In this document: positions 1 to 64,000 of the stretch, piece by piece
How the letters are laid out: each line of letters starts with the position of its first letter
Numbering within the stretch: the stretch's first letter is position 1
Assembly: GCA_030430575.1 (NCBI GenBank)
Contig: JAUIKF010000002.1
Coordinates: 124,001-188,000, forward strand
Source: Bacteroidia bacterium
GTDB taxonomy: Bacteria > Bacteroidota > Bacteroidia > J057
Reading direction: 5' to 3'
Length of the DNA stretch: 64,000 nt
The notes under the pieces: generated by a model
Told to the model about the DNA's origin: nothing
The model's database searches: none
What the model saw: the letters and a program-made list of their open reading frames with translations, nothing else
Program-made: the position numbers and the translations under genes

Positions 1-2518
1 CATTAGTTACCGAACCACAGCCATAATTAGTTACTTCAACAGTTACCGAATCCATTCCTAATCCACATCCGGACATTGGGCTTACAAATTCTGTAATTCC
101 AACATCTGAACCAGAACCATTAAAGATTTCAATATCATCAATGGCCATGTCAGAGGTAAGGGCTCCTCCTGTGATGCCACGGAAGCGGATATTAATGGTG
201 TTTCCAATATACCCAGTCAAGTTAACCAATGCAGAATCCCATGGAATGGTTCTTCCAGATTGTTGTTGACCTACCAGTGGAGGCATCGCATCATTATTCC
301 ATGTTGCGCCGCCATCTGTAGATACATCAACGTGAACAGAACCAGTCCCAGCACCATACATGTGATACCAGAATTTGAGCGTAGGACAAGTCAGAGTACC
401 AAGATCAATACATGGGGAAACTAATAAGAAAGAAGAATTAGTCTGCCCAGAAGCTTCTGTATACATATAGATACCTGCACTTGTGTTTAATGTATGGTCA
501 TTATTGGGACCTGTACTACCAGAACCTGCTACGCCGGCTTCAGATTCCCACATATATGCACCTCCACCATCAGTCCAACCATTAATATATGGAAGGGTTC
601 TACCACGGTTTTCTCCCCATGTCTGGAAGTCTTCAATCCAAGGGGCAGTCACTTGGTAATTAGTCACGCTATCAGTAAAAGCATTATTTGCTAAGTTTCC
701 ATCTGTGATTCCTGATGTAGGTACAAATGCAACATTTGAGGCTAAATTGTATCCTCCAGAAGAGGAAAGGTTTGCAGTAGCTGTAAATGTATAGGAAATA
801 ACCTGTCCAGGCCTAATACTATCAGAGACAGTTTCGGCTACAGGACCTGTATTTATAGGTCCTTGAGAGATAAAAGCAGCACTGATAGAGTTTGCAGGAA
901 TCGTAGAACATCCGTTATTCAAAATCTGGATGGTTATAGGGTCAGCAGCAGAACCACATCCATCTGCGGGAGAAGTAATCCCTACAACTGCCAGATCTTC
1001 TCCAGAACCACCAAACACTTCTATATCATCAATTGCCATATCACCAGAAGTGCCATTTCCGTCAACCCCTCTAAAACGAAGATTGAAAGTACTTCCTGAA
1101 TAATCTCCTAATGAGGCTGTCGCTTCTAACCATGGAGCTCCAGACAATGCTTGTTGCTGCCCTACAAGAGGGGGCATGATATCATTTATCCAGGTCATCC
1201 CTCCATCTGTAGATATATCAACATGAAGTGAACCCATAGTAGAGCCATACATGTGATACCAAAATCTTAGCTTAGGACAGCTGAGCGTATCTAGGTCTAT
1301 ACAAGGAGAGATCATAAGAGATTGTCCCCCATTCCCTAGGCTGTTTGCCTCAAGATACATAAAAGTACCTGCAGAAGTACCAAAGGTATGGTCCACATTA
1401 GGTCCTGTACCACTTGTTGGTGTTGTACCTTGATCTCCTCGCCAGGGTGTCTGTCCACCTCCATTTCTCCATCCTGCATTTGGAAAACTTCCTGTACCAA
1501 GCGCAAAGCCTTCAAAATCCTGAACAAAAGGAGCAACAATCTTCTCATTAAGCAATGAATCTACCTGGCCATTATTGCTATTATCTTTATCTGCTGGATA
1601 AATGATAAAGGTGCTTAAGGCGTAGGTACCACTATTACTCATAGTCACAGTACTAGAAAAAGTATGAACCATTGATCCATTAGGTGCCAAGGTATCCGTA
1701 ATCGTCTCAACCACCGGAAACTGAGTGCCTGACACAGGATCAGTCACTTGGAAACCAACCTGAAAATTAGTGGCTGAATTCATGCCAAGGTTATTAACCT
1801 GAACTGATACTGTCTCAGCTCCCCCAAGACATCCAGATGTAGGGCTAGACAAAACAGCTATTTTTAAGTCATCTGAAAGTGGAGGGCCATGAATAATTCT
1901 AATATTAGGACGACGGTTACTATAGGAGGTACTTCCTAAAGTATTCGTACCTGCTGTTGAACTACTAGCAATCCCAATTGCCAGGCCAGTCTTGGTTTCA
2001 TATTCCCATCGAAAAGCTCCTGTTGTAGGAGAGCCACTTACCCCAGAAATATTCCAATCAGTAGAAATTTGCAAATTCCCTCCTGAATAGGCAATTGGGC
2101 TTCCAAAATCAAAATATACCCATCCAGCTGTTCCTGGAATCATTTGATTGGTACTATTATATACTTGGGAAGCTGTTGAAATCACAGATGTCCAAGCAGT
2201 AGAACCAAGGGATGTATTGCTAGAGTTTTCTGCATAAATATTAAAAATAGCTCCACCATTAGTTGTACTAGTACCCACTTTGTCCCAAGCTACTCCCTTG
2301 ATGATATTACCCGTGGGTATACCCGCAGCAGCCAATTCAGTTGAAGTGAATAGGTAAGAATAGCGACAAAAGTCAAAGCTACTACCAGAAGATGATCGAT
2401 AAATCGGTCCATAGAAATAATTGTCCGTAGTGCCTGTGCCAATAGTCACAGTGTCATTTTGCCCAAAAGCAAAACCACTACTTAAAACCAGAAAAATAAG
2501 TAGGTAAAGTTTTCTCAT
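1..2518 (-). CDS. Large secreted MAM-repeat protein (3' end beyond window)
   Basis: The reading frame is open from an ATG at 2518 to the window edge, about 839 residues, so the C-terminus is missing. Residues 1-20 form a signal peptide ending FAFGQ. After an N-terminal region of about 200 residues come two copies of a roughly 297-residue unit. Each has a MAM/jellyroll-like domain (SPCIDLDTLSCP and SPCIDLGTLTCP, then FWYHMYG, DGG.TW, DMAIDDIE) followed by a CARDB-like Ig domain. Such proteins are surface adhesins or large secreted proteins in Bacteroidota and usually end in a T9SS sorting domain, which would lie outside the window. The promoter is not obvious. Function beyond adhesion or matrix binding cannot be read from the sequence; family assignment is by motif recognition. 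Confidence 0.85.
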   Translation of the reverse strand, partial: MRKLYLLIFLVLSSGFAFGQNDTVTIGTGTTDNYFYGPIYRSSSGSSFDFCRYSYLFTSTELAAAGIPTGNIIKGVAWDKVGTSTTNGGAIFNIYAENSSNTSLGSTAWTSVISTASQVYNSTNQMIPGTAGWVYFDFGSPIAYSGGNLQISTDWNISGVSGSPTTGAFRWEYETKTGLAIGIASSSTAGTNTLGSTSYSNRRPNIRIIHGPPLSDDLKIAVLSSPTSGCLGGAETVSVQVNNLGMNSATNFQVGFQVTDPVSGTQFPVVETITDTLAPNGSMVHTFSSTVTMSNSGTYALSTFIIYPADKDNSNNGQVDSLLNEKIVAPFVQDFEGFALGTGSFPNAGWRNGGGQTPWRGDQGTTPTSGTGPNVDHTFGTSAGTFMYLEANSLGNGGQSLMISPCIDLDTLSCPKLRFWYHMYGSTMGSLHVDISTDGGMTWINDIMPPLVGQQQALSGAPWLEATASLGDYSGSTFNLRFRGVDGNGTSGDMAIDDIEVFGGSGEDLAVVGITSPADGCGSAADPITIQILNNGCSTIPANSISAAFISQGPINTGPVAETVSDSIRPGQVISYTFTATANLSSSGGYNLASNVAFVPTSGITDGNLANNAFTDSVTNYQVTAPWIEDFQTWGENRGRTLPYINGWTDGGGAYMWESEAGVAGSGSTGPNNDHTLNTSAGIYMYTEASGQTNSSFLLVSPCIDLGTLTCPTLKFWYHMYGAGTGSVHVDVSTDGGATWNNDAMPPLVGQQQSGRTIPWDSALVNLTGYIGNTINIRFRGITGGALTSDMAIDDIEIFNGSGSDVGITEFVSPMSGCGLGMDSVTVEVTNYGCGSVTN

Positions 2519-2581
2519 AATAAAATAAATTGAACTAAAAAATGTGTTTCTCTAATATTCTAAACTACTACAGAATCTCTT

Positions 2582-2614
2582 AAAAGAAAAACTCCCAACC
2601 TATAGGCAGGGAGT
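2582..2614 (-). terminator. Intrinsic terminator after the IPTM-tail protein
   Basis: Read on the minus strand, ACTCCC and GGGAGT (2591-2596 and 2609-2614 on the plus strand) form a 6-bp stem with a 12-nt loop, followed by TTTTCTTTT. It lies about 95 bp past the stop of the gene ending at 2707 and before the MAM-repeat gene, so it separates two genes in the same direction. The rest of 2519-2706 holds no gene that I can see. Confidence 0.75.
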
Positions 2615-2706
2615 CATCTCGTGTATATGCACGCCAATAAATATGCGTCAAGGTAAAAAAAAAAGGACAGCGTATAATCGCTTCTTTTGTCATAAAATAC
2701 TGAAAA

Positions 2707-4206
2707 TCAATTGCTTGTTTTCGCTAGCCAGAACCATAAGTGTATGCCATAGGTCAAGGGAACACTAGCGAAAATTCCTCCAATAAAATCTGTAAAAGTG
2801 AGGCTGCCAGTAAGCAAAAAACTGAGGAATACTCCCAATAAAGCTAACAGCAACACAATAAAACTAGCACGAGTAAGATGGAGTTTGTGAATTGGCAAAG
2901 TTTGAGCGAGGGGCAGGGTTATGGAAGTACTTCCATGACTTCCCGAAATTTGGGTGCTCCCCATCTGTAACAGACCTGCACACGCAAGGCAAATTGCCAG
3001 GAGGATCAACGCCCACTCAGACATGGTCGGAATGGCAGTAGGAGGCGCTAGGCTCACGGGACAACTTGGGGCCGCAGGACAGTTGGCTATGTGGATAGCT
3101 CCATTATTGGCGGTGACACCTGCCCCATAGACATTGTTGAGGTCGCAAATGACGCCGTTGGCATCATTGGTAAAGGTACCAGAATTGATGAAGCCAAGTC
3201 CACCACTGAGATAAGCATCATTAAGGAAAGTTCCCGCATTTCGAATGCCTATGACAAGCAAAATATAGCCGCAGGCACTGCTGTTAGTCACATTACCGCC
3301 TGCCAAAAGTTCCATAGAGGTCCGCATGGCTGCGATTTCTATCATTTTATTATTTGCAACTACCCCCCCACTATTAACCAAAATCCCGCTCCACGTGTCT
3401 CGCACATAGATCTCCCCATCATTGATCAGGCTGGCAGTTGTCAATTCTATGCCATCATCGCCAGAGGAAGCACCGATGCCACGAATATCTAGGATCCCAG
3501 CATGTGTAAAGATAGAACCATTAGTGGCTAATATACCTTCTCCCGCACTTGTAAGGGTGATTCGCCCTTCATTAAGCGGTTGGACATTCCCCATCTCAAT
3601 CCCTGCAAAAGTGGCATTCATCCCTGTGATTTCGCCTGTAATGGCATTCTTAATGCTCGCATTATTTTGCCAGAGCATTTTTGTGTAGCCAATGGCAAGG
3701 ATATAGGAAAAATTGCGAAAATCTGCGGCGGCTCCTTCAATATGGAGCGGCATCCCTACATTTTCAATTTTTATCTCTCCATAGTTGAAAAATTCTCCCA
3801 ATACGTGAATAGCCGCATGCCCCGTCATCCCGGAGATGTGCAATGATGCACCAGCATCAATGAAGAGGTTGCCACCTGCTTGAATGGCAATACCTTTTTG
3901 CAAGGCATTCGTCACTTTCAGGATTGAAGCATTGTCCAGGGTGAGTGTCGCACCAGCTTGGATAGTAAGTGAAGCAATGGTGCCACCATCACTCGATAGG
4001 ATTGGAGAATAGGTAGTATTCGGGATGATGACGTGGTCTGCAGCAGAAGGAATGGTAGCTGGATTCCAGTTGGCCGCTTGATTCCATTCTTGTGCCTGAC
4101 CGACAGCTCCGCCCACCCAAGTTTGGGCTTGAATACTAGGCAAAAAGCGTAATAAAATAAGAATTAACGCAAGCCTATAGATAAATGGAAGGTGAATGAT
4201 ACGCAC
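2707..4206 (-). CDS. Secreted beta-helix-like protein with IPTM-type membrane tail
   Basis: 499 residues with a signal peptide (cleavage after about IQAQ, residue 28). Next is a NWNPATIPSAADHVIIP segment, the usual start of G8/autotransporter-like beta-helix passengers, then irregular beta repeats rich in N, G, I and T (DGTIASLTIQAGATLTLDN type). At residues 392-398 is IPTMSEW, the IPTL-CTERM-like motif that marks anchored surface proteins in several phyla, directly followed by a hydrophobic helix (398-415). Unusually the chain continues with two more hydrophobic segments (about 447-466 and 472-494) instead of a short basic tail. Probably a cell-envelope protein; ligand or substrate unknown. 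Single gene, with its own terminator downstream. Confidence 0.75.
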   Translation of the reverse strand: MRIIHLPFIYRLALILILLRFLPSIQAQTWVGGAVGQAQEWNQAANWNPATIPSAADHVIIPNTTYSPILSSDGGTIASLTIQAGATLTLDNASILKVTNALQKGIAIQAGGNLFIDAGASLHISGMTGHAAIHVLGEFFNYGEIKIENVGMPLHIEGAAADFRNFSYILAIGYTKMLWQNNASIKNAITGEITGMNATFAGIEMGNVQPLNEGRITLTSAGEGILATNGSIFTHAGILDIRGIGASSGDDGIELTTASLINDGEIYVRDTWSGILVNSGGVVANNKMIEIAAMRTSMELLAGGNVTNSSACGYILLVIGIRNAGTFLNDAYLSGGLGFINSGTFTNDANGVICDLNNVYGAGVTANNGAIHIANCPAAPSCPVSLAPPTAIPTMSEWALILLAICLACAGLLQMGSTQISGSHGSTSITLPLAQTLPIHKLHLTRASFIVLLLALLGVFLSFLLTGSLTFTDFIGGIFASVPLTYGIHLWFWLAKTSN

Positions 4207-4293
4207 AAGAAAAAGCTTGATTAATAGGAATTAAAAGCGTTTTTATAGGTGTTTGGGGCACTTTTTTGTTGCGGACATGGCAATAAGGCTGCA

Positions 4294-4301
4294 TAAAGGT
4301 A
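4294..4301 (-). promoter_or_regulatory. Possible -7 box upstream of the IPTM-tail gene
   Basis: TACCTTTA on the minus strand differs at one position from the Bacteroidota -7 consensus TAnnTTTG, about 90 bp upstream of the start at 4206. I see no well-spaced TTTG at -33, so this is weak. Nothing else recognisable lies in 4207-4384. Confidence 0.3.
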
Positions 4302-4384
4302 CGGCTTTTTTGGAAAAAGTACGTGTTTTTTTATTAAAATGGGTTATTACACGGGTAATATTATGAGGAAATGATAGGGTGAGT

Positions 4385-4453
4385 GAATGATAGGATGAGA
4401 GAATATATCAAGACCATTATTCAGTCATTCTCGCATCCTATCATTCTATCATT
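4385..4453. repeat. Intergenic inverted repeat built of AATGATAG words
   Basis: 4385-4404 and 4427-4446 are inverted copies matching at 19 of 20 positions, with a 22-nt loop. 4441-4453 contains, on the minus strand, the word AATGATAGAATGA, which recurs exactly at 8020-8032 and 30402-30414. It lies immediately after the stop of the peptidase gene ending at 4459, so it may end that transcript, though no strong T-run follows. Confidence 0.7.
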
Positions 4454-4458
4454 TTCCT

Positions 4459-6741
4459 CTACCTCGGCCCTGCGGGCAAATGATCGTGTAAGTAAGTTGT
4501 CAATAAGTGACGCAAATGCCTACTGGTATTTTTCCCTTCAAAAATACCGTGGGAACGATTGGGGTAGGCCATCATGCTAAAAGGCTTATTGTGAAAGATC
4601 AATTCATTGATGACAGCTTCCGCATTTTGATAGTGCACATTGTCATCGCCTGTACCATGGACAATGAGTAATTTGCCTTTGAGGTTTTTGGCGTGTGTGA
4701 CAGGAGATCCTTGTGTATAGCCCTCCGGATTGTCTGCCAATAGCCCCATATAGCGCTCTTGATAGATCGCGTCATAATAGCGCTGATCGCCTACCGGTGC
4801 TACAGACATCCCTACATGATAGAGTTCAGGAAACTGAAACATCGCGCTGAGCGTCGAAGAGCCGCCCCCACTCCAGCCCCAAATCCCGACACGCGTCTCA
4901 TCGAGAAAGGAAAACTTCGCCAAAGCAGCTTTAAGGCCTTTGGCCTGGTCACCCGCATTGACGATGCCGATCTTGCCATAAATGGCCTTGCGCCATGTGC
5001 GGCCCCGAGGGGCAGGCGTACCTCGGCTGTCGAGGCTCATCACGATATAGCCTTGCTGTGCCAACATCAAGTGCCATAGGTAGCCGCTTCCACCCCATAC
5101 GTTTTTCACAGTCTGACCCCAAGGCTCCGAGTAGACATAAATAAGGACAGGGTATTTCTTCGAAGGGTCAAAAGAAGGAGGTTTGATCATATAGCCGTCT
5201 ACTGTAGGCCCATCTTCAAGGGTTACCTTGAAATAATCGACTGCCTGGCGGCTCAGTGCATTTACTTTCTCATGAAGTCCTGAATTGGTGACCAATACTT
5301 CCTTGACCTGATGATTGGGCAGGGAAATGAGGTTTTTTACAGGTGGGGTTTCAAGATTGGAATAGGTATGAAAGGCCCAAGCGCCATCGGGAGCTAACTG
5401 ATAGCTATGGTGCCCTGTCTGCTCCGCAGGAGACAGGCGTTTGGCCTTCCCTTTTCCATTCAGCTTGCTCCGGTAGAGGTAGCGTTCGGTCGCATTATCA
5501 GGCGAAGCAATATAGTAAAGCCATCCCCCATCCTCATCCACCAATTCCAATGACATGACATCAAATGGCCAATCCGTCAAGCATTTCACCTCTTCCCCAT
5601 CACGAGATACCTCGTAGACATGGCGCCAGCCGTCCCGCTCGCTGACCCACAAGAAGGCTTCGCCATTTTTTATCCAATAAAATTCATTGTAAACATCCAC
5701 CCAAGTGTCCTCCTCTTCCGTCATCACCAAGGTCACATCTCCTGTATGTACATTTCCCAAAAACACCTTATTGGTGTTCTGGCGACGATTCAATTGCTGG
5801 AAGACAATTTCATCCGAATTGGCTGCCCATTCCATCCTCGGCAGGTAATGGTCGCGTGGCGCACCTTCTACCTTCATCCAGACAATTTCCCCTCCAGCAC
5901 TCGAAACCACCCCCAAGCGTGCGGAAGAAAGGGTTTCCCCTACTTTCGGATACTGAACAGGGATCAGGCGTGGATAAAGAGAGTCGGTATTATTGATCAT
6001 ATAAAAATCTCGCACACCTGATGCATCTAACTGCCAAAAGGCAATTTTACTGCCATCAGGACTCCAGCGGAATCCATCCCTACAGAAGAATTCTTCTTCA
6101 TACGCCCAGTCAAATGTTCCATTGATCATGGAAGTAGAGCCGTCATGCGTAAGCTGATGAATCACGCCTGATGATACCTCCTCCACATAGACATTGTGCT
6201 CCCGGACATAGGCGACCTTGCTCCCATCAGGAGAGAATTTTGCAAACATCAAAGTTGCTTCTGCCGCCTCTTCTCCTCCCATTTTTTTCAATTTATTGTC
6301 CTCCAAAGAAAGCACCCAATAGTCGCCTTTGGTATTGGCGCGCCATACGCGGCGCGTATTGGTGAATATGAGGAGCTGACTGCGATCTGCTGACCATGTA
6401 TAGGATTGGATGCCAAGGGGCCGTTTTGCGCCTTCAGGCGTGAGCTGCGCAGCAGTCACGAGGACTGTTGAAGTGCCTGTCTCAGGATTGTATAACACCA
6501 ATTCACGTGCATGTGGAGTCTCTTTAGAAGCCTCCAACAGCACATAGCCATCCTCCTGCCAACGCGCAGGTCCAAACCTGCCTTGGGAGAATTCCCCACT
6601 GTTGAAGATGCGATCTACGGTTAGAATAGAATCCTGTGCTTTTAATGCCATACTTGTCAAAAGCAGGAGCAGGGCAATGGTCAATGCTTGCCCTGAGCAG
6701 CGTCGAAGGGGAAAAGGGTTAATGGTTAATGATTTTTTCAT
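4459..6741 (-). CDS. Dipeptidyl peptidase IV family serine peptidase (S9B)
   Basis: 760 residues, the usual length of the family. A secreted signal sequence is followed by the eight-bladed DPP-IV propeller and a C-terminal alpha/beta hydrolase. The propeller carries FDWAYEEEF, the paired-glutamate motif that anchors the substrate N-terminus. The catalytic triad is visible: S624 in GWSGGGSS, D699 in HGTGDDNVH and H731 in NRSHGI. The enzyme removes X-Pro or X-Ala dipeptides from peptide N-termini, probably in the periplasm, for peptide use. Odd point: the signal sequence contains PLRRCSGQA (residues 11-19), which is the translation of a widespread GC-rich genomic repeat. Transcribed away from recF with a repeat-filled 155-bp gap between them. 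Confidence 0.93.
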   Translation of the reverse strand: MKKSLTINPFPLRRCSGQALTIALLLLLTSMALKAQDSILTVDRIFNSGEFSQGRFGPARWQEDGYVLLEASKETPHARELVLYNPETGTSTVLVTAAQLTPEGAKRPLGIQSYTWSADRSQLLIFTNTRRVWRANTKGDYWVLSLEDNKLKKMGGEEAAEATLMFAKFSPDGSKVAYVREHNVYVEEVSSGVIHQLTHDGSTSMINGTFDWAYEEEFFCRDGFRWSPDGSKIAFWQLDASGVRDFYMINNTDSLYPRLIPVQYPKVGETLSSARLGVVSSAGGEIVWMKVEGAPRDHYLPRMEWAANSDEIVFQQLNRRQNTNKVFLGNVHTGDVTLVMTEEEDTWVDVYNEFYWIKNGEAFLWVSERDGWRHVYEVSRDGEEVKCLTDWPFDVMSLELVDEDGGWLYYIASPDNATERYLYRSKLNGKGKAKRLSPAEQTGHHSYQLAPDGAWAFHTYSNLETPPVKNLISLPNHQVKEVLVTNSGLHEKVNALSRQAVDYFKVTLEDGPTVDGYMIKPPSFDPSKKYPVLIYVYSEPWGQTVKNVWGGSGYLWHLMLAQQGYIVMSLDSRGTPAPRGRTWRKAIYGKIGIVNAGDQAKGLKAALAKFSFLDETRVGIWGWSGGGSSTLSAMFQFPELYHVGMSVAPVGDQRYYDAIYQERYMGLLADNPEGYTQGSPVTHAKNLKGKLLIVHGTGDDNVHYQNAEAVINELIFHNKPFSMMAYPNRSHGIFEGKNTSRHLRHLLTTYLHDHLPAGPR
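6686..6711. repeat. REP-like repeat translated inside a signal peptide
   Basis: GCTTGCCCTGAGCAGCGTCG and the following AAGGGG belong to the CCCTGAGC...GTCGAAGGG type of short repeat found in many bacterial genomes, normally between genes. Here it lies in frame at residues 11-20 of the DPP-IV-type protein. Recognition is from memory of that repeat's consensus. Confidence 0.6.
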
Positions 6742-6797
6742 AAGTTTATTGAAGAATGAAAAGGGAAAATTGTCTTAGTCTGACAGCGAGTCTTCGA

Positions 6798-6898
6798 GCG
6801 ATCTCGCAGCGAGGGCTGTCTTCAGCCCGAGCGGTCTCGCAGTGAGCGTCAGCGAACGATCTCGCAGCGAGGGCCGTCTTCGGCCCGAGCGGTCTCTC
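6798..6898. repeat. GC-rich tandem repeat with hairpins at the recF 3' end
   Basis: Two copies of a 43-nt unit (6798-6840 and 6856-6898, offset 58 nt) share GATCTCGCAGCGAGGGC, a TCTT loop and GCCCGAGCGGTCTC. Each holds a 6-bp hairpin around TCTT: GGGCTG/CAGCCC at 6813-6828 and GGGCCG/CGGCCC at 6871-6886. The T-A pair of the first copy is C-G in the second, a compensated change. The second copy overlaps the recF stop codon at 6897-6899. The long open frame through it is only a product of the repeat's composition. Confidence 0.8.
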
Positions 6899-8012
6899 AA
6901 TCCCTACTCGCCTCCCCGTCTTGGACGGAAAAGAAAGCAATAGGCCTTGAGGTCTTTTGGGCAAAAATAGCCTCCATTCGGTCCCTGGACGTATCCGTCA
7001 CAAAAATCTGCCCTTCGATCTCTCGATCAAAGATATGGGCGATCTGACTGAGGCGGTGCTCATCAAGCTTGTCGAAGACATCGTCGAGGAGGAGAATAGG
7101 CGCTTGTAATTTTTGCTGCTGAAGGAGCTGGTACTGAGCGAGTTTGAGGGCAATGACAAAGGTTTTTTGCTGACCTTGAGAGCCAAAGTCTTTCACCGAA
7201 TGTTTGTCGATCTTAAAGCGCAAATCATCGCGGTGGATGCCTACGCTGGTGTAGAGATTGTAGCGGTCTTTTTGTTCGCTCTCTTTGTAGCGGGCGAGCC
7301 AATGGTCGATGGTGTTTTCGGTGATTTGGGAATGATAATGTAAGGAAGGCACTTCTTGCTGGGCGACTATCTTTTTGAAATACTGCTCAAAAATCGGCTG
7401 AAAGTCCGCGATGAAGTCCGTCCGCGCTTGAAAAATGGCTTTGCCATGTGGGACGAGTTGTGCGTCCCATAATTCGAGCTGCTCGGAATCGAAATTGCCA
7501 TGCGCTGCGAACAGCTTGAGCTGGGCGTTGCGCTGAGCCAGTAAGCGATCGTATTGGATGAGGTGCGTAAGATAGGAAGGGCTGTATTGGGAAATCAGCA
7601 TGTCCAGAAAGCGCCTGCGGCCTGCGGAAGGACCATTGATCAGGTCCGTATCTCCTGGCAAAATCGCCACAAGTGGCAGGCTGCCGATATGCTCACTCAG
7701 CTTCTTGAGCGGCTTTTGATCCACCAACACCTTTTTCCCTTTCCCTTTTACAAAATTGCACTGAATCTCCTCCGAAATATTCTCCTTCGTCACCTGCCCT
7801 TTTACCACAAAAAACGGCGCCCCTTCTTCTACCACCTGTTTGTCATTACTTCCTCTTAGCGACCGAGTGAAGGCCAAATAATGCAACGCATCCAGAATAT
7901 TCGTCTTTCCCGCCCCATTGGACCCATAAATACAATTGATCCCAGAAACCAATTCCAGTTCCAGGGAAGTGTAATTGCGAAAATGTGTCAGTTCAAGGGA
8001 AGCGATATGCAT
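6897..8012 (-). CDS. recF: DNA replication and repair protein RecF
   Basis: 371 residues, a normal RecF length. It is an SMC-like ATPase that helps load RecA onto gapped DNA with RecO and RecR and supports restart of stalled forks. The N-terminus reads LTHFRNY, typical of RecF, with Walker A at residues 30-38 (GSNGAGKTN). The signature region and Walker B follow near the C-terminus (GSQGQQKTF, LLLDDVFDKLD). The ATG at 8012 gives the canonical N-terminus. In many bacteria recF sits next to dnaA-dnaN-gyrB; here its neighbours are a peptidase and a flavin reductase, so it is not in an origin cluster. The last codons run into a GC-rich tandem repeat. Confidence 0.96.
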   Translation of the reverse strand: MHIASLELTHFRNYTSLELELVSGINCIYGSNGAGKTNILDALHYLAFTRSLRGSNDKQVVEEGAPFFVVKGQVTKENISEEIQCNFVKGKGKKVLVDQKPLKKLSEHIGSLPLVAILPGDTDLINGPSAGRRRFLDMLISQYSPSYLTHLIQYDRLLAQRNAQLKLFAAHGNFDSEQLELWDAQLVPHGKAIFQARTDFIADFQPIFEQYFKKIVAQQEVPSLHYHSQITENTIDHWLARYKESEQKDRYNLYTSVGIHRDDLRFKIDKHSVKDFGSQGQQKTFVIALKLAQYQLLQQQKLQAPILLLDDVFDKLDEHRLSQIAHIFDREIEGQIFVTDTSRDRMEAIFAQKTSRPIAFFSVQDGEASRD

Positions 8013-8019
8013 GAAGAGA

Positions 8020-8208
8020 AATGATAGAATGATTGGATGATAGAAGGAGAGAAAGGGAAGAGAATGAGGAGAGAATGGGAATATGATTAGATGAATAAAT
8101 GATAAAATGGGAAGCAGTTATTGAGTAAGTAAATAAGTCAAGAAATACTGATAGTCAGTAAGTTATGCCTAGGTTGGTATTTCATTTTTTACTTCCTTGT
8201 TCCTTGTT
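8020..8208. repeat. Repeat-rich recF upstream region
   Basis: The 217-bp gap between recF and the flavin reductase holds no gene. Its recF-proximal half is purine-rich on the plus strand and made of degenerate words such as AATGATAGAATGAT (8020-8033), GATTGGATGATAGAA and AGAATGAGGAGAGAATGG. At 8191-8208 is ACTTCCTTGTTCCTTGTT, which occurs again exactly on the minus strand at 17615-17632. It therefore contains two repeat families shared with other gaps. A recF promoter must lie within or beyond it. Confidence 0.65.
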
Positions 8209-8229
8209 TATTATTTGTACTTTTTCCCC

Positions 8230-9111
8230 TCATTCCACCATCACCACGGCCAAAGCCTTTGCTACTTCTCCTTGTTCAATAAGCTCTTGAGCGTATCGAT
8301 GAAGGTGCGTATCACGATCTTGCTGATTGCCTGCAAGGGCGTCCATGACGCGAGCATCTGCTTTCTGTGCGGCGATCGTAGCTTCATCGGGCAAAGCCAT
8401 CAAGGCGGCCATCTCTGCCAATTGATTACCTGTGAGGATACTGCTCTGACGCACATGTCCCGGAAGTCCATCAAATCCAATTCCCAACTGATTGACGGGC
8501 TGGACGATTGGGAATACATTGGGTCCCGAAGCGCGGCAGTAAAATGCGCGCCCCATCCGCGCCATCAAGTCTATTTTTTGCGGATCAATGCGACCATTTT
8601 CGTCTAATACTCCCTCATCGATATGCATTCGAATCACCTCACAAACCACGAGGTTCCCAGCTCCCCCCTCATTCCCTAGCGTGATGATTTCACGCACTTT
8701 ACACTCCATCTGCACAGGTGACTCCTTTACACGAAAAGGTTTCACCAGATCTGAAGGAACAGGGGTAAACCCTGCCTTATCGAATTCGCTTATCTCTTCG
8801 TCATATTCAATGCTCGCAATCGTCATCTGGCGAGCGATGGAGTGACTGACCATATTGATCACTACTTCTTCTATCTCCTGAATATTGCCCAAGGTGTGCT
8901 TGGTCGTATTGTCGCGGACGCGGCGATTGGAAGAGAAAATGACAATGGGGGGATTAGAGGAAAAAGCGTTAAAAAAGCTGTATGGAGCGAGATTGGGGGT
9001 GCTATTTTCAGAAATGGTACTGACAAAAGCGATGGGACGCGGCGCAACTGCTCCAAGTAAAAACTGGTGGAGGTCAGGGGTAGCAGTGGTTTTAGGATCG
9101 ACGATTAGCAT
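8230..9111 (-). CDS. Flavin reductase-like FMN-binding protein
   Basis: 293 residues of the flavin reductase-like domain family (split beta-barrel, flavoredoxin type). The N-terminus has LLGAVAPRPIAFVSTIS and LAPYSFFNAFSSNPP, the FMN-binding and fold-defining segments of this family, followed by the usual VINMV and KESPVQMECKV strands. Members bind FMN and transfer electrons from NAD(P)H or other donors, acting as oxidoreductases in the cytoplasm; the partner is not indicated by the neighbours. The ATG at 9111 directly abuts a TTCAA-rich repeat, so the 5' leader is repeat sequence. The C-terminal 100 residues are an extension seen in larger members. Confidence 0.85.
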   Translation of the reverse strand: MLIVDPKTTATPDLHQFLLGAVAPRPIAFVSTISENSTPNLAPYSFFNAFSSNPPIVIFSSNRRVRDNTTKHTLGNIQEIEEVVINMVSHSIARQMTIASIEYDEEISEFDKAGFTPVPSDLVKPFRVKESPVQMECKVREIITLGNEGGAGNLVVCEVIRMHIDEGVLDENGRIDPQKIDLMARMGRAFYCRASGPNVFPIVQPVNQLGIGFDGLPGHVRQSSILTGNQLAEMAALMALPDEATIAAQKADARVMDALAGNQQDRDTHLHRYAQELIEQGEVAKALAVVMVE

Positions 9112-9226
9112 AAAGGTTCAATGGTTCAAGTCGTTCAATGGAGTTCAAATGGGGGCAAGGTGTTCAATGGTTCAATTGGGTTCAAGCAGTTAAGTGGCAT
9201 TGAACCTTTGAACGGTTTTGAACCCT
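9112..9226. repeat. TTCAA-word repeat with nested inverted copies
   Basis: A run of GGTTCAA / GTTCAATGG words on the plus strand turns into its complement. 9112-9123 (AAAGGTTCAATG) pairs with 9198-9209 (CATTGAACCTTT), and GGGTTCAA near 9178-9185 pairs with TTGAACCC at 9219-9226. It starts right next to the flavin reductase ATG and would form a long hairpin in that gene's leader. Confidence 0.7.
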
Positions 9227-9248
9227 TGAACTTCCTCAGTTCTTCCTG

Positions 9249-9256
9249 CAAATATA
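9249..9256 (-). promoter_or_regulatory. Candidate -7 box for the flavin reductase gene
   Basis: On the minus strand this reads TATATTTG, an exact match to the Bacteroidota -7 consensus TAnnTTTG. It is about 138 bp upstream of the start codon, so the TTCAA repeat would lie in the 5' untranslated leader. No well-spaced TTTG at -33 is visible. Confidence 0.4.
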
Positions 9257-9340
9257 GCCTGAGAAGATGGGTTCTTGGGATTTTTTGTAAAAATGAATGC
9301 ACAATAATAAAGGTCTCTGTGAAATCATAGGGTAAAGGTG

Positions 9341-9348
9341 TAATTTTG
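9341..9348 (+). promoter_or_regulatory. Candidate -7 box for fumC
   Basis: TAATTTTG matches TAnnTTTG exactly, about 100 bp upstream of the fumC start. A clear -33 TTTG is missing. The transcript would begin just before the 9369-9410 hairpin. Confidence 0.45.
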
Positions 9349-9368
9349 TGGTTGAGTTTTTTAGAAGG

Positions 9369-9410
9369 CCTCGGAGGTTTTAGCCAGTTTGATTGATGAA
9401 ACCTCCGAGG
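9369..9410. repeat. Perfect 12-bp inverted repeat (CCTCGGAGGTTT)
   Basis: CCTCGGAGGTTT at 9369-9380 and AAACCTCCGAGG at 9399-9410 pair perfectly around an 18-nt loop containing TTTGATTGATG. It resembles the AACCTCCGAGG intergenic repeats of Bacteroidota. Placed between the candidate fumC promoter and the fumC start, it may be an attenuating hairpin or a mobile repeat; no T-run follows. Confidence 0.65.
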
Positions 9411-9446
9411 TCTCTACTTGTCCTATCATTAATCAATAATTCTTAG

Positions 9447-10838
9447 ATGAGCATTCGCATAGAAAAAGATACCCTCGGAAAAGTAGAAGTCCCAGCGGAC
9501 AAATATTGGGGTGCCCAGACCCAGCGCTCGCGCGAAAACTTCAAAATTGGTGGCCAATTGATGCCTGAAGGCGTGATTCGCGGTTTTGCCTTTCTGAAAA
9601 AAGCCGCCGCCCTTACCAATGCCAACCTAGGCGTTCTGGCACAAGACAAAGCAGATGTAATCGCTACCGTGTGTGATGAAATTTTGGCGGGCAAGCTGGA
9701 TGACCACTTTCCGTTGGTTGTATGGCAAACAGGGTCAGGCACCCAGTCCAATATGAATGTCAATGAGGTGATTTCAAATCGCGCCATTGAAATCCTAGGC
9801 GGAGAAATGGGCAGCAAAACGCCTATCCACCCCAATGACGACGTCAATAAGTCCCAATCGTCTAATGATACGTTCCCAACGGCGATGCACATCGCGGCCT
9901 ATCGTGAAATTGTAAGCACTACGTTGCCAGGTATCAAAAAACTCCGCGATACGTTCACAGCCAAAGCCATCGCCTACGACCATGTCGTTAAGATCGGTCG
10001 TACCCACCTGATGGACGCCACCCCTGTGACCCTCGGTCAGGAACTCTCTGGCTACGCCACCCAACTCACCAATGGCATCGAAGCCATAGAACATTCGCTC
10101 AAGCGACTGAGCGAGCTGGCGCTTGGCGGCACAGCCGTAGGGACGGGATTAAATACCCCTCCTGGTTACGCTGAAGCAGTAGCAGCGAAGATTGCGGAGC
10201 TGACAGGAGATCCTTTTGTGACGGCGCCCAATAAATTTGAAGCCCTCTCAGCGCATGATGCGATGGTAGAAGCTTCAGGCGCATTGCGCCGCGTGGCGGT
10301 GAGTCTCATGCACATCGCCAACAATATCCGCATGCTGGCTTCTGGGCCACGATGTGGCATTGGCGAACTGATCATCCCCGCGAATGAGCCTGGCTCTTCC
10401 ATCATGCCTGGCAAGGTGAACCCTACACAGGCGGAAGCCATGACCATGGCCTGTGCACAGGTCATCGGAAATGATACGGCGATTGCCGTCTCTGGCACAC
10501 ACGGACACTTTCAGCTCAATGTCTTTAAGCCAGTCATGATCTACAATCTGCTGATGTCAGCTCGCTTGATTGGCGATAGTTGTGTATCATTCAATGATAA
10601 TTTGGCTGTAGGCATAGAGCCTAATGAGGGACGAATTCGCGAGCTGCTCAATCAGTCGCTTATGCTAGTGACAGCATTGAATGTGCATCCCAATATTGGG
10701 TATTATCGTGCTGCTGAGATTGCCCAGACGGCCCACGCTGAAGGCGCTACATTAAAAGAAACGGCCATTAAACTGGGCTACCTCACTGCAGAGGAGTTTG
10801 ACAAAACAGTTGTGCCAGAGAATATGGTGGGGAGATAG
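9447..10838 (+). CDS. fumC: Fumarate hydratase, class II
   Basis: 463 residues, the usual length of iron-independent class II fumarase. It interconverts fumarate and L-malate in the TCA cycle, in the cytoplasm, as a homotetramer. Family segments are in order: [11 protein letters not shown] near the N-terminus, [30 protein letters not shown], and the signature [13 protein letters not shown] near residue 315 that holds the flexible catalytic serine loop. The ATG at 9447 gives the canonical N-terminus [12 protein letters not shown] candidate -7 box and a hairpin lie upstream. The downstream gene begins within an AATTGATT repeat 38 bp after the TAG stop. Confidence 0.97.
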
Positions 10839-10880
10839 GGAATTATTGATTGAGTAATTGAGTAATTGATTGATTATTGA
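10838..10880. repeat. AATTGATT-word repeat between fumC and the GT39 gene
   Basis: A run of ATTGATTGAG / TAATTGAG / TAATTGATTGATT words fills the gap. Its first 14 bases GGGAATTATTGATT recur exactly at 37459-37472 before the patatin gene. The run ends in the TTG used as start codon of the next gene. Related AT-rich words are at 20963-21000, 26270-26365, 29332-29391 and 37696-37727. Confidence 0.6.
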
Positions 10881-12817
10881 ATAAATACCTAAAAGGTCAT
10901 TTTTTATTGCTGCTTGTAGTCTTGCTGGTAGCAGGTGGATTGCGTTTTTACGGGATTGATTCCTTGTCTTTTAGCAATGATGAGCTGAGCGCGGTCAGCC
11001 GGACGGTGTATGACAGCTTTCAGGAGATGATTGATGAAGGGGTAAAAACGGATGTCCATCCAGCTGGGGTACAGACGTTTATGTACTTCTGGGTGAAGGC
11101 GTTTGGAACGGACGAATGGATCGTTCGATTGCCTTTTGTCCTCATGAGTTTACTGGCCGTATGGTTTACCTTTCGCGTGGGAACTTATTGGTTTAATCCT
11201 ACGGTAGGATTACTCGCCGCAGCAGCGCAAGCTGTTCTTCAATATCCTGTTGGATATAGCTATGCCCGGCCTTATGCCAGTGGCATTTTCCTGTGTATTT
11301 GGATGGTATGGCACTGGAGTCACCTAGTTGAAGTAAGGGAATCGCCCTCCCAGGCCCAGCCGAAATTGGCCTTTCGTCATCTGCTAGGCTATGCCTTAGC
11401 TACGGCGCTTTGCGCTTACAATCATCATTTCAGCTTGCTGTTTGCTGGCTTGGTCGGACTGACGGGCCTCTTTTTGGTCAAAAAGCACAACTGGAAGCCC
11501 TATGTGTTAGCGGGCTTAGCAGCGGCTATGCTCTATCTGCCTCATGTGCCGATCTTTATTGCCCAGCTTCAGATGGGGGGGACCGGATGGCTCTCTCCAC
11601 CTAGCAGTGATTTTTTGCTCAACTTCCTGAAATTTGTTGGGCATCACTCCTATCTGATGACAGGATATATTGTTGGGGCTGTCTTGGTGGGGTTTGTGTT
11701 TCGGGCCAAAGATTTTGGGCAACGGCATCGCTGGCGCTTGATCGCCTTGGCTTGGTTTCTTTTGCCCTTTCTCATCGGTTTTACCTATTCTCAATTTTTT
11801 GGCTCCGTCCTCCAGCCATCCGTCCTTATTTTTGGCTTTCCATTTCTCCTGATCTTCCTTTTTTCCGCTACCCAACACCTAAAACCCATCTTCCAATGGC
11901 TGCTTGTAGGAGGCATGCTCTTGGTCGGCGTCTATAGCCTGACCGTTGAACGAAGGCATTATGAAATGCTTGGAACAGGCGGACTCAAAGGGATTGGAGA
12001 GAAAATAGTGGAATGGGACAAAAAGTTAGGGAGTGAAGAGGTAACGACCTTGGTGAATGTCAATAACCGCTACTATGTGGATTATTATTTTGAAAAAATG
12101 GGTAGGGCTGTGGAATGCGAGTCTTACACCTTGGATGGTGCCCAGGATTACGGGCGCATACGGGATCTGTTAGCCTCTCAAAAAACTGACTACCTCAGTT
12201 TTGCCTGGTCGAATAAGCCAACGGCGCAGCCTTTTTTCTCTATCGTCCGCGAAAGTTATCCCTACCTAAAAGACCGCGTCTTTTGGTTCAATTCGGAGTA
12301 TTATCTTTTCTCCAAAAAACCTGAAGACACGGCTATTCTGTGTGATTTTAGCGCTCATAGCGATCCTATTTCATCTCCTGATACAGTCCTGCTCGACCTT
12401 CCTACATTGGCCATTTCCCCAGAGAACACATACCCGGAAGGTATTTCACTTTCTCTCCAGGCGTCTCAATTTCCGCCCAAAGCCCTTCACATTTTTGCCA
12501 CGGCAGATATTTATCTCCCAGCGCTGACGGAAGCGTTTCCCTTATTGGTCGTGAGCATGGAGGCAGGTGACAAAGTCTTGTATTGGCATTCTGTGGACAG
12601 CAGGGCCTTTGTCTCGACCGCTGAGGAGTGGCACCGCGTCCATTTTGCCGTCCGACGACCTGCCATCAACTGGCAAGAGATGCCTAATCCAGAGACGCCT
12701 ATCGAGGTGAAGGCATACCTTTGGAACAAATCCCAGCAAGCCTTCTTTCAACGGGGCCTAACCCTATGCCTTGAATCTGGCAATGAAATTGAATTTGGCC
12801 TTTTTGAGAAGCTTTAA
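10877..12817 (+). CDS. GT39-type (PMT_2) membrane glycosyltransferase
   Basis: 646 residues with about ten hydrophobic helices in the first 340 residues, then a 300-residue soluble C-terminal domain rich in beta strands. The first loop has NDELSAVSR and TDVHPAGVQTF, corresponding to the acidic D/E and H motifs of ArnT/PMT-type transferases, which move sugars from polyprenyl-phosphate donors to lipid or protein acceptors on the periplasmic side. The start is TTG at 10877: an in-frame stop lies just upstream and the next methionine is near residue 50, after the first helix. The TTG belongs to an AATTGATT repeat. The stop codon overlaps that of the converging gene by three bases. Donor and acceptor are unknown. 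Confidence 0.82.
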   Translation: MNKYLKGHFLLLLVVLLVAGGLRFYGIDSLSFSNDELSAVSRTVYDSFQEMIDEGVKTDVHPAGVQTFMYFWVKAFGTDEWIVRLPFVLMSLLAVWFTFRVGTYWFNPTVGLLAAAAQAVLQYPVGYSYARPYASGIFLCIWMVWHWSHLVEVRESPSQAQPKLAFRHLLGYALATALCAYNHHFSLLFAGLVGLTGLFLVKKHNWKPYVLAGLAAAMLYLPHVPIFIAQLQMGGTGWLSPPSSDFLLNFLKFVGHHSYLMTGYIVGAVLVGFVFRAKDFGQRHRWRLIALAWFLLPFLIGFTYSQFFGSVLQPSVLIFGFPFLLIFLFSATQHLKPIFQWLLVGGMLLVGVYSLTVERRHYEMLGTGGLKGIGEKIVEWDKKLGSEEVTTLVNVNNRYYVDYYFEKMGRAVECESYTLDGAQDYGRIRDLLASQKTDYLSFAWSNKPTAQPFFSIVRESYPYLKDRVFWFNSEYYLFSKKPEDTAILCDFSAHSDPISSPDTVLLDLPTLAISPENTYPEGISLSLQASQFPPKALHIFATADIYLPALTEAFPLLVVSMEAGDKVLYWHSVDSRAFVSTAEEWHRVHFAVRRPAINWQEMPNPETPIEVKAYLWNKSQQAFFQRGLTLCLESGNEIEFGLFEKL

Positions 12818-14301
12818 TTTGAATCTGTTTTTCCGTCAATGTCTACGCGTACAATGGCCAATGCCTTGCCCCGATTTTGGTAATAGACCATGATCGCTTC
12901 GTGGCTATTGATCTGCTGGCAATAGCGCGGATAAAATTCATGTCCGTATTGATAAGCCTGGATAAGGGGCATCCTGCCAGAAACTGCCCCAGAGATATTC
13001 ACGGTATTGTAATAGATATTTCGCTCTAGGTGCCGAGGCTTATATTCATAGAAAATATAGGTGCCTGTAGCGCTAAAGGCATCAAAATAGGACAATGTCG
13101 CAGGATTTTCGGAAACTTGATTTTTGTCTACAATGGCATGCCATTCGATGGTTCCTCGACTATCCACAGACGTTAGGATGACGTCTTCATAGTGAAATAG
13201 TTCTCGATCGATCCAAGTGCCATAGGGATCGCGGTAGGGATGGCGTGTGACATAAAACTTTTCTGCTAGCAGGAGCACGCCCCCATCTGATCGCAGGACG
13301 ATGTCATTGAGGTAAAAGTTGCGAAGCTCTTTGCCGCGATTGATCTGGCCGGAGGACAGGTAGTTGGAGAGAAAAGAGGCGTCAAAGGCGCCTGAAGCAT
13401 CGATGGCGATTTCGCCTTCATTGGTGATCTTTTGGAGAATAGTTCCAATGATTCGATCGGTGCTTTGATTCGAATAAAACCCAGCTACATAGATGTTTTC
13501 ATCTCGATCGATTTTGAAGGCTAAGTCCGTGATATAGCGATCTCCCAACTCAATGGCGATTTCCTCCTCTTCAAGGGTGACCGTATTGTAGCGGTACATG
13601 ACATACTGAAAGTCCTCAGCATCTCGCACGTTGGTCGCGCGATAAAATTTGCCCAGTAAATAGATGTTGCCATCATTGCTCACCTCTACTGAGCGTACAC
13701 TGAAGCGATTATCGGGGTATTGCAGATTGATTTCTCCATTTCGGGTGTACTCTCCTTCTTCATCAAAGATGTAGTAGAGAATTTCCTCTGAGGCGCGTTT
13801 GTTCTGCAAGTTTTTGTAGCAAAGCAGTTTTCGTTTATTTCGAGAAAGGACGTACTGTAGGTCCACTTTTTGACCTCTTTCATTGGGGTATACAGACAAG
13901 ATTCCCTGGTCTGTCCCTAATTCCCCTTCTAGGTTGTATTGATAATAATACGTTTTGATGACGCCTTCTTTGGGGAATACCTCAGAGACGAAGACCAAGA
14001 TATTGGGTCCCACAACAGCCAAAAAATCTAAGGTTTTACGGCCATTTTGTTCCAATACCTGGTGACTCCACTGTTGTTGCAGGTCACGATCATATTTGGT
14101 GATAGAGACATATCGGCTAGAGCGCGTAGAAGAAGGGCCAAGGGTAACGATACCACCGTCTGCAGGGCTATATTCGATGAAATCGGGGTGTGGATCACGT
14201 TTGCCTAAGTCTAGGCGAGCGGTCACTTCTTGGGCAGAAAGACTCGCCACCAGCCCCAGGAATAAATAGGAAAAAAACAGTAGTTTCGCTTTGTTGTACA
14301 T
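12814..14301 (-). CDS. Secreted beta-propeller-like protein of unknown function
   Basis: 495 residues with a signal peptide (cleavage near LSAQE, residue 24). No enzyme motif is recognised. The mature part is made of repeated strand pairs such as DGNIYLLGKFY, DENIYVAGFYSN and DGGVLLLAEKFY, which is typical of extracytoplasmic propellers of the SBBP/Kelch-like kind. No T9SS tail is visible at the C-terminus (RVDIDGKTDSN). It follows a small membrane-protein gene by 11 bp and is probably cotranscribed with it. It converges on the GT39 gene with overlapping stop codons, and no terminator is seen between them. Confidence 0.7.
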   Translation of the reverse strand: MYNKAKLLFFSYLFLGLVASLSAQEVTARLDLGKRDPHPDFIEYSPADGGIVTLGPSSTRSSRYVSITKYDRDLQQQWSHQVLEQNGRKTLDFLAVVGPNILVFVSEVFPKEGVIKTYYYQYNLEGELGTDQGILSVYPNERGQKVDLQYVLSRNKRKLLCYKNLQNKRASEEILYYIFDEEGEYTRNGEINLQYPDNRFSVRSVEVSNDGNIYLLGKFYRATNVRDAEDFQYVMYRYNTVTLEEEEIAIELGDRYITDLAFKIDRDENIYVAGFYSNQSTDRIIGTILQKITNEGEIAIDASGAFDASFLSNYLSSGQINRGKELRNFYLNDIVLRSDGGVLLLAEKFYVTRHPYRDPYGTWIDRELFHYEDVILTSVDSRGTIEWHAIVDKNQVSENPATLSYFDAFSATGTYIFYEYKPRHLERNIYYNTVNISGAVSGRMPLIQAYQYGHEFYPRYCQQINSHEAIMVYYQNRGKALAIVRVDIDGKTDSN

Positions 14302-14312
14302 AGAGAAATATG

Positions 14313-14522
14313 TTAGGATCGTTTATACAAGGCATACGCCCTACTCAGGCGAAAAAGGCCATAGATGACCAAGATAAATCCAACGATAAAAGGGGCCCAG
14401 TCTGGAAAAGGTTTTCCTTGAAAAAGTTTGGTGAGAGGAGGGTGTATAGGAATAAGGATGCCTGATATAATGAAAAAGACACTCATAACAATTCCAAAAA
14501 CGGCGGCAAATTTGGTGTTCAT
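14313..14522 (-). CDS. Small two-helix membrane protein
   Basis: 69 residues starting at MNTKFAAVFG. A longer frame starts at 14618, but its first 32 residues look like untranslated leader, and the internal ATG leads straight into the first helix. Two hydrophobic segments (about 5-23 and 40-58) are separated by a loop with PPLTKLFQGKPFPDWAP, and the tail RAYALYKRS is basic. Function is unknown; such proteins are common in Bacteroidota. It precedes the propeller-like gene by 11 bp. The 228-bp gap to the diverging caspase gene should hold both promoters. Confidence 0.6.
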   Translation of the reverse strand: MNTKFAAVFGIVMSVFFIISGILIPIHPPLTKLFQGKPFPDWAPFIVGFILVIYGLFRLSRAYALYKRS

Positions 14523-14750
14523 AATGATATTTGATGCGTTAGTCGATAGATATGGGGGGTTGGGTGGATTATGAAACAAAAATAGCGAAAAGCTTGTTTC
14601 TCTCACCAATATCTCCATCTTTGCGACGTTTTTATTTCGAAACTTTGCCTTGTGGCTTGTCGTTGTCTTAATCAGGTTTTTTCTTCCTATCGTGCCTTTT
14701 CAGGCCAAATTCGTGACATTCCTATTCGTACCTTACCAAACCACTCGTTT

Positions 14751-16766
14751 ATGATGAAATGGTTATGTTTTTTATTGACGCTTTTCTTTTCTCTCCAACT
14801 GGCTACCGCTCAGACTTTTAGCCAAACATTTGGAGGAGTGAATGATGAGCATGGGCTCGAGGTGCTACAGACGCGCTCGGGTGATATGGTAGTTGTAGGC
14901 TTCACCAATTCTTTTGGGGCAGGCAAAACCGATATCTGGGTCCTCAAGGTTGACCGTCGAGGCAATGAGAAGTGGCGCACCTATATCGGTGAGCAAGAGG
15001 ATGACTGGCCACGAGCACTCATCCAAAGCCGTGATGGTGGCTTTGTCGTGGCAGGGTATACCCAAGACCCTGCTTCAGGAAGTAAAAATGCCTGGGTTTT
15101 CAAACTCGATGACTTTGGCAATATTCTTTGGTCGGAGACCTTTGGTGGAGAGCATACAGATGTAGCACGTTGCATCATTCAGACACAAGATGGTGGATAT
15201 GCTGTGGGAGGTTTTAGCAATTCTTTCAGTAGAGGCAAAAGTGATGTTTGGCTGTTGCGATTAAATGAAAATGGGAAAGAACTCTGGTCCAAAAACTATG
15301 GGGCCAAAGGCTCAGAAGAAGCCTATTCTATTGTCGAGACAAGCGATGCCGGACTGGTGATGGGCGGTTATACCCGCTCTTATGGGAATGGTGGCGCAGA
15401 CATTCTCGTCATGAAAGTTGACAAGAACGGAAATGAACTATGGCGGCGGAACTATGGCGGAGCACGTAATGAGGTCGCAGAAGATATGCTCATCTCTCAG
15501 GATGGCTACCTGATGCTAGCAGGCTGGACAGCCTCCGAAGGCATGGGGAGTCTAGATGGTACCTTGCTCAAACTTGACCAAGAAGGGGTCTACCAATGGC
15601 AGCTCACCTATGGAGGAGCAGGCAAAGATGGTTTTTCATCATTGACCCGGACCTTGGATGGAGGCTATGCCGTTGCGGGCTTTACTTCTTCCTATGGATT
15701 AGAAAATAAGGGCTTGTGGATGCTTCGCCTAGATGCCCAGGGACAAGTGAAATGGGAACAGCGAGTCGGTGGCCAAAAAGATGATTATGGCCATGACATC
15801 ATCCAGACCCAGGATGGCGGTTTTGCCGTAGCTGGAGGCACCAAAGGATTCTCGGAAATGGGAGGAAGTGACCTGTTATTGCTGAAGACCGACCGTACAG
15901 GCCGATTCGAAGGAGGCGCAGGTGTGTTTAATCAGCAACTAGCTGTCAATCAGCCTGTTCCAAACCAGATAAAAGAGACAGCCCCATCTATTGAACCTAC
16001 GGACCCTGCCTATAAACCCAACCTTTATATCCTCACCATTGGTGTCTCGGAATATGAAGATGCAGGGGTCAATTTGACATTTGCTCATTCTGATGCGGAA
16101 GCATTTGCAGATCGCTTCTCAGAAATGGAGGGAAAAATCTTCAATCGGGTGGAGGTCCGCAAACTCCTCAACCGCGAAGCAACCCTTGTCAATATCCGGA
16201 CAGGGATTTCTTGGCTTGAGCGCCAAGCGACCCAGCGAGATGTCATCCTCATATTTGTCTCGTCACACGGTGCCCTTGACCACAAAGGCAATCTCTACAT
16301 TTTGCCCACAGATTTCAATTCTTATAACCTCTTCGCAACGGCGCTCAACATTCGCGACCTCACCGAAGGCATCAATGCAGTCCCTTGCAAAAAACTCGTG
16401 ATGCTCGATGCGTGTCACAGTGGCCAGTCAGGTCAAGACCTGTTGGACTTTGCGTCCTTGAAGGCTGTCGACCTTGATCAAATCGTACAGGACCTCATAG
16501 ACCGTGAGCCTGGCCTGACCGTCATGACCTCTTCTAGCGGTCGTGAATATTCCTACGAAACCATCAAATGGGGTCACGGTGCTTTCACGATGGCGATCTT
16601 AGAGGGCCTTGAAGGCAACGCCGATGTCAATGGAGACAGTGTCATTGACCTCAACGAATTGAATCTCTACGTGAGTGAACGGGTCAAGACCCTGACACGC
16701 GGACGGCAACATCCGTTTACCCCCATTAACTTATTTGGGAATATTCCGCTATTTGTATTGGATTAA
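14751..16766 (+). CDS. Secreted seven-bladed propeller / caspase-family (C14) protein
   Basis: 671 residues from the MMKWLCFLL signal-peptide start; an upstream in-frame ATG at 14652 would add 33 residues that hide the signal sequence. After cleavage near ATAQ, seven repeats of about 52 residues follow (YGG..D.A..I..T.DGGY.VAG.T.S.G..D.W.LK.D..G...W), consistent with a seven-bladed propeller. The C-terminal caspase-like domain (about 425-671) has H506 in SSHGAL and C555 in LDACHSGQ. After the cysteine, DVNGDSVIDLNEL (625-637) is a complete EF-hand-type calcium loop. Caspase-like peptidases cleave after specific residues, often in regulated proteolysis; here the location would be periplasmic or extracellular. 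Substrate is unknown. Confidence 0.88.
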   Translation: MMKWLCFLLTLFFSLQLATAQTFSQTFGGVNDEHGLEVLQTRSGDMVVVGFTNSFGAGKTDIWVLKVDRRGNEKWRTYIGEQEDDWPRALIQSRDGGFVVAGYTQDPASGSKNAWVFKLDDFGNILWSETFGGEHTDVARCIIQTQDGGYAVGGFSNSFSRGKSDVWLLRLNENGKELWSKNYGAKGSEEAYSIVETSDAGLVMGGYTRSYGNGGADILVMKVDKNGNELWRRNYGGARNEVAEDMLISQDGYLMLAGWTASEGMGSLDGTLLKLDQEGVYQWQLTYGGAGKDGFSSLTRTLDGGYAVAGFTSSYGLENKGLWMLRLDAQGQVKWEQRVGGQKDDYGHDIIQTQDGGFAVAGGTKGFSEMGGSDLLLLKTDRTGRFEGGAGVFNQQLAVNQPVPNQIKETAPSIEPTDPAYKPNLYILTIGVSEYEDAGVNLTFAHSDAEAFADRFSEMEGKIFNRVEVRKLLNREATLVNIRTGISWLERQATQRDVILIFVSSHGALDHKGNLYILPTDFNSYNLFATALNIRDLTEGINAVPCKKLVMLDACHSGQSGQDLLDFASLKAVDLDQIVQDLIDREPGLTVMTSSSGREYSYETIKWGHGAFTMAILEGLEGNADVNGDSVIDLNELNLYVSERVKTLTRGRQHPFTPINLFGNIPLFVLD

Positions 16767-16793
16767 ATTGCCAGAGAATCCTTAGCTTGAAGC

Positions 16794-17570
16794 ATGAAAG
16801 ACTTCAAGCAAACCTATGGCCCGTGGGCCTTAGTCACAGGTGCCTCCTCAGGCATAGGCTATGAATTTGCTCAGCAGCTTGCCGCGCTGGGATTGAACCT
16901 CATCCTTGTAGCTCGTCGAGAAGAGGCTATGGAAGGTCTTGCCAAAGGATTGAGAGCAGCCTATAACCTAGAGGTTCGGGTAATAGCCCTGGACCTGACG
17001 GAACCCGAAGCATGTGAACAATTGAATGAAGCTACCTCCGACATCAAAGTAGGGCTTTTGATCAATAATGCAGGCATGGGCGCACAGGGTGCTTTGATTG
17101 ATACCTCCCTCAGTCGTCAAAGGCGTTTATTGGCCCTGAACTGTCGTGCGCCGCTAGAATTGGCGTATTTCTTTGGCAAACGCATGGCGGAGGTAGGCAA
17201 AGGAGGAATCATTTTTACTTCCTCAATATCTGCCTTTATCGGCTCCCCATACATTGGCAACTATGCCGCCAGTAAGGCTTATGAACTGTACCTGGCTGAG
17301 GCCATGCAATTTGAGATGCGCAATCGAGGCGTAGCCGTCCAGGCATTGTGCCCAGGTTTTACCCGGACAGAAATGACCGCAAAAGTGCGCGCTAAAAAAA
17401 TGGAGCCTTCTGAGGTAGTAGGAGAATCATTGAGGAAATTAGGAAAAAAGACGATTGTGGTGCCTGGGGCAAAGTACAAATTGATGAATGTACTGGTGAA
17501 ATGGGTTTTTTCTAGGAAAAGGGCCACACGAATGATTGGTAAGTCTTTGGAGAAGGGGAAGGTAGGGTAA
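16794..17570 (+). CDS. Short-chain dehydrogenase/reductase (SDR)
   Basis: 258 residues. A classical SDR with NAD(P)-binding TGASSGIG at residues 15-22, NNAG near residue 90, a catalytic serine in TSSIS, and Y157/K161 in the YAASK motif. The C-terminus (VVVPGAKYKLMNVLVKWVFSRK) resembles the DltE/YqjQ-like branch that acts on fatty acyl or ketone substrates and binds membranes through a basic, hydrophobic tail. The exact substrate cannot be assigned. It starts 27 bp after the caspase gene, so read-through is possible, and is followed by a strong inverted repeat shared with the converging ABC permease gene. Confidence 0.88.
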   Translation: MKDFKQTYGPWALVTGASSGIGYEFAQQLAALGLNLILVARREEAMEGLAKGLRAAYNLEVRVIALDLTEPEACEQLNEATSDIKVGLLINNAGMGAQGALIDTSLSRQRRLLALNCRAPLELAYFFGKRMAEVGKGGIIFTSSISAFIGSPYIGNYAASKAYELYLAEAMQFEMRNRGVAVQALCPGFTRTEMTAKVRAKKMEPSEVVGESLRKLGKKTIVVPGAKYKLMNVLVKWVFSRKRATRMIGKSLEKGKVG

Positions 17571-17614
17571 CAAAGCAAATCGCTTGGGGACTTTTGTTTG
17601 AAGTAAGAATAATT

Positions 17615-17674
17615 AACAAGGAACAAGGAAGTCAAAAGGGAAGAAGCTACTTTCCACTTTTGACTTCCTTGTTC
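17615..17674. terminator. 18-bp perfect hairpin between converging genes
   Basis: 17621-17638 and 17657-17674 are perfect inverted copies (GAACAAGGAAGTCAAAAG and its complement) with an 18-nt loop. A T-rich stretch (GTTATTTTTACTTT) follows on the plus strand. It sits between the SDR gene and the converging ABC permease gene, so it probably ends transcripts from both sides. The left arm with its flank (17615-17632) is an exact 18-bp copy, inverted, of 8191-8208. Confidence 0.75.
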
Positions 17675-17745
17675 GTTATTTTTACTTTCTAGCCTATCAA
17701 TGAATTACTTTCATTGACTATAGTGATGAACGCATATTTTGCGCT

Positions 17746-19068
17746 TTAACTCGTCCTCACCCACTTAATGATTTCCTTCAATTTAGGCTTCTTGCCATAC
17801 ATGAGGATACCCGTGCGGTAGACCTTGGCAGCCACCCAGATACAGGCCAGGAAGCCTAGAATCAGCACGATAATGGACAGCACCACTTCATACCATGGGA
17901 CATCCGTAGCGGCGATCCGTACCGGCATCGTCATCGGTGAGAAGAAAGGAATATAGGACGAGACCACCGACAAGGTACTGTTAGGGTTTTGGAGGATATT
18001 AATGCCTGCAAAGATAGAAAGGATCAAGGGTAAACTGATCGGGAAGACCAATTGCTGGGCGTCCTGGATATTATCAACAGCAGAGCCTACAGCAGCATAA
18101 AGGGAGCCGTAGAGGAAAAATCCACCGATGAAGAAAATGGGCATGAGTAAGAGTACGCTCCAGTTGAAGCTTGCTACTTCCATTTCAACTTCTTGCCATT
18201 TATTCTGAACTTCAGAAACACTCACGCCAGCGTTTGCTATAGCGTCAGGATCAAATTGATCTGCAAAAAACAACCCTACTCCCATATAAATTAGGACAGA
18301 CAATACCCCCCAAATAATCATTTGCGTCATGGCGACTGAGATCAAGGCTACCGTTTTGCCTAACAGTAATTGAAAAGGCTTAACAGAGGAAACAATGACT
18401 TCCACAATGCGATTGCTTTTTTCATCAATGACAGACTGCATGAGTATCTGTCCATAAATCGCCACCAGCATATAAATGGCAAATCCCATTATACCTCCAA
18501 TAATCATGGTCAGGTATTTGAATCCTTTGGACTCTTCCCCTGTCTTTTTGTCAATTTTGGTGGTGGTGAGGTTTAATTCAAAATCAAGCTTTTTAAGTTG
18601 TTCATCACTGATGCCTTGTTTCTGTTGACGAAAGGCGCGAATACGTTTTCCAATCTGCTTGCGTATTTCTTTTTTTACTCCTTCGCTAAGTGTTTTAGTG
18701 CTTGTAATAGTTAAAGGGCCTTCATCATACTCTTTAATTTGATTTTTTTGAGGAGGATTGATCCATAATTCGCCTTCATTTCCTTGAACGCGTTTTTTGA
18801 CGCTGTCTAGCGGTTGATCAACTATCTGAAATGTGAGGTCTGTAGTATTGGTAAGCTCGTATTCCTTTTCCTGAAAAATTGAAGCTTTTTCTTGAGGAAG
18901 CAATACGGTGTATTTTTCCTTTTCAACCATCGTAATAGAAGCAATTTCTATCACAGCAAAGATCAAAATACCCAGCGGCACCAGAAAAGTCGCGAGCAAA
19001 AAACTCTTTTTCTGGACGATGTTGAGGTATTCTCGTCGGATGATGATCCACAATTTATCGAAATTCAT
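17746..19068 (-). CDS. ABC-2 type transporter permease (NatB-like)
   Basis: 440 residues. The N-terminal basic stretch IIRREYLNIVQKKSF and first helix are the usual start of NatB/CcmB-like ABC-2 permeases. A large extracytoplasmic domain (about 45-185) follows, then five or six helices, including the YGQILMQSVIDEKSNRIVEV segment with the DEKxxRIxEV motif of this family. With the ATPase encoded 51 bp upstream it should form an exporter at the inner membrane. NatAB exports sodium in Bacillus; in Bacteroidota the substrate is unknown. Confidence 0.9.
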   Translation of the reverse strand: MNFDKLWIIIRREYLNIVQKKSFLLATFLVPLGILIFAVIEIASITMVEKEKYTVLLPQEKASIFQEKEYELTNTTDLTFQIVDQPLDSVKKRVQGNEGELWINPPQKNQIKEYDEGPLTITSTKTLSEGVKKEIRKQIGKRIRAFRQQKQGISDEQLKKLDFELNLTTTKIDKKTGEESKGFKYLTMIIGGIMGFAIYMLVAIYGQILMQSVIDEKSNRIVEVIVSSVKPFQLLLGKTVALISVAMTQMIIWGVLSVLIYMGVGLFFADQFDPDAIANAGVSVSEVQNKWQEVEMEVASFNWSVLLLMPIFFIGGFFLYGSLYAAVGSAVDNIQDAQQLVFPISLPLILSIFAGINILQNPNSTLSVVSSYIPFFSPMTMPVRIAATDVPWYEVVLSIIVLILGFLACIWVAAKVYRTGILMYGKKPKLKEIIKWVRTS

Positions 19069-19119
19069 AGGAGAATATATTCTGTTTTAATATTAAAAAA
19101 TAATCAATCGAGTATGCTG

Positions 19120-20052
19120 TTACTGGTCGCGCTGCGCGGCGACAGGCGCATCTTTTCCCACGAGTTCAATGAAAATTTCATTGAGGCGCGGCAAGTGAAG
19201 CTCCACCTTGAGGATCTCAAGGTTGGTATTGATGAGGTGACGCATCAGGTATTTGGCGTCTTCGCCTTCAGGAATGCGGACCATTGCGTCGCGTTCATTC
19301 AACTCCTTGACTTCCAGGCCAGCGATATTGCTGATCTCTGATTTGTCCCCAGTAAACTCGATCAGATAGGCGTTTTTCTGGAAACGCTTGCGGACAGATG
19401 TGATATCATCTTCGAGGATGAGCTTGCCACGATTGATCAACGCAATGTTATCACATAGTTCTTCTACCTGCTCCATGCGGTGCGTGGAGAAGATAATGGT
19501 GGTACCTGCAGCATTCAAACGACGAATCTCTGCTTCGACGACTTGCGTATTGACGGGGTCAAGTCCGGAAAATGGCTCATCAAGGATGAGAAGGGGCGGC
19601 TCATGCGCCACTGTGGTGATAAACTGCACTTTCTGCTGCATACCTTTAGAAAGGTCTGTCGTCTTGCGATTGGTCCAGTCCGTAAGACCCAGCTTTTCAA
19701 GCCAATTTTCCCGCGCCGCTTTGGCATCTTTCGTCGAAAGCCCTTTGAGCATCAAGAGATACTCTATTTGGTCTTTGACCTTCATTTTTTTATACAGCCC
19801 TCGCTCCTCAGGCATATAGCCGATTCGATTCACATGTTCTGGCTGAAGGGGCTCTCCATCAAATATGATCTGTCCCTCGTCAGGAACGGTAATATTGGTG
19901 ATCATACGAATCGAGGTGGTTTTGCCTGCGCCATTAGGTCCTAGGAGCCCATAAATACGTCCCCTTGGAACGCGCATACTGACACTGTCGACGGCGAGGT
20001 GCTGGTCATAGCGTTTCGTCACCGAATTCAACTCCAAAAAATAATTGCTCAT
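19120..20052 (-). CDS. ABC transporter ATP-binding protein (NatA-like)
   Basis: 310 residues. A nucleotide-binding domain with Walker A GPNGAGKTT (38-46), Q-loop region GYMPEERGLY, signature DLSKGMQQKVQ, Walker B LLILDEPFSGLDP and the H-loop STHRM. The signature has LSKGM instead of LSGGQ, as in the NatA/YhaQ branch. The C-terminal 80 residues form the DUF4162-type extension of that branch. It energises the permease encoded just downstream, making a two-gene operon. The 112-bp gap to the diverging thioredoxin gene must contain both promoters; I see no clean consensus there. Confidence 0.93.
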   Translation of the reverse strand: MSNYFLELNSVTKRYDQHLAVDSVSMRVPRGRIYGLLGPNGAGKTTSIRMITNITVPDEGQIIFDGEPLQPEHVNRIGYMPEERGLYKKMKVKDQIEYLLMLKGLSTKDAKAARENWLEKLGLTDWTNRKTTDLSKGMQQKVQFITTVAHEPPLLILDEPFSGLDPVNTQVVEAEIRRLNAAGTTIIFSTHRMEQVEELCDNIALINRGKLILEDDITSVRKRFQKNAYLIEFTGDKSEISNIAGLEVKELNERDAMVRIPEGEDAKYLMRHLINTNLEILKVELHLPRLNEIFIELVGKDAPVAAQRDQ

Positions 20053-20164
20053 ATACAGGAAGGGATATTGGTGTATTGATCTATAACAATTGATCTACAA
20101 ATGAGTCTTTCAATCGTGTAAATTCTTACGCAAATTTGGGTAATAATTCTTTAAGGAAAAATTC

Positions 20165-20962
20165 ATGGAAAAAGTTGATTTTTCACAGGCCGTAATCGCA
20201 CGTAGTCACGAAGTGCCTGTGGTCGTAGATTTCTGGGCTCCCTGGTGTGGTCCTTGTCGTGTATTAGGGCCAGTGATAGAATCGTTGGCAGCAGAAGCAC
20301 AAGGCAAATGGGAATTGGTCAAGATCAATTCGGATATGGAGCCTGCTGTCTCACAAGAATATGGCATTCAAAGCATTCCCGCAGTCAAGATGTTTCACCA
20401 AGGCAAAGTCATCGCTGACTTTGTAGGGGCGCTTCCGCGCCAGCAGATTCTCCAATGGCTAGATAAGCATTTGCCCAATGAATACGCAGCAACATTTGAG
20501 GAACTCCTTCCACAGCTTCAAGGCCCAGGGCGCGAAGTCGCTTTGGCCAGACTCGCTCAATTGGTCACGGATGCGCCTGATTTTCTCGATGCACGGCTTC
20601 AGCTAGCCTTCGAATATGCCATCGAAGCTCCAAGTCAGGCCCTTGACCTGATTACAGGCATTCAGTTTCGAGAAAGTGCGCAGATAGAGCGTGTCGCAGA
20701 CATCCGCGAAATGGCGCGGCTGATGGAGGATGACTTAGATATTCAGGTAATGGTGGGCAAAAAGCTGCTTGCAGCGCGTGAAGCGGCCCAAGTCAAAGAT
20801 TGGGATCAATTACTTGAATTGTTGGTAGAGGCAGTCATGATAGACAAAAGCTATGCTGATGACCTGCCTCGAAAGGCTACGATTGCTTGGTTTCACTTCT
20901 TGGGCGCACAGCATCCCCTGACTTTGAAGTATCGTCGGCGGTTTGATATGGCGTTGTATTGA
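20165..20962 (+). CDS. Thioredoxin domain / TPR chaperone (CnoX/YbbN-like)
   Basis: 265 residues. The N-terminal thioredoxin fold (1-108) has the active site WCGPC with C28 and C31, and the cis-proline in SIPAVKMF. A C-terminal alpha-helical region of TPR type (about 115-265; RLQLAFEYAIEA, AAQVKDWDQLLELL) follows, as in YbbN/CnoX. CnoX-type proteins protect client proteins from oxidation and hand them to GroEL or DnaK; the retained CxxC suggests reductase activity here, unlike E. coli CnoX, which lacks it. Cytoplasmic, no signal peptide. Convergent with the CHAT gene across 39 bp of AATTGATT repeat without a clear terminator. Confidence 0.9.
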   Translation: MEKVDFSQAVIARSHEVPVVVDFWAPWCGPCRVLGPVIESLAAEAQGKWELVKINSDMEPAVSQEYGIQSIPAVKMFHQGKVIADFVGALPRQQILQWLDKHLPNEYAATFEELLPQLQGPGREVALARLAQLVTDAPDFLDARLQLAFEYAIEAPSQALDLITGIQFRESAQIERVADIREMARLMEDDLDIQVMVGKKLLAAREAAQVKDWDQLLELLVEAVMIDKSYADDLPRKATIAWFHFLGAQHPLTLKYRRRFDMALY

Positions 20963-21001
20963 GGAATTAGTAATTGATTGATGATTAATTATTTAACCTT
21001 T

Positions 21002-23848
21002 CTAAAATAGCTTCTTCTTTACCCACCACCCCAACATACCTATCACCAAAAGCAGTCCTATTGCCCACAACATCCATCCCCCTTTCTGATCTTCCAACGG
21101 CTCCATATCGCCGATAGCGACAAGGGCTGCCCACATCACAGGATGTCCCTGAGAGACGGAAGCATTTTCCCCTGAGAAATACGTCAACTTGGCATTTCGG
21201 AGGGCTTCATCTTTGGGCAACCCCTTCTGAAGGTTTTGGTAAAAAGCTGCAAGAATATCCCCCGCTGCTGCTGCGCGTACGGACCAGAGACTCATCAAAG
21301 TGCTTTGACTCCCAGCATAGGTCATGCCGCGGGCAAGACTCATGATGCCTTCTCCTCGCCGAAGGGCTCCAGTACCCGTTTCACAAGCTCCTAGCACTAC
21401 CATCTCTGCACGTAATCTCAAGGCATAAAGTTCTGGTAATGTAAGCAAACAGACGGAGTCTTCTCCCGCAAAAGCAATCCAGGAAGTTTTGAGTTCATCG
21501 TCCCAGCCTAACGCATGGGTAGCTAGATGGATGACTCGACTCCCCTCCGCTAATTGTATAAAGCGGTCTTTGGTTGCGCTGTCTTCGAGGAGCACCTGTC
21601 CCCCAAATTGGGTATGAAGGGATTGAACTTCCTTTGCCGTATTGGGCAGTGCGCCAAGGCCAGGGCGCTGAAATGATACAGGGGCCATGCCCAGAAAACT
21701 GGAAACGGGTGCTGGACGGGCACCTGCACGGGTATGGGTATGCAGGCGCATGCCTGCGGAGTAGGCATAGCTGATGATGTAATCTTTGATCAGGTAAGGA
21801 TAAGATTGAAAGTTAAACGCGTTGGCAGGCTGGGCTGTCAGCAATGCGTCAAAAGGTACTAGAGCCAATTCGCGGTCAGGGGCGATGGTGAGGTGCGTGA
21901 TGCCGTTCAGGTTCAGTGGCTTGATTAGCTGCTCATAAAGCGCTATCGCGCTATTCACATAAACTGCTTGGGCGGCGTCCTCCATCGAAATGATTCCTGA
22001 GAGCAAATTGGAAGTTGACTGACTCAGGCTACTATCTCGCGCTAGGCGCAAGAATTCAACCTTTTTCTTTGAAATCACAAATACAAACAAAAACTCATCG
22101 CCTAGGAAATATTCTACAAAAGCATGCTTTTGCGATGAAAGAAGAGTGGAGCGAACTGTTTCGATGCTGGGCGTCTCCGTTTGATATTTGAGTTCGTAGT
22201 ATTCAGGGAAATCTTGTGCGAGCTGGGCCTTGAGCTGCTGGTGCTGGCGGCGGGCTTGGAAGCGCTGCTGGGTGGCTGCCTCCAGCTCCGCTGGCGAGGC
22301 CCCTACTCGGTGGAGTCGCTGGACCTCCATTTCTAGGTCAATCGTATTCTTCTGAAGGTCGCGTTCCTTTTCTAACAATGAATCGGGAATGCCTGCTCGG
22401 TACCGCGCTGTCAGGTCACTGACAGACTCTAGCAATACGCCTGCCTTATTGCGTTCGGCAAAGCGAAACGCCTTCTCGATATATTTCCCCTCCCCACTGG
22501 CCTCATACAATAGATAAGCCGTCTCCACTGCATCGGCTGCTCGCCTGTGATCTTCCTCAGCAATCATGAGTTTTGACGACTCGAAATCGTAAGAATGGCG
22601 CAGACCGTCTTCCACAATGGTCCCTAGTTCATAGCATTTTAAGGCCTGTTTGAGCAATTTCAGGTCTTTATTCACCTGATATCTTTCTCGAAAGATAACT
22701 GCTTTTCCTTCCAATCCATCCAAAATCATCCATTCAGGATAGAGGTCATCTTTGCTAGGAAGTGTTGCTATATCAGCAGATTCCAAGGCAGGGAGCACTT
22801 CTGTAAGGGCATTTTGGTAGTGTTCCATAGCCAGGTCATACTGATGCGTTTTTTCATAAAGCTGAGCCAGCGCGATTTGTGTTTTGGAACGTTCACGGGC
22901 TTCGATGCCTTGCCCTGCCTGCTCTCCCAATTCAGTGGCCTTATGAAAGGCTGTAGTGGCCGCCTCAATATCTTCTTGTGCCAGTTTTATTTTACCAATC
23001 GTCCGCAAAGCTTTAGCCTGTTGGCCTTGATATTTTTGGGCTTCTTGTAAATCCTGTTGTGCCTTGAAATAAGTCGCTAGTTCTTGAAAAAAGGAAAAAG
23101 CATCTTGAGCATAGAGCAAGGCCTTCTCATATTGTCTTTTTTGTAAAAAATAGTCTGCTACATTGGTTAAGGCGACCCCTTTAGATTCAGCATCAATTTC
23201 AGGTATGGCAAGTGCTTTCTGATAATAATGAATCGCCGTATCTTGATTCCTTTTATAACTGTATGCAGTGCCCATTTCGGTGTACTGAGTAGCTACGCCT
23301 GCCATGCGCCCTAACTCATGATACAATCTCTCTGCTTCATGGTAAAAATCAATTGCCTTGTCATAATCGCCTTGCTTGGTGTAAATTTTTCCCGAAAATT
23401 CAAAAGCAAGTGCCTCTAAAAATGGGATTCGATTTTCTCCTGCATGTTGAGATAATGAAATGGCCTTTTCATAAAATGCAGTAGCCTTATGATAATCCCC
23501 TAGCTCATCCAATGAAAACCCCTTATAGTAATTGAGGGCAATATGATTCTCATTTATGGCCAGTGCCCCATCCAAAAACGGTCCCGCCTGTTCGAAATAA
23601 TCGGTTAGTGTCAACCCCCTACCCAGGTGATAATAGACACTAAACGAATCGTTGGCGTTTGCTACCATTTCTAGGATATTAGAAGCTTTCCACGATAGGG
23701 AATCAAGGTTTCCTTCTTCAATGTTAAAAGAAAGCGCTTCTAGCAGGCTATCAATCGGCACATTCGCCTTTGATTGTACTGATAGGTTACAAAAGCAGCA
23801 AAGCATGACCCCCAAACGAAAGGTCATAAAGAGGAAAGATAGTTTCAT
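21002..23848 (-). CDS. TPR-CHAT caspase-like protein, membrane-anchored
   Basis: 948 residues. A signal sequence is followed by tandem TPR repeats (about 60-380; NYYKGFSLDELGDYHKATAF, AIDFYHEAERLYHELG), a helical linker, then a CHAT domain (about 600-905). The caspase-type pair is visible: H778 in IHLATHAL and C822 in LGACETGTG. A C-terminal helix (GGWMLWAIGLLLVIGMLGWW) ends in KKKLF. CHAT proteins are caspase-clan peptidases; the best-known is the TPR-CHAT protease of CRISPR-linked gRAMP systems, but secreted TPR-CHAT proteins without CRISPR are common in Bacteroidota and cyanobacteria. The predicted place is the periplasm, tethered to the inner membrane. Target unknown. Confidence 0.9.
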   Translation of the reverse strand: MKLSFLFMTFRLGVMLCCFCNLSVQSKANVPIDSLLEALSFNIEEGNLDSLSWKASNILEMVANANDSFSVYYHLGRGLTLTDYFEQAGPFLDGALAINENHIALNYYKGFSLDELGDYHKATAFYEKAISLSQHAGENRIPFLEALAFEFSGKIYTKQGDYDKAIDFYHEAERLYHELGRMAGVATQYTEMGTAYSYKRNQDTAIHYYQKALAIPEIDAESKGVALTNVADYFLQKRQYEKALLYAQDAFSFFQELATYFKAQQDLQEAQKYQGQQAKALRTIGKIKLAQEDIEAATTAFHKATELGEQAGQGIEARERSKTQIALAQLYEKTHQYDLAMEHYQNALTEVLPALESADIATLPSKDDLYPEWMILDGLEGKAVIFRERYQVNKDLKLLKQALKCYELGTIVEDGLRHSYDFESSKLMIAEEDHRRAADAVETAYLLYEASGEGKYIEKAFRFAERNKAGVLLESVSDLTARYRAGIPDSLLEKERDLQKNTIDLEMEVQRLHRVGASPAELEAATQQRFQARRQHQQLKAQLAQDFPEYYELKYQTETPSIETVRSTLLSSQKHAFVEYFLGDEFLFVFVISKKKVEFLRLARDSSLSQSTSNLLSGIISMEDAAQAVYVNSAIALYEQLIKPLNLNGITHLTIAPDRELALVPFDALLTAQPANAFNFQSYPYLIKDYIISYAYSAGMRLHTHTRAGARPAPVSSFLGMAPVSFQRPGLGALPNTAKEVQSLHTQFGGQVLLEDSATKDRFIQLAEGSRVIHLATHALGWDDELKTSWIAFAGEDSVCLLTLPELYALRLRAEMVVLGACETGTGALRRGEGIMSLARGMTYAGSQSTLMSLWSVRAAAAGDILAAFYQNLQKGLPKDEALRNAKLTYFSGENASVSQGHPVMWAALVAIGDMEPLEDQKGGWMLWAIGLLLVIGMLGWWVKKKLF

Positions 23849-23882
23849 ACAAAGGAACAGGAGGAGTGAAATATGGCAAGTA

Positions 23883-23918
23883 TAAAAGAGGGAGCATTGC
23901 TTAGAACAACCTCCCTCT
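23883..23918 (-). terminator. Intrinsic terminator after the PKD/DUF11-like gene
   Basis: On the minus strand AGAGGGAG (plus 23911-23918) pairs with CTCCCTCT (plus 23887-23894) around a 16-nt loop, followed by TTTATACTT. It lies 22 bp past the stop at 23941 and separates that gene from the CHAT gene in the same direction. Confidence 0.7.
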
Positions 23919-23940
23919 TATTGAAATCTTTTCGAAGGTG

Positions 23941-26055
23941 CTAGTTTCTGCCCGATCTTCTGCGGCCTTTTTTCCCTTTGATCAATCGGATCAAGAACAT
24001 CAGAATCAGCAAGATGCCGATGATAAGCCATAGAATCCATTTCTCAAATGGCAATAAGTCTTTGACACATTCAGCCTCTACGCAGGTTCTATTCGAAGTG
24101 TCACAATTGGCATTGGCGAGGTAACTGTCAGGCAGGTTGACAAATACATTGACAGTCCTATAATAGCAATTCCCACCAACATCACAAATGACATATCGCA
24201 GGCGATCCACATAAGCGCCACCAGGCAATGCAGGGTATGTAGGTCCCAGTCGTGGTCTAGGTGCTGGGGGATTCAGCCATTTACCAAAAGGATAACGCTT
24301 GGTCGTTTGTACTTGCCCTTGTAAGACCCCTCTGGGGTCATTTTGGGGATCATTAGGAAGAATCATGCTTCTACCTGGGATCGTCTTACGTGTAGGCGTA
24401 TAATCAAAAGTCCCGTTAGGACCTGCTGTTGAAGGGTAGGGAATCCCGCCATCTGCGTAGAGGATAACAATGCTGCGCGGATTAAGCGGCAACTGTGGGT
24501 CAATATCCTGACGAGCTATGGACAGCATGTCCAATGTGAGGGTCTGCCCCGTAGTGACGGTCAAATCTCTGGTGCAATATTTCTTGGTCACCGCACTGTC
24601 TGTCTTTTGGGGAGCTTGTTCCCCAAAGGTCACCCACGCATCATTCTCTATAATTTCTCCATACTCAAAATCGCAACTGGTATACACCTCGTATTCAATG
24701 ATTCCCCATGTATCCGAAATCCTAGTAGAATCTTCCGCCAGAATCTTGGTTCCATCCCCTCGTACTTCGTCAGTCAGAATACTTTGATAAAGCCCTAGCA
24801 AGTCTGCATTGGTGATTTTGAATTCCACCACTCGCTCGCCAGGATTCTTTATCACTTCACAGAGCGGCACATTGTTGGGTACCAGGTCTCGAAGAAATGG
24901 GGGAATATGGTCTACATCCCAGGCTTTTCGATCTCCAATCTGAGCAGATAAGACTTTAACGGTGCAAAAAGCGAGTTCCTCACTTAGGGTATCCCTTACG
25001 GTAATATTGTTTTCTGGGAAATCTCCTTCGTTCTGAAACTGAATCGTGTAGGTGAGCTTGACAGGGTCGTCTGTATGAATGTACTTGATGTCAACATCCT
25101 TGAGGTTTGGGTCGTGTGATCCCGATACCCTTTCCTTCAATGTCATGTTCAGGTCTGGGCACCCCACATTGCCCGTAAACGACAAGCTGTCCCCTACAGT
25201 CAGCGTAGGGTCAGCATACATGCTCAAAAACACATTTCGGATACTATCCGGTCCTAATGCCACCCCTCTATCCAACTCGAAAGAAACAAACCCATCTTCC
25301 TTGCTGAACTCTGTATCATCTCCATGATAAGCCGACCAGGCCATGGGGGCATTGGGAGATACTTGAAATGCGACTTCTCCACTTGAAAAGTTATTGTGGC
25401 TGAAAGACATGGTCCCATGGGGGTATCCAAATACAAAATTGGTGGTGGGGATGGTACAGGCTTCTGTATAGGTGATGACAAATGTCTGCAGATATGCTGG
25501 GACCAAGTCTCGGACGGGCAATAAGGTGATCGCTTCTGGTGCACTAGGCAGCATATAGGCATCCCTGGTAGGATTATCGTACAACAGAGGTTCAAAGTTG
25601 ACACCAGGAACCGAAGGGTCAGTGGCAGCTCGTGCACGAAAGACTACTTTTCCCTTGTCGTTACTCGTATAGACCTTAGTCATCTCTAAGGTGACCCGGT
25701 AAGAAGTGCCGCCATTTTTCCCTGCATATGTATGGATAACAGCTTTTGCTTCTGCCCCATTAAAGAGTCTTCCTTTAAAAAAAGTCCCGTCCCCAAAGTC
25801 CCAAAAATACTGATAGTGAGCCTCGGAAGATGCCTCATCCCCTAATTCTGGTTGGCAGCAGACTGAAAAGGCAATTTCATTAGGATTCTCCAGGCTGGCC
25901 GTCCAGCCAATAGAAGGCACAAATTCGCCATCAGATTCCATGCAATCAATAGGGCATGGAGAACTTTCCTGGGCTATTCCTTTACTACTTAAAAGCACAA
26001 GAAATATCAGAACAACAGACTTGATCAAGCTGAAATTACAGCACTTTTTCATCAT
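23941..26055 (-). CDS. Secreted PKD/DUF11-like protein with C-terminal membrane anchor
   Basis: 704 residues. A signal peptide (cleavage near GIAQE, residue 29) is followed by a PKD-like domain with YFWDFGDGTFFKG (about 85-97). Next is a region with GSHDPNLKDV and ITVRDTLSEELAF, typical of DUF11/conserved-repeat Ig domains that follow PKD modules in Bacteroidota, then a proline-rich segment. The C-terminus is a hydrophobic helix (WILWLIIGILLILMFLI, about 674-690) with a strongly basic tail KGKKGRRRSGRN. This is not a T9SS tail; it looks like an inner-membrane stop-transfer anchor or a sorting tail. Function unknown, probably cell-surface or periplasmic scaffolding. Single gene with a terminator. 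Confidence 0.7.
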   Translation of the reverse strand: MMKKCCNFSLIKSVVLIFLVLLSSKGIAQESSPCPIDCMESDGEFVPSIGWTASLENPNEIAFSVCCQPELGDEASSEAHYQYFWDFGDGTFFKGRLFNGAEAKAVIHTYAGKNGGTSYRVTLEMTKVYTSNDKGKVVFRARAATDPSVPGVNFEPLLYDNPTRDAYMLPSAPEAITLLPVRDLVPAYLQTFVITYTEACTIPTTNFVFGYPHGTMSFSHNNFSSGEVAFQVSPNAPMAWSAYHGDDTEFSKEDGFVSFELDRGVALGPDSIRNVFLSMYADPTLTVGDSLSFTGNVGCPDLNMTLKERVSGSHDPNLKDVDIKYIHTDDPVKLTYTIQFQNEGDFPENNITVRDTLSEELAFCTVKVLSAQIGDRKAWDVDHIPPFLRDLVPNNVPLCEVIKNPGERVVEFKITNADLLGLYQSILTDEVRGDGTKILAEDSTRISDTWGIIEYEVYTSCDFEYGEIIENDAWVTFGEQAPQKTDSAVTKKYCTRDLTVTTGQTLTLDMLSIARQDIDPQLPLNPRSIVILYADGGIPYPSTAGPNGTFDYTPTRKTIPGRSMILPNDPQNDPRGVLQGQVQTTKRYPFGKWLNPPAPRPRLGPTYPALPGGAYVDRLRYVICDVGGNCYYRTVNVFVNLPDSYLANANCDTSNRTCVEAECVKDLLPFEKWILWLIIGILLILMFLIRLIKGKKGRRRSGRN

Positions 26056-26438
26056 TTGGAGGGTTTAAGGGTTAGTAAGCGTAGCATAAATAAACAACTG
26101 CGAACATTATCCCCAAGATAGATAATACGAATACACAAAACAAATATCTCCCTTTTTATTAGAGGATTTGCTTTGTATGGGGGAAAAATAAGGGCAAAAT
26201 AAACAAGCTGCAACAGTAGGTTTATTGCTTTATGTGGGCAAAGGATAAAAGGTAACAGGAAGGAGAATTATTAATTATAAAATTGACTGATTATTAATTA
26301 AAAAAATAAGGCCTTATCTGTTGATTGTCAGTCATTTATAATGAATTAATCAATTGATCATTTCAAAGAAAAAAATGAGAACCGAAAAGCAGAAAAGTGC
26401 CCCTTTGGACGCATTGAACCTCCTTAAACCATTGAGCA
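26056..26438. other. Gene-free AT-rich gap with AATTGATT words
   Basis: 383 bp without a supportable gene. The first 200 bp should carry the promoter of the PKD/DUF11-like gene, but no clean consensus is seen. Around 26270-26365 there are AATTGATT/TTAATTA words and GACTGATT...TTGATTGTCAGTC inverted words similar to other gaps in the window. At 26410-26435 short TTGAACC words follow. Confidence 0.5.
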
Positions 26439-26843
26439 TTACTTCAGCCTTACATCCAGTTTGACCGTCTTGGCCTCCCAGCAATCCTGCCCACAATTGA
26501 CGCCTTGGAGCACCTTCATATCGCCACCATCCAGGGCAAATATGGTGTCATTTTCCCGAAAATATCGTGCAGTAGCTGAATAGTAAGTCTGTGTAGGGAG
26601 GGTATAAAAAATATCTTCACTGTTGACCAATTCACTGCTGACAACAGCTCCATGGTCTATCTCACCTTGGAAGACTGTCAAGAGGACTTGCGGATTTTCG
26701 CTATCATAATTGACTTGAACCCACAATTGCCCCTCTTCAGGTGCAGTCTGTAAACAAACCTGGGAAGGGTCGCAACCATTTTCAATATTACAGGCACTTC
26801 CCAAAAGGAGTATGGCCAGTATAAGAAATTGCCATGCATTCAT
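26439..26843 (-). CDS. Small lipoprotein of unknown function
   Basis: 134 residues starting at MNAWQFLIL. The signal peptide ends in a lipobox LGSAC with cysteine at residue 18. The mature part has five further cysteines (GCDPSQVC, VNCGQDCWEA) and a beta-rich middle, LWVQVNYDSENPQVLLTVFQG. The start ATG overlaps the stop of the upstream gene as ATGA, so the two are translationally coupled. A longer in-frame reading to 27077 only runs through the upstream gene in another frame. Possibly a periplasmic partner of the upstream barrel-like protein; no known family recognised. Confidence 0.75.
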   Translation of the reverse strand: MNAWQFLILAILLLGSACNIENGCDPSQVCLQTAPEEGQLWVQVNYDSENPQVLLTVFQGEIDHGAVVSSELVNSEDIFYTLPTQTYYSATARYFRENDTIFALDGGDMKVLQGVNCGQDCWEAKTVKLDVRLK

Positions 26844-27409
26844 CGTCTGTAGCTGTATTTTTTGATGAGGTATTGAAGGGTAATAGCAAATCGCCACCGT
26901 TCTCGTTCGTAGATGATTGAAGGATAATAAGTCAGGCCCATTTTCAAGCGCCAATCCCCTGTGCCTAAACGCAGGCCAGTCTCTGGCAATACGGTAAACC
27001 CTGTTCCTGGACGTACCAGTGTCCCGGCATAATCTCCCCAAACATAAGCCCCCTTCAGGCTCACATAAGCCCCCCATATCCCTTCTAGGGCCATATATTT
27101 AGTAGCCCCCAATGTCATGAGGTATTTGCGCTCGCGGTATTGGAAAAAGCGCTGATCGGTAATGGGAATCTGGACTTTACGCCTCCCCAATAACATTTGG
27201 AAATTGGTAGTCACCTCCAGGTCAAGCGGCTGGTTGTAATAGCCTAATCCCAGCAACCAAAATGCTCCTTGGGGATTGATGGAGAAACCACTTTCTGTGA
27301 CGATTCTATGCCAAAGATCCTTGTCTTCTTCTTGCGCCTGTAGCGTAGGAATAAGGAAAATCAAGCAACAAACAATGCTTGAAACTATTTTTATCTTATA
27401 TATACTCAA
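26840..27409 (-). CDS. Outer-membrane barrel-like protein, coupled to lipoprotein
   Basis: 189 residues if translation starts at TTG 27409, which gives a clean signal peptide (MSIYKIKIVSSIVCCLIFL, cleavage near LQAQE). An ATG at 27538 in the same frame would add 43 basic, unlikely residues and would overlap the promoter area of the RRM gene. The mature chain is a series of amphipathic beta strands with aromatic ends (FWLLGLGYYN, WGAYVSLKGAYVWGDY, WRLKMGLTYYPS, WRFAITLQYLIKK), like a small outer-membrane beta-barrel. It ends in TGA overlapping the ATG of the lipoprotein gene. Function unknown. Confidence 0.65.
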   Translation of the reverse strand: MSIYKIKIVSSIVCCLIFLIPTLQAQEEDKDLWHRIVTESGFSINPQGAFWLLGLGYYNQPLDLEVTTNFQMLLGRRKVQIPITDQRFFQYRERKYLMTLGATKYMALEGIWGAYVSLKGAYVWGDYAGTLVRPGTGFTVLPETGLRLGTGDWRLKMGLTYYPSIIYERERWRFAITLQYLIKKYSYRR

Positions 27410-27542
27410 AATGACTCTTTGCTTCTGTGAACATACATATTTTTGACATCTCTTCAAGAATTTTCCTAAAATCGCTCTTTCCCGATATAAAAATATGAAA
27501 TGTGATTTTTTTGATCCAAAAAGATTTTTATTATCCAATTAT

Positions 27543-27576
27543 TTTGCCGTATTTGCGGCCTTTCTAATACTTTTAC
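27543..27576 (+). promoter_or_regulatory. Candidate promoter of the RRM gene
   Basis: TTTG at 27543-27546, then 21 bp, then TACTTTTAC at 27568-27576. This fits the Bacteroidota layout TTTG-N19-21-TAnnTTTG with one mismatch in the -7 box, about 20 bp upstream of the ATG at 27597. Confidence 0.45.
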
Positions 27577-27596
27577 GTTTTTAACGCTTTTTTATC

Positions 27597-27887
27597 ATGA
27601 ACATTTATGTAGGAAACATCTCCTACGCTGTCACAGAAGATGAACTCAAGGCAGCATTTGGAGAGTATGGTACTGTAACATCCTGCAAGATCATTACGGA
27701 CAAATTTACTGGCAATTCCAAAGGTTTTGGATTTGTTGAAATGGAATCGAGTGAAGAAGGACAAGCCGCGATTGATGCACTGAACACTTATAACATGAGT
27801 GGTCGCGAATTGAAAGTCAACGAAGCTCGTCCTCGCCAGGACAACCGTGGCGGCGGTGGCTACGGTGGCGGTGGTGGCTGGAGATAG
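27597..27887 (+). CDS. RNA-binding protein with one RRM and glycine-rich tail
   Basis: 96 residues. A single RNA recognition motif with RNP2 (IYVGNI, residues 3-8) and RNP1 (SKGFGFVEM, about 40-48), then a tail with RQDNRGGGG and YGGGGGWR. Such short RRM-plus-glycine proteins of the Rbp/cold-shock type are found in cyanobacteria and many Bacteroidota, often in several copies, and act as cytoplasmic RNA chaperones or mRNA regulators. It is isolated, with a promoter-like element upstream and a strong terminator downstream, so a single-gene transcript. Confidence 0.93.
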   Translation: MNIYVGNISYAVTEDELKAAFGEYGTVTSCKIITDKFTGNSKGFGFVEMESSEEGQAAIDALNTYNMSGRELKVNEARPRQDNRGGGGYGGGGGWR

Positions 27888-27943
27888 TTCCGCCCCCAAC
27901 GTTTGCTTGTCTTAGAACATATTTCGTAAATGACCAATGAATT

Positions 27944-27975
27944 AAGGCGTCCCACAAGGGACGCCTTCGTTTTTT
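27944..27975 (+). terminator. Strong intrinsic terminator after the RRM gene
   Basis: AAGGCGTCCC (27944-27953) and GGGACGCCTT (27958-27967) form a perfect 10-bp stem with an ACAA loop, followed by CGTTTTTT. It is 56 bp after the RRM stop and may also serve the converging 2OG-Fe oxygenase gene. Confidence 0.9.
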
Positions 27976-28007
27976 GTGACTATTGGTACCGAATCGATTA
28001 GGCTTTC

Positions 28008-28691
28008 TTAGGCACTCATGGCAAATTGTTGCTTCTCAGGCTGGCGGCAGCTAGGTGATGTAATGATGAAAATATCTCGATAGGCCTCCTTGGTAGGGTC
28101 TATGGGTTGGACAGCGGTCGCATAGTGCCAGTAGGTCCTGTCATCCAGAATCAAAAGTTCTCCTGGCTGGAGTTCGTGATCCAGTACCTTGGTTTCTCCT
28201 TTATCAAAAGATAGCTGGGAGCGCCCTCCAGCAATATTGTGGCGATTGACACACATGATCCCGATATAATCGGTCCCATCCTGGTGCCAGCCTTCGATGG
28301 CAGGCAAGCCCGTCATCATGGAATCCGTACGTATTCGCTGGGCTTGGAAAAGGATTTCATCTTCATAAGTCAATCCACAATGGGCTACAAATGCGCTGAC
28401 TATTTTTCCTATCTCTTTTTGCAAAGTTCCCAATACATCGAATGCTGGGTAGTCGCGGATAATATCCCCATGAGTAGGGTTGTGTTTACTACTTTGAAAA
28501 AGAGGGCCGTGTGATTGGCGGAATACTTCTGTTCCAAGGACGCGATATCGGGCTATTTCTTTATATCGAAACCCTTCTTCCAAATAAGGATCCTGGGTGA
28601 GGTGTCGGAAACTGTCTTTGAAGATGTCTGTAGATAAATGGGCAGAAAAATCAAAGAGTTTGGCGGGGAGAAATGTGGGCAACGTGTTCAT
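28008..28691 (-). CDS. 2-oxoglutarate/Fe(II) dioxygenase family protein (PF10014-like)
   Basis: 227 residues, the full length of the family. The iron triad is visible: H136 and D138 in GWHQDGTDY and H189 in TYWHYATAV; R205 in YRDIFII is placed to bind 2-oxoglutarate. The motif CVNRHNIAGGRSQL is diagnostic for the PF10014 branch, whose studied members hydroxylate free L-amino acids such as isoleucine or leucine. The cytoplasmic enzyme would couple 2-oxoglutarate and oxygen to hydroxylation; the substrate is not predictable. Single gene with no pathway neighbours. Confidence 0.88.
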   Translation of the reverse strand: MNTLPTFLPAKLFDFSAHLSTDIFKDSFRHLTQDPYLEEGFRYKEIARYRVLGTEVFRQSHGPLFQSSKHNPTHGDIIRDYPAFDVLGTLQKEIGKIVSAFVAHCGLTYEDEILFQAQRIRTDSMMTGLPAIEGWHQDGTDYIGIMCVNRHNIAGGRSQLSFDKGETKVLDHELQPGELLILDDRTYWHYATAVQPIDPTKEAYRDIFIITSPSCRQPEKQQFAMSA

Positions 28692-28842
28692 GATAGTGAG
28701 TAGTTTTTAAGGGTTTGTCCTCATTAGTCGGGAGGTATCCAAAAAAACTCGCTCACTCGCCCAAAGAAATTCCTTTTTTAATCCTTTTTAATATCACTAG
28801 CTTTGTCTATAAGCATCAATTAACGCTCAATTTTACCCATCT

Positions 28843-29331
28843 ATGAAACAATGGATACTTCCCATGTTGGTTATGGCATTCTGGCTGTGTAATGCCAGCT
28901 CTTGCAAAGAAGCCGTGCGCGCCACTACCCCAGCGAAAGCCAAAAAAAGTGCCAATTTCCTATTGGGAGATAAAACAAGTTATAATAAGACATGGCGCCT
29001 AGTTTCGCGATTCGATCCCTATAATGGCGGCAATACCCAGACCTATGAAGCGGAAAAAGCTACCTTTCTGACCCTAGAACGCGATGGCACTTTTATTCAA
29101 CAAAACGCCGAGAACCATGAAATGGGCCATTATTACCTCAATAAAACCAAAGATGCGATTGCGCTGGTAATCGAAAAACGGGTGGAAGGCAAAGATACCA
29201 TGGACATCCAACAACCATCTGATGAACTCCTGTTTCGCCATCAAATTCGCACTATAAATGCAGATAGCCTTGTGCTTGCCTGGCAAGGCCGTCACGGCTA
29301 TGTGTTGGACACCTACCTGTGGGAATTATAG
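28843..29331 (+). CDS. Lipocalin-like lipoprotein, unknown function
   Basis: 162 residues. The signal peptide ends in a lipobox NASSC (cysteine 21). The mature part has the layout of small lipocalin-like/META-like Bacteroidota lipoproteins: KTWRLVSRFDPYNGG, then FLTLERDGTFIQ, GHYYLNKTKDAIALVI and DSLVLAWQG, i.e. W near the start and G-rich turns between strands. Probably a periplasmic or outer-membrane lipoprotein. It is followed after 70 bp by the MeaB gene in the same direction, with an AATTGATT hairpin between; operon status uncertain. Confidence 0.7.
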   Translation: MKQWILPMLVMAFWLCNASSCKEAVRATTPAKAKKSANFLLGDKTSYNKTWRLVSRFDPYNGGNTQTYEAEKATFLTLERDGTFIQQNAENHEMGHYYLNKTKDAIALVIEKRVEGKDTMDIQQPSDELLFRHQIRTINADSLVLAWQGRHGYVLDTYLWEL

Positions 29332-29346
29332 ATTATAAATTGATAC

Positions 29347-29391
29347 ATTATTGATTCAGGAGGTTTTTTTAATAATCATTCAATCAATAAT
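29347..29391. repeat. AATCAATAAT inverted repeat before meaB
   Basis: ATTATTGATT (29347-29356) and AATCAATAAT (29382-29391) pair perfectly over 10 bp around a 25-nt loop that contains AGGAGG and TTTTTTTAATAATC. It lies between the lipoprotein gene and the meaB start at 29402 and belongs to the AATTGATT word family. Confidence 0.55.
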
Positions 29392-29401
29392 CACTAATCC
29401 T

Positions 29402-30415
29402 ATGGCTAGGCGGAGACTTGAACCAGCGCAATATCTGAAAGGAATTTTGGCTGGTGATCGCATGATTCTCAGTCGAGCGATCACTTTAGTCGAGAGCGCT
29501 CTCCCTTCAGATCGCAAACTAGCAGATGCTGTTATTTCAGCCTGTCTACCCCATACGGGGAATAGTCTACGCATAGGGATCACTGGTATACCAGGAGTGG
29601 GAAAGAGTACTTTTATCAATGCATTTGGTTCATTTCTGGCAGCCCAAGGACTCAACCTAGCAGTACTAGCAGTGGACCCATCTAGCACCCTGACACGGGG
29701 TAGCATCCTTGGTGACAAAACGCGTATGCAGGAGCTCTCGATGGATCCAAGGGCGTATATCCGCCCGTCGCCAACGGGCGGATCGCTCGGCGGGGTAGCG
29801 CGCAAAACGCGGGAGAGTTTACTGCTGTGCGAAGCCGCGGGCTATGAGGTGATCATCATCGAGACGGTAGGCGTAGGCCAATCGGAAATCGCCGTGCGAG
29901 ACATGGTAGATGCTTTTCTCTTGCTACTTTTGCCCCATGCAGGCGATGAACTCCAGGGCATCAAAAAAGGCATTATGGAGATGGCTGACCTTGTGGTCAT
30001 CAACAAGGCCGATGGAGAATTCCTCCCCAAAGCGCGCAAGGCAAAAGCCGCCTTTTCCCAAGCCTTGCGGCTTTTTCCGCATACCGAATCGGGCTGGCGG
30101 GTTCCAGTCCTTACTTCATCGGCCTTGGAAGGACAAGGCATGGAGGAGATTTGGGGACAGCTCGGCGACTTTCGAGCTCAGCTTCAAGCAGGACCTCGGT
30201 GGGACGCCCAGCGCCAGCGCCAAGCGCTGCAATGGATGGAAGACACCATTCAGGAATTACTGAATCAGTCCTTCTATCAGCATGATGAGATGCAAAGGCC
30301 ATTGGCGGAATTCCGCGAGGCGGTAGCAAAAGGGAACCGGGCACCGATTCAGGCAGCGGAAGAGCTGATGCGCAGGTGGCGTTCGATGAGAAACGATGAG
30401 AGAATGATAGAATGA
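29402..30415 (+). CDS. meaB: Methylmalonyl-CoA mutase-associated GTPase MeaB
   Basis: 337 residues from MARRRLEPAQ; an upstream in-frame start at 29351 would translate the repeat hairpin and is unlikely. G3E-type GTPase: Walker A GIPGVGKST (62-70), AVDPSSTLTRGSILGDKTRM, IRPSPTGGSLGGVA, ETVGVGQSE and the base-recognition motif VINKAD. MeaB gates cofactor loading and protects methylmalonyl-CoA mutase from inactivation. The mutase genes are not in this window. The C-terminus is odd: the last codons (MRNDERMIE) lie in the repeat word GATGAGAGAATGATAGAATGA, so a repeat probably changed or supplied the end of the protein. Confidence 0.92.
   Translation: MARRRLEPAQYLKGILAGDRMILSRAITLVESALPSDRKLADAVISACLPHTGNSLRIGITGIPGVGKSTFINAFGSFLAAQGLNLAVLAVDPSSTLTRGSILGDKTRMQELSMDPRAYIRPSPTGGSLGGVARKTRESLLLCEAAGYEVIIIETVGVGQSEIAVRDMVDAFLLLLLPHAGDELQGIKKGIMEMADLVVINKADGEFLPKARKAKAAFSQALRLFPHTESGWRVPVLTSSALEGQGMEEIWGQLGDFRAQLQAGPRWDAQRQRQALQWMEDTIQELLNQSFYQHDEMQRPLAEFREAVAKGNRAPIQAAEELMRRWRSMRNDERMIE
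30395..30415. repeat. AATGATAG repeat forming the meaB 3' end
   Basis: These 21 bases include the last meaB codons and stop. They contain the 13-base word AATGATAGAATGA (30402-30414) found also at 8020-8032 and, inverted, at 4441-4453; GATGAGAGAAT also matches 4394-4404. Confidence 0.65.
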
Positions 30416-30476
30416 ACGACCAACCATATAGATGAAGTGACTCGTTAGTTTTGTATCGGGTCTAAGGGAAAAGCTT

Positions 30477-30508
30477 TTTGTAGTGGTCTTTTCTTTACCC
30501 TAATCTTG
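30477..30508 (+). promoter_or_regulatory. Promoter of the CotH-like gene
   Basis: TTTG at 30477-30480 and TAATCTTG at 30501-30508 are separated by exactly 20 bp, the preferred spacing for Bacteroidota sigma-A promoters; the -7 box has one mismatch to TAnnTTTG. It ends 43 bp upstream of the ATG. A second exact -7 box TAGTTTTG at 30446-30453 lacks a -33 partner. Confidence 0.6.
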
Positions 30509-30551
30509 CCCCAGAACTGCTTATTACCCTCAAATTTTTACCTCCCTTTTT

Positions 30552-32096
30552 ATGAAAAAAGCCATTCTACTTGCACTCCTCTTTTCCGTGTCAGCCTTTA
30601 TTTTTGCCCAAAAGCCAGGCGATAATCTCTTCGACACTTCTTATGTCCACCGGATCGATGTCGATTTTTATGAACCCAATTTTTGGGACACGCTGGAATA
30701 TTATTACCTGTTGATTTCTGATCCAATGACAGGGCTGCCATTAGGTCCCAAAAAATATCTTCCTGCCAAAATCACGATTGATGGCAACGTCCTCGATACC
30801 ATCGGCTTTCGTCAGAAAGGATTTTTTTCCAATTGGGGGGCTTCAGGGTCTATGAGAAAGCCCTTTAAGGTAGATATCAATGAGTTTGTAAAAGGGCAAA
30901 GATATGATGGGCTAAGGAAGTTTAACCTTCAAAATAGCTTTGGCGACCCCAGTCTCATGCGGGATATGCTCAGCTATGACCTGATGCGAAATGCAGGGGT
31001 TCCGGCTCCTCGAACCGCTTATGCCAGGGTTTATCTTAACAATCAGTACTGGGGATTGTATCTACTCCTTGAACAAATAGACAAAGAATTCCTGGATGCC
31101 CATTTTAGCAGTAAAAAAGGGAATCTATATAAAGCTATTGCGTCCTGTCATCTGGACTGGCAAGGACCTAACCCAGCAGACTATAAGGACGAATTGGAGC
31201 TAAAAACCAATGAAGATGAAGACGACTGGACAGACCTGATCCGCCTGATCAACATCATCAACAATACGCCACAGCAGGACTTTGTAGATTCCATCAGCAA
31301 TATCTTTGAAGTTGACGAGTTCTTGAAAGTGCTGGCCATGGATGTGATGATGCTTAACTGGGATTCCTACTACGATCACGGGCGGAATTTCTATATGTAC
31401 CAAAACCCTGATACACGCAAATTCCACTGGATTCCGTGGGACTATAATCTCTCGTTTTCCAGTACTGAGGTAGACATTTTGTTTAATGATCTCAAAAATC
31501 AAGGGGGCTGGAACAAGCCCCTCATCGAGTCGATTCTAGCAGTAGACTCCTTTGAAAATATGTTCCTTGACCATTATTGCACAGCCATCCACGGGGGCAA
31601 TTTTGACTCCACACGCCTTTTTCCTTTCATGGATCGTACCCAGGCCCTTCTGCATCCCTTAGTGGCATTTGACCCTCACTTCTTTTACTCCTTGCAGGAC
31701 TTCAATATGAGTCTAGATCAAGATGTGATCGGTGGCATTGGTTTCCCCGCACGTGGACTCAAACCCTTTGTCCGCGACAGAATTCTGACTGTGCGTCAAG
31801 AATTAGGGAATTGGGGCCATGTATGCCAGCCCAATGTCAGCATAAATGATCCGTTGACCTATACGCCTTTTATCTTGTACCCTAATCCCGCCCAGTCATC
31901 TTTCTATATAGAACTGGATCAACCCATTGCCTCTGGCAGGATATTGCTGCGCAATGAGTTGGGGCAACTGGTGCGAGATGCGACTTTCACAGGAACTGAG
32001 ATGGAAGTTGATGTGAATAATTTGCCCGCAGGGCTATATGTGGCGGAGGTGATTGGGAAGGATATAAGGGTAAATAAAAAGGTATTGGTGAGATAG
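30552..32096 (+). CDS. CotH kinase family protein with T9SS type A sorting tail
   Basis: 514 residues. A signal peptide (cleavage near FAQKP, residue 21) is followed by a CotH kinase-like domain (about 40-400). Family landmarks are GFRQKGFFSNW, RKPFKVDINEF, NLQNSFGDPSLMRD, YWGLYLLLEQIDKEFL and the metal-binding HWIPWDYNLSF. The last 80 residues form a T9SS sorting domain: FILYPNPAQSSF, then LRNELGQLV, LPAGLYVAEV and a final basic strand KKVLVR. CotH in Bacillus phosphorylates spore-coat proteins; secreted CotH-like proteins are frequent in Bacteroidota and their substrates are unknown. The protein is likely exported through T9SS and anchored or released. Confidence 0.9.
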   Translation: MKKAILLALLFSVSAFIFAQKPGDNLFDTSYVHRIDVDFYEPNFWDTLEYYYLLISDPMTGLPLGPKKYLPAKITIDGNVLDTIGFRQKGFFSNWGASGSMRKPFKVDINEFVKGQRYDGLRKFNLQNSFGDPSLMRDMLSYDLMRNAGVPAPRTAYARVYLNNQYWGLYLLLEQIDKEFLDAHFSSKKGNLYKAIASCHLDWQGPNPADYKDELELKTNEDEDDWTDLIRLINIINNTPQQDFVDSISNIFEVDEFLKVLAMDVMMLNWDSYYDHGRNFYMYQNPDTRKFHWIPWDYNLSFSSTEVDILFNDLKNQGGWNKPLIESILAVDSFENMFLDHYCTAIHGGNFDSTRLFPFMDRTQALLHPLVAFDPHFFYSLQDFNMSLDQDVIGGIGFPARGLKPFVRDRILTVRQELGNWGHVCQPNVSINDPLTYTPFILYPNPAQSSFYIELDQPIASGRILLRNELGQLVRDATFTGTEMEVDVNNLPAGLYVAEVIGKDIRVNKKVLVR

Positions 32097-32112
32097 CATT
32101 AAAATACAAACT

Positions 32113-32176
32113 CAAGTACAAATTCAAATTCAATTATTTTCTAAATACCTTGAGTTTGAGTTTGAATTTGTACTTG
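32113..32176. terminator. 16-bp perfect hairpin between converging genes
   Basis: CAAGTACAAATTCAAA (32113-32128) and TTTGAATTTGTACTTG (32161-32176) pair perfectly around a 32-nt loop rich in TTTGAG/TTGAG words. It lies between the CotH-like gene and a converging orphan gene and probably stops both. It belongs to the AATTCAA / TTGAA word family seen also at 33065-33090. Confidence 0.65.
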
Positions 32177-32199
32177 ACACTTGAACTTCTCTTTAGCCA

Positions 32200-32931
32200 T
32201 TAGTTAAAATGTCTCCAAAAGTGCTGCAGCTCATCGTCTACGACGACCTTCTTATCAATAAAGGTCTTTGACCCTTTATCGCCATTGCACTTCACTGTGA
32301 TGGTCTTGATCATTTGAACGGGCACCCATTCCAGGATCCAAACGACCTTTTTGATCAGGCGCCGCCTAGAATACCAGGGTTCCACGTAGTAGGTAAGGAC
32401 TCTCCGCACCCACCGCAGGTGCATGCCACGAAATTCTTTCACGATTACTGCGCAACCGCCGCAAGGCACGGCTTCTGAGAAAGACTTCTCTGTTCCATAC
32501 CCAAATCGTGGGAAGAAAACATAGGGACTGCGAATCGCCTTCCCTAATCCTGTCCCACGGCTTTTGTTGATGGGCATTTGTCTGCTCTCATCTGCTATCC
32601 CTCTGCCTACTTCTGCAACGGTTTGGATAAAGCCTCTAAGGGCTGCGGCTTCCACTTCCGAGCGTGGAGCTTCATTGTTTTGAGGCGTTAGGATAAATTC
32701 ATCTAAAACCACACAAATCTTCTCTAATAATTGCTGCATTTCTACATAGACCTCTTCCGTCTCCTCTACCTCAGGGGTAGGAAGAATCAGGGCAATCTGG
32801 CTGGTAAAAGCCAATTGGCCGATTGTCTCAAGAGCATTCAGATAGACTGCGTCTGACAAATTCCTGTTTTGTAGGATTTCAAGGGCTGCTCGCAGCGCTT
32901 GCATATCCTGTTGTTCATTGTTGGTTGGCAT
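32200..32931 (-). CDS. Orphan protein, no family recognised
   Basis: 243 residues, cytoplasmic by appearance (no signal peptide or membrane helix). The N-terminal half is acidic and helical (MQALRAALEILQNRNLSDAV, TEEVYVEMQQLLEKICVV, SEVEAAALRGFIQTVAEVG). The C-terminal half is basic and strand-rich with a cysteine pair PCGGC and a WVRRVLTYYVEPWYSRRR segment. This acidic-then-basic split suggests a two-domain protein, possibly binding nucleic acid or a partner, but nothing identifies it. Codon use looks like the neighbours. It diverges from the sulfatase gene and converges on the CotH-like gene. Confidence 0.6.
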   Translation of the reverse strand: MPTNNEQQDMQALRAALEILQNRNLSDAVYLNALETIGQLAFTSQIALILPTPEVEETEEVYVEMQQLLEKICVVLDEFILTPQNNEAPRSEVEAAALRGFIQTVAEVGRGIADESRQMPINKSRGTGLGKAIRSPYVFFPRFGYGTEKSFSEAVPCGGCAVIVKEFRGMHLRWVRRVLTYYVEPWYSRRRLIKKVVWILEWVPVQMIKTITVKCNGDKGSKTFIDKKVVVDDELQHFWRHFN

Positions 32932-33115
32932 AATTCTTTAGGGTTAAAGCGTAAAAATGATATGATCTTTCTCGCCCGTGTTGTGGCGTTTGACTGAGGG
33001 AGCTAATCCCCTTTCATTTATCTATCACATTCATCCCAAAATTGTGACCTTAAAGATTCCAATTGAACTTGCGCTTGAATTTGAACTTGAGCTTTATCCT
33101 TCCCTATCTTGCAGC

Positions 33116-35074
33116 ATGCAAGTACTCCGTCTCCTCCTCCTAGCTTTTCTGCTGACAGCATGTTTTTCTTGCAACGAGTCTCAGGAAGCATCCACAGATA
33201 CGCCTCCCAAGATCAGTGTCGCTGATCATCCCAATGTGCTCATCCTTTACACGGATGACCAGCGCTACAACACCATCCACGCGCTCAACAATCCCGACAT
33301 CCACACCCCCAACCTAGATCGCTTGGTGAACATGGGCGTCGCCTTTACACGGGCCCATACCATGGGCGGTATGCACGGCGCACTATGTGTGCCGAGTCGC
33401 GCGATGCTCATGACAGGTCATAGTTTATTTGACCTTAGAAGTAATGGGGATTACATCCCGCAGGAGCATGTCATGATGCCGCCACATCTGGCTGCGGCGG
33501 GGTATAAGACCTTTGGAACTGGCAAATGGCATAATGGCAAGAAGTCCTATGCACGCGCTTTCCAAGAAGGCGACAATATCTATTTTGGCGGCATGCATTT
33601 CCCCAAAGATGGTGGTCATGAAGCGCCGTGGTTGCATCATTTTGATGAAACAGGGAAGTATCCCAAGGCAGAAGGGTTTTCGGGAGAAAAATTTTCTAGC
33701 GAAATGTTTGCAGACGCGACTATCGATTTTTTGGGTAGGCAAAAAGAACAAGATCAGCCCTTCTGTGCTTATGTGTCCTTCAGCTCCCCTCACGATCCGC
33801 GTACACCCCCCGCAGAATTTGCGGCGATGTATCCGCCTGACTCTATTCCGCTTCCCCCCAATTTCCTCCCAGAACACCCCTTTGACAATGGAGAGTTGAA
33901 GGTGCGCGACGAGCAGCTGTTGCCTCGTCCCTTAACGGAAAAGGCTGTCAAAGAAGAACTAGCGGCTTATTATGGCATGATCAGCGAAGTAGATGCCCAG
34001 ATCGGAAGGATCTTGGATGCGCTGGAGGAAAACGGCCAGCTCCAAAATACGCTGATTGTGTTTGCAGGGGATAATGGATTGGCGGTAGGGAGTCATGGGT
34101 TATTGGGAAAACAAAGCCTTTATGAGCACAGCGTTCGTGTACCGCTGATCCTAGCAGGCCCAGGCATCCCCCAAGGCGAACAGCGCGATGCGCTGGTTTA
34201 TCTCACAGACATCTTTCCGACAGTGTGTGAGATCTCCAAAACTGAACTGCCCAAAGGGCTGTATGGCAAGAGTCTATTGCCCATTATGCAAGACCCAAAA
34301 GCTGAGACGAGAAGTACCATATACTACGCCTATCGCTTCCTTATGCGCGGCTTGCGGACAGTCGACGACTGGAAGTTATTGGCCTATCACCATAAAGGGA
34401 CCTTGCGTCACCAGCTTTTTAACCTGAATGACGACCCCTTTGAGACCAATAACCTTGCTGGCAATCCGCGTTTTGCCGATCAACTCACCCGTCTTCAAGA
34501 CTTGATGTCAGAGACCTCTATTTCCCACAAGGATCCCGTCGACTTGGATTCTCCCACATGGGGCAAAGGCCCTATGGAAATGCCCACAGAGGTGGAACAT
34601 TTGGCAGTTGGAAAAAAAGTAACGCTTAAGCAACCATTTAGTGCAAAATATCCGGGAATCGGCCCTAATGGCCTTATAGATGGGGTTTTGTGCATCAGCA
34701 ATTTCAGAGAAGACTGCTGGCATGCTTATGAAGGCGAAGATTTAGAAGCAGTCATCGATCTGGGACAATCCACCCGTATCTCTTCGATTTCGAGCAGCTA
34801 CTACCGCGAAATAGGTTCATGGATATTTTTTCCGCTGCAAGTCGAATATGCCCTTTCATCTGATGGGAAAAATTTCTCAGTAGTAGGCAGGGTGAAAAAT
34901 GAAGCCCCTACAGACGAAGACACCAAGGGTCGCAAAGACATGACTTTAACGATGAAAGCGCAGCAGGCACGATATGTACGGGTTAGGGCAAAAAGCCAAG
35001 GCACTTGCCCCGACTGGCACAGTGGGGCGGGGGGAAAGGCCTGGTTATTTGTGGATGAAATAGTGGTGAAATAA
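33116..35074 (+). CDS. Lipoprotein sulfatase with C-terminal discoidin-like domain
   Basis: 652 residues from MQVLRLLLLA; an in-frame ATG at 32978 would bury the signal peptide. Lipobox LLTAC puts cysteine 16 at the mature N-terminus. The sulfatase core (about 40-485) has metal ligands D47/D48 in YTDDQ, and C91 in CVPSR, the site converted to formylglycine, then FAGDNG and HSVRVPL. The closest style is iduronate-2-sulfatase/choline-sulfatase-like enzymes used on algal or host sulfated glycans. Residues about 510-652 resemble an F5/8 type C (discoidin) carbohydrate-binding domain (RYVRVRAKS). A TTTG-N21-TATCTTG element just upstream of the ATG could be a promoter giving an almost leaderless mRNA. 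Confidence 0.9.
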   Translation: MQVLRLLLLAFLLTACFSCNESQEASTDTPPKISVADHPNVLILYTDDQRYNTIHALNNPDIHTPNLDRLVNMGVAFTRAHTMGGMHGALCVPSRAMLMTGHSLFDLRSNGDYIPQEHVMMPPHLAAAGYKTFGTGKWHNGKKSYARAFQEGDNIYFGGMHFPKDGGHEAPWLHHFDETGKYPKAEGFSGEKFSSEMFADATIDFLGRQKEQDQPFCAYVSFSSPHDPRTPPAEFAAMYPPDSIPLPPNFLPEHPFDNGELKVRDEQLLPRPLTEKAVKEELAAYYGMISEVDAQIGRILDALEENGQLQNTLIVFAGDNGLAVGSHGLLGKQSLYEHSVRVPLILAGPGIPQGEQRDALVYLTDIFPTVCEISKTELPKGLYGKSLLPIMQDPKAETRSTIYYAYRFLMRGLRTVDDWKLLAYHHKGTLRHQLFNLNDDPFETNNLAGNPRFADQLTRLQDLMSETSISHKDPVDLDSPTWGKGPMEMPTEVEHLAVGKKVTLKQPFSAKYPGIGPNGLIDGVLCISNFREDCWHAYEGEDLEAVIDLGQSTRISSISSSYYREIGSWIFFPLQVEYALSSDGKNFSVVGRVKNEAPTDEDTKGRKDMTLTMKAQQARYVRVRAKSQGTCPDWHSGAGGKAWLFVDEIVVK

Positions 35075-35127
35075 TTTTCAGGCTGTAGGGTCATGATATA
35101 TCGCGTCCCTACAGCCTGAAAATTATT
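35070..35127. terminator. 21-bp perfect hairpin overlapping the sulfatase stop
   Basis: 35070-35090 and 35107-35127 are perfect inverted copies (core TTTCAGGCTGTAGGG), with a 16-nt loop ATGATATATCGCG. The TAA stop of the sulfatase gene (35072-35074) is inside the left arm. It lies between two converging genes and ends in A/T-rich sequence on both sides, so it should work as a bidirectional terminator. The core resembles the TGTAGGG...CCCTACA repeats found in many bacteria. Confidence 0.85.
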
Positions 35128-35138
35128 TGTGACAGGTG

Positions 35139-37448
35139 TTATCGACTTCCCATTTCGCCAGCACGTTTCCCCTCAAAATCCGCCGCCAATATCATATCCT
35201 GCAAATAGAGGGTTTTTAACGCATCAAAAGCCGCTTGATTATGGGGCGTCTCAAGGCTGTGGAGGATGCTCTGCTTTTCTTTAGCGGTCAGGTGAAAACT
35301 GATGGATGCAGGGTAATTGCTGGTCTCTACAGGATATTCGAAGGAAAACACATCGATCTTATTGGGAAACCATTCTTCTGCGGCTTCTAACATGCGGTCA
35401 TAGGCCATATCTCGTGATTCGACCATAGACTTATACCCGCCGCCCAAGGGCATGGAGAGACGGTTAAAAAAGCCTTTTTGAGCAGGATCGAGGATGGCAT
35501 CAATCCGACTGTTATCGCGGAGTTGGATGAATACAACGCCGTCTGTATGCTCGGCAAACCACTCCCTAAATTCAAAGAGATAGCGCACAGGCGTTTGGAT
35601 GCCGTGATTGTCGATCGCGCCAGCGTCCATGACCAGCATCGCAGGATTGCTGGGTAGCTCTACCGTCGGCAAAACGAAGGGAAATGTCGCATTCATGCGA
35701 AGTGCCGTCACCATCCACAGGCTGTCTGCATCTTGTTTTTCAAACATTCGCCGAAATTCTACCCCCGCAGTTTTTCCGGTATATTCTCCCGAAATAGCTC
35801 TCCCTCTGGCCAAAAACGATAAGGGGCTAGAAGCGATGTAAAGTTTCTTCCCTTGATTGGTAATCGTGGGGGTCATGACAAATGGGGGCGTGAGTCCCTG
35901 CTGTTCCCAGGTCTGATAATCGCCAAGGGAACGCCCTTTTAATTCAGGTAGATTTAGTCCCAATTGCTGATCAAAGGTGTACCCTCGTTCTTGGTCGTAG
36001 CGTTTGTTTCCGATTTTGACTTGGGTATTGGGGAGGAATATGTCTGTGAAAATGCGGAAAGAAATGCGGTTGAGCAGGTCCTTGGAAAGATTCTGGGCAT
36101 AGGCAGGAGATTGTAGGTCAATAGATTTTCCCAATTCACGCTGAAGTTCCAGCTCGCGAAAATAGGCAGCCCCCATCATCCCACCAGAAGCTCCACTATA
36201 CAAGCGAATATTGTCTGTAAAAACGCCCTGCGTCAGGCTGTCGAGTTCCTGTAAGACCCGAAAGGTCCAAAATGCAGATCGCAAGCCTCCCCCAGAAGAT
36301 GATACAAATACGGCCTTGGGACGATATCCTGGGCCATATTTTTCTCGATAGCCCTCAGCCCACTGATTGAGCATGGCCAAGTGGTAGGTTCTATCTGCTT
36401 CGAGGATAGATTCACGGGTATGCAACGCCAATGTTTCCTGGCTGTATTCAGCGGCTGGTACCTCATAATTCATCCCAATCGCGTGATGATGTTCATGCAT
36501 AAAATCCTGGCTGTCATAGACATAGATGAATACGCCTAACAGCAGTAAGGGTAAAATCCCCGATTTCCTGAACCAAAAAGTAATCGCTCCCCCCATCATT
36601 ACCATCAATGCCAGCATCAAGATGATGCTAGCGCCAGCGGGAATCTGGAAAATGGGATTTTGTTCCAATAAGCCCAATACAGCGATGACTACGAAAATCG
36701 CCACTTGCAAGAGCAATAGTTGACCGTGGTGCTTGTTCAGGACATGGACCACTTGGCGGAAATGGGTGCGTCCATGATTGACCTTGACGATGTGGAAAGG
36801 CCATGCCAAATAATGCCCTACGCGGTAAGGAATACGCACACTTTCCTTGGCTTTGTCGAGGATGACTCGTTTGTTTTGCTCCCCCCTTGCCCTTTCCAAT
36901 TCACGCTCCAGCCCATCTCCTAGTACATTGAACATGCTTCTGCGACCCGTAGCGAAGAAGTAACTTCCAAAGGTCAGAAAGGTCAACCCCATTCCCATGA
37001 GGAGGCCGCCTATTTTGCCCAACACCATTCCATTAAACCCGCCCTGCATCTCCATTTGAAAATCTATAAATCGGTACAAGTAAAATGTGATCAAGAAGGC
37101 TGGTAGCAAAAAATTGTTGAAGGTAAAAAGAAGAAAAGGATGGTTTTTGAAGGCGATAAAATGAAATCGATAGCTCTCATTGATGTAGAGGGTGATCATG
37201 TAAGCAAATAAGAAAGTGCCCAATGTCCCGCCCAAAATAAACAGGCTCCAAAAGCCTTCTTGCCCCAAATACTCCGGCTCTAAAAAAAGAAAGGTCAGCC
37301 CATACCCTTTACCGATTGTCCCTGAAATCATCCCCAAAAGAAACAGCCAAAACAGCAACAACAATTTGTATTTCCGAATTTGAATCGTGAGCAACTGCAC
37401 AGGGAGCAGGTGATTCACAAATAACAAAAAGCGTCTCAGTTTTTTCAT
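35139..37448 (-). CDS. Membrane-bound patatin-like phospholipase
   Basis: 769 residues. The first 340 residues hold about seven or eight hydrophobic helices, then a patatin domain (about 370-740). The catalytic dyad is S421 in SGASGG and D608 in MDAGAID; the oxyanion motif SSSGGGLRS lies near residue 381. Patatin-like enzymes hydrolyse acyl esters of phospholipids, and this one would act at the inner membrane with its lipase domain probably cytoplasmic. The fusion of a multi-helix membrane part to patatin is known in Bacteroidota but uncharacterised. It has an AATTGATT repeat (37459-37491) directly upstream. Confidence 0.87.
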   Translation of the reverse strand: MKKLRRFLLFVNHLLPVQLLTIQIRKYKLLLLFWLFLLGMISGTIGKGYGLTFLFLEPEYLGQEGFWSLFILGGTLGTFLFAYMITLYINESYRFHFIAFKNHPFLLFTFNNFLLPAFLITFYLYRFIDFQMEMQGGFNGMVLGKIGGLLMGMGLTFLTFGSYFFATGRRSMFNVLGDGLERELERARGEQNKRVILDKAKESVRIPYRVGHYLAWPFHIVKVNHGRTHFRQVVHVLNKHHGQLLLLQVAIFVVIAVLGLLEQNPIFQIPAGASIILMLALMVMMGGAITFWFRKSGILPLLLLGVFIYVYDSQDFMHEHHHAIGMNYEVPAAEYSQETLALHTRESILEADRTYHLAMLNQWAEGYREKYGPGYRPKAVFVSSSGGGLRSAFWTFRVLQELDSLTQGVFTDNIRLYSGASGGMMGAAYFRELELQRELGKSIDLQSPAYAQNLSKDLLNRISFRIFTDIFLPNTQVKIGNKRYDQERGYTFDQQLGLNLPELKGRSLGDYQTWEQQGLTPPFVMTPTITNQGKKLYIASSPLSFLARGRAISGEYTGKTAGVEFRRMFEKQDADSLWMVTALRMNATFPFVLPTVELPSNPAMLVMDAGAIDNHGIQTPVRYLFEFREWFAEHTDGVVFIQLRDNSRIDAILDPAQKGFFNRLSMPLGGGYKSMVESRDMAYDRMLEAAEEWFPNKIDVFSFEYPVETSNYPASISFHLTAKEKQSILHSLETPHNQAAFDALKTLYLQDMILAADFEGKRAGEMGSR

Positions 37449-37458
37449 GGCAGGGAGG

Positions 37459-37727
37459 GGGAATTATTGATTATCAATTGATTGAATATTGATTTAGCTA
37501 AAGTGTAATTTGTTGATCGTGTCATTTTTTCAGGTCGGGCATAACGGGCTGGCTACACATAGATACGCATCTATGCATGGGAGCAGGACAGCATGTTAAT
37601 GTGGATGGAGGGTACTATTTCCTCTTCTCTTACTATACGTCCTAAATTCTAAAAAGGTAGCCTTATTTCACCACTGGGGGATAAGTGAGGCAAATAATTA
37701 ATCAATAATCCATCAATTAATAATCTA
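37459..37727. repeat. AATTGATT words flanking a gene-free gap
   Basis: The gap 37449-37730 holds no gene. At 37459-37491 is GGGAATTATTGATT followed by ATCAATTGATTGAATATTG, and at 37696-37727 are AATTAATCAATAATCC and ATCAATTAATAATC, roughly inverted to it. The first 14 bases equal 10838-10851. Between them, CATAGAT/ATCTATG near 37560-37577 is a small hairpin. Confidence 0.5.
37650..37691 (-). terminator. Weak terminator candidate after the HNH gene
   Basis: On the minus strand GCCT..TTAT (from 37691) pairs with ATAAGGC (to 37660) with a bulge, followed by TACCTTTTTAG. Stem quality is moderate, so this is tentative. Confidence 0.35.
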
Positions 37728-37730
37728 CCA

Positions 37731-38240
37731 TTAGGCCATATAAAGGTAGGGTTTCCAGTCTTCGCGGACTTTCCCTGAGAAATTTCCCAAAAACATGACA
37801 AAACTAGGACGAAATGGGCGGTAGAGCATGTCCATGCCTGCCATTTCAGGGGTCATATTTCCTTTTTTAGAATTGCACTTCTGACAGGCTGTGGCCAGGT
37901 TGTCCCAGGTGTCACGCCCACCTTGTGCTTTAGGGAAGACATGGTCGATGGTGAGGTTCTCTTTTGTGCCACAATAAAGGCAGGTATGATTGTCTCGGCG
38001 AAAGATATTTTGGCGGGAGAGGTTTACTTTTTTGTATGGAATAGCAATATAGCGGTATAAGCGAATGATAGATGGGAATTTGAATTCTTTGCTGACACTC
38101 CGAATCTTCCGATCGGGAATCTCTGTCAACAGTTCTGCTTTATTCAAGAAGACCAACACAAATGCACGCTCTGCTGCTGTCACGCCGATGGCTTGATAGT
38201 CTTGGTTCAGAACGAGTACTTTGGGGCCTAGTGATGCCAT
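37731..38240 (-). CDS. HNH endonuclease
   Basis: 169 residues. The C-terminal HNH domain has two zinc-binding pairs, CLYCG and CQKCN, around the catalytic core TIDHVFPKAQGG and WDNLATAC, then NSKKGN. The N-terminus (VLVLNQDYQAIGV) is typical of the small stand-alone HNH proteins conserved in Bacteroidota, cyanobacteria and actinobacteria. These are chromosomal, not phage-linked, and probably cut DNA in a repair or defence role that is not established. No methylase is nearby. It begins 57 bp after the NlpC/P60 gene in the same direction and may share its transcript. Confidence 0.9.
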   Translation of the reverse strand: MASLGPKVLVLNQDYQAIGVTAAERAFVLVFLNKAELLTEIPDRKIRSVSKEFKFPSIIRLYRYIAIPYKKVNLSRQNIFRRDNHTCLYCGTKENLTIDHVFPKAQGGRDTWDNLATACQKCNSKKGNMTPEMAGMDMLYRPFRPSFVMFLGNFSGKVREDWKPYLYMA

Positions 38241-38296
38241 GAGATAGCAATGTTGAATGTATGAATGATTAATGTTGAATAAAAGTCATCAGATGG

Positions 38297-39070
38297 CTAA
38301 AAATACCTATTGATACTTACTAAATGATGTGTCAATTGTTGAGAAACGGCATGTTGAATTCCTTGTTCCACAAAATCATCTATTCTCACCCGGCCTGAGG
38401 CATGGATGAGTTGGTGATGGTTCATGATGATGCCTACGTGGGTCACTCGCTGTTGGCCTTTTTTGGAGAAAAACGCTAAATCCCCCGCTTGATGTTGCCC
38501 AAAAGGGATTGTTTTTCCCTTTTTCTGCTGGATAGAAGAATCTCTTGGTATAGAAATCCCACACATGCGATAGATCGTCTGTGTAAGGCCAGAACAGTCA
38601 ATTCCAAAACTAGACTTGCCGCCCCAGAGGTAGGGCGTATAGAGAAAATGTTGGGCCAAAGGCACCAGCATAGACCTATCGGCTGGTTCGATCCCCAATA
38701 CTTCCTTCATTTCCCATCTGCGATTTCCGATCTGAAAGGCGTTTTCGCCATTTGTTTCGGGGATTCTCGCTCCTGCGGGCAGCATCATGCTTGCCCCTCC
38801 GCCTTCAGGCCACAAAAAGGAAGGCGTGGTGATATAACGCCAATCAGGCCATTTCGCTACCTCCTCCTCAGCCATTGGGCATAGCATATTGGTACTTACC
38901 CAGCCTTCATACCCATCCCCCGTATTCCTCACTTTTGTCCACCCACTTCCGCCTTCCAATGCAATCACTACATCCCCAAAAACCAATTGGGAGATCATCT
39001 CTTCGGCTTCTCGCGTTTCCGCACGCACAGGAATTGTCGCTTCACTGGCAAAAAAATAGCGCATAGACAT
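38297..39070 (-). CDS. NlpC/P60 cell-wall peptidase (C40)
   Basis: 257 residues. Two SH3b-like segments (about 5-65 and 75-125, IPVRAETREAEEMISQL) precede an NlpC/P60 domain. Catalytic C159 is in FGIDCSGL, H211 in RVTHVGIIM and the third polar residue is H223 in LIHAS; YLWGGKSS before the cysteine is also typical. This architecture matches dipeptidyl-peptidase VI/YkfC-like gamma-D-glutamyl-L-diamino acid peptidases, which degrade murein peptides during turnover. No signal peptide is visible, so it probably acts on imported muropeptides in the cytoplasm. Confidence 0.9.
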   Translation of the reverse strand: MSMRYFFASEATIPVRAETREAEEMISQLVFGDVVIALEGGSGWTKVRNTGDGYEGWVSTNMLCPMAEEEVAKWPDWRYITTPSFLWPEGGGASMMLPAGARIPETNGENAFQIGNRRWEMKEVLGIEPADRSMLVPLAQHFLYTPYLWGGKSSFGIDCSGLTQTIYRMCGISIPRDSSIQQKKGKTIPFGQHQAGDLAFFSKKGQQRVTHVGIIMNHHQLIHASGRVRIDDFVEQGIQHAVSQQLTHHLVSINRYF

Positions 39071-39130
39071 TTTTTTTAACGGAGCCTAAAATAGTAGATT
39101 CTGCTAAAAATCCAACTTAACTTAGCCCAC

Positions 39131-40303
39131 ATGAATTGGAACGAACCATCTAAGAGAAAAAGGAGATCTCCAAACTTTTTGTCCATCATTAGCCTATTGG
39201 CTTGCCTGCTTCCCATTTCGCTATTTGGGCAAGCGCCTTCTTTTGCTCAGGGGCTCAGCATAGGCGCTGATTTCCACTATGGGAAACTCTTTAAACATCG
39301 CCCTTCCCTAATGACCTTTGACCTTCCACAAGCTGTCAACACCTTCAGTTTGGAAGTGATGAAGCAAAGTTATGGGCGGGATTATTGGTCCGAGCTGCAC
39401 GGCTATCCGCGATTTGGATTCGCGATTACGTCTCATCGTTTTGGGAATCCAGACGTGTTAGGACATGCACTGGGCTTTTATCCACAGTTGGATGTCTTTT
39501 TAATGAAAAATAGGAATTTCTCGATCATCAGTCGTCTAGCCTTTGGTTTAGCCTATGTCACCCGTCCTTATCATCGCATCACTAACCCCACCAACCTCGC
39601 CATCGGCTCTCGCCTCAACAACTATACGACCATCGGCCTCGCAGCCGAATACCAAGTGACGCCCCACTGGCGACTCCGCATCGGCGGCAATATCACCCAC
39701 GTCTCCAACGGGAAGGTCCAGTCCCCTAACCTCGGGATCAACACTGCCACTGCTCGCGTGGGCCTCAGCTATGTCTTGCAACCGCCTGCGGAGCCATTGA
39801 CATTTGACTATGAGGCAATCCCTCCCAACCGCCGTTGGCAGCCCAATTTCCGCCTCAGCCTCGGCCTACGCGAGGCCAAAGTCGCCGACGGTCCGCGATA
39901 CGGGATCTACACGGTTTCAGGATTTATGTCAAAAATGTATACCCGAAAAGGGAAAATCTTTTTTGGGCTGGAAGCCTCGTTTAACCATGCGACCTATGCA
40001 TGGCTTAAGGATCAGGACATTCCTCCAGAACTGGCAGAAAAGCCTCACAATCACCCGTGGCGCTATACTGCCGTGATAGGGCATGAATTTGTCTTTGGGC
40101 GAATTGGGTTTATGACCCATGTATTTCTTTACCTCGATCCCCCTTTTGACAATAGAAACTTCTTTGGGACACGCTTAGGCCCCAATCTCTACTTCAAGAA
40201 ACCGCACCAGCACAAGGGATTTGTACCTTTTGTTGGTATCTACATGAAGGCCCATTATTCTATTGCAGAATTGGTGGAGCTGACGTTGGGTGCGCGATTC
40301 TGA
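39131..40303 (+). CDS. Acyloxyacyl hydrolase / PagL-like lipid A deacylase
   Basis: 390 residues. A signal peptide (cleavage near LFGQAP, residue 34) precedes an outer-membrane beta-barrel. The active-site segment NITHVSNGKVQSPNLGIN gives H190 and S192, as in PagL-type lipid A 3-O-deacylases (acyloxyacyl hydrolase family). Strands alternate as RLGLREAKV and YTVSGFMSKMY, ending in a C-terminal strand with final F (ELTLGARF), the outer-membrane sorting signal. It would remove acyl chains from lipid A at the outer membrane. Longer than PagL (about 170 residues), as usual in Bacteroidota. Its last 49 bp overlap the converging aroQ gene. Confidence 0.83.
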   Translation: MNWNEPSKRKRRSPNFLSIISLLACLLPISLFGQAPSFAQGLSIGADFHYGKLFKHRPSLMTFDLPQAVNTFSLEVMKQSYGRDYWSELHGYPRFGFAITSHRFGNPDVLGHALGFYPQLDVFLMKNRNFSIISRLAFGLAYVTRPYHRITNPTNLAIGSRLNNYTTIGLAAEYQVTPHWRLRIGGNITHVSNGKVQSPNLGINTATARVGLSYVLQPPAEPLTFDYEAIPPNRRWQPNFRLSLGLREAKVADGPRYGIYTVSGFMSKMYTRKGKIFFGLEASFNHATYAWLKDQDIPPELAEKPHNHPWRYTAVIGHEFVFGRIGFMTHVFLYLDPPFDNRNFFGTRLGPNLYFKKPHQHKGFVPFVGIYMKAHYSIAELVELTLGARF

Positions 40304-40713
40304 ATGGCTTCTATCGCCAGTTGATAGCCCAATGTACCTAAGCCACTGATCATCCCATCGCATGCAGGGCTGATGACAGACTTATGCCGCCAAGGCTCGC
40401 GGCTGAAGATATGGGAGATATGCACCTCGATCTTGGGGCAGTTCAGCAACAGTAACGTATCATGTAGGGCATAGCTATAATGTGTCAATGCACCCCCATT
40501 GATTACCAATCCATCATATCCCTCCTCCATCGCAGCCTGGAGGCGATCGATCAAGGCGCCTTCATGATTGGACTGGAAGTAATCTAGGCTGATGTGGGAG
40601 AAATATGCCCTTAGGCCTGCCAATACCTCATCAAAGGTTTCTTTTCCATATAGCTCGGGTTCTCGCTTGCCGAGTAGGTTGAGGTTGGGGCCGTTGAGGA
40701 TAAGGATTTTCAT
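40255..40713 (-). CDS. aroQ: 3-dehydroquinate dehydratase, type II
   Basis: 152 residues from MKILILNGPNLNLLG; a longer frame to 40863 is upstream leader. Type II enzyme that converts 3-dehydroquinate to 3-dehydroshikimate in the shikimate pathway, as a cytoplasmic dodecamer. Motifs are the N-terminal NGPNLNLLG, Y22 in ELYGKET, NGGALTHYSYALHD, and the HISH and SREPWRHKS loops. The C-terminal GYQLAIEAI is normal; about 12 residues beyond it (NRAPNVSSTNSAIE) lie in the overlap with the converging lipid A deacylase gene. Confidence 0.96.
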   Translation of the reverse strand: MKILILNGPNLNLLGKREPELYGKETFDEVLAGLRAYFSHISLDYFQSNHEGALIDRLQAAMEEGYDGLVINGGALTHYSYALHDTLLLLNCPKIEVHISHIFSREPWRHKSVISPACDGMISGLGTLGYQLAIEAIQNRAPNVSSTNSAIE

Positions 40714-40810
40714 GGAGTAAAAATAAGAGATAATTGGGAGAGCGTAGGTGGTTTTGAAGGGATTCTTTATCTTTAAGATTAGATATTTATACCCTTTAAT
40801 CATTACCCCC

Positions 40811-41455
40811 ATGTTCAAGTCCTTTATTCCCCTTATTCTCTTAGCTCTTATTGTAGCCTGCAACTCAACGAAAGTTACCCAAACCGCTCCTGCTGACGAG
40901 TACTTCTCAGTACAAGTGATTCAAAATGACGAAGTCATCGAAATGAAAAAGGGCGTTATTCACTTAGAGAAAGCACCTTTTAAATTTTTGGTTACTTTCT
41001 ATAAGACTGACAATGTATCTGTATCTGCTTCTTGGGGAAAACATTATTACGACTTCCCGGATGATCAAAATATTTTCAATGGAGATGATACTGAGGATCA
41101 GGATGAATGGAGGTTTGTTGCGATAAAAACAGGCTCAGAATATAAATTCAACTCAAAAAGATCCTTAGGAATTGGAGATGGAAGTTATCAAAAAAATTGG
41201 TTCTATGATCAATCAATGGATTGGCATAGATTTGATAAAGGGGTTGAGGTAAAGGATGGGGTGATATACGCCACAAGGACGGTTGAAAATATTTCCGATT
41301 ATGATTTGCGGGATGATGGAGGGGATAAAAGCGACTACGAATATCCCATTGCTAAGATTGACAAGGATATCTATATGGTTTTTGCTGCCAGTCATTATGA
41401 GCCTAGCGAGACGACAGAGTTACAGCGGAAGAAGTTTATCCTAAGATTTAAATAA
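40811..41455 (+). CDS. Lipoprotein of unknown function
   Basis: 214 residues from MFKSFIPLI; the frame extends upstream to 40748 but the signal peptide begins here. Lipobox LIVAC places cysteine 17 at the mature end. The mature chain is acidic and aromatic (YYDFPDDQNIFNGDD, DEDQDEWRFVAIKTG, YQKNWFYDQSMDWHRF) and ends in QRKKFILRFK. No family is recognised. It diverges from aroQ (97 bp) and is followed after 17 bp by the MATE gene, so they may be cotranscribed. Confidence 0.7.
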   Translation: MFKSFIPLILLALIVACNSTKVTQTAPADEYFSVQVIQNDEVIEMKKGVIHLEKAPFKFLVTFYKTDNVSVSASWGKHYYDFPDDQNIFNGDDTEDQDEWRFVAIKTGSEYKFNSKRSLGIGDGSYQKNWFYDQSMDWHRFDKGVEVKDGVIYATRTVENISDYDLRDDGGDKSDYEYPIAKIDKDIYMVFAASHYEPSETTELQRKKFILRFK

Positions 41456-41472
41456 AAGGCTTAAGATCTCCC

Positions 41473-42771
41473 TTGAACCAAAATATCCTCCGCCTCGCCA
41501 TCCCCAATATTCTCAGTAACCTCTCTGTACCCTTGTTGGGCATGGTAGATACGGCGCTGATGGGCCACCTAGACCAAGAAGTCTATGTGGGAGCTATTGC
41601 ATTGGGGAGTATGATTTTCAATTTTATCTATTGGGGATTGGGGTTTCTGCGGATGGGTACAACGGGGATGACTGCGCAGGCCTTCGGGGGGAAGGATGAA
41701 GCAGGAAGTATTCTTATTTTGGGGCGGGCTGTGCTAGTTGTATTAGGGAGTAGCCTATTGATTATCTTATTACAGGTTCCTGTAGCTTATCTCAGCTTTC
41801 GGTGGCTGATTGATGGGAGCGAAGCGGTAGAGGAATTGGCCGCTTCCTATTTCTATATTCGCGTATGGGCAGCGCCTGCTTCCTTGGGGCTTCTGGCTTT
41901 ACATGGTTGGTTTTTGGGAATGCAAAATGCGCGCTACCCGATGTGGCTCACCGTATTTGTTAATGCGGCCAATATAGGTTTGAGTTATCTATTTGTGATA
42001 GGGATGGACCTCAAAGCAGATGGGGCTGCGTGGGGCACCGTATGTGCCCAGTACCTGGGACTTATCGCTGGAGTTTTACTTTTTTTAGGCAAACACAAGG
42101 CTTTATTAGTTTATATCAAAAGAAAGGCCCTATTGGAAGTCGCTGCGCTTCGGAGCTTCTTTGTGATTAATCGCGATATCTTTATCCGTTCCCTTCTCCT
42201 GGTTTTTTCCTTTGCCTTTTTTACGGCAAAATCCGCTGAAACAAATGATACATTGCTAGCAGCTAATCAGATCCTTCAGCAATTGCTGATGATGACTTCA
42301 TATGCCGTAGACGGCTTTGCATTTGCTGCCGAGAGCCTCGTAGGCCGCTATAAGGGAAGCCAGAACCGAGCAGCCCTCAAGTCAGCGGTCCGCTGGATAT
42401 TTGTATGGGGGATGGGGATAGGCGTATCTTTTGCCCTGATTTTTGAAATGTGGGGAGAAAACCTCCTTTTCATTTTTACCGATCAACCCGCTATTCTGGA
42501 AGAAGCTGCCCAATACCTAGGCTGGGTAATTCTAGTTTCGGTGATCAGCGTTGCCGCTTTTATCTGGGACGGCGTGTATATCGGTGCCACTGCTACCCGT
42601 TCGATGGTTATGGCTATGACCGTCTCTACCTTAGGGGTGTTTTTGCCTACTTACTACTTCTGTTTTCCTACTTTGGGAAACCATGGTTTGTGGCTGGCCA
42701 TGGTCGCTTTTATGTTATCTCGAGGTCTTATGTTAACTTTTTTTGCAAAAAAAGAAGGCTTTATTTCGTGA
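41473..42771 (+). CDS. MATE family efflux transporter (DinF-like)
   Basis: 432 residues with about twelve hydrophobic helices. The N-terminus ILRLAIPNILSNLSVPLLGMVDTALMGHL and the second-half repeat VLFQLLMMTSYAVDGFAFAAESLVG-like region are typical of the DinF branch of MATE drug/sodium antiporters. It exports organic cations or other small compounds across the inner membrane using a proton or sodium gradient. Translation starts at TTG 41473; no ATG is in frame before the first helix and the length matches the family. Short gap to the upstream lipoprotein gene. Confidence 0.92.
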   Translation: MNQNILRLAIPNILSNLSVPLLGMVDTALMGHLDQEVYVGAIALGSMIFNFIYWGLGFLRMGTTGMTAQAFGGKDEAGSILILGRAVLVVLGSSLLIILLQVPVAYLSFRWLIDGSEAVEELAASYFYIRVWAAPASLGLLALHGWFLGMQNARYPMWLTVFVNAANIGLSYLFVIGMDLKADGAAWGTVCAQYLGLIAGVLLFLGKHKALLVYIKRKALLEVAALRSFFVINRDIFIRSLLLVFSFAFFTAKSAETNDTLLAANQILQQLLMMTSYAVDGFAFAAESLVGRYKGSQNRAALKSAVRWIFVWGMGIGVSFALIFEMWGENLLFIFTDQPAILEEAAQYLGWVILVSVISVAAFIWDGVYIGATATRSMVMAMTVSTLGVFLPTYYFCFPTLGNHGLWLAMVAFMLSRGLMLTFFAKKEGFIS

Positions 42772-42883
42772 TTTTTGTTACTGTCCTCCTGAAGGGATCC
42801 TGTGTTAACCTGTTGATTGTTAGTTATTTATTAATTTTTGTTTAGCTAATTGATAGGTGGAAACACCTATATTCAGTTACCAG

Positions 42884-42892
42884 TTATCCACA
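42884..42892 (+). other. Perfect DnaA-box sequence
   Basis: TTATCCACA is the strongest DnaA-box consensus. It occurs once in the 207-bp gap between the MATE gene and the RQC-HRDC gene, which also has AT-rich stretches. A single box is not evidence of an origin; it could regulate the downstream gene or be chance. Confidence 0.35.
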
Positions 42893-42978
42893 AGTTTCCA
42901 TAATTACCCCTGATTTCTTTTTCACTTTTGTATCATCAGCAATTGACTAAACACACACCCTAACTCCTGTTAACCCTC

Positions 42979-43581
42979 ATGATAACGCATTACCCCAATT
43001 CATATCGAATCAACATTCGCGAGGGGGTATTGCGTATCCTGAGCACATTGCTCCAGCTCGATGGCAAATGTGACCTCCAAACGCTTTGCCTGATCCTCAA
43101 AGGAGATGATAATGTGGCGCCAGACTTTACCGGTGTAGCTACCTATGGTGAGTTCGCCCATTATCATCACGAGCGAATCTACCACCTGACCAATTATCTT
43201 CTCAACCACAACTATCTCAAGTCCGAGTGTAACCATTTTGGTTGTTTGGTTGTGAGTGAGAAGGGCCTAGCATTCTATGAGATGCCCTCCGATCTGATCG
43301 TACGCACACAAGAGTTGAAAACCAGCCCTTATGACAATGCGCTTCGCGCACAACTTTGTGACTTACGAGAAGAACTATGCGAAACAGAAAGCCTGCCCAC
43401 TTTTAGGATTTTTACAGATTACGTGATCCAACGAGTGGTGCAGGACAGGCCCGCCAACCTAGAACAACTTCAGACAATCCCAGGCATCGGTGCTTTCAAA
43501 GCACAGAAGTATGGAGAAAGAATTTTACGACTGATTCAAAATGTCGCGCTAACCGCGAAAACGCCACTAGCCGGCTTGTAA
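42979..43581 (+). CDS. Stand-alone RQC-HRDC protein (RecQ C-terminus without helicase)
   Basis: 200 residues. Residues 1-105 resemble the RQC winged-helix domain of RecQ (REGVLRILSTLLQLDGKCDL, LTNYLLNHNYLKSE), and about 118-197 form an HRDC domain (LRAQLCDLREELCETESLPTFRIF, LEQLQTIPGIGAFKAQKYG). The helicase domains and zinc-binding cysteines are absent. The ATG at 42979 is well placed and the upstream gap has no remnant of a helicase, so this is a complete small gene rather than the end of a broken recQ. It may bind branched DNA or act with a helicase encoded elsewhere. The gene is followed by a structured region and a terminator. Confidence 0.85.
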   Translation: MITHYPNSYRINIREGVLRILSTLLQLDGKCDLQTLCLILKGDDNVAPDFTGVATYGEFAHYHHERIYHLTNYLLNHNYLKSECNHFGCLVVSEKGLAFYEMPSDLIVRTQELKTSPYDNALRAQLCDLREELCETESLPTFRIFTDYVIQRVVQDRPANLEQLQTIPGIGAFKAQKYGERILRLIQNVALTAKTPLAGL

Positions 43582-43636
43582 TTCCAACCGTTCTTTTTTC
43601 GACAACAATAATTATCCTTACGTTCTTTTCAGCCAT

Positions 43637-43781
43637 GTTTAGCCTAGTATAATGTGCAAGAGCAAGCGACACTTTTTCACTAGGCTCAAACTAGATTACC
43701 TAACTAGCTTTCTCGTGTTGTGTACGCCATGAACAACGCCTGAAGAAGTCCTCCATCTTGCGATGGAGGCTTTTCTTTTTT
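43637..43781 (+). ncRNA. Candidate structured RNA with its own terminator
   Basis: GTTTAGCCTAGT (43637-43648) pairs with ACTAGGCT-C-AAAC (43679-43691) over 12 bp with one bulge. CTAG (43691-43694) can pair with CTAG (43704-43707). Then comes a strong terminator, CCTCCATC (43750-43757) with GATGGAGG (43762-43769), tetraloop TTGC and CTTTTCTTTTTT. The structure starts 56 bp after the RQC-HRDC stop and the terminator is 170 bp after it. This could be a small RNA or merely a long 3' untranslated region. No known RNA family is recognised and no clear promoter is seen. Confidence 0.35.
43750..43781 (+). terminator. Intrinsic terminator (plus strand)
   Basis: An 8-bp perfect stem CCTCCATC/GATGGAGG with TTGC loop and a T-rich tail of 11 of 12. 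It ends transcription from the RQC-HRDC gene or from the candidate RNA before the converging giant gene. Confidence 0.85.
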
Positions 43782-43857
43782 AGAGATAGGATATCCTTGA
43801 TTATCCGAGCTTTTATTTGGCCTTGAGCCAAATAGGAGAGGTTGATTTCAGAATAAT

Positions 43858-43921
43858 GATTGATGAACAAGGATTTTTGATGGATTGTCATTACTTCTTC
43901 AATCATCAATCCTTGTTCGAT
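43858..43921. repeat. Inverted repeat after the giant gene
   Basis: GAACAAGGATT (43865-43875) pairs with AATCCTTGTTC (43908-43918), and inside it GATTG (43883-43887) with CAATC (43900-43904). It is 21 bp past the stop of the giant gene and may stabilise or end its mRNA. ATTTGGC...GCCAAAT at about 43816-43834 is a further hairpin. The open minus-strand frame across it is not convincing as a gene. Confidence 0.55.
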
Positions 43922-43938
43922 ATTCATAAATCTAAATC

Positions 43939-46900
43939 TTACCTGATCACAGTAATAGATCCACTCCGCTCAACAGTCTTCCCTAAGAAAGTGGTTCCCT
44001 TCACGTGAAAGACATACACGCCTTCTGGGACGGAAACGCCGTTTTTCCTCCCATCCCAACGGAAGTTGGGATCTGTGGAGGCAAAGACAATCCTGCCCCA
44101 GCGGTCAAAAATCTGAATATCTAGGCGTTCATATCCACCGTTTGGCAAGTAGAAGAAGTCATTAGTTCCATCATCATTGGGGCTGAATGCGTTGGGGAAG
44201 AAGATTTCATCTTCCCATACATCGATAAAGCTATACGTCAATGAGTCTGGGCAGCCTATTTCATTATCTACGACCAAGGTCACATCATACTGTCCAGGTG
44301 TATTATAGGTATGAGTAGGACTCATAGTAGAATCTGTAAACCCATCCCCAAATCGCCAGAAGGAACGTGTTGTCCCTGGGCTTAGGTTATTGAAGTTCAC
44401 TTCTAATGGATAGAAGCCTTCCAATGGTGTTGGCTCAAAGCGCGCCCTTGGAAGGTCTTCCGCCACCAATACTGTCGTATAGAAGGTGTCACTTGGGCAT
44501 CCATCCTTGTCAAATACAAGTGCCCAATAAGTCGTAGTTGTAGTTGGGTTTACCGTAATCAATTCCGTTTCCTGGCCTGTACTCCACAGGCGACTGACAC
44601 CGCCTTCTACAATCAGATCAATCAACTGGAACTTACAGATGCTGTCCAAGGTAGGACCGGATACATCTGGTTTAGGAATGACATTTACTTTGACTTTGTC
44701 AGAATTGACACAGAGATTAGAGTCTGTTCCTACGACGGTATAGAGTTGATCTACTACAGGAGAGGCAAATGGCGTCGCACTGAAGGGATCATCTAATGTA
44801 GCTGCTGGTGTCCATATATATCCGCTAGCGCCAGTAGCCCTTAAGGAAGCAGCAAAGCCTTCACATATGGTCGTATCTTCGCTTGCCTCCACACGTGGTA
44901 GTGGATTAACGGTCACAAATATGGTATCCTTATCCTGACAAAGATTGGCATCTGTCACAGTGACAAAGAATGGACGAGAGAACCTTGTCCAGGTGATTGG
45001 GTCAGGCGTATCTGCCCCTAATACTGCCCCCGAAGGCGACCATTGGTAACGAATGCCGCCACTCGCCATCAACTGAAGCGTGTCACCGATACATATAGCA
45101 GTGTCTTCTCCTGCATATGCCGTTGGTAAGGGCCAAACAACTACTACGACGGAGTCTCTAGCGATGCACCCTTTGTCGTCTTGTACGGTCACCCAGAAAG
45201 TAGTTGTGTCTTGCGGATTGGCAAAAGGACTTTTAACGGTCGTGCTACTAAGTGCTGGATCTGCATCCCAGGTATAACGTACCCCTCCAGAAGCTACGAG
45301 CCTGATTTGTTCCAATAAACAAATCGCCGTGTCCCTTCCTGCATCTGCAAGTGGAAGCGGATTTACCGTAATCTTCACCGTATCGCGATCTTGACAGCCA
45401 TTCCCATCTGTGACCAGTAGGCCATAGTCAGTAGTGACTATTGGGAAAGCAATAGGATTGGCGATGGTGTCATCTGTGAGCGTAGCTGCATTGTCCCAAA
45501 GGAATGTAGCCGCGCCGCGCCCATTCAACTGAATACTATCCCCAATACAAATCTCTTGATCTCTACCTGCATTGGCAATCGGCAATGGATTAACCGTAAT
45601 TTCCACCGAATCTACTTCTATACAGCCCAAAGTATCTGTAACCGCCAAATAGTAGGTAGTGGTGACAGAAGGTTTAGCAAATGGATTAAAAATGTTGGGA
45701 TCACTTAAGGTCGGATCAGGTAACCAATTATATATTACCCCGCCACTTGCCATCAACTGAATAGAATCCTCAAAACAAATAGGCGCATCTGGCCCTGCAT
45801 CGGCTGGTGGTAATGGATAAACATCCACCGTCACAGAATCTCGCGCAAAGCAGCTATTTGTATCAATGACCGTCACATAATAAGTCGTCGTATCCAATGG
45901 CATTGCTATAGGATTCGCAATATTCAAGTTGCTCAGGCTTGTATCTATATCCCAGACATATTGTGAACCGCCAGAAGCTTGAAGCATGGTCGATAGCCCA
46001 ATACAAATTCCTGTATCTTGTCCCGCATCAGGGATCGGGAGTAAATTGACCGTCAATTCCATCGTGTCTGTGTCTACGCATCCATTGGTATCCGTCACGA
46101 GCAGACCATAGGTAGTAGAGACGATGGGGAATGCTAACGGATCGGCCAAAGTGTCAAAATTCAACGTTGCCGCATTGTCCCAAAGGAAAAATGATGCACC
46201 AGCTCCATTTAATTGCGTCGTATCTCCAATACAAATAGCTTGATCCGCACCAGCATCCGCTATCGGAAGAGGATGGACATCCACCGTAACAGAATCTCGC
46301 CACATACAGCCATTGGCACCTGTGACAGTGACGTAATAAGTCGTCGTATCAATAGGCGAGGCAATAGGATTGGAAATAATTAAGGAACTCAGCGTCGTAT
46401 CTGCATCCCATACATAGGAAACACCTCCACCAGCTTGCAGCATGGTAGAAAGGCCAAAACAAACACTTGTATCAGGTCCAGCATCTGCTGGCGGAGCGGG
46501 CAAGACGTTAACCACGACATTGGCCGTATCGGTACAGCCGCTTGGATCAAGCACCGTGACGATAAACGTCGTCGTAGTATCTGGCCGTGCCAATGGATTG
46601 GCAATGGTCGAGTCACTCAGTGGCTGGCCTGGCGTCCAGGCGTAGCCTATACCGCCACCAGATGTCAATTGAATGGTATCTCCAAAGCAAATTGTTCCAC
46701 CAGGCCCACTGGTTGCATACATCGTCGACACAGTCACTGAGTCGATGTTTTGACACGTATTGGTGTCAGTCACCAAGACATAATAGGTGGTCGTATCTGT
46801 AGGGTTGGCAATCGGATTGGCAATGTTTGGATTGCTGAGGCTATCGGTGGGGAACCATTGGTAAATGACCCCCCCAGAAGCTTGTAGTTGGACCCCTGGC

Positions 46901-49900
46901 TCACCACACTTGGTGATGTCTGGGCCTGCGTCAGCGGGGGGCAAGAGGTTTACGGTAATGGTCACCGAATCCCGCTCGTGGCAGGTATTGGTATCAGTTA
47001 CCGTCACATAATAGGTCGTGGTTCCTAAGGGATTAGCAGTAGGATTGGGGATGTTCAATGCGCTAAGCGAAGGATTAGGGTCCCATTGGTATGAAATCCC
47101 GCCACTGGCATTTAGCATCAAACTATCAAAAATACACAAGGGCGCATCTGGCCCTGCATCGGCAGGAGGTAATGCATGTACTGTCAGCACCATGGTATCT
47201 GTATCTACACAGCCTACGCTGTCCGTCACCGTCACGACATAGGTCGTGGTGGTAGGCGGCGAAGCCATCGGGTTCGCGATAGATGGATTGGAAAGTCCAA
47301 TCGTGGGTGCCCAACTATAGCTCACCCCTCCCCCCGCTTGCAGCTGGGTGCTATCATTGAAACAGATCTCTTGATCGGCCCCTGCCTCTGGTGCGATGGT
47401 ATAGACTAAAACGGAAGCCGTATCAAAACATCCCCAAACAGCTGTAATCGTAGCCGTATACAAGGTCGTTGTATCTGGGAAAGCATTCGGATTAGCAATT
47501 AACGGATCACTCAACCCGACTGTAGGACTCCAGCTATAAGAAATTCCCCCAGCAGCCGAGATGGGAACGACCGTATTAGGACAAGCAAAGGTATCATTGC
47601 TCACGGACACAATCGGCCTCAACCGCACTTCCAAGCCAATGGAGTCATAATTGACACACATATTGCTATCGATGACCGTCACATAATACCAGGTAGAATC
47701 TACGAGGTTGGGCGTGAGGTTTCGCGGAGTAGCGATTGGGTTGAAGATATTTAAAGCCGACAACGTAGTGTCTGCTTGCCAGATATAGGTGTTGCCACCA
47801 GTAGCAGTGAGTTGTGTGGCGCCATTGTCGCAGACATAAGGATCAGGGTTGGAGACAGAAGTCACAGGCAGCGGATTCACCGTAAGGCGCATGGTGTCTG
47901 TATCCAAACAACCTGTTGTATCGACCACGGTCACGACAAAATCTGTCGTATCTATCGGAAAGGCAATTGGGTTGGCAATATTTGCATTAGTCAGGACAGT
48001 GGCATTGGCCCAGAGGTAGGCGACGCCGCCAGCCGCTTGCAGCTGAATGCTATCATAAATACAGATCGCCATGTCTGGCCCTGCATCAGCGTACATCGTC
48101 CGCACATGGATAGAATCCCTATTCACACAAGCATTCGTATCTGTGATGGTCACATAATACATGGTCGAAGAATCGGGATTCGCGACGGGATCAGAAATAT
48201 TGGGATTGCTCAGCCCCAAAGTAGGCGTCCAGCTATAGGTAACGCCACCAGTAGCATTTAACGGAACCCCAATATCTCCGCATTTTGCCGTATCATTCCC
48301 TGCATTTACAATTGGCAATAAATGTACAATCACATCTACAGAGTCTGTATCCATACATGTATTACCATCCGTGACAGTCACATAATAGCGGGTAGTATCT
48401 GTAGGGAAAACTGTGGGGTTGCTGGTGTTTCCATTGATAATACTTGGCAAATTAGACCACTGATAAGAAGTACCACCAGTAGCAAAAAGCCCAATCGTAT
48501 CACCTATACAAATAGCCGTATCTGCATGTGTTGTAATGACTGGCAGTGGATTGACAAATACATTCACTGTATCAGGGTCGGAACAGCCTGAAGCGTGGAA
48601 TATATTGACGATATACTGAGTTGTGGTGGTTGGGAAAGCTCGTGGCGAAGCTGCCGTTGCACTGCTCAGGCTCGCCCCATTATTCCAACTATATGAAACG
48701 CCACCAAACGCTGCCAACTGCACCGTATCAAAAATGCAGATCGTTTGGTCACCGATGACACTTCCATTAAACACATCCACCAATACTTGATCGGCATTTA
48801 CACAAGCATTGGTGTCAACCCCCACAACGGTGTAAGTGGTACTCACCAAAGGATTTGCAATCGGATTGGCGATATTTGTCGCACTCAGTCCTGTTGCTGG
48901 CGACCAGCTATAGGTAGCTGCTCCAGTCGCGGTGAGTTGTACCCCTTGGTGCTCACAGTTGGTTGTATCATTGCCAGCAAAGACGTTGGGTAATGGATTC
49001 ACCACAACGGTCGCGGTGTCTGTATTGACACAAGTATTGGTGTCAGTGACTGTGACGACATAGTCTGTCGTGACGGTAGGTGTCGCCGTAGGGCTGGCGG
49101 TATTGGGGTTGACCAGACCTGTCGTAGGCGACCAGGAATAATTCACGCCGCCAGTAGCTCGCAAGGTAAAGCCATCTCCTATACAGATCGCGGTATCTGG
49201 CAAGGCCGTGACGATCGGCAACGGATTGACATTCACTGTCACCGTATCTGGATCAGCACAGCCAGAAGCGTGGAAGATTTGAACAATATAAGTCGTCGTT
49301 GTGGTAGGAAAAGCAAAAGGATTAGCAGCGGCGGTATCAGTCAGACTTGCTCCATTATTCCAACTATAAGCCACCCCTGTACCCGCCACGAGTTGCACAC
49401 TGTCAAAAATACAGATCGTTTGATCGGCACTTACATTTCCATTGAATACATCTACCATTACCTGATCTGCATTTACACACCCATTTGTATCCACACCTAC
49501 AACAGTATAAGTCGTGGATACTAGCGGATTAGCGATAGGATTAGCAATATTCGTCGCACTTAAGCCTGTCGCAGGCGACCAGCTATAGACGCTTGCACCT
49601 GTCGCAGTGAGTTGTACGCCTTGGTACTCACAGTTTGTGGTGTCGTTGCCTGCAAAGACATTCGGCAATGCATTCACAGTGACTGTGACAGTATCCGTGT
49701 CAACGCAAGAATTGGCATCTGTGACTGTAACAACATAGGTAGTGGTGACCGTAGGGTTCGCCTGCGGATTCTGAAGGGTAGAGTCATTGAGACCTGCAGC
49801 AGGTGCCCAACTATAGGTAGTGCCGCCAGTTGCTTTTAGGGTAAAAGCATCTCCTATACAAATGGCTGTATCCGGTGTAATCGTGATTGTAGGGAGTGGA

Positions 49901-52212
49901 TTGACAAAAATCTGCACTGAATCAAAGTCCACGCAGCTATTGACATCTGTGATGGTCACGACAAAAGTGGTAGAATCATGAGGGAAGGCCAGTGGATTTG
50001 GCGACATGCTATTGCTCAGGCTGATGCCATTGCTCCAAGCATAAGTGACCCCTCCCGAGGAAGATAGCTGAACCGTGTCAAAATCGCAGATGGTGACAGG
50101 CGCCATAGGTGCCACTGTGATGTTCATGGTTTCGATGCGCACACTATCTTCCGACACACAGTTGTTGGCATCTGTGACAACAACCGTATAGGTGGTTGTA
50201 TCTGTGGGAAAAGCGCGCGGATTGGCAACATTCGTTGCACTTAAACCCAAGGCAGGTGACCACGCGTATTGAGTTCCTCCCGTAGCCAATAGCTGCAGGG
50301 TATCTCGTGGGCAGACAAAGGTGTCTGGCGTAATCGTGACAACCGGCAATGGATTTACATTCACCGTAGTCATCAAGGTCTGCACACAGCCAAAATTGTC
50401 CGTATTGGCAACGGTATAGGTCGTTGTCGTATCAGGACGCGCCATGACGATAGAACTGGTCGTGTCACTCAGACCAGCCGATGGCTGCCAGAGCCGTGTC
50501 ACGGGGCCGCCCGTAGCGCGAAGCTGCACACTATCTCCGAAACAAATCGTGCTTACGGCGGGCTGTACATTCACATTGGGTAGGGGGCGGACTGTGAGAG
50601 TCACAGTGTCATAGGATGTTCGTTGCTGTGGACAGATCGCGTTTGTGTCTCTTCCAGCAACGACAAACTGGAAGGTCTGACCAGCGTCCGCACAAGTAGG
50701 CGTCCAGCAGACATTGCCCGAAATCGGGCTTCCCGTGGTAGAAGAAAAAGTAGCTGCATTTCCCCCTGTAAATGGTCCATTTACCCAAAAAGCACGCAGC
50801 GAATCCAAGGTATCCGCATCTGTGACATCAAAGGTATAGCAGAAATTCTGATTGGGGTTTACCGTAAAGGAAGGCCCTGTACCCCCTCCTGGCAGGGTGT
50901 GAGTAATGACAGGTTCATTTGCCCCCCCAACAATGACTACCACCGTATCAAAGACTAAGTTTAGCCCAAAACAATTAGACAAATTATTTCCCCCAACAAT
51001 CATCGGAATCGTATCGCCTGCATAATTACATCCAGGTACCCAACAAACATTAGCGAGCACGGAATCCACGCCAGGGTTTGGGCCAATGGTCGTCAGCGTC
51101 GCAAGTGGTGCCGGTAAGGACCCGCCAATCCCAAAGATGGCACTCACAGGGAATAGTTGAACCGTATCCGTACTCAGTCCCCCCGCAATAGAGACATCAT
51201 AACAGACGGTATCTAAGGGGTTGACCCTTACGGTGTCGAGGGCCCCAAATGTATTGGTTGGGACAGGTGGAAGGCCCTGATTGGTACAGTTGATGATGTT
51301 GATTTGAAAATCTCGCTGATTGGTACTCAGAAGAACCCCATTTCGATATTCGTCTACACATATCGCAAAGACATATTGCCCAGAAAAGGCTGGGGTAATG
51401 GTTAGCAAGCCCGAAAATCGGTCTATACTGAACATATTATTCCCAAATGGATTCAGGTAGGAAAAGGGCGTAACGTAAGTGATATTGTTATAGGGAGGAG
51501 GTCCCATAGGGTTGCCACCGCCAGGTCCACCCACTCGTACAGTAGCACGTCCAAACCCCGTTGTAGCTCCTAGACCGCTGCCATTTAATCCTGAATAGGG
51601 ATTACAAATTCGATATACCAGTGAATCCCCGTTAGTGTCTGTAGCAGAATGGTCAAAGTTGAAAGTTTGGTTGGCACATAGAAATTGAGGTGCCAAATTG
51701 TTAAAAGTAGGAGTTGAGTTGCAGCCTGTGGCTTCGTCAGTGCCAGGCACATGCGCAGTCACAGTGACCCCCTGATTGAGGGCGATATTACTCACCGAAT
51801 TATTCCGACAACAGCGTGCCCAGCCAATATCATATCCTCCTACCCTTGGGGAGAGGACCACTGTCCCAATATATTCTTTATACTCTACACAAAGGGTATA
51901 TGGGGATGCTGTACATGCTGCCCAGTTTGGGGGAATAATCTGCGTAGCAGAAGCCCCTGGTTCAGCGATGTTGAAGGTGGTTTGGAGCTGTCCAGTACTT
52001 CCTCTGAACACAAAAACAGTAATAGGGTCATCAAACCCCGCTCCGCCTCCTTGACAATCTCGATAGAGGACAATCCTCACTTCGTGCAGGCCTGTAGTCT
52101 GATTCAGGCACCGATAGGTGATGTCTGCCCCTACAATGTGAGCAGCTTGGAGTGGTTTACAAAAAATAAATAAAGACCCTAAAATTAAAGCTAAACGTAA
52201 AATGTGTTTCAT
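43939..52212 (-). CDS. Giant Ig-repeat surface protein with T9SS type B (gliding) tail
   Basis: 2757 residues from MKHILRLAL; an upstream in-frame ATG at 52272 gives a poorer signal peptide. After cleavage (LQAAH) comes an N-terminal AAHIVGADITYRC domain common in huge Saprospirales proteins, then cadherin/Ig-like regions to about residue 540. Next are 27 tandem Ig-like repeats of about 76 residues (about 541-2587; pattern D..IC.GD..QL.ATGG..Y.W.P..GLS....NP.A.P..TT.Y.V.VTD...C...D), a PKD domain (about 2588-2670; WRFGDGFTDS) and the gliding-type C-terminal domain (IFFPNAFSPNDDGTNDFF, IQIFDRWG, WDGRKNG, VPEGVYVFHV). Likely exported by T9SS and surface-attached, serving adhesion or gliding. 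Repeats 1-18 are grouped in threes. Confidence 0.93.
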   Translation of the reverse strand: MKHILRLALILGSLFIFCKPLQAAHIVGADITYRCLNQTTGLHEVRIVLYRDCQGGGAGFDDPITVFVFRGSTGQLQTTFNIAEPGASATQIIPPNWAACTASPYTLCVEYKEYIGTVVLSPRVGGYDIGWARCCRNNSVSNIALNQGVTVTAHVPGTDEATGCNSTPTFNNLAPQFLCANQTFNFDHSATDTNGDSLVYRICNPYSGLNGSGLGATTGFGRATVRVGGPGGGNPMGPPPYNNITYVTPFSYLNPFGNNMFSIDRFSGLLTITPAFSGQYVFAICVDEYRNGVLLSTNQRDFQINIINCTNQGLPPVPTNTFGALDTVRVNPLDTVCYDVSIAGGLSTDTVQLFPVSAIFGIGGSLPAPLATLTTIGPNPGVDSVLANVCWVPGCNYAGDTIPMIVGGNNLSNCFGLNLVFDTVVVIVGGANEPVITHTLPGGGTGPSFTVNPNQNFCYTFDVTDADTLDSLRAFWVNGPFTGGNAATFSSTTGSPISGNVCWTPTCADAGQTFQFVVAGRDTNAICPQQRTSYDTVTLTVRPLPNVNVQPAVSTICFGDSVQLRATGGPVTRLWQPSAGLSDTTSSIVMARPDTTTTYTVANTDNFGCVQTLMTTVNVNPLPVVTITPDTFVCPRDTLQLLATGGTQYAWSPALGLSATNVANPRAFPTDTTTYTVVVTDANNCVSEDSVRIETMNITVAPMAPVTICDFDTVQLSSSGGVTYAWSNGISLSNSMSPNPLAFPHDSTTFVVTITDVNSCVDFDSVQIFVNPLPTITITPDTAICIGDAFTLKATGGTTYSWAPAAGLNDSTLQNPQANPTVTTTYVVTVTDANSCVDTDTVTVTVNALPNVFAGNDTTNCEYQGVQLTATGASVYSWSPATGLSATNIANPIANPLVSTTYTVVGVDTNGCVNADQVMVDVFNGNVSADQTICIFDSVQLVAGTGVAYSWNNGASLTDTAAANPFAFPTTTTTYIVQIFHASGCADPDTVTVNVNPLPIVTALPDTAICIGDGFTLRATGGVNYSWSPTTGLVNPNTASPTATPTVTTDYVVTVTDTNTCVNTDTATVVVNPLPNVFAGNDTTNCEHQGVQLTATGAATYSWSPATGLSATNIANPIANPLVSTTYTVVGVDTNACVNADQVLVDVFNGSVIGDQTICIFDTVQLAAFGGVSYSWNNGASLSSATAASPRAFPTTTTQYIVNIFHASGCSDPDTVNVFVNPLPVITTHADTAICIGDTIGLFATGGTSYQWSNLPSIINGNTSNPTVFPTDTTRYYVTVTDGNTCMDTDSVDVIVHLLPIVNAGNDTAKCGDIGVPLNATGGVTYSWTPTLGLSNPNISDPVANPDSSTMYYVTITDTNACVNRDSIHVRTMYADAGPDMAICIYDSIQLQAAGGVAYLWANATVLTNANIANPIAFPIDTTDFVVTVVDTTGCLDTDTMRLTVNPLPVTSVSNPDPYVCDNGATQLTATGGNTYIWQADTTLSALNIFNPIATPRNLTPNLVDSTWYYVTVIDSNMCVNYDSIGLEVRLRPIVSVSNDTFACPNTVVPISAAGGISYSWSPTVGLSDPLIANPNAFPDTTTLYTATITAVWGCFDTASVLVYTIAPEAGADQEICFNDSTQLQAGGGVSYSWAPTIGLSNPSIANPMASPPTTTTYVVTVTDSVGCVDTDTMVLTVHALPPADAGPDAPLCIFDSLMLNASGGISYQWDPNPSLSALNIPNPTANPLGTTTYYVTVTDTNTCHERDSVTITVNLLPPADAGPDITKCGEPGVQLQASGGVIYQWFPTDSLSNPNIANPIANPTDTTTYYVLVTDTNTCQNIDSVTVSTMYATSGPGGTICFGDTIQLTSGGGIGYAWTPGQPLSDSTIANPLARPDTTTTFIVTVLDPSGCTDTANVVVNVLPAPPADAGPDTSVCFGLSTMLQAGGGVSYVWDADTTLSSLIISNPIASPIDTTTYYVTVTGANGCMWRDSVTVDVHPLPIADAGADQAICIGDTTQLNGAGASFFLWDNAATLNFDTLADPLAFPIVSTTYGLLVTDTNGCVDTDTMELTVNLLPIPDAGQDTGICIGLSTMLQASGGSQYVWDIDTSLSNLNIANPIAMPLDTTTYYVTVIDTNSCFARDSVTVDVYPLPPADAGPDAPICFEDSIQLMASGGVIYNWLPDPTLSDPNIFNPFAKPSVTTTYYLAVTDTLGCIEVDSVEITVNPLPIANAGRDQEICIGDSIQLNGRGAATFLWDNAATLTDDTIANPIAFPIVTTDYGLLVTDGNGCQDRDTVKITVNPLPLADAGRDTAICLLEQIRLVASGGVRYTWDADPALSSTTVKSPFANPQDTTTFWVTVQDDKGCIARDSVVVVVWPLPTAYAGEDTAICIGDTLQLMASGGIRYQWSPSGAVLGADTPDPITWTRFSRPFFVTVTDANLCQDKDTIFVTVNPLPRVEASEDTTICEGFAASLRATGASGYIWTPAATLDDPFSATPFASPVVDQLYTVVGTDSNLCVNSDKVKVNVIPKPDVSGPTLDSICKFQLIDLIVEGGVSRLWSTGQETELITVNPTTTTTYWALVFDKDGCPSDTFYTTVLVAEDLPRARFEPTPLEGFYPLEVNFNNLSPGTTRSFWRFGDGFTDSTMSPTHTYNTPGQYDVTLVVDNEIGCPDSLTYSFIDVWEDEIFFPNAFSPNDDGTNDFFYLPNGGYERLDIQIFDRWGRIVFASTDPNFRWDGRKNGVSVPEGVYVFHVKGTTFLGKTVERSGSITVIR

Positions 52213-52452
52213 TATCATGGAATATAATTGGAAAACGCACGAAAATCGATCCTCGAAAACTACCAAAATCAAGGAGTATTACCAATAAATTAAACGTTGC
52301 TTTGGCAAGTGTAGTACCGAAAAAGTGGACTTTAGGCGAGGCTTTGGGCAGAATGGCAAAATACTAACACAGATTAGCATTTTCGAAAAACGCACAATAT
52401 ACTTAATCCTTTGCCCTTCTTTGCAGCTTTGCTACGAACGGCCAAAAATCTG

Positions 52453-53103
52453 CTATGAATGGGAAAATGCTTCAGGCGCTAGCGTAAAGAAGTCTTCTTG
52501 GGCGGTAGGATGAATGCGGACGAGTCCAGCACGAACCAAGGTCACCAGCAAGCCCGAAGCGCGGCGTTTAGAGATCTGTAACTGTCGCCGCGTTTCTTCT
52601 AACGTAGTCTTGGAATGCTCGTCAAGCAACCTGAGGACTTCCCGTTCTTTTTCGCCATACGTAATTTTTACCCCTCGTTCTCGCCGAGAATGATGCATGA
52701 GGCTCACCATTTCACGACTTGCTTGCACAGTCATGTCACGCACTCTGACATAAGCTCGTTTCGTATTTTCTTGGACGCGGTGTGGTTTTTGGAGGCTTTC
52801 ATCTACCTCAAATACCAGAACACTTCTTCGAGAAGTTACAGCCACATGAGAGATAGTTACTGGAAGGGGGGGGGAAATATTTCGTTGTATACTTTGGCGT
52901 AGCGCATATTCGTCTTCTACAGGGCATTTACTCCCATAGATAGAGCCGTCATCATCTACGCCGAGCAGGAGGGTTCCCCCTCCCGTATTAGCGAAGGCGA
53001 CAAGTTCGCGGATGATTTTTTCCGGATGATTTGCTTTGCGTTTAAATTCGAGATGGAGGTGCTCTCCTGCTCGAACCAGGCGCCTGAGATCGTTCAAATC
53101 CAT
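52453..53103 (-). CDS. AlbA_2 (Schlafen-like) DNA-binding regulator with winged helix
   Basis: 216 residues from MDLNDLRRL; an ATG 30 bp further upstream is possible. An N-terminal AlbA_2/divergent AAA-4 domain (LHLEFKRKA, RELVAFANTGGGTLLLGVDDDGSIYG, FEVDESLQKPH, AYVRVRDMTVQA) is followed by a winged-helix segment (EREVLRLLDEHSKTTLEETR, GLLVTLVRAGLVRIH). Such proteins are predicted transcriptional regulators or nucleic-acid-binding proteins. Its conserved FANTGGG is intact. It diverges from the T9SS propeller gene by 102 bp and could regulate it, but no operator is seen. Confidence 0.85.
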   Translation of the reverse strand: MDLNDLRRLVRAGEHLHLEFKRKANHPEKIIRELVAFANTGGGTLLLGVDDDGSIYGSKCPVEDEYALRQSIQRNISPPLPVTISHVAVTSRRSVLVFEVDESLQKPHRVQENTKRAYVRVRDMTVQASREMVSLMHHSRRERGVKITYGEKEREVLRLLDEHSKTTLEETRRQLQISKRRASGLLVTLVRAGLVRIHPTAQEDFFTLAPEAFSHS

Positions 53104-53149
53104 AAGTGTTCGATCTTTGCTAAAGATACACATTTAGGGCGGGATTTGT

Positions 53150-53157
53150 TAGATTTG
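53150..53157 (+). promoter_or_regulatory. Candidate -7 box for the T9SS propeller gene
   Basis: TAGATTTG matches TAnnTTTG exactly, about 50 bp upstream of the ATG at 53206. The nearest TTTG upstream is 30 bp away, longer than usual. Confidence 0.4.
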
Positions 53158-53205
53158 AATCCGCCTGTCTTTCCACAATATTAAGCATTAACCTTTCACA
53201 ATACC

Positions 53206-54423
53206 ATGACAATTCCTTTTCGCCTTTTGACAGGACTGATTTTTTGTGTCAGCAGCTGGCCATTGCATGCCCTGAGCCAGTCGCCTCCACAAGGGCGACT
53301 TTTTGTACATACTGCTCAAGCGGCCAATAAACCCCTGGGAGAGCTGGGCTATATCGATTATCCCTCCGCTACCTATACCGCACTGGACTCCCTGGAAGTC
53401 AATGACTTACTGGTCATTGGCCAAGACCTGTTTACCGCTGGGCAGACGCTCTACAAAATTGATACAGATACAGGCGAAAAAATGGACAGCCTATCGGGCG
53501 TCCATGCCTTACAAGTAGCCAAATGGTCAGATAAGCTGGTTTTGCTCGCTGCAGAAGCCCCTTATTTCCGTGTCTATGACTACGGCAATCAATTTCAATT
53601 GACTTATGCTATCGATAGCAGCCGTATCCACGGCCAGTTTACAGATTTGTTGATACAGCATGACCGTGCGTATGTGCTGATAGATAGTCAATTGCAAGTA
53701 GTAGACCTTTGGCTGCAAGATACGCTCTATAGCGTTGACCACTTTCAGGGGCCGAGTTTTGGGAAGTACCAATACCTGATAGAAGCTGGTGGGGAAATCT
53801 ACATAGATTTCAGCTTCCAGATTTTTGTCCCGCGATTTGCCCTTTTTCACTTAGATCAACAGCGAGACTCTTTGATTGGTGTGTTATTTCAGGGAAATTA
53901 TGAAAACGAATACCCGCCCGTTGTGGTGGAGGACAAGATTTACCTGACGGGTGGATTTAATCATTGGAACTACCTCGACAAACGCTTTATCATAGACGAT
54001 GCTTTGCCTATCTTTCCCATAGCCTACGATAGCCTCAGTCAATCCCTTTTTGTCCATGACCTCAACCAAAATGAAGTCTCATTTTACCAGCAAGGCAATC
54101 TTTCACTGCCTCAAGGGTTGAATGGTGTCACGCGATTGGCTGCTTTTGTTCATCGGACTTCTAGTGGGTTGGAGGATCAAAAAAAATGGGGAATATCCCT
54201 TTTTCCCAATCCTGTAAAGGAGAAGCTTTATGTTAAATTTTCTGCTAATAAACCAGTGAATATCAAGATGCTAGACCTAACAGGAAAAGCAGTTATTGTA
54301 CAACAATTACCCGCCCATCAGGCCCTGACGATGTTTGATGTTTCTTATTTGCCCAAAGGGCTTTATGTTGTCGAGATGGTATTTGAGGAAGGCGTGTTAA
54401 GGGAAAAAATTATGGTAGAATAA
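53206..54423 (+). CDS. Secreted propeller-like protein with T9SS type A tail
   Basis: 405 residues. A signal peptide (cleavage near ALSQ, residue 25) is followed by about 290 residues of propeller-like strands (LFVHTAQAANKPLG, DLLVIGQDLFTAGQ, KIYLTGGFNHWNYL) like the quinoprotein/YncE type. It ends with a type A sorting domain from about residue 325: ISLFPNPVKEKLYVKF, IKMLDLTGKAVI, YLPKGLYVVEM and a final basic strand REKIMVE. It is predicted to be exported by T9SS. Ligand unknown. A CACGGATT repeat follows the stop. Confidence 0.85.
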   Translation: MTIPFRLLTGLIFCVSSWPLHALSQSPPQGRLFVHTAQAANKPLGELGYIDYPSATYTALDSLEVNDLLVIGQDLFTAGQTLYKIDTDTGEKMDSLSGVHALQVAKWSDKLVLLAAEAPYFRVYDYGNQFQLTYAIDSSRIHGQFTDLLIQHDRAYVLIDSQLQVVDLWLQDTLYSVDHFQGPSFGKYQYLIEAGGEIYIDFSFQIFVPRFALFHLDQQRDSLIGVLFQGNYENEYPPVVVEDKIYLTGGFNHWNYLDKRFIIDDALPIFPIAYDSLSQSLFVHDLNQNEVSFYQQGNLSLPQGLNGVTRLAAFVHRTSSGLEDQKKWGISLFPNPVKEKLYVKFSANKPVNIKMLDLTGKAVIVQQLPAHQALTMFDVSYLPKGLYVVEMVFEEGVLREKIMVE

Positions 54424-54440
54424 TGAGGAGAAGAAAGATA

Positions 54441-54470
54441 AGCCACGGATTACACAGATTATCACGGATT
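54441..54470. repeat. CACGGATT-type dispersed repeat
   Basis: CCACGGATTACACAGATT is followed by ATCACGGATT. This is the (CACGGATTACACAGATT) word repeat seen between genes in many unrelated bacteria. It lies in the 81-bp gap between the T9SS gene and the converging amylomaltase gene, whose flanks GAGGAGAA and TTCTCCTC can also pair. Confidence 0.6.
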
Positions 54471-54504
54471 TCCTTCTTCTATTTTTAATTCTCCATTCTC
54501 CTCC

Positions 54505-57222
54505 TCATCTTCCCGATTGCTTGATCAGGTCTTTCAGGGTTTCGTTGAACCCCTTTTCACCAGCTAAGGCCTCTAAATCGAGATGCATACGATATTGCCA
54601 GTAGTGCTTGGGGTTAGCAGGCACATTGATCCGTTCAACATGGGGATTTTCATTGCGCAAATCACCGTCGATCGCCAATAAATCTTGAAGTGGAAAGATG
54701 GCCCACATAGCTGGAGAGGCCAAGTGCTGTTCCAATACTTCCTGACAAACCCAAGGTTCGCAGTAGAAAGGCGCGTCTCCTGGATGTCCCAATATTTCAT
54801 TGTAAAAGCGCTGAGTGACAGCCCTGTCCTCTTCCCACCAGCCACGGATCGTGGACATATCATGTGAGCTAGGGCTCACGACAGAGAGATAAGGCGCATC
54901 CGCTGGGTGGCCAAAATGACGGCCCGTTTCCTTGGGCATGCGCTGGATCTCAAGGCTCAACATGCCCAACTCTTCCATGACACCTGGCACGCAGTCGGGG
55001 ACCATGCCCAGGTCTTCTCCACACACCAGCATACTGGTGGCAGTTGTGATTTCGGGGAGCTTGGTCATCGCTTCTGACCGCCAAAATTCCTCATGGCGGT
55101 GATAGAAATAGTCCAGATATAAGGCATTGAGTCGCTCGCGTGATCCTGGGTCGAGGTCTTTGAAGGAACTCGTTTGTTGAATAGAGATGCGGGGGTTAAA
55201 AGCCTGTCCATTGGAAAGCGGAGCTTCCAAAAGAAGTACATTTGTGATCAGTTCAAATAGCCCGCTTTTGAGTCGATAATGGATGTCCTTGGTTTCCTGA
55301 CTTGCATCCTCTCCTAGTTTCAGGAGCTGCTCAACCTGGCGTTGGGTGGTGACATGGGATTTCAGGTGAAAGTGGCCGGGTTGGTATTCCTCCAAGAATT
55401 CTCCTTTCACCCATTCTGTCATTTCACCAAACAATCCTTCCAATAAGTGCTCCCGAATATACGGTCGGCACAGGCGGTCATAGTCAAACCAGCCCAGGCG
55501 CTGTTTGATCTCCTCGACACTGAGCGGCAAGGCAGGGTTAAAATGTCCTAACAGCCCGTCTATCGCATGGTAAGGGATTTCCCAAATCCGAAAAAAGCCC
55601 AGGATATGATCTATCCGATACGTGTCGAAGTAAGTCGCCATTTGGCTGAGTCGTGCCCGCCACCAGCTATAACCGTCTTTGGCCATTTCATGCCAATTAT
55701 AGGTGGGGAATCCCCAATTTTGCCCTGCGACGGCAAAGGCGTCTGGCGGTGCGCCTGCCTGGGCATTCATATTGTAGAGGTGGGGAGCCACCCACGCGTC
55801 TACACTATAGCGATAGATACCGATGGGGATATCCCCTTTGAAAACAATGCCTTTGCTACGCGCATATTCAGCTACCTCAAGCAATTGGGTATGGAGGTGG
55901 TATTGGACAAATAAGTGAATGGCAAATTCATCGTAGGTGTCGTTTTCAGGAGAAACGAGCGACGAAATTCGCGCTTCATCATACAAGCTATCAGCTCCCC
56001 ATTTGCTGAAGTCTGGGGTTTCATAGCGGTCGCGAAATGCACAGAATGCGGCATAAGGCAAGAGCCAATCCCTATTTTCTTGAATAAATTTTTGGAACGA
56101 CTTATCTGCTAAAATCTCCTTTTGTTCTTGCGCATAATATAGTCGGATATAGCGCCATTTCGCTTGCATAACCGCTTCATGATCCACGACTGCCAATGCG
56201 TTGAGCCGTTTACGTTCGGCATCAAATTCCTTTTGAAGGGACTTGTCAGTCAATTTGCCCATTTGTTCCACATTCAAGAAAAGCGGATTCAGGGCAAAAA
56301 CGGAAATGGCTGCATAAGGATAACAATCCTCCCAGGTATGGTTCGCCGTGGTATCGTTGATCGGTAAAATCTGGACGAGCTTCAGCTCTGTCTGTACGGC
56401 CCAGTCAATCAAAGCCCGAAGGTCATTGAACTCCCCCGTGCCCATCCCCTGCTGACTTCGCAGGGAAAAAACGGGAATGGCCACGCCCGTTCCCCGCCAA
56501 TTCTCATTGGGATAGCGGAACTGCTCATCTGTATGCACATCTAGCAGGGCTTGCCCATTCAGAGAAATCGGCGACAGCACCCGGTCATCCCCCGCTTCCC
56601 ACCCAATGACACGCTTTTCCGCTTTGTTGTACAGGGCATATTTATACGCGACAGGCGCTGATGGATCTTTGAGCTTGACATTCGCCGCAAAAAGAGGGTA
56701 GTCCTTTTCACTCATAACAACGGCCTTCTCTTCTGCCCAGTCGCCCAAAGCCGGGTCACTCCCCAGTACACACACCGTCTGGTCTGGTGCCAAGCGAGGT
56801 ACAGCGATTTGAAATCGGTGATGTGGGGGTTTTGGGTGGCGCTGGGGCCCTTTTTTTCCATCACGACGCATCAGTACACCTGTAAAGGCCGAGCTAAACC
56901 AAGCGTTTTCAGGCTTGGCATTTTCACGCCAAGCGTCATTTAATCGAAGGGTTTCGTATTTGTCTGCTTTGACAGCAAATTGACGGTTAGCTCCCCATTC
57001 CCACAAAATTCGGCCATCAGGCTCTACCAGAACGTATTTATATGCCACAGAAAATGCCTTTTCACTGGGCAGGTCCACTGAGAGTTCCCATATCCCATCA
57101 TTTTGATAATGCATCTCAGGCGCATCATCCACGTTCCATTGACCAAGTGCAAGGTGATTTCCGACAACTTTGAGGCGCTGGCCCCATTGTGTATGGTAAT
57201 GTATTCGAAAGCAAACTAACAT
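54505..57222 (-). CDS. malQ: 4-alpha-glucanotransferase with tandem CBM20 (DPE2-like)
   Basis: 905 residues from MLVCFRIHYHTQWG; an ATG at 57366 would add 48 unrelated residues before the first CBM20. Two N-terminal starch-binding CBM20 modules (about 1-95 and 120-225; VVGNHLALGQWN, VLGSDPALGDWAEEKA) precede a GH77 domain. Catalytic residues are visible: nucleophile D538 in YRIDHILG, acid/base E736 in VCGEDLG and D788 in SSHDMST. The enzyme transfers glucan chains between maltodextrins, in cytoplasmic glycogen or maltose metabolism. The CBM20-CBM20-GH77 order is that of plant DPE2 and some Bacteroidota enzymes. It stands alone, without other glycogen genes. Confidence 0.93.
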   Translation of the reverse strand: MLVCFRIHYHTQWGQRLKVVGNHLALGQWNVDDAPEMHYQNDGIWELSVDLPSEKAFSVAYKYVLVEPDGRILWEWGANRQFAVKADKYETLRLNDAWRENAKPENAWFSSAFTGVLMRRDGKKGPQRHPKPPHHRFQIAVPRLAPDQTVCVLGSDPALGDWAEEKAVVMSEKDYPLFAANVKLKDPSAPVAYKYALYNKAEKRVIGWEAGDDRVLSPISLNGQALLDVHTDEQFRYPNENWRGTGVAIPVFSLRSQQGMGTGEFNDLRALIDWAVQTELKLVQILPINDTTANHTWEDCYPYAAISVFALNPLFLNVEQMGKLTDKSLQKEFDAERKRLNALAVVDHEAVMQAKWRYIRLYYAQEQKEILADKSFQKFIQENRDWLLPYAAFCAFRDRYETPDFSKWGADSLYDEARISSLVSPENDTYDEFAIHLFVQYHLHTQLLEVAEYARSKGIVFKGDIPIGIYRYSVDAWVAPHLYNMNAQAGAPPDAFAVAGQNWGFPTYNWHEMAKDGYSWWRARLSQMATYFDTYRIDHILGFFRIWEIPYHAIDGLLGHFNPALPLSVEEIKQRLGWFDYDRLCRPYIREHLLEGLFGEMTEWVKGEFLEEYQPGHFHLKSHVTTQRQVEQLLKLGEDASQETKDIHYRLKSGLFELITNVLLLEAPLSNGQAFNPRISIQQTSSFKDLDPGSRERLNALYLDYFYHRHEEFWRSEAMTKLPEITTATSMLVCGEDLGMVPDCVPGVMEELGMLSLEIQRMPKETGRHFGHPADAPYLSVVSPSSHDMSTIRGWWEEDRAVTQRFYNEILGHPGDAPFYCEPWVCQEVLEQHLASPAMWAIFPLQDLLAIDGDLRNENPHVERINVPANPKHYWQYRMHLDLEALAGEKGFNETLKDLIKQSGR

Positions 57223-57396
57223 AGAGAGGGCGACTTGTAAAGTTGATACAAGGCCCAAAGTTAGGAAGAATTGAGGGAAAACGTAGGAACTAATTTTGAA
57301 TGAAGGAATAGGAATTTTTGAATAAAAGAATGGGTTCCAGTCTTTTATCATTTCCAATAGTTCCATTTATTTTTCAGATTTCCCCTAACCCTTACG

Positions 57397-57735
57397 CTAT
57401 AGACTCACAAAGCCCAATGCCTCCAGCGCTTCGATATCTTCTTCTTCCACAGTGAGGGTAAATACCTTTCCTGTAGGGCAATCACACGCCAGACACGTTA
57501 TGATGTCCTGATCCCCATTAAACAGTAAGTCAGAAACATCAATAGACCGCTCGGCGAGGTAAGCACTCAGCAAAGCGACTTGCTTGTCATCATCCTGGTC
57601 ATAACCCCAGGGATCATTGCACTGTGTCTGGTCATAGCGGAAGTCAAGCACAGGCAAGACGGGTTCTGTGTCCCCACAGCTCGTCAAGAAGGAAAAAGAC
57701 AGAATTGTCACCAAGGCAAATAGGATCGTTTTCAT
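57397..57735 (-). CDS. Small lipoprotein of unknown function
   Basis: 112 residues. Signal peptide with lipobox FLTSC (cysteine 20). The mature part is short and acidic (QDDDKQVALLSAYLAERSIDV, EEEDIEALEALGFVSL) and has cysteines in TCLACDC. The ending IEALEALGF is a common C-terminal motif of small FKBP-linked or prolyl-isomerase-like Bacteroidota lipoproteins, but no family is certain. Its upstream region contains a G-rich tract. It is followed by the amylomaltase gene in the same direction. Confidence 0.6.
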   Translation of the reverse strand: MKTILFALVTILSFSFLTSCGDTEPVLPVLDFRYDQTQCNDPWGYDQDDDKQVALLSAYLAERSIDVSDLLFNGDQDIITCLACDCPTGKVFTLTVEEEDIEALEALGFVSL

Positions 57736-57772
57736 AATGAGAAAAGGTTTTAATTGGTTTTGCCAAGAAGAC

Positions 57773-57852
57773 GGGGGGATGGGGGCGGAACGCTGCCTGG
57801 TGAGGTGGGGCGCTGAGCAAGCGTGTTGGGGGGGCGGGGAAGTGTGTGGGGG
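57773..57852 (+). other. G-rich tract upstream of the small lipoprotein gene
   Basis: Six runs of 4-7 guanines on the plus strand (57773-57778, 57781-57785, 57807-57810, 57828-57834, 57836-57839 and 57848-57852) within 80 bp. This could fold as a G-quadruplex. The coding (minus) strand is C-rich here, which would be the 5' leader of the lipoprotein mRNA. The rest of 57736-57991 contains no gene. Confidence 0.55.
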
Positions 57853-57991
57853 AAACTCGTGTGGTTTTTAATTAGGAGTGGTTTGTATTATTTTCCGATA
57901 TTGTGATAATAAGAAGTGAGAGGACGGGCAAATACAGCACCGTGATATTGAGTCCCATTACAGGCAGGATATAAATGTAAAATAAATAACA

Positions 57992-58900
57992 ATGATCCCA
58001 GATTATCAATCAATAATGCTTCCTCTATTAAAGATTATTTCTGATGATAAGGTATATAGATTCAGAAACCTAATTGATGAATTGTCAACAGAGTTTCAAT
58101 TAAGTGAAGATGAACAAAAGGAATTATTGCCTAGTGGACAACAACCCATTTTTGATAATAGAGTTGGTTGGGCAAACACTTACTTAAAGAAGGCTGGGTT
58201 GATAAAATCTGAAAAAAGGGGGTATCTCCAAATTACAGAATTAGGGCACAAAGTTCTTGCCGATAATCCTCCCAAAATCAATGTTAAGTTTTTAAGACAG
58301 TTTGAGAGTTTCAAAGAATTTGCTAAGGTTAAAAAGAATGGGACCACGAAAACAAGAGAAATCAAGGACATTATAGAAGAAGAACAAACTCCAGAAGAAA
58401 TGCTGGAGTATGCACATCAAAAACTGACAAATGACTTGTCACAAGAATTAATCGAAACGATTAAAGGATGTTCACCAAGATTCTTTGAAAGATTAGTTAT
58501 CGATTTGCTATTATCTATGGGATACGGAGGGTCTAGAGCGGATGCAGGAAAGGCAATAGGCAAATCTAATGATGGAGGAATAGATGGGATAATTAAAGAA
58601 GACAAGCTAGGGTTAGACATCATTTATGTCCAAGCGAAAAGATGGGAGAACACAGTTCCTACAAGAGAAGTAAGAGATTTTGCTGGAGCATTACTTGCAA
58701 AGAAAGCGAAAAAAGGCATCTTCATTACTACATCCGATTTTCCTAAAAGCGCAATCGAATTTGTGAGTCAAATTGAACCCAAATTGATATTGATTGATGG
58801 AGGTAGACTAGGTGAATTAATGATAGAGTTTGACGTGGGGGTATCACCTCAAACAATTTATAAAATTAAAAGAATTGATAGTGACTATTTCGAAGAATAA
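57992..58900 (+). CDS. Mrr-type restriction endonuclease
   Basis: 302 residues. An N-terminal winged-helix Mrr_N-like domain (about 1-95; GWANTYLKKAGLIKSEKRGY) is followed by an Mrr catalytic domain. The PD-(D/E)xK core is D198 in GGIDG and Q214-A-K216 in YVQAKRW, and SMGYGG before it is also typical. Mrr family enzymes cut methylated DNA as type IV restriction systems without a partner methylase. No methylase or specificity gene is nearby. The gene is visibly richer in A+T than its neighbours, which suggests recent acquisition. It starts 256 bp after a G-rich gap. Confidence 0.9.
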   Translation: MIPDYQSIMLPLLKIISDDKVYRFRNLIDELSTEFQLSEDEQKELLPSGQQPIFDNRVGWANTYLKKAGLIKSEKRGYLQITELGHKVLADNPPKINVKFLRQFESFKEFAKVKKNGTTKTREIKDIIEEEQTPEEMLEYAHQKLTNDLSQELIETIKGCSPRFFERLVIDLLLSMGYGGSRADAGKAIGKSNDGGIDGIIKEDKLGLDIIYVQAKRWENTVPTREVRDFAGALLAKKAKKGIFITTSDFPKSAIEFVSQIEPKLILIDGGRLGELMIEFDVGVSPQTIYKIKRIDSDYFEE

Positions 58901-58911
58901 AAAGCAACATC

Positions 58912-59370
58912 ATGGGAACTCTCCTTTTATCCTTACTTCTCACCGCAGCCCTCGTCTTTGTTGGTTTATATTTTTTGTATAAAAGACAAAATGCCAGTGT
59001 AAATCCCACAAGCAGGGCCTCCTATTGGCTCATTGCCATTATCGCCACGCCAACCATTTATGCAGGGGCTATATTTCTATGGTTTTTATCCACCTCCTCC
59101 TATGAGGCGAAAGTCTTTGACCAAGAGGCATGGGCAGCAAATCAAGAGACGAGGTACGAATATGTAGATGATCTGATAGCGGGGAAAAAGCTAATTGGTT
59201 TGACAAGTAGTGAATTGAAAAGTATGCTAGGGAAGGTAGACCACGAGGATGATTCTACCCTGACTTTTTACATCGGATATTCTCCCAAAAAATTCATGAA
59301 CATGGCCCCTGACTGGCTAGTCGCCTATTTGAAGGATGGAGTGGTTCGGGAGGTTTTTGTAGAGGAATAA
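58912..59370 (+). CDS. Small membrane protein with periplasmic domain
   Basis: 152 residues. Two hydrophobic helices (about 3-22 and 41-60) are followed by a soluble part with DDLIAGKKLIGLTSSELKSMLGKVD, resembling the small BamE/SmpA-like motif (GxTxxEvxxxLGxP), then YSPKKFMNMAPDWLVAY. It begins 11 bp after the Mrr gene, so cotranscription is possible, but its base composition is closer to the other neighbours than to Mrr. Function unknown; an accessory role for Mrr is not supported by known examples. Confidence 0.7.
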   Translation: MGTLLLSLLLTAALVFVGLYFLYKRQNASVNPTSRASYWLIAIIATPTIYAGAIFLWFLSTSSYEAKVFDQEAWAANQETRYEYVDDLIAGKKLIGLTSSELKSMLGKVDHEDDSTLTFYIGYSPKKFMNMAPDWLVAYLKDGVVREVFVEE

Positions 59371-59371
59371 A

Positions 59372-59401
59372 AAAAGGCAGCCCGTTTCCAGACTACCTTT
59401 T
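59372..59401. terminator. Imperfect hairpin between converging genes
   Basis: AAAAGGCAG (59372-59380) and CTACCTTTT (59393-59401) pair with one mismatch around CCCGTTTCCAGA. It starts just after the stop of the membrane-protein gene and before the katG stop, so it may terminate either transcript. Confidence 0.45.
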
Positions 59402-59427
59402 CATTTTATCCTAAAAATAGGACTTCC

Positions 59428-61776
<2,349 letters not shown>

Positions 61777-61804
61777 TTAAAAGGCATATTGATGCCCCAA
61801 TTAT

Positions 61805-62818
61805 TTAATAATAACCAGCCCCCTTTATTTCATAATTAAGAGTTTCCCCTAAAAGAATAGATTTCATGATTTCTAATTGCCCCCAAATATCTCTATCAGA
61901 ACCGTAGGCAAAATCAACTCGGTGATCTGTAAAATTATCCGCTAATTCGTCTGCTAATCCATTGCCTATGATAACGAACTGTGCAATGTTCTTTGCGCTT
62001 TTTAAGTATTGGTATAACTCATCGATGAGTCCATGGGGATTAGGAGGTGTAACATTAACTATGTAGGGAAGTAAATTCAACTGTTGTGTCAACACAGGTA
62101 AGGTGTCACCCAGTTCCTCCCAACGATACCCGCTAGACCAAGATGCTGGTATTACAATAGAGGCTTGGAATCTTTCACATAATTGTATAAGGAAATGATA
62201 AAATTTCTCAAGCACACTATTCTCCATTTGGAGAAGTATTTCTAACTGAAGAAATATGACTTTAGCTGAATATTGCCTAAAGAAAGGATATTGCGCTTGG
62301 GTTAAGATTTGAAAGGCTTGTTCAAAATGTTTCCTTTCTAGGCGAATGGCCGTCTGTACAAATTTTTTTGGGAATTTTTTTTGGTAATCTGAAATAAAAT
62401 CGTCGTCGATGATGACAAATTTTTCAATACTTGGATGATTATTCAAATACTGCTGGATTTCATTGGCCCTAGAATTGGGAAGTGGCAAAACGGGAGTAAA
62501 GTCAACTAAAAAAGTATCCAAATCATGAATACTCATTAGGGTTTTCATATCTTTTAAAGACTTACTTTTTCGCCAACTAGATGATAACACGATTTTCGCG
62601 CCCATCTCATTGCAGAGTAAATGAAGATAATTAATAGCAGGAAGCCACCAATCATAGTAAACTGCTCCAACATCATACTCATCCAATTGTAGAAAGTGAG
62701 AATCATTCTTTTCATTGGCTAAGCGTTTCATGAGACTCTTTCTGTCATGTTGGAATCGGAATTGGCTTCCAGTTTGCAAAACGCCGTCAATATCTAGGAA
62801 AATTACTGTTTTCATCAT
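61805..62818 (-). CDS. Tandem HAD-like protein, second copy without catalytic residues
   Basis: 337 residues. The N-terminal half is a HAD-like hydrolase: D9 and D11 in FLDIDGVL, KIVLSSSWR (75-83) and the acidic motif FVIIDDD (134-140), close to the small HAD domains seen in Swiss-army-knife RNA-repair and nucleotidase-like proteins. Residues 187-290 repeat the same order: VIFLQLEILL (187-196), SIVIPASWSS (220-229) and FVIIGNGLAD (281-290). The first aspartates are Q191 and E193, and D138/D139 are G285/N286, so the second copy should be inactive. The first copy probably dephosphorylates an unknown substrate. No pathway neighbours. Confidence 0.8.
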   Translation of the reverse strand: MMKTVIFLDIDGVLQTGSQFRFQHDRKSLMKRLANEKNDSHFLQLDEYDVGAVYYDWWLPAINYLHLLCNEMGAKIVLSSSWRKSKSLKDMKTLMSIHDLDTFLVDFTPVLPLPNSRANEIQQYLNNHPSIEKFVIIDDDFISDYQKKFPKKFVQTAIRLERKHFEQAFQILTQAQYPFFRQYSAKVIFLQLEILLQMENSVLEKFYHFLIQLCERFQASIVIPASWSSGYRWEELGDTLPVLTQQLNLLPYIVNVTPPNPHGLIDELYQYLKSAKNIAQFVIIGNGLADELADNFTDHRVDFAYGSDRDIWGQLEIMKSILLGETLNYEIKGAGYY

Positions 62819-62855
62819 AAAAGGAGTTTACATCTCTGCTAGGAGTTAGCAGTTT

Positions 62856-64000
62856 TTAATTTTCTACCCTAAACCCAATTTCCAACTTGCCAGCCTCGTT
62901 CTCGTCCCCCATCGCCTGATCAAACAGGCGCGCTGTCGTATTGCCTGCCAGGTCCTCTAGCAGGGGATCGATGTAAAGGAGGTAATCTCCTTGAATCCAG
63001 GGGCTTTCTGGAGAAAAGTTCCAGCTTTTTCCATCCTCAGTGACTTCAATTGTCCCATTGATCACCTCTTCTTTGTATATCACCATGAGCATGCGTTGGA
63101 GCAAGGCGTGATCCAGAGATTCGTCAAATTGCACATGCAATGCTTCCTGCGTGCCTGCTGAAGGTGGGGTAATATGCCAAGCAGTTGGCTGAATACGCTC
63201 GCGGTCATCCGCCCACACCCAAAAGCATTTTTGGTAGGACTGGGCGAGTGCTCGCCCCAGGGCGTCATGCCACGTCGAGGCGATCTCCAGGCAATAGCGA
63301 TTGCCTGGGGTGAGGATAGGGCCCGCTCCTTCTCGGAAAGCAAGCCCTTGCTTGATGCGGCCAGGATGAAGGAGTAGGGTCATCCGCTGCCCTGCTGAAT
63401 CCCAGAGAGCGGGTTTCATTTCCACAAATGCCTGGGATACCTCCTGTCCTTCACTATCCACCAACCGAACAGACTGATAGCCTTGAGAGCGATTCATCGC
63501 GGCTGAAAAATGGAGATAAAATTTCAGCAGATTGGCAGGAAGGGTATCTGATGTGGGGTAAATGTGGGTTAAAGTCGTAGGGGCTTTTTTTTGTGAAGGG
63601 AGTTCAAAAGTGTATGTAAGGTTTTGAGGACCTGATACAGGACAGCCGAGAAGGGCAGTCAGGGTGTCTATTTGTACAAGGGTAAAATAGGGTTGTGCGG
63701 CCATCCACGCAAACTGCGGGGTGAAAGTAAAGGCATTGCCCACTCGCTCGTATTCTCCAAGGATGGGATAGGCTTGGAGCTCAACTTCAGGCAGGCTATC
63801 GCCTACATACACCTTCCAGACCCGCTTCCAAGCGGCTTCCGTCAACGGACCGGCTGTCAGCCGATCTTGGAGGCAAGCAGACAAGCCCTGAAGCGTGAGC
63901 TTCCCCGATTGGGAATCAAAGGTGATTGTGGGAGCAGATGCAGTAATCCCCTTTTGCCCATTACACCCAGCCAAGAGCACAATGACACCCCATATCAGCC
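62856..64000 (-). CDS. Ig-like lipoprotein (5' end beyond window)
   Basis: The frame is open to the window edge, so the start is missing; a GTG at 63980 is in the middle of the signal peptide LIWGVIVLLAGC. The lipobox LLAGC gives the lipidated cysteine. The mature part (about 370 residues) includes an SbsA/Big_5-like Ig domain, IYPTSDTLPANLLKFYLHFSA and VRLVDSEGQEV, and a second similar one, ITPPSAGTQEALHVQFDESL, which often follows in Bacteroidota cell-surface lipoproteins. It is probably on the outer membrane surface or in the periplasm. Function unknown. Confidence 0.75.
   Translation of the reverse strand, partial: LIWGVIVLLAGCNGQKGITASAPTITFDSQSGKLTLQGLSACLQDRLTAGPLTEAAWKRVWKVYVGDSLPEVELQAYPILGEYERVGNAFTFTPQFAWMAAQPYFTLVQIDTLTALLGCPVSGPQNLTYTFELPSQKKAPTTLTHIYPTSDTLPANLLKFYLHFSAAMNRSQGYQSVRLVDSEGQEVSQAFVEMKPALWDSAGQRMTLLLHPGRIKQGLAFREGAGPILTPGNRYCLEIASTWHDALGRALAQSYQKCFWVWADDRERIQPTAWHITPPSAGTQEALHVQFDESLDHALLQRMLMVIYKEEVINGTIEVTEDGKSWNFSPESPWIQGDYLLYIDPLLEDLAGNTTARLFDQAMGDENEAGKLEIGFRVEN

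Follow-up and report, generated by a model that had tools for sequence, protein, structure and literature searches.

An array of hairpins beside recF

In the window (the whole stretch of 64,000 nucleotides that was analysed), recF and a peptidase-like ORF are separated by a GC-rich array in which a sequence-only reading had noted two tandem copies, each with a hairpin. The tandem repeat was confirmed as a 52-nt direct repeat (6790-6841 and 6848-6899, 88% identity), and both hairpins lie where they had been placed, GGGCTG-TCTT-CAGCCC with its stem-loop at 6813-6828 and GGGCCG-TCTT-CGGCCC at 6871-6886, one compensated pair apart. A 25-mer core has two matches in the window and none in 100 shuffles. 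The array proved larger than had been recognised, with four hairpins (6785-6890) plus half a centre and an outer terminus. By comparison with other copies in the genome, it consists of the right arm and a leftover part of the centre, the left arm being absent. Its features and neighbours are as follows.

4459-6741, minus strand: peptidase-like ORF of 760 aa, presumably of dipeptidyl-peptidase IV type as judged by reading its sequence; its start lies on the opposite side of the array from recF
6770-6784, plus strand: half-centre remnant TTGTCTTAGTCTGAC, as compared with the centres of 64 two-armed copies
6785-6799, plus strand: hairpin 1 (small), AG-C-GA-GTCTTC-GA-G-C
6808-6832, plus strand: hairpin 2, AG-C-GA-GGGCTG-TCTT-CAGCCC-GA-G-C, the first of the two hairpins noted earlier (66.9 bits with covariance model R1)
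6841-6857, plus strand: hairpin 3, AG-T-GA-GC-GTCA-GC-GA-A-C, with a T-A outer pair and a GNNA loop; contains CTCGCAGTGAG
6866-6890, plus strand: hairpin 4, AG-C-GA-GGGCCG-TCTT-CGGCCC-GA-G-C, the second hairpin noted earlier (68.5 bits with the same model)
6891-6896, plus strand: outer terminus GGTCTC (GAGACC when read from recF), touching the recF stop codon
6897-8012, minus strand: recF, whose TGA stop (complement of 6897-6899) adjoins the array and whose C-terminus is native

A further hairpin with a GA/GA step, CCTGAGC...GTCGAAGG (6692-6709), is located in the signal-peptide region at the coding start of the 760-aa ORF. Copies of it number 28 in the 688 kb that surround elements and 11 in 400 kb from other parts of the same genome, and it occupies the centre of several elements.

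In its entirety, the 136-nt recF region has no unusual stability relative to shuffles (z -1.08 and -0.35), so evidence for its fold must be comparative, not energetic. Across 53 distinct aligned units, the covariation score was 0.457 versus 0.173 in shuffles, none of 500 of which scored as high, and this strongly supports the earlier proposal that the folded structure is selected. Paired cells made up 88.9% of the total versus 71.1% in shuffles, and double changes occurred at seven of the eight pairs. Cells with a double change numbered 62 versus 19.1 in shuffles, and stem changes that are as often uncompensated as compensated, the pattern named beforehand as speaking against selection, were not found. 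When, as a control, the partner was slid by 1-3 columns, the score was at most 0.10. One row of alignment A1 (L149), a chance match in coding sequence, was kept in these tests and excluded from alignment A2 and the covariance model. The Y-R pair was CG in 37 of the 53 units, TA in eight, TG in five and something else in three; among 220 distinct hairpins, the outer pair was TA in 90, CG in 78, TG in 16, GC in 10 and others in 26. Columns 17-18 are mixed, with Watson-Crick pairs in some units and a GA/GA step in others. Covariation is strong in these alignments, both in the stem and at the Y-R pair. The neighbouring CTCGCAGCGAG/CTCGCAGTGAG hairpin (CTCGCAGYGAG), which had also been thought to keep pairing, did not hold up: its covariation was 0.117 versus 0.124 in shuffles, with 335 of 500 as high (53 units), and we rejected it as a linker hairpin, its C/T change belonging to the Y-R pair that spans the main hairpin.

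Anatomy and copies of the element

With a median length of 242 bp, the full element consists of two inverted arms (in two-armed clusters, minus on the left and plus on the right) with an AT-richer centre between them, most arms of two-armed elements carrying three or four hairpins. In the direction leading out from the centre, each hairpin unit reads AG-Y-GA-(stem-loop)-GA-R-C, and the hairpins are joined by GRTCTCGCA or GRTCTGACA; in alignments A1 and A2 the units are flanked mostly by TCTCGCAG or TCTGACAG on the 5' side and by CGRTCT on the 3' side. The columns of the internal GA/GA mismatch are constant in the alignment, and many large hairpins contain a further GA/GA step internally. Sequence is free in these hairpins and form is fixed (G-C and Y-R pairs, tandem GA/GA mismatch, stem, short loop), with constant linkers. 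The centre reads GAGACTAAAGGCA...TTTTCTCTTGTCTC and is found in both directions. The innermost hairpins of the two arms commonly differ in size, one being small and the other large, and which side has the small one does not depend on how the centre is oriented. Because the outer stem measures just 2 bp, a generic hairpin scan with a minimum outer stem of 4 misses the element. Rfam gave no match above its gathering score and sub-threshold ones only at E values of 1.8 or more.

In the source genome (8.16 Mb, 127 contigs), a 28-base core was found with at most three mismatches at 159 sites, 74 forward and 85 reverse, and the reversed control pattern at none. Using 52 distinct hairpins, we built a covariance model, which matched 147 of the 150 candidates scored there; by both counts, the element has the high copy number of a short palindrome that is expected of REPs. 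Pattern search found no core in 59 relatives, one of the same genus, and the covariance model found no match in 21 other genomes of the order or, with stricter filters, in 394 other genomes of the phylum; exact core patterns gave nothing in a named genome collection or in viral contigs. The element is a species-specific dispersed repeat. Surveying about 690 kb around known copies yielded 96 clusters, the window included, of which 64 are two-armed and a few are single weak motifs. These loci had been sampled for holding the core, except for 320 kb of contig C66 and 80 kb of contig C119; the C66 stretch, taken irrespective of the element, held four clusters, which by extrapolation suggests a genome-wide total of about a hundred elements.

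At L074 (5124-5472), one arm unit is tandemly amplified with a 68-base period on one strand only. At L083, two copies (4860-5088 and 7564-7758) are 96% identical with identical right flanks, and the ORFs next to them are similarly long (843 and 816 codons), a gene apparently having been duplicated locally together with its element.

Gene ends and strand polarity

We kept 113 outer ends, dropping those with no clean terminus or with array-like sequence outside, and 70 of them face a gene running toward the element. The distance to its stop codon is -2 to +1 nt in 53 of these 70 and -2 to +5 nt in 60, with genes taken from a longest-ORF picker, so that some distances are wrong (four at -10 or less, six at 30 or more). 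In 34 of the 70, a TGA stop takes its GA from the start of GAGACC, and in nine a TAG stop takes its G. Stop usage was biased beside elements (TGA 45, TAG 27, TAA 7; n = 79) versus elsewhere in the same sampled loci (TAA 139, TGA 121, TAG 68; n = 329, one artefact; p 3e-9). The other 43 ends face a start, 17 of them at 14-25 nt from it. Truncation of the abutted genes was rejected for the three tested, since relatives align up to position 881 of 882 in MutS, 537 of 539 in adenine deaminase (with a match in just two of five relatives) and 368 of 371 in RecF, the first two being what we take these proteins to be from reading their sequences; the readable ortholog tails of abutted proteins finish at similar places. 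The element occupies the space up to what the genes need, through landing there or through later loss of neutral DNA.

The hairpins have a polarity. Among non-Watson-Crick pairs on the centre-outward strand of the 220 distinct hairpins, G.T outnumbers A.C by 41 to 7 (p 6e-7); equal weight on both strands would give equal numbers, so this ratio indicates selection on one strand. GNA triloops occur on that strand in 40 distinct hairpins and the complement TNC in four (p 2e-8), both p values being too small because the sequences share ancestry. Moreover, of 182 units, the centre-outward (GA) strand folds more stably than its complement in 175 when RNA parameters are used and in 160 when DNA parameters are used. 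These three measures agree in indicating that selection acts on one strand per arm, 5' to 3' from the centre outward. With the invariant GA/GA step, the two ratios (41:7 and 40:4) describe, at the level of sequence only, the strand-specific folded hairpin of REPs, which in one group of them has a conserved stem mismatch.

Could this strand be selected as RNA? Under one alternative, the element is a 3'-end module, acting between genes as a two-way terminator and mRNA 3' stabiliser and selected in the transcript. Consistent with this, convergent gaps make up 32 of the 87 gaps with an element versus 58 of 401 others in the same sampled loci (p 6e-6), a T-run is present in the centre of 36 of 62 copies versus 9.2 in shuffles (none of 200 as high), and the ends touch stop codons as described above. 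However, the folding (GA) strand, on which the hairpins form best, is antisense to the gene whose stop the arm touches, and 12 of the 87 gaps are divergent. The neighbour on the other side would transcribe the GA strand for 97 arms, whereas no neighbour would do so for the remaining 63 of the 160; yet the Watson-Crick fraction is 0.959 in the former and 0.958 in the latter, and wobble:A.C counts are 43:5 and 24:5, respectively. Since pairing is equal with or without a transcribing neighbour, a role in the mRNA of neighbouring genes does not account for the structure. The loops are mainly TCTT, GNA and GNYA, and the RNA-stable types are rare (six distinct GNRA and one UNCG). The suggestion of a structured RNA is therefore disfavoured as far as an mRNA element is meant, the folding strand being the same irrespective of transcribing neighbours and Rfam giving no match, and we consider the 3'-end module rather unlikely as the selected function, with a side effect on transcription termination at convergent genes being likely.

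By contrast with the RNA-stable types, GNA and GNNA loops closed by two or more G-C pairs are described in PMC4686876 as extraordinarily stable DNA mini-hairpins, the GCGAAGC mini-hairpin melting at 78 C, and these loops favour folded single-stranded DNA. The difference between the two strands is larger under the RNA energy set than under the DNA set, which counts against this reading, and folding energies alone leave the choice between RNA and DNA unsettled. We infer that the selected state is probably folded single-stranded DNA. Sequence alone seldom tells RNA from single-stranded DNA selection on repetitive palindromes; here, hundreds of covarying, strand-biased hairpins, with and without transcription of that strand, argue for selection on one strand as such.

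Mobility and relation to known repeats

A RAYT-type transposase associated with the repeat had been proposed as a check on its nature. The source genome has three Y1 transposase genes (PF01797); a RAYT query retrieved one gene, and NCBIfam classes one of the three as a RAYT. No copies of the element lie beside any of the three, two of which adjoin other palindromes, and a RAYT of the source genome was thus rejected as the mover. The sole NF047646-type RAYT of this genome (L184, 1170-2320) has a separate repeat, GGGCGGATT...AATCCGCCC, on either side, look-alikes of which occur at relatives' RAYTs, and an IS200-type Y1 transposase gene (L091, 140-790) is ringed by copies of the perfect palindrome TATTGCGACGGGTTTAAACCCGTCGCAATA.

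A sister genome of the same genus, G001, carries a different hairpin family in inverted arrays (26 core sites), with GA on both sides of the innermost hairpins and none at the repeated outer units. A RAYT gene (NF047646, E 1.9e-28) has one of these arrays, of seven tandem copies, immediately upstream of it, which links the array design to RAYTs in the sister species, via one side of one gene only.

We also considered an ordinary MITE moved by a double-strand transposase via GAGACC...GGTCTC terminal repeats. Both termini are kept in 56 of the 64 two-armed copies, and the architecture is fixed, the best other copy having a median of about 86% identity across about 90% of the length; no recent full-length copies were seen, the top match between unrelated loci being about 91% identical. 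A MITE of this kind appears improbable to us, as target-site duplications of 2-9 bp were not above shuffles and it would leave the one-strand selection on internal hairpins unexplained. An antisense RNA array, with promoters in the centre making GA-strand RNA on both arms, would explain the strand polarity irrespective of neighbours but is the least credible alternative, given that the exact Bacteroidota -33/-7 promoter, in the consensus familiar to us, is absent and its mismatched form occurs in 5 of 64 centres versus a shuffle mean of 3.4 and maximum of 7.

On balance, then, the recF array probably belongs, as one arm, to a REP/BIME-like composite repeat that is non-autonomous and has multiplied in this species. 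The selected strand of this composite repeat would fold when the DNA is single-stranded, as for instance on the lagging strand, and its mismatched hairpins would be recognised by a putative strand-specific HUH/Y1-type enzyme (TnpA-REP, IS200/IS605) that may have copied or moved the element in the past. Copies at gene ends would persist because the GAGACC terminus completes or follows the stop codon without damage. Both the single-stranded DNA step and the enzyme are inferences. Counting against this reading are the missing GTAG or CGTC tag, the three Y1 genes with no copies beside them, and the lack of target-site duplications and of recent full-length copies. A broader proposal, which we advance tentatively and with considerable doubt, is that single-stranded-DNA hairpin arrays form a class apart from GTAG/CGTC REPs. 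The recognition code of this class would consist of tandem G.A mismatches together with GNA mini-hairpin loops, all stems would be free, and unrelated versions across species of one genus would have been copied to stop codons by a putative strand-specific recombinase. Because the stems are free and the GA mismatch is fixed, one can predict what a recognising protein would read, and the exact stop-codon fit provides a clean system for how short repeats settle in a compact genome.

Several known systems share parts of this design. In the mainly open-access literature covered, we found no match for the array design or for tandem G.A in bacterial repeats. Integron attC sites act as substrates in the form of a folded single strand and lie beside an ORF stop codon; the element likewise adjoins stop codons and may be a single-stranded substrate, but no cassette array was seen in the gene context, and its arms, inverted with respect to each other, occur between genes of every orientation. 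BOX elements of Streptococcus pneumoniae are modular, dispersed and intergenic, with inner modules variable in number. The element resembles them in these respects and differs in its two inverted hairpin arms, covarying stems and stop-codon abutment. With bacterial MITEs such as ERIC, NEMIS and RUP, which are named in PMC3733652, it shares a size within 70-300 bp, terminal inverted repeats, intergenic location and transcribable hairpins, but no target duplication was seen, and it shows one-strand selection.

REPs are described as short palindromes of high copy number, tagged GTAG or CGTC and often paired in inverted orientation; they lie at gene ends, with a preference for convergent and tandem ones, and their GTAG termini often give flanking ORFs their TAG stop (PMC3733652). 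TnpA-REP binds REP in single-stranded form and acts strand-specifically, and that of E. coli requires a stem mismatch (PMC8266576). Unlike REP/BIME/REPIN systems, the element has no unpaired GTAG or CGTC tag at one end (alignments A1 and A2) and no flanked RAYT in its own genome, and it carries several hairpins with differing stems per arm plus a constant tandem GA/GA mismatch. Of the earlier suggestions (REP-like element, mobile short repeat or structured RNA), the first stands as the best but falls short in tag and transposase; as these two tests failed, we name the element REP/BIME-like rather than a member of a REP superfamily. Like REP/BIME/REPIN with TnpA-REP (RAYT), it comprises imperfect short palindromes in more than 100 copies, in inverted pairs and clusters, at gene 3' ends, with stop-supplying termini and a strand-specific hairpin that has a conserved stem mismatch, in so far as those systems are covered by PMC3733652 and PMC8266576. 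It is thus best filed as a REP/BIME-like composite outside the described REP superfamilies.

Follow-up and report, generated by a model that had tools for sequence, protein, structure and literature searches.

What is the unit from which a very long bacterial surface protein is built? Bacterial surface proteins with many Ig-like domains are common, and the usual view of them is of a string of uniform beads. In a 64,000-nucleotide stretch of DNA from a Bacteroidia bacterium (the window, to which all positions below refer), a giant gene on the minus strand encodes a chain of 27 Ig-like repeats (r1-27), and the question is whether this chain is a plain string of single domains or is organized in a higher-order unit.

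The open frame spans 43939-52272 and encodes 2777 amino acids from the first TTG (52272). The likely start is an ATG at 52212, which gives a gene at 43939..52212 and a surface protein of about 2757 amino acids. All features of the gene described here lie on the same minus strand. The N-terminus, MKHILRLALILGSLFIFCKPLQA, was judged by eye to be a signal-peptide-like stretch. It is followed by a module of about 517 amino acids (50593..52143) that is also present in other long proteins of the type IX secretion system (T9SS) in the same bacterial family; these first 517 residues past the signal had no match to a known family. The repeats belong to Ig_7 (PF19081), with a score of 234 bits against the curated Pfam cut-off of 27.3. 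They are followed by a PKD domain (44236..44454), located by domain search, and by a CHU_C domain, the T9SS type B C-terminal sorting domain (43954..44199), which was recognized by both Pfam and NCBIfam (PF13585, 60.6 bits with a cut-off of 27; TIGR04131, 48.5 bits with a cut-off of 35). The presence of the T9SS in the genome was judged from SprA alone, which scored 2190 bits against a cut-off of 200. From its sequence, the gene product is predicted to be a large Ig_7 protein that reaches the cell surface through the type IX secretion system, type B. No ligand or binding domain was identified in the giant protein.

A Schlafen AlbA_2 gene (52453-53133) adjoins the giant gene; it is also a neighbour in the sister species (58% identity, L089) and was not seen in the fetched stretches of other genera. 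Positions 42979-43581 of the window encode a 200-amino-acid protein in which RQC and HRDC are the only parts of RecQ and the helicase domain is absent, and positions 54505-57366 encode a 953-amino-acid 4-alpha-glucanotransferase, two stretches of which match its models below the curated cut-offs. The whole genome G000 yielded 138 FG-GAP_3 matches, pointing to many further repeat proteins there.

Each of the 27 repeats contains exactly two cysteines, which we infer to form a disulfide. The distance from Cys to Cys, here called the core, is 51 residues in 24 of the 27 repeats, and it is 52 in r1, 58 in r13 and 46 in r27. The junction between one core and the next is 25 residues long, with the exceptions of 22 before r6, r9, r12, r15 and r18, 24 before r3 and 26 before r13. 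A 22-residue junction is found before the third domain in five of the six triads of r1-18 (24 in the first triad) and nowhere in r19-27. By simple arithmetic, the chance of five 22s falling at a strict step of three among 26 junctions is about 14/65780. The three residues missing at the junction between domains 2 and 3 are the PLP hinge, so that VNPLPxxDAGPD becomes VRTMYADAGPD. Without inserts, the three-domain unit amounts to 3 x 51 + 25 + 25 + 22 = 225 residues.

The original prediction of 27 repeats, the first 18 of which form six triads, is borne out by these junction lengths and by the core identities given below, and its unit size of about 225 residues matches the sum of cores and junctions. 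It was also right that the third domain follows without the PLP/LLP linker (22 versus 25 residues), but the third domain itself is not shorter, its core being 51 residues as elsewhere. The variant second domain with C.Y/HQGVQL or CG..GV.L is present in r5, r8, r11 and r17 and does not hold for r2 and r14. The positions 43939-52212 assigned to r1-18 are those of the whole gene; the 18 repeats lie at about 46510-50592.

Triad 1 (r1-3, 49909..50592) carries the 24-residue junction between r2 and r3 (50089..50157) in place of 22. Triad 2 (r4-6, 49234..49908) and its sister copy triad 3 (r7-9, 48559..49233) form a pair known from this species only, placed between what are T1 and T2 in the relatives, with 22-residue junctions at r5-r6 (49414..49476, PLP absent) and r8-r9 (48739..48801). 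Triad 4 (r10-12, 47881..48558), with the 22-residue junction RTM-YADAGPD at r11-r12 (48064..48126), groups with T2 of other genera. Triad 5 (r13-15, 47185..47880; 22-residue junction r14-r15 at 47365..47427) is a landmark triad, marked by the 26-residue junction and the 58-residue first core, and is found once per gene in all relatives. In triad 6 (r16-18, 46510..47184) the 22-residue junction r17-r18 reads STM-YATSGP (46690..46752). Behind it lie two variant three-domain units, unit A (r19-21, 45826..46509), whose junctions are all 25, and its sister unit B (r22-24, 45142..45825), and the terminal three domains (r25-27, 44455..45141), the last core of which is 46-47 residues in each complete relative.

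The cores carry a period of three as well. Core identity is 55% at lag 3 versus 44% at lags 1 and 2. Shuffling of labels within triads gives a p value of about 0.001 for the lag-3 signal, and 0.005-0.009 when the near-copy r7-9 is left out. In the r19-27 region lag 3 stands at 0.55, versus 0.43 for lag 1 and 0.48 for lag 2, a signal that in the tail units comes largely from r20 and r23 and depends on a register chosen by the analyst. The original prediction had looked to a repeat tree for a grouping of positions 1, 2 and 3. In a tree of the 27 cores, which with 63 columns has too few, positions 2 and 3 cluster beyond chance, position 1 does not and no position forms a clade; this outcome is ambiguous.

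A search with the N-terminal region gave matches in all 13 genomes of the bacterial family, several of the relatives being draft genomes, and whole frames were then read. The grammar is shared by five complete orthologous arrays, two complete paralogous arrays and a partial sixth orthologue, and the 22-residue junction at every third place recurs in eight proteins. The orthologues belong to the sister species (MAG JAUIGE01, Bacteroidia bacterium Co_bin.136) and to four further genera; the orthologues and paralogues that carry the junction grammar are G009a, G007, G008, G012, G000b, G009b and G011. The complete orthologous arrays contain 27 domains (the window), 21 (second species of the genus) and 18, 15 and 18 (three other genera), all of them multiples of three. 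The paralogues have 10 repeats, which is not divisible by three. In G007, G008 and the paralogues, core similarity within the gene shows no excess at lag 3; it has faded there, and the pattern in these proteins rests on junctions, position residues and orthology.

The landmark triad delimits the grammar further. When all 7 landmark-triad rows were aligned, no stretch was sufficiently conserved to serve for a pattern scan. A pattern scan based on a two-row alignment returned the sister species and one weak match only. With a landmark-triad profile, E values <1e-100 were obtained solely in six genomes from five genera of this family, and the present gene combines the 26-residue junction and the 58-residue first core with a profile E<1e-100. 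Among 395 genomes drawn from the class, 391 had nothing below 1e-60, and none outside the family passed 1e-60. A single bacterial family accounts for every case found of the strict 25-25-22 grammar combined with the 58-core landmark triad.

Other repeat proteins were met in the course of this comparison. A second family of T9SS proteins within this bacterial family (L071, L074 and L085, in three genera) carries a single 22-residue junction (EVFEVFTLEDTFVC), which lies between cores of 56 and 52 residues; given its different linker sequence, the hinge deletion may have had more than one origin. L056 is a 2444-amino-acid protein with a different regular repeat of four cysteines (16-28-14-22), and L047 is a tandem pair of paralogues of the N-terminal family in G010 (1779 and 1782 amino acids).

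Domain position is recognizable across genera. Leave-one-genus-out profiles built from cores alone recovered the position in 65 of 84 cases (77%), compared with 34%, and at most 54%, when labels were shuffled within triads. K or N precedes the first Cys in 21 of 32 domains at position 2 versus 1 of 64 elsewhere, and G follows the first Cys in 16 of 32 versus 0 of 64. No domain tree unites the position 1 domains in a clade. The third domain of triad 4 falls in a supported clade with third domains of all four genera.

A tree was built from 32 triads together with four tail units to show how the copies are related. One branch (94/97) has all eight landmark triads on the same side, the T2 triads of different genera group together, and r16-18 pairs with r10-12 of the sister species. 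Triads r4-6 and r7-9 are sisters present in this species only. Units r19-21 and r22-24 find their partners among units of the sister species and are sisters to one another (100/100). The tail had been described as pairs or singles, and the gene as having grown by triads first and singles later. The short junction is indeed absent from r19-27, yet r19-24 is a duplicated three-domain unit too, which speaks against such an order. Growth by triads of about 225 residues draws its support mainly from the relatives, through array sizes, cross-genus orthology and position profiles.

Although r5 and r8 are 91% identical in protein, their synonymous sites are near saturation, as they are in nearly all repeat comparisons. 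The repeat copies are old and held by selection, and no duplication in the array is recent. Recent tandem duplication or slippage was rejected: TRF reported no array, no exact DNA match within the array exceeds 23 bases, and the synonymous sites have almost reached saturation. Nor is there support for a deliberate diversification of codons among the repeats, with same-codon counts near random (3576 observed versus 3428 expected). The triad unit itself predates the split of the genera and is thus much older than the species studied here, which makes it impossible to read the sequence of growth steps from this array; the duplication breakpoints could fall at any cyclic shift of the unit.

AlphaFold2 models of r16-19 (triad 6 together with r19) and r4-7 have a mean pLDDT of 91.9, with a pTM of only 0.61-0.64. 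In both models there are 2 non-strand residues across the 2-3 junction versus 5 across the 1-2 and 3-1' junctions. The nearest solved folds to the modelled domains, all eight, were fragments of GhpA. The shaft is an array of two-cysteine Ig_7 domains in a conserved 225-residue three-domain super-repeat. Domains 1-2 and 3-1' are linked by a 25-residue junction bearing a PLP-type hinge, and domains 2-3 by a 22-residue junction without the three hinge residues. Since these residues are missing, the last strand of domain 2 is predicted to continue with hardly a break into the first strand of domain 3. We propose that the 2-3 pairs would then be stiff, and that the shaft would act as a segmented stalk or adhesin with stiff pairs between proline hinges. 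The unit would have arisen before the genera split, after which array length changed by whole units (15, 18, 18, 21 and 27 domains). Units may be gained and lost whole because selection keeps the rhythm of pair and hinge. Taken as a whole, a segmented stalk with an old three-domain unit, a hinge deletion and whole-unit length change is in our judgement a probable explanation.

Could the array have grown by duplication of single domains, with the look of a period of three produced by one block duplication from r4-6 to r7-9? The strongest lag-3 similarity does come from r4-9, and lag 3 is absent in the cores of some relatives. However, the signal survives the removal of r7-9, eight proteins show the 22-residue junction at every third position, the repeat number of each complete orthologous array is divisible by three and triads have orthologues in other genera, which makes single-domain growth very improbable. 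An artefact of assembly, in which repeats were mis-assembled or collapsed, is scarcely credible: the genome is a draft of 127 contigs, but near-identical DNA copies are absent from the array, the reading frame is uninterrupted and the units stand in the same order in the independent assembly of the sister species.

A weightier alternative, which we still consider unlikely, is that position-specific selection keeps the period of three, for example through oligomer contacts at every third domain in a GhpA-like multimer, and that the hinge deletion is a by-product. The near saturation of synonymous sites even between r5 and r8 is in keeping with such selection, as is the persistence of position residues across genera while core similarity faded, and GhpA, the nearest solved fold, is a heptamer (PMC13319060). 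Nevertheless, the genera differ in repeat number, which means that the shaft is not a fixed structure; whole-unit duplication is seen both in the r4-9 insertion and in the tail units that are sisters; and no sign of oligomerisation was seen in this analysis.

GhpA, the grappling-hook protein of Aureispira (PDB 9flp, 9flx and others), is nearest among solved structures in both sequence and fold. It has a long shaft of related Ig-like domains, and a C-terminal stretch matches the T9SS sorting region. GhpA is 5898 amino acids long versus 2777 in the open frame here, and on size the present protein was not counted as a member. Identity is 21-28% and TM about 0.5 over four domains, in a comparison made at the level of the domains. 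The hook and the heptamer are features of GhpA, whereas the giant protein is known here from sequence and models. GhpA was rejected as a whole-protein homologue, since the match is piecewise over many Ig domains and indicates domain-family kinship only. Bacteroidota repeat proteins of the Ig_7/CHU_C T9SS type B kind share the same Pfam domains and secretion signal, but the 25-25-22 grammar with the landmark triad is confined to one bacterial family. The giant Ig-like adhesin of Mobiluncus mulieris is likewise a very long Ig-like chain with stabilising covalent links; it differs in belonging to other bacteria and in its cross-links (ester and isopeptide), and the part of that report drawn on here notes no three-domain unit (PMC10619420).

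The closest likeness in design is to the A-band of titin, with its FnIII and Ig domains and its zero-length and DPI/NPF linkers: both chains are repeats of repeats, with linker types at fixed places in the unit. The proposed history of the titin A-band super-repeat is that a proline linker of three residues was lost at one position, giving a tight pair, before the unit multiplied (PMC10665226), and A164-A165 and A168-A169 are tight Ig pairs joined by a continuous strand (PMC3277889). Titin, however, belongs to eukaryotic muscle and is built of FnIII and I-set Ig domains, whereas here the chain is a bacterial T9SS protein of two-cysteine Ig_7 domains; Pfam found Ig_7 and PKD in the giant protein and no FnIII or I-set. 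The resemblance is one of design, not of kinship.

Tentatively, the giant protein may be a bacterial counterpart of the titin super-repeats, a surface filament whose mechanical unit consists of three Ig domains with the hinge deleted at a constant position; this unit would be retained across genera as filaments lengthen or shorten by whole units. In place of uniform beads, five genera share a conserved higher-order unit in which the hinge deletion has a fixed place, and copy number shifts by whole units. If the stiffness reading is true, bacteria and animals would have independently reached the same design for a long chain, and the natural versions with 15, 18, 21 and 27 domains would allow a direct test of what hinge spacing does.
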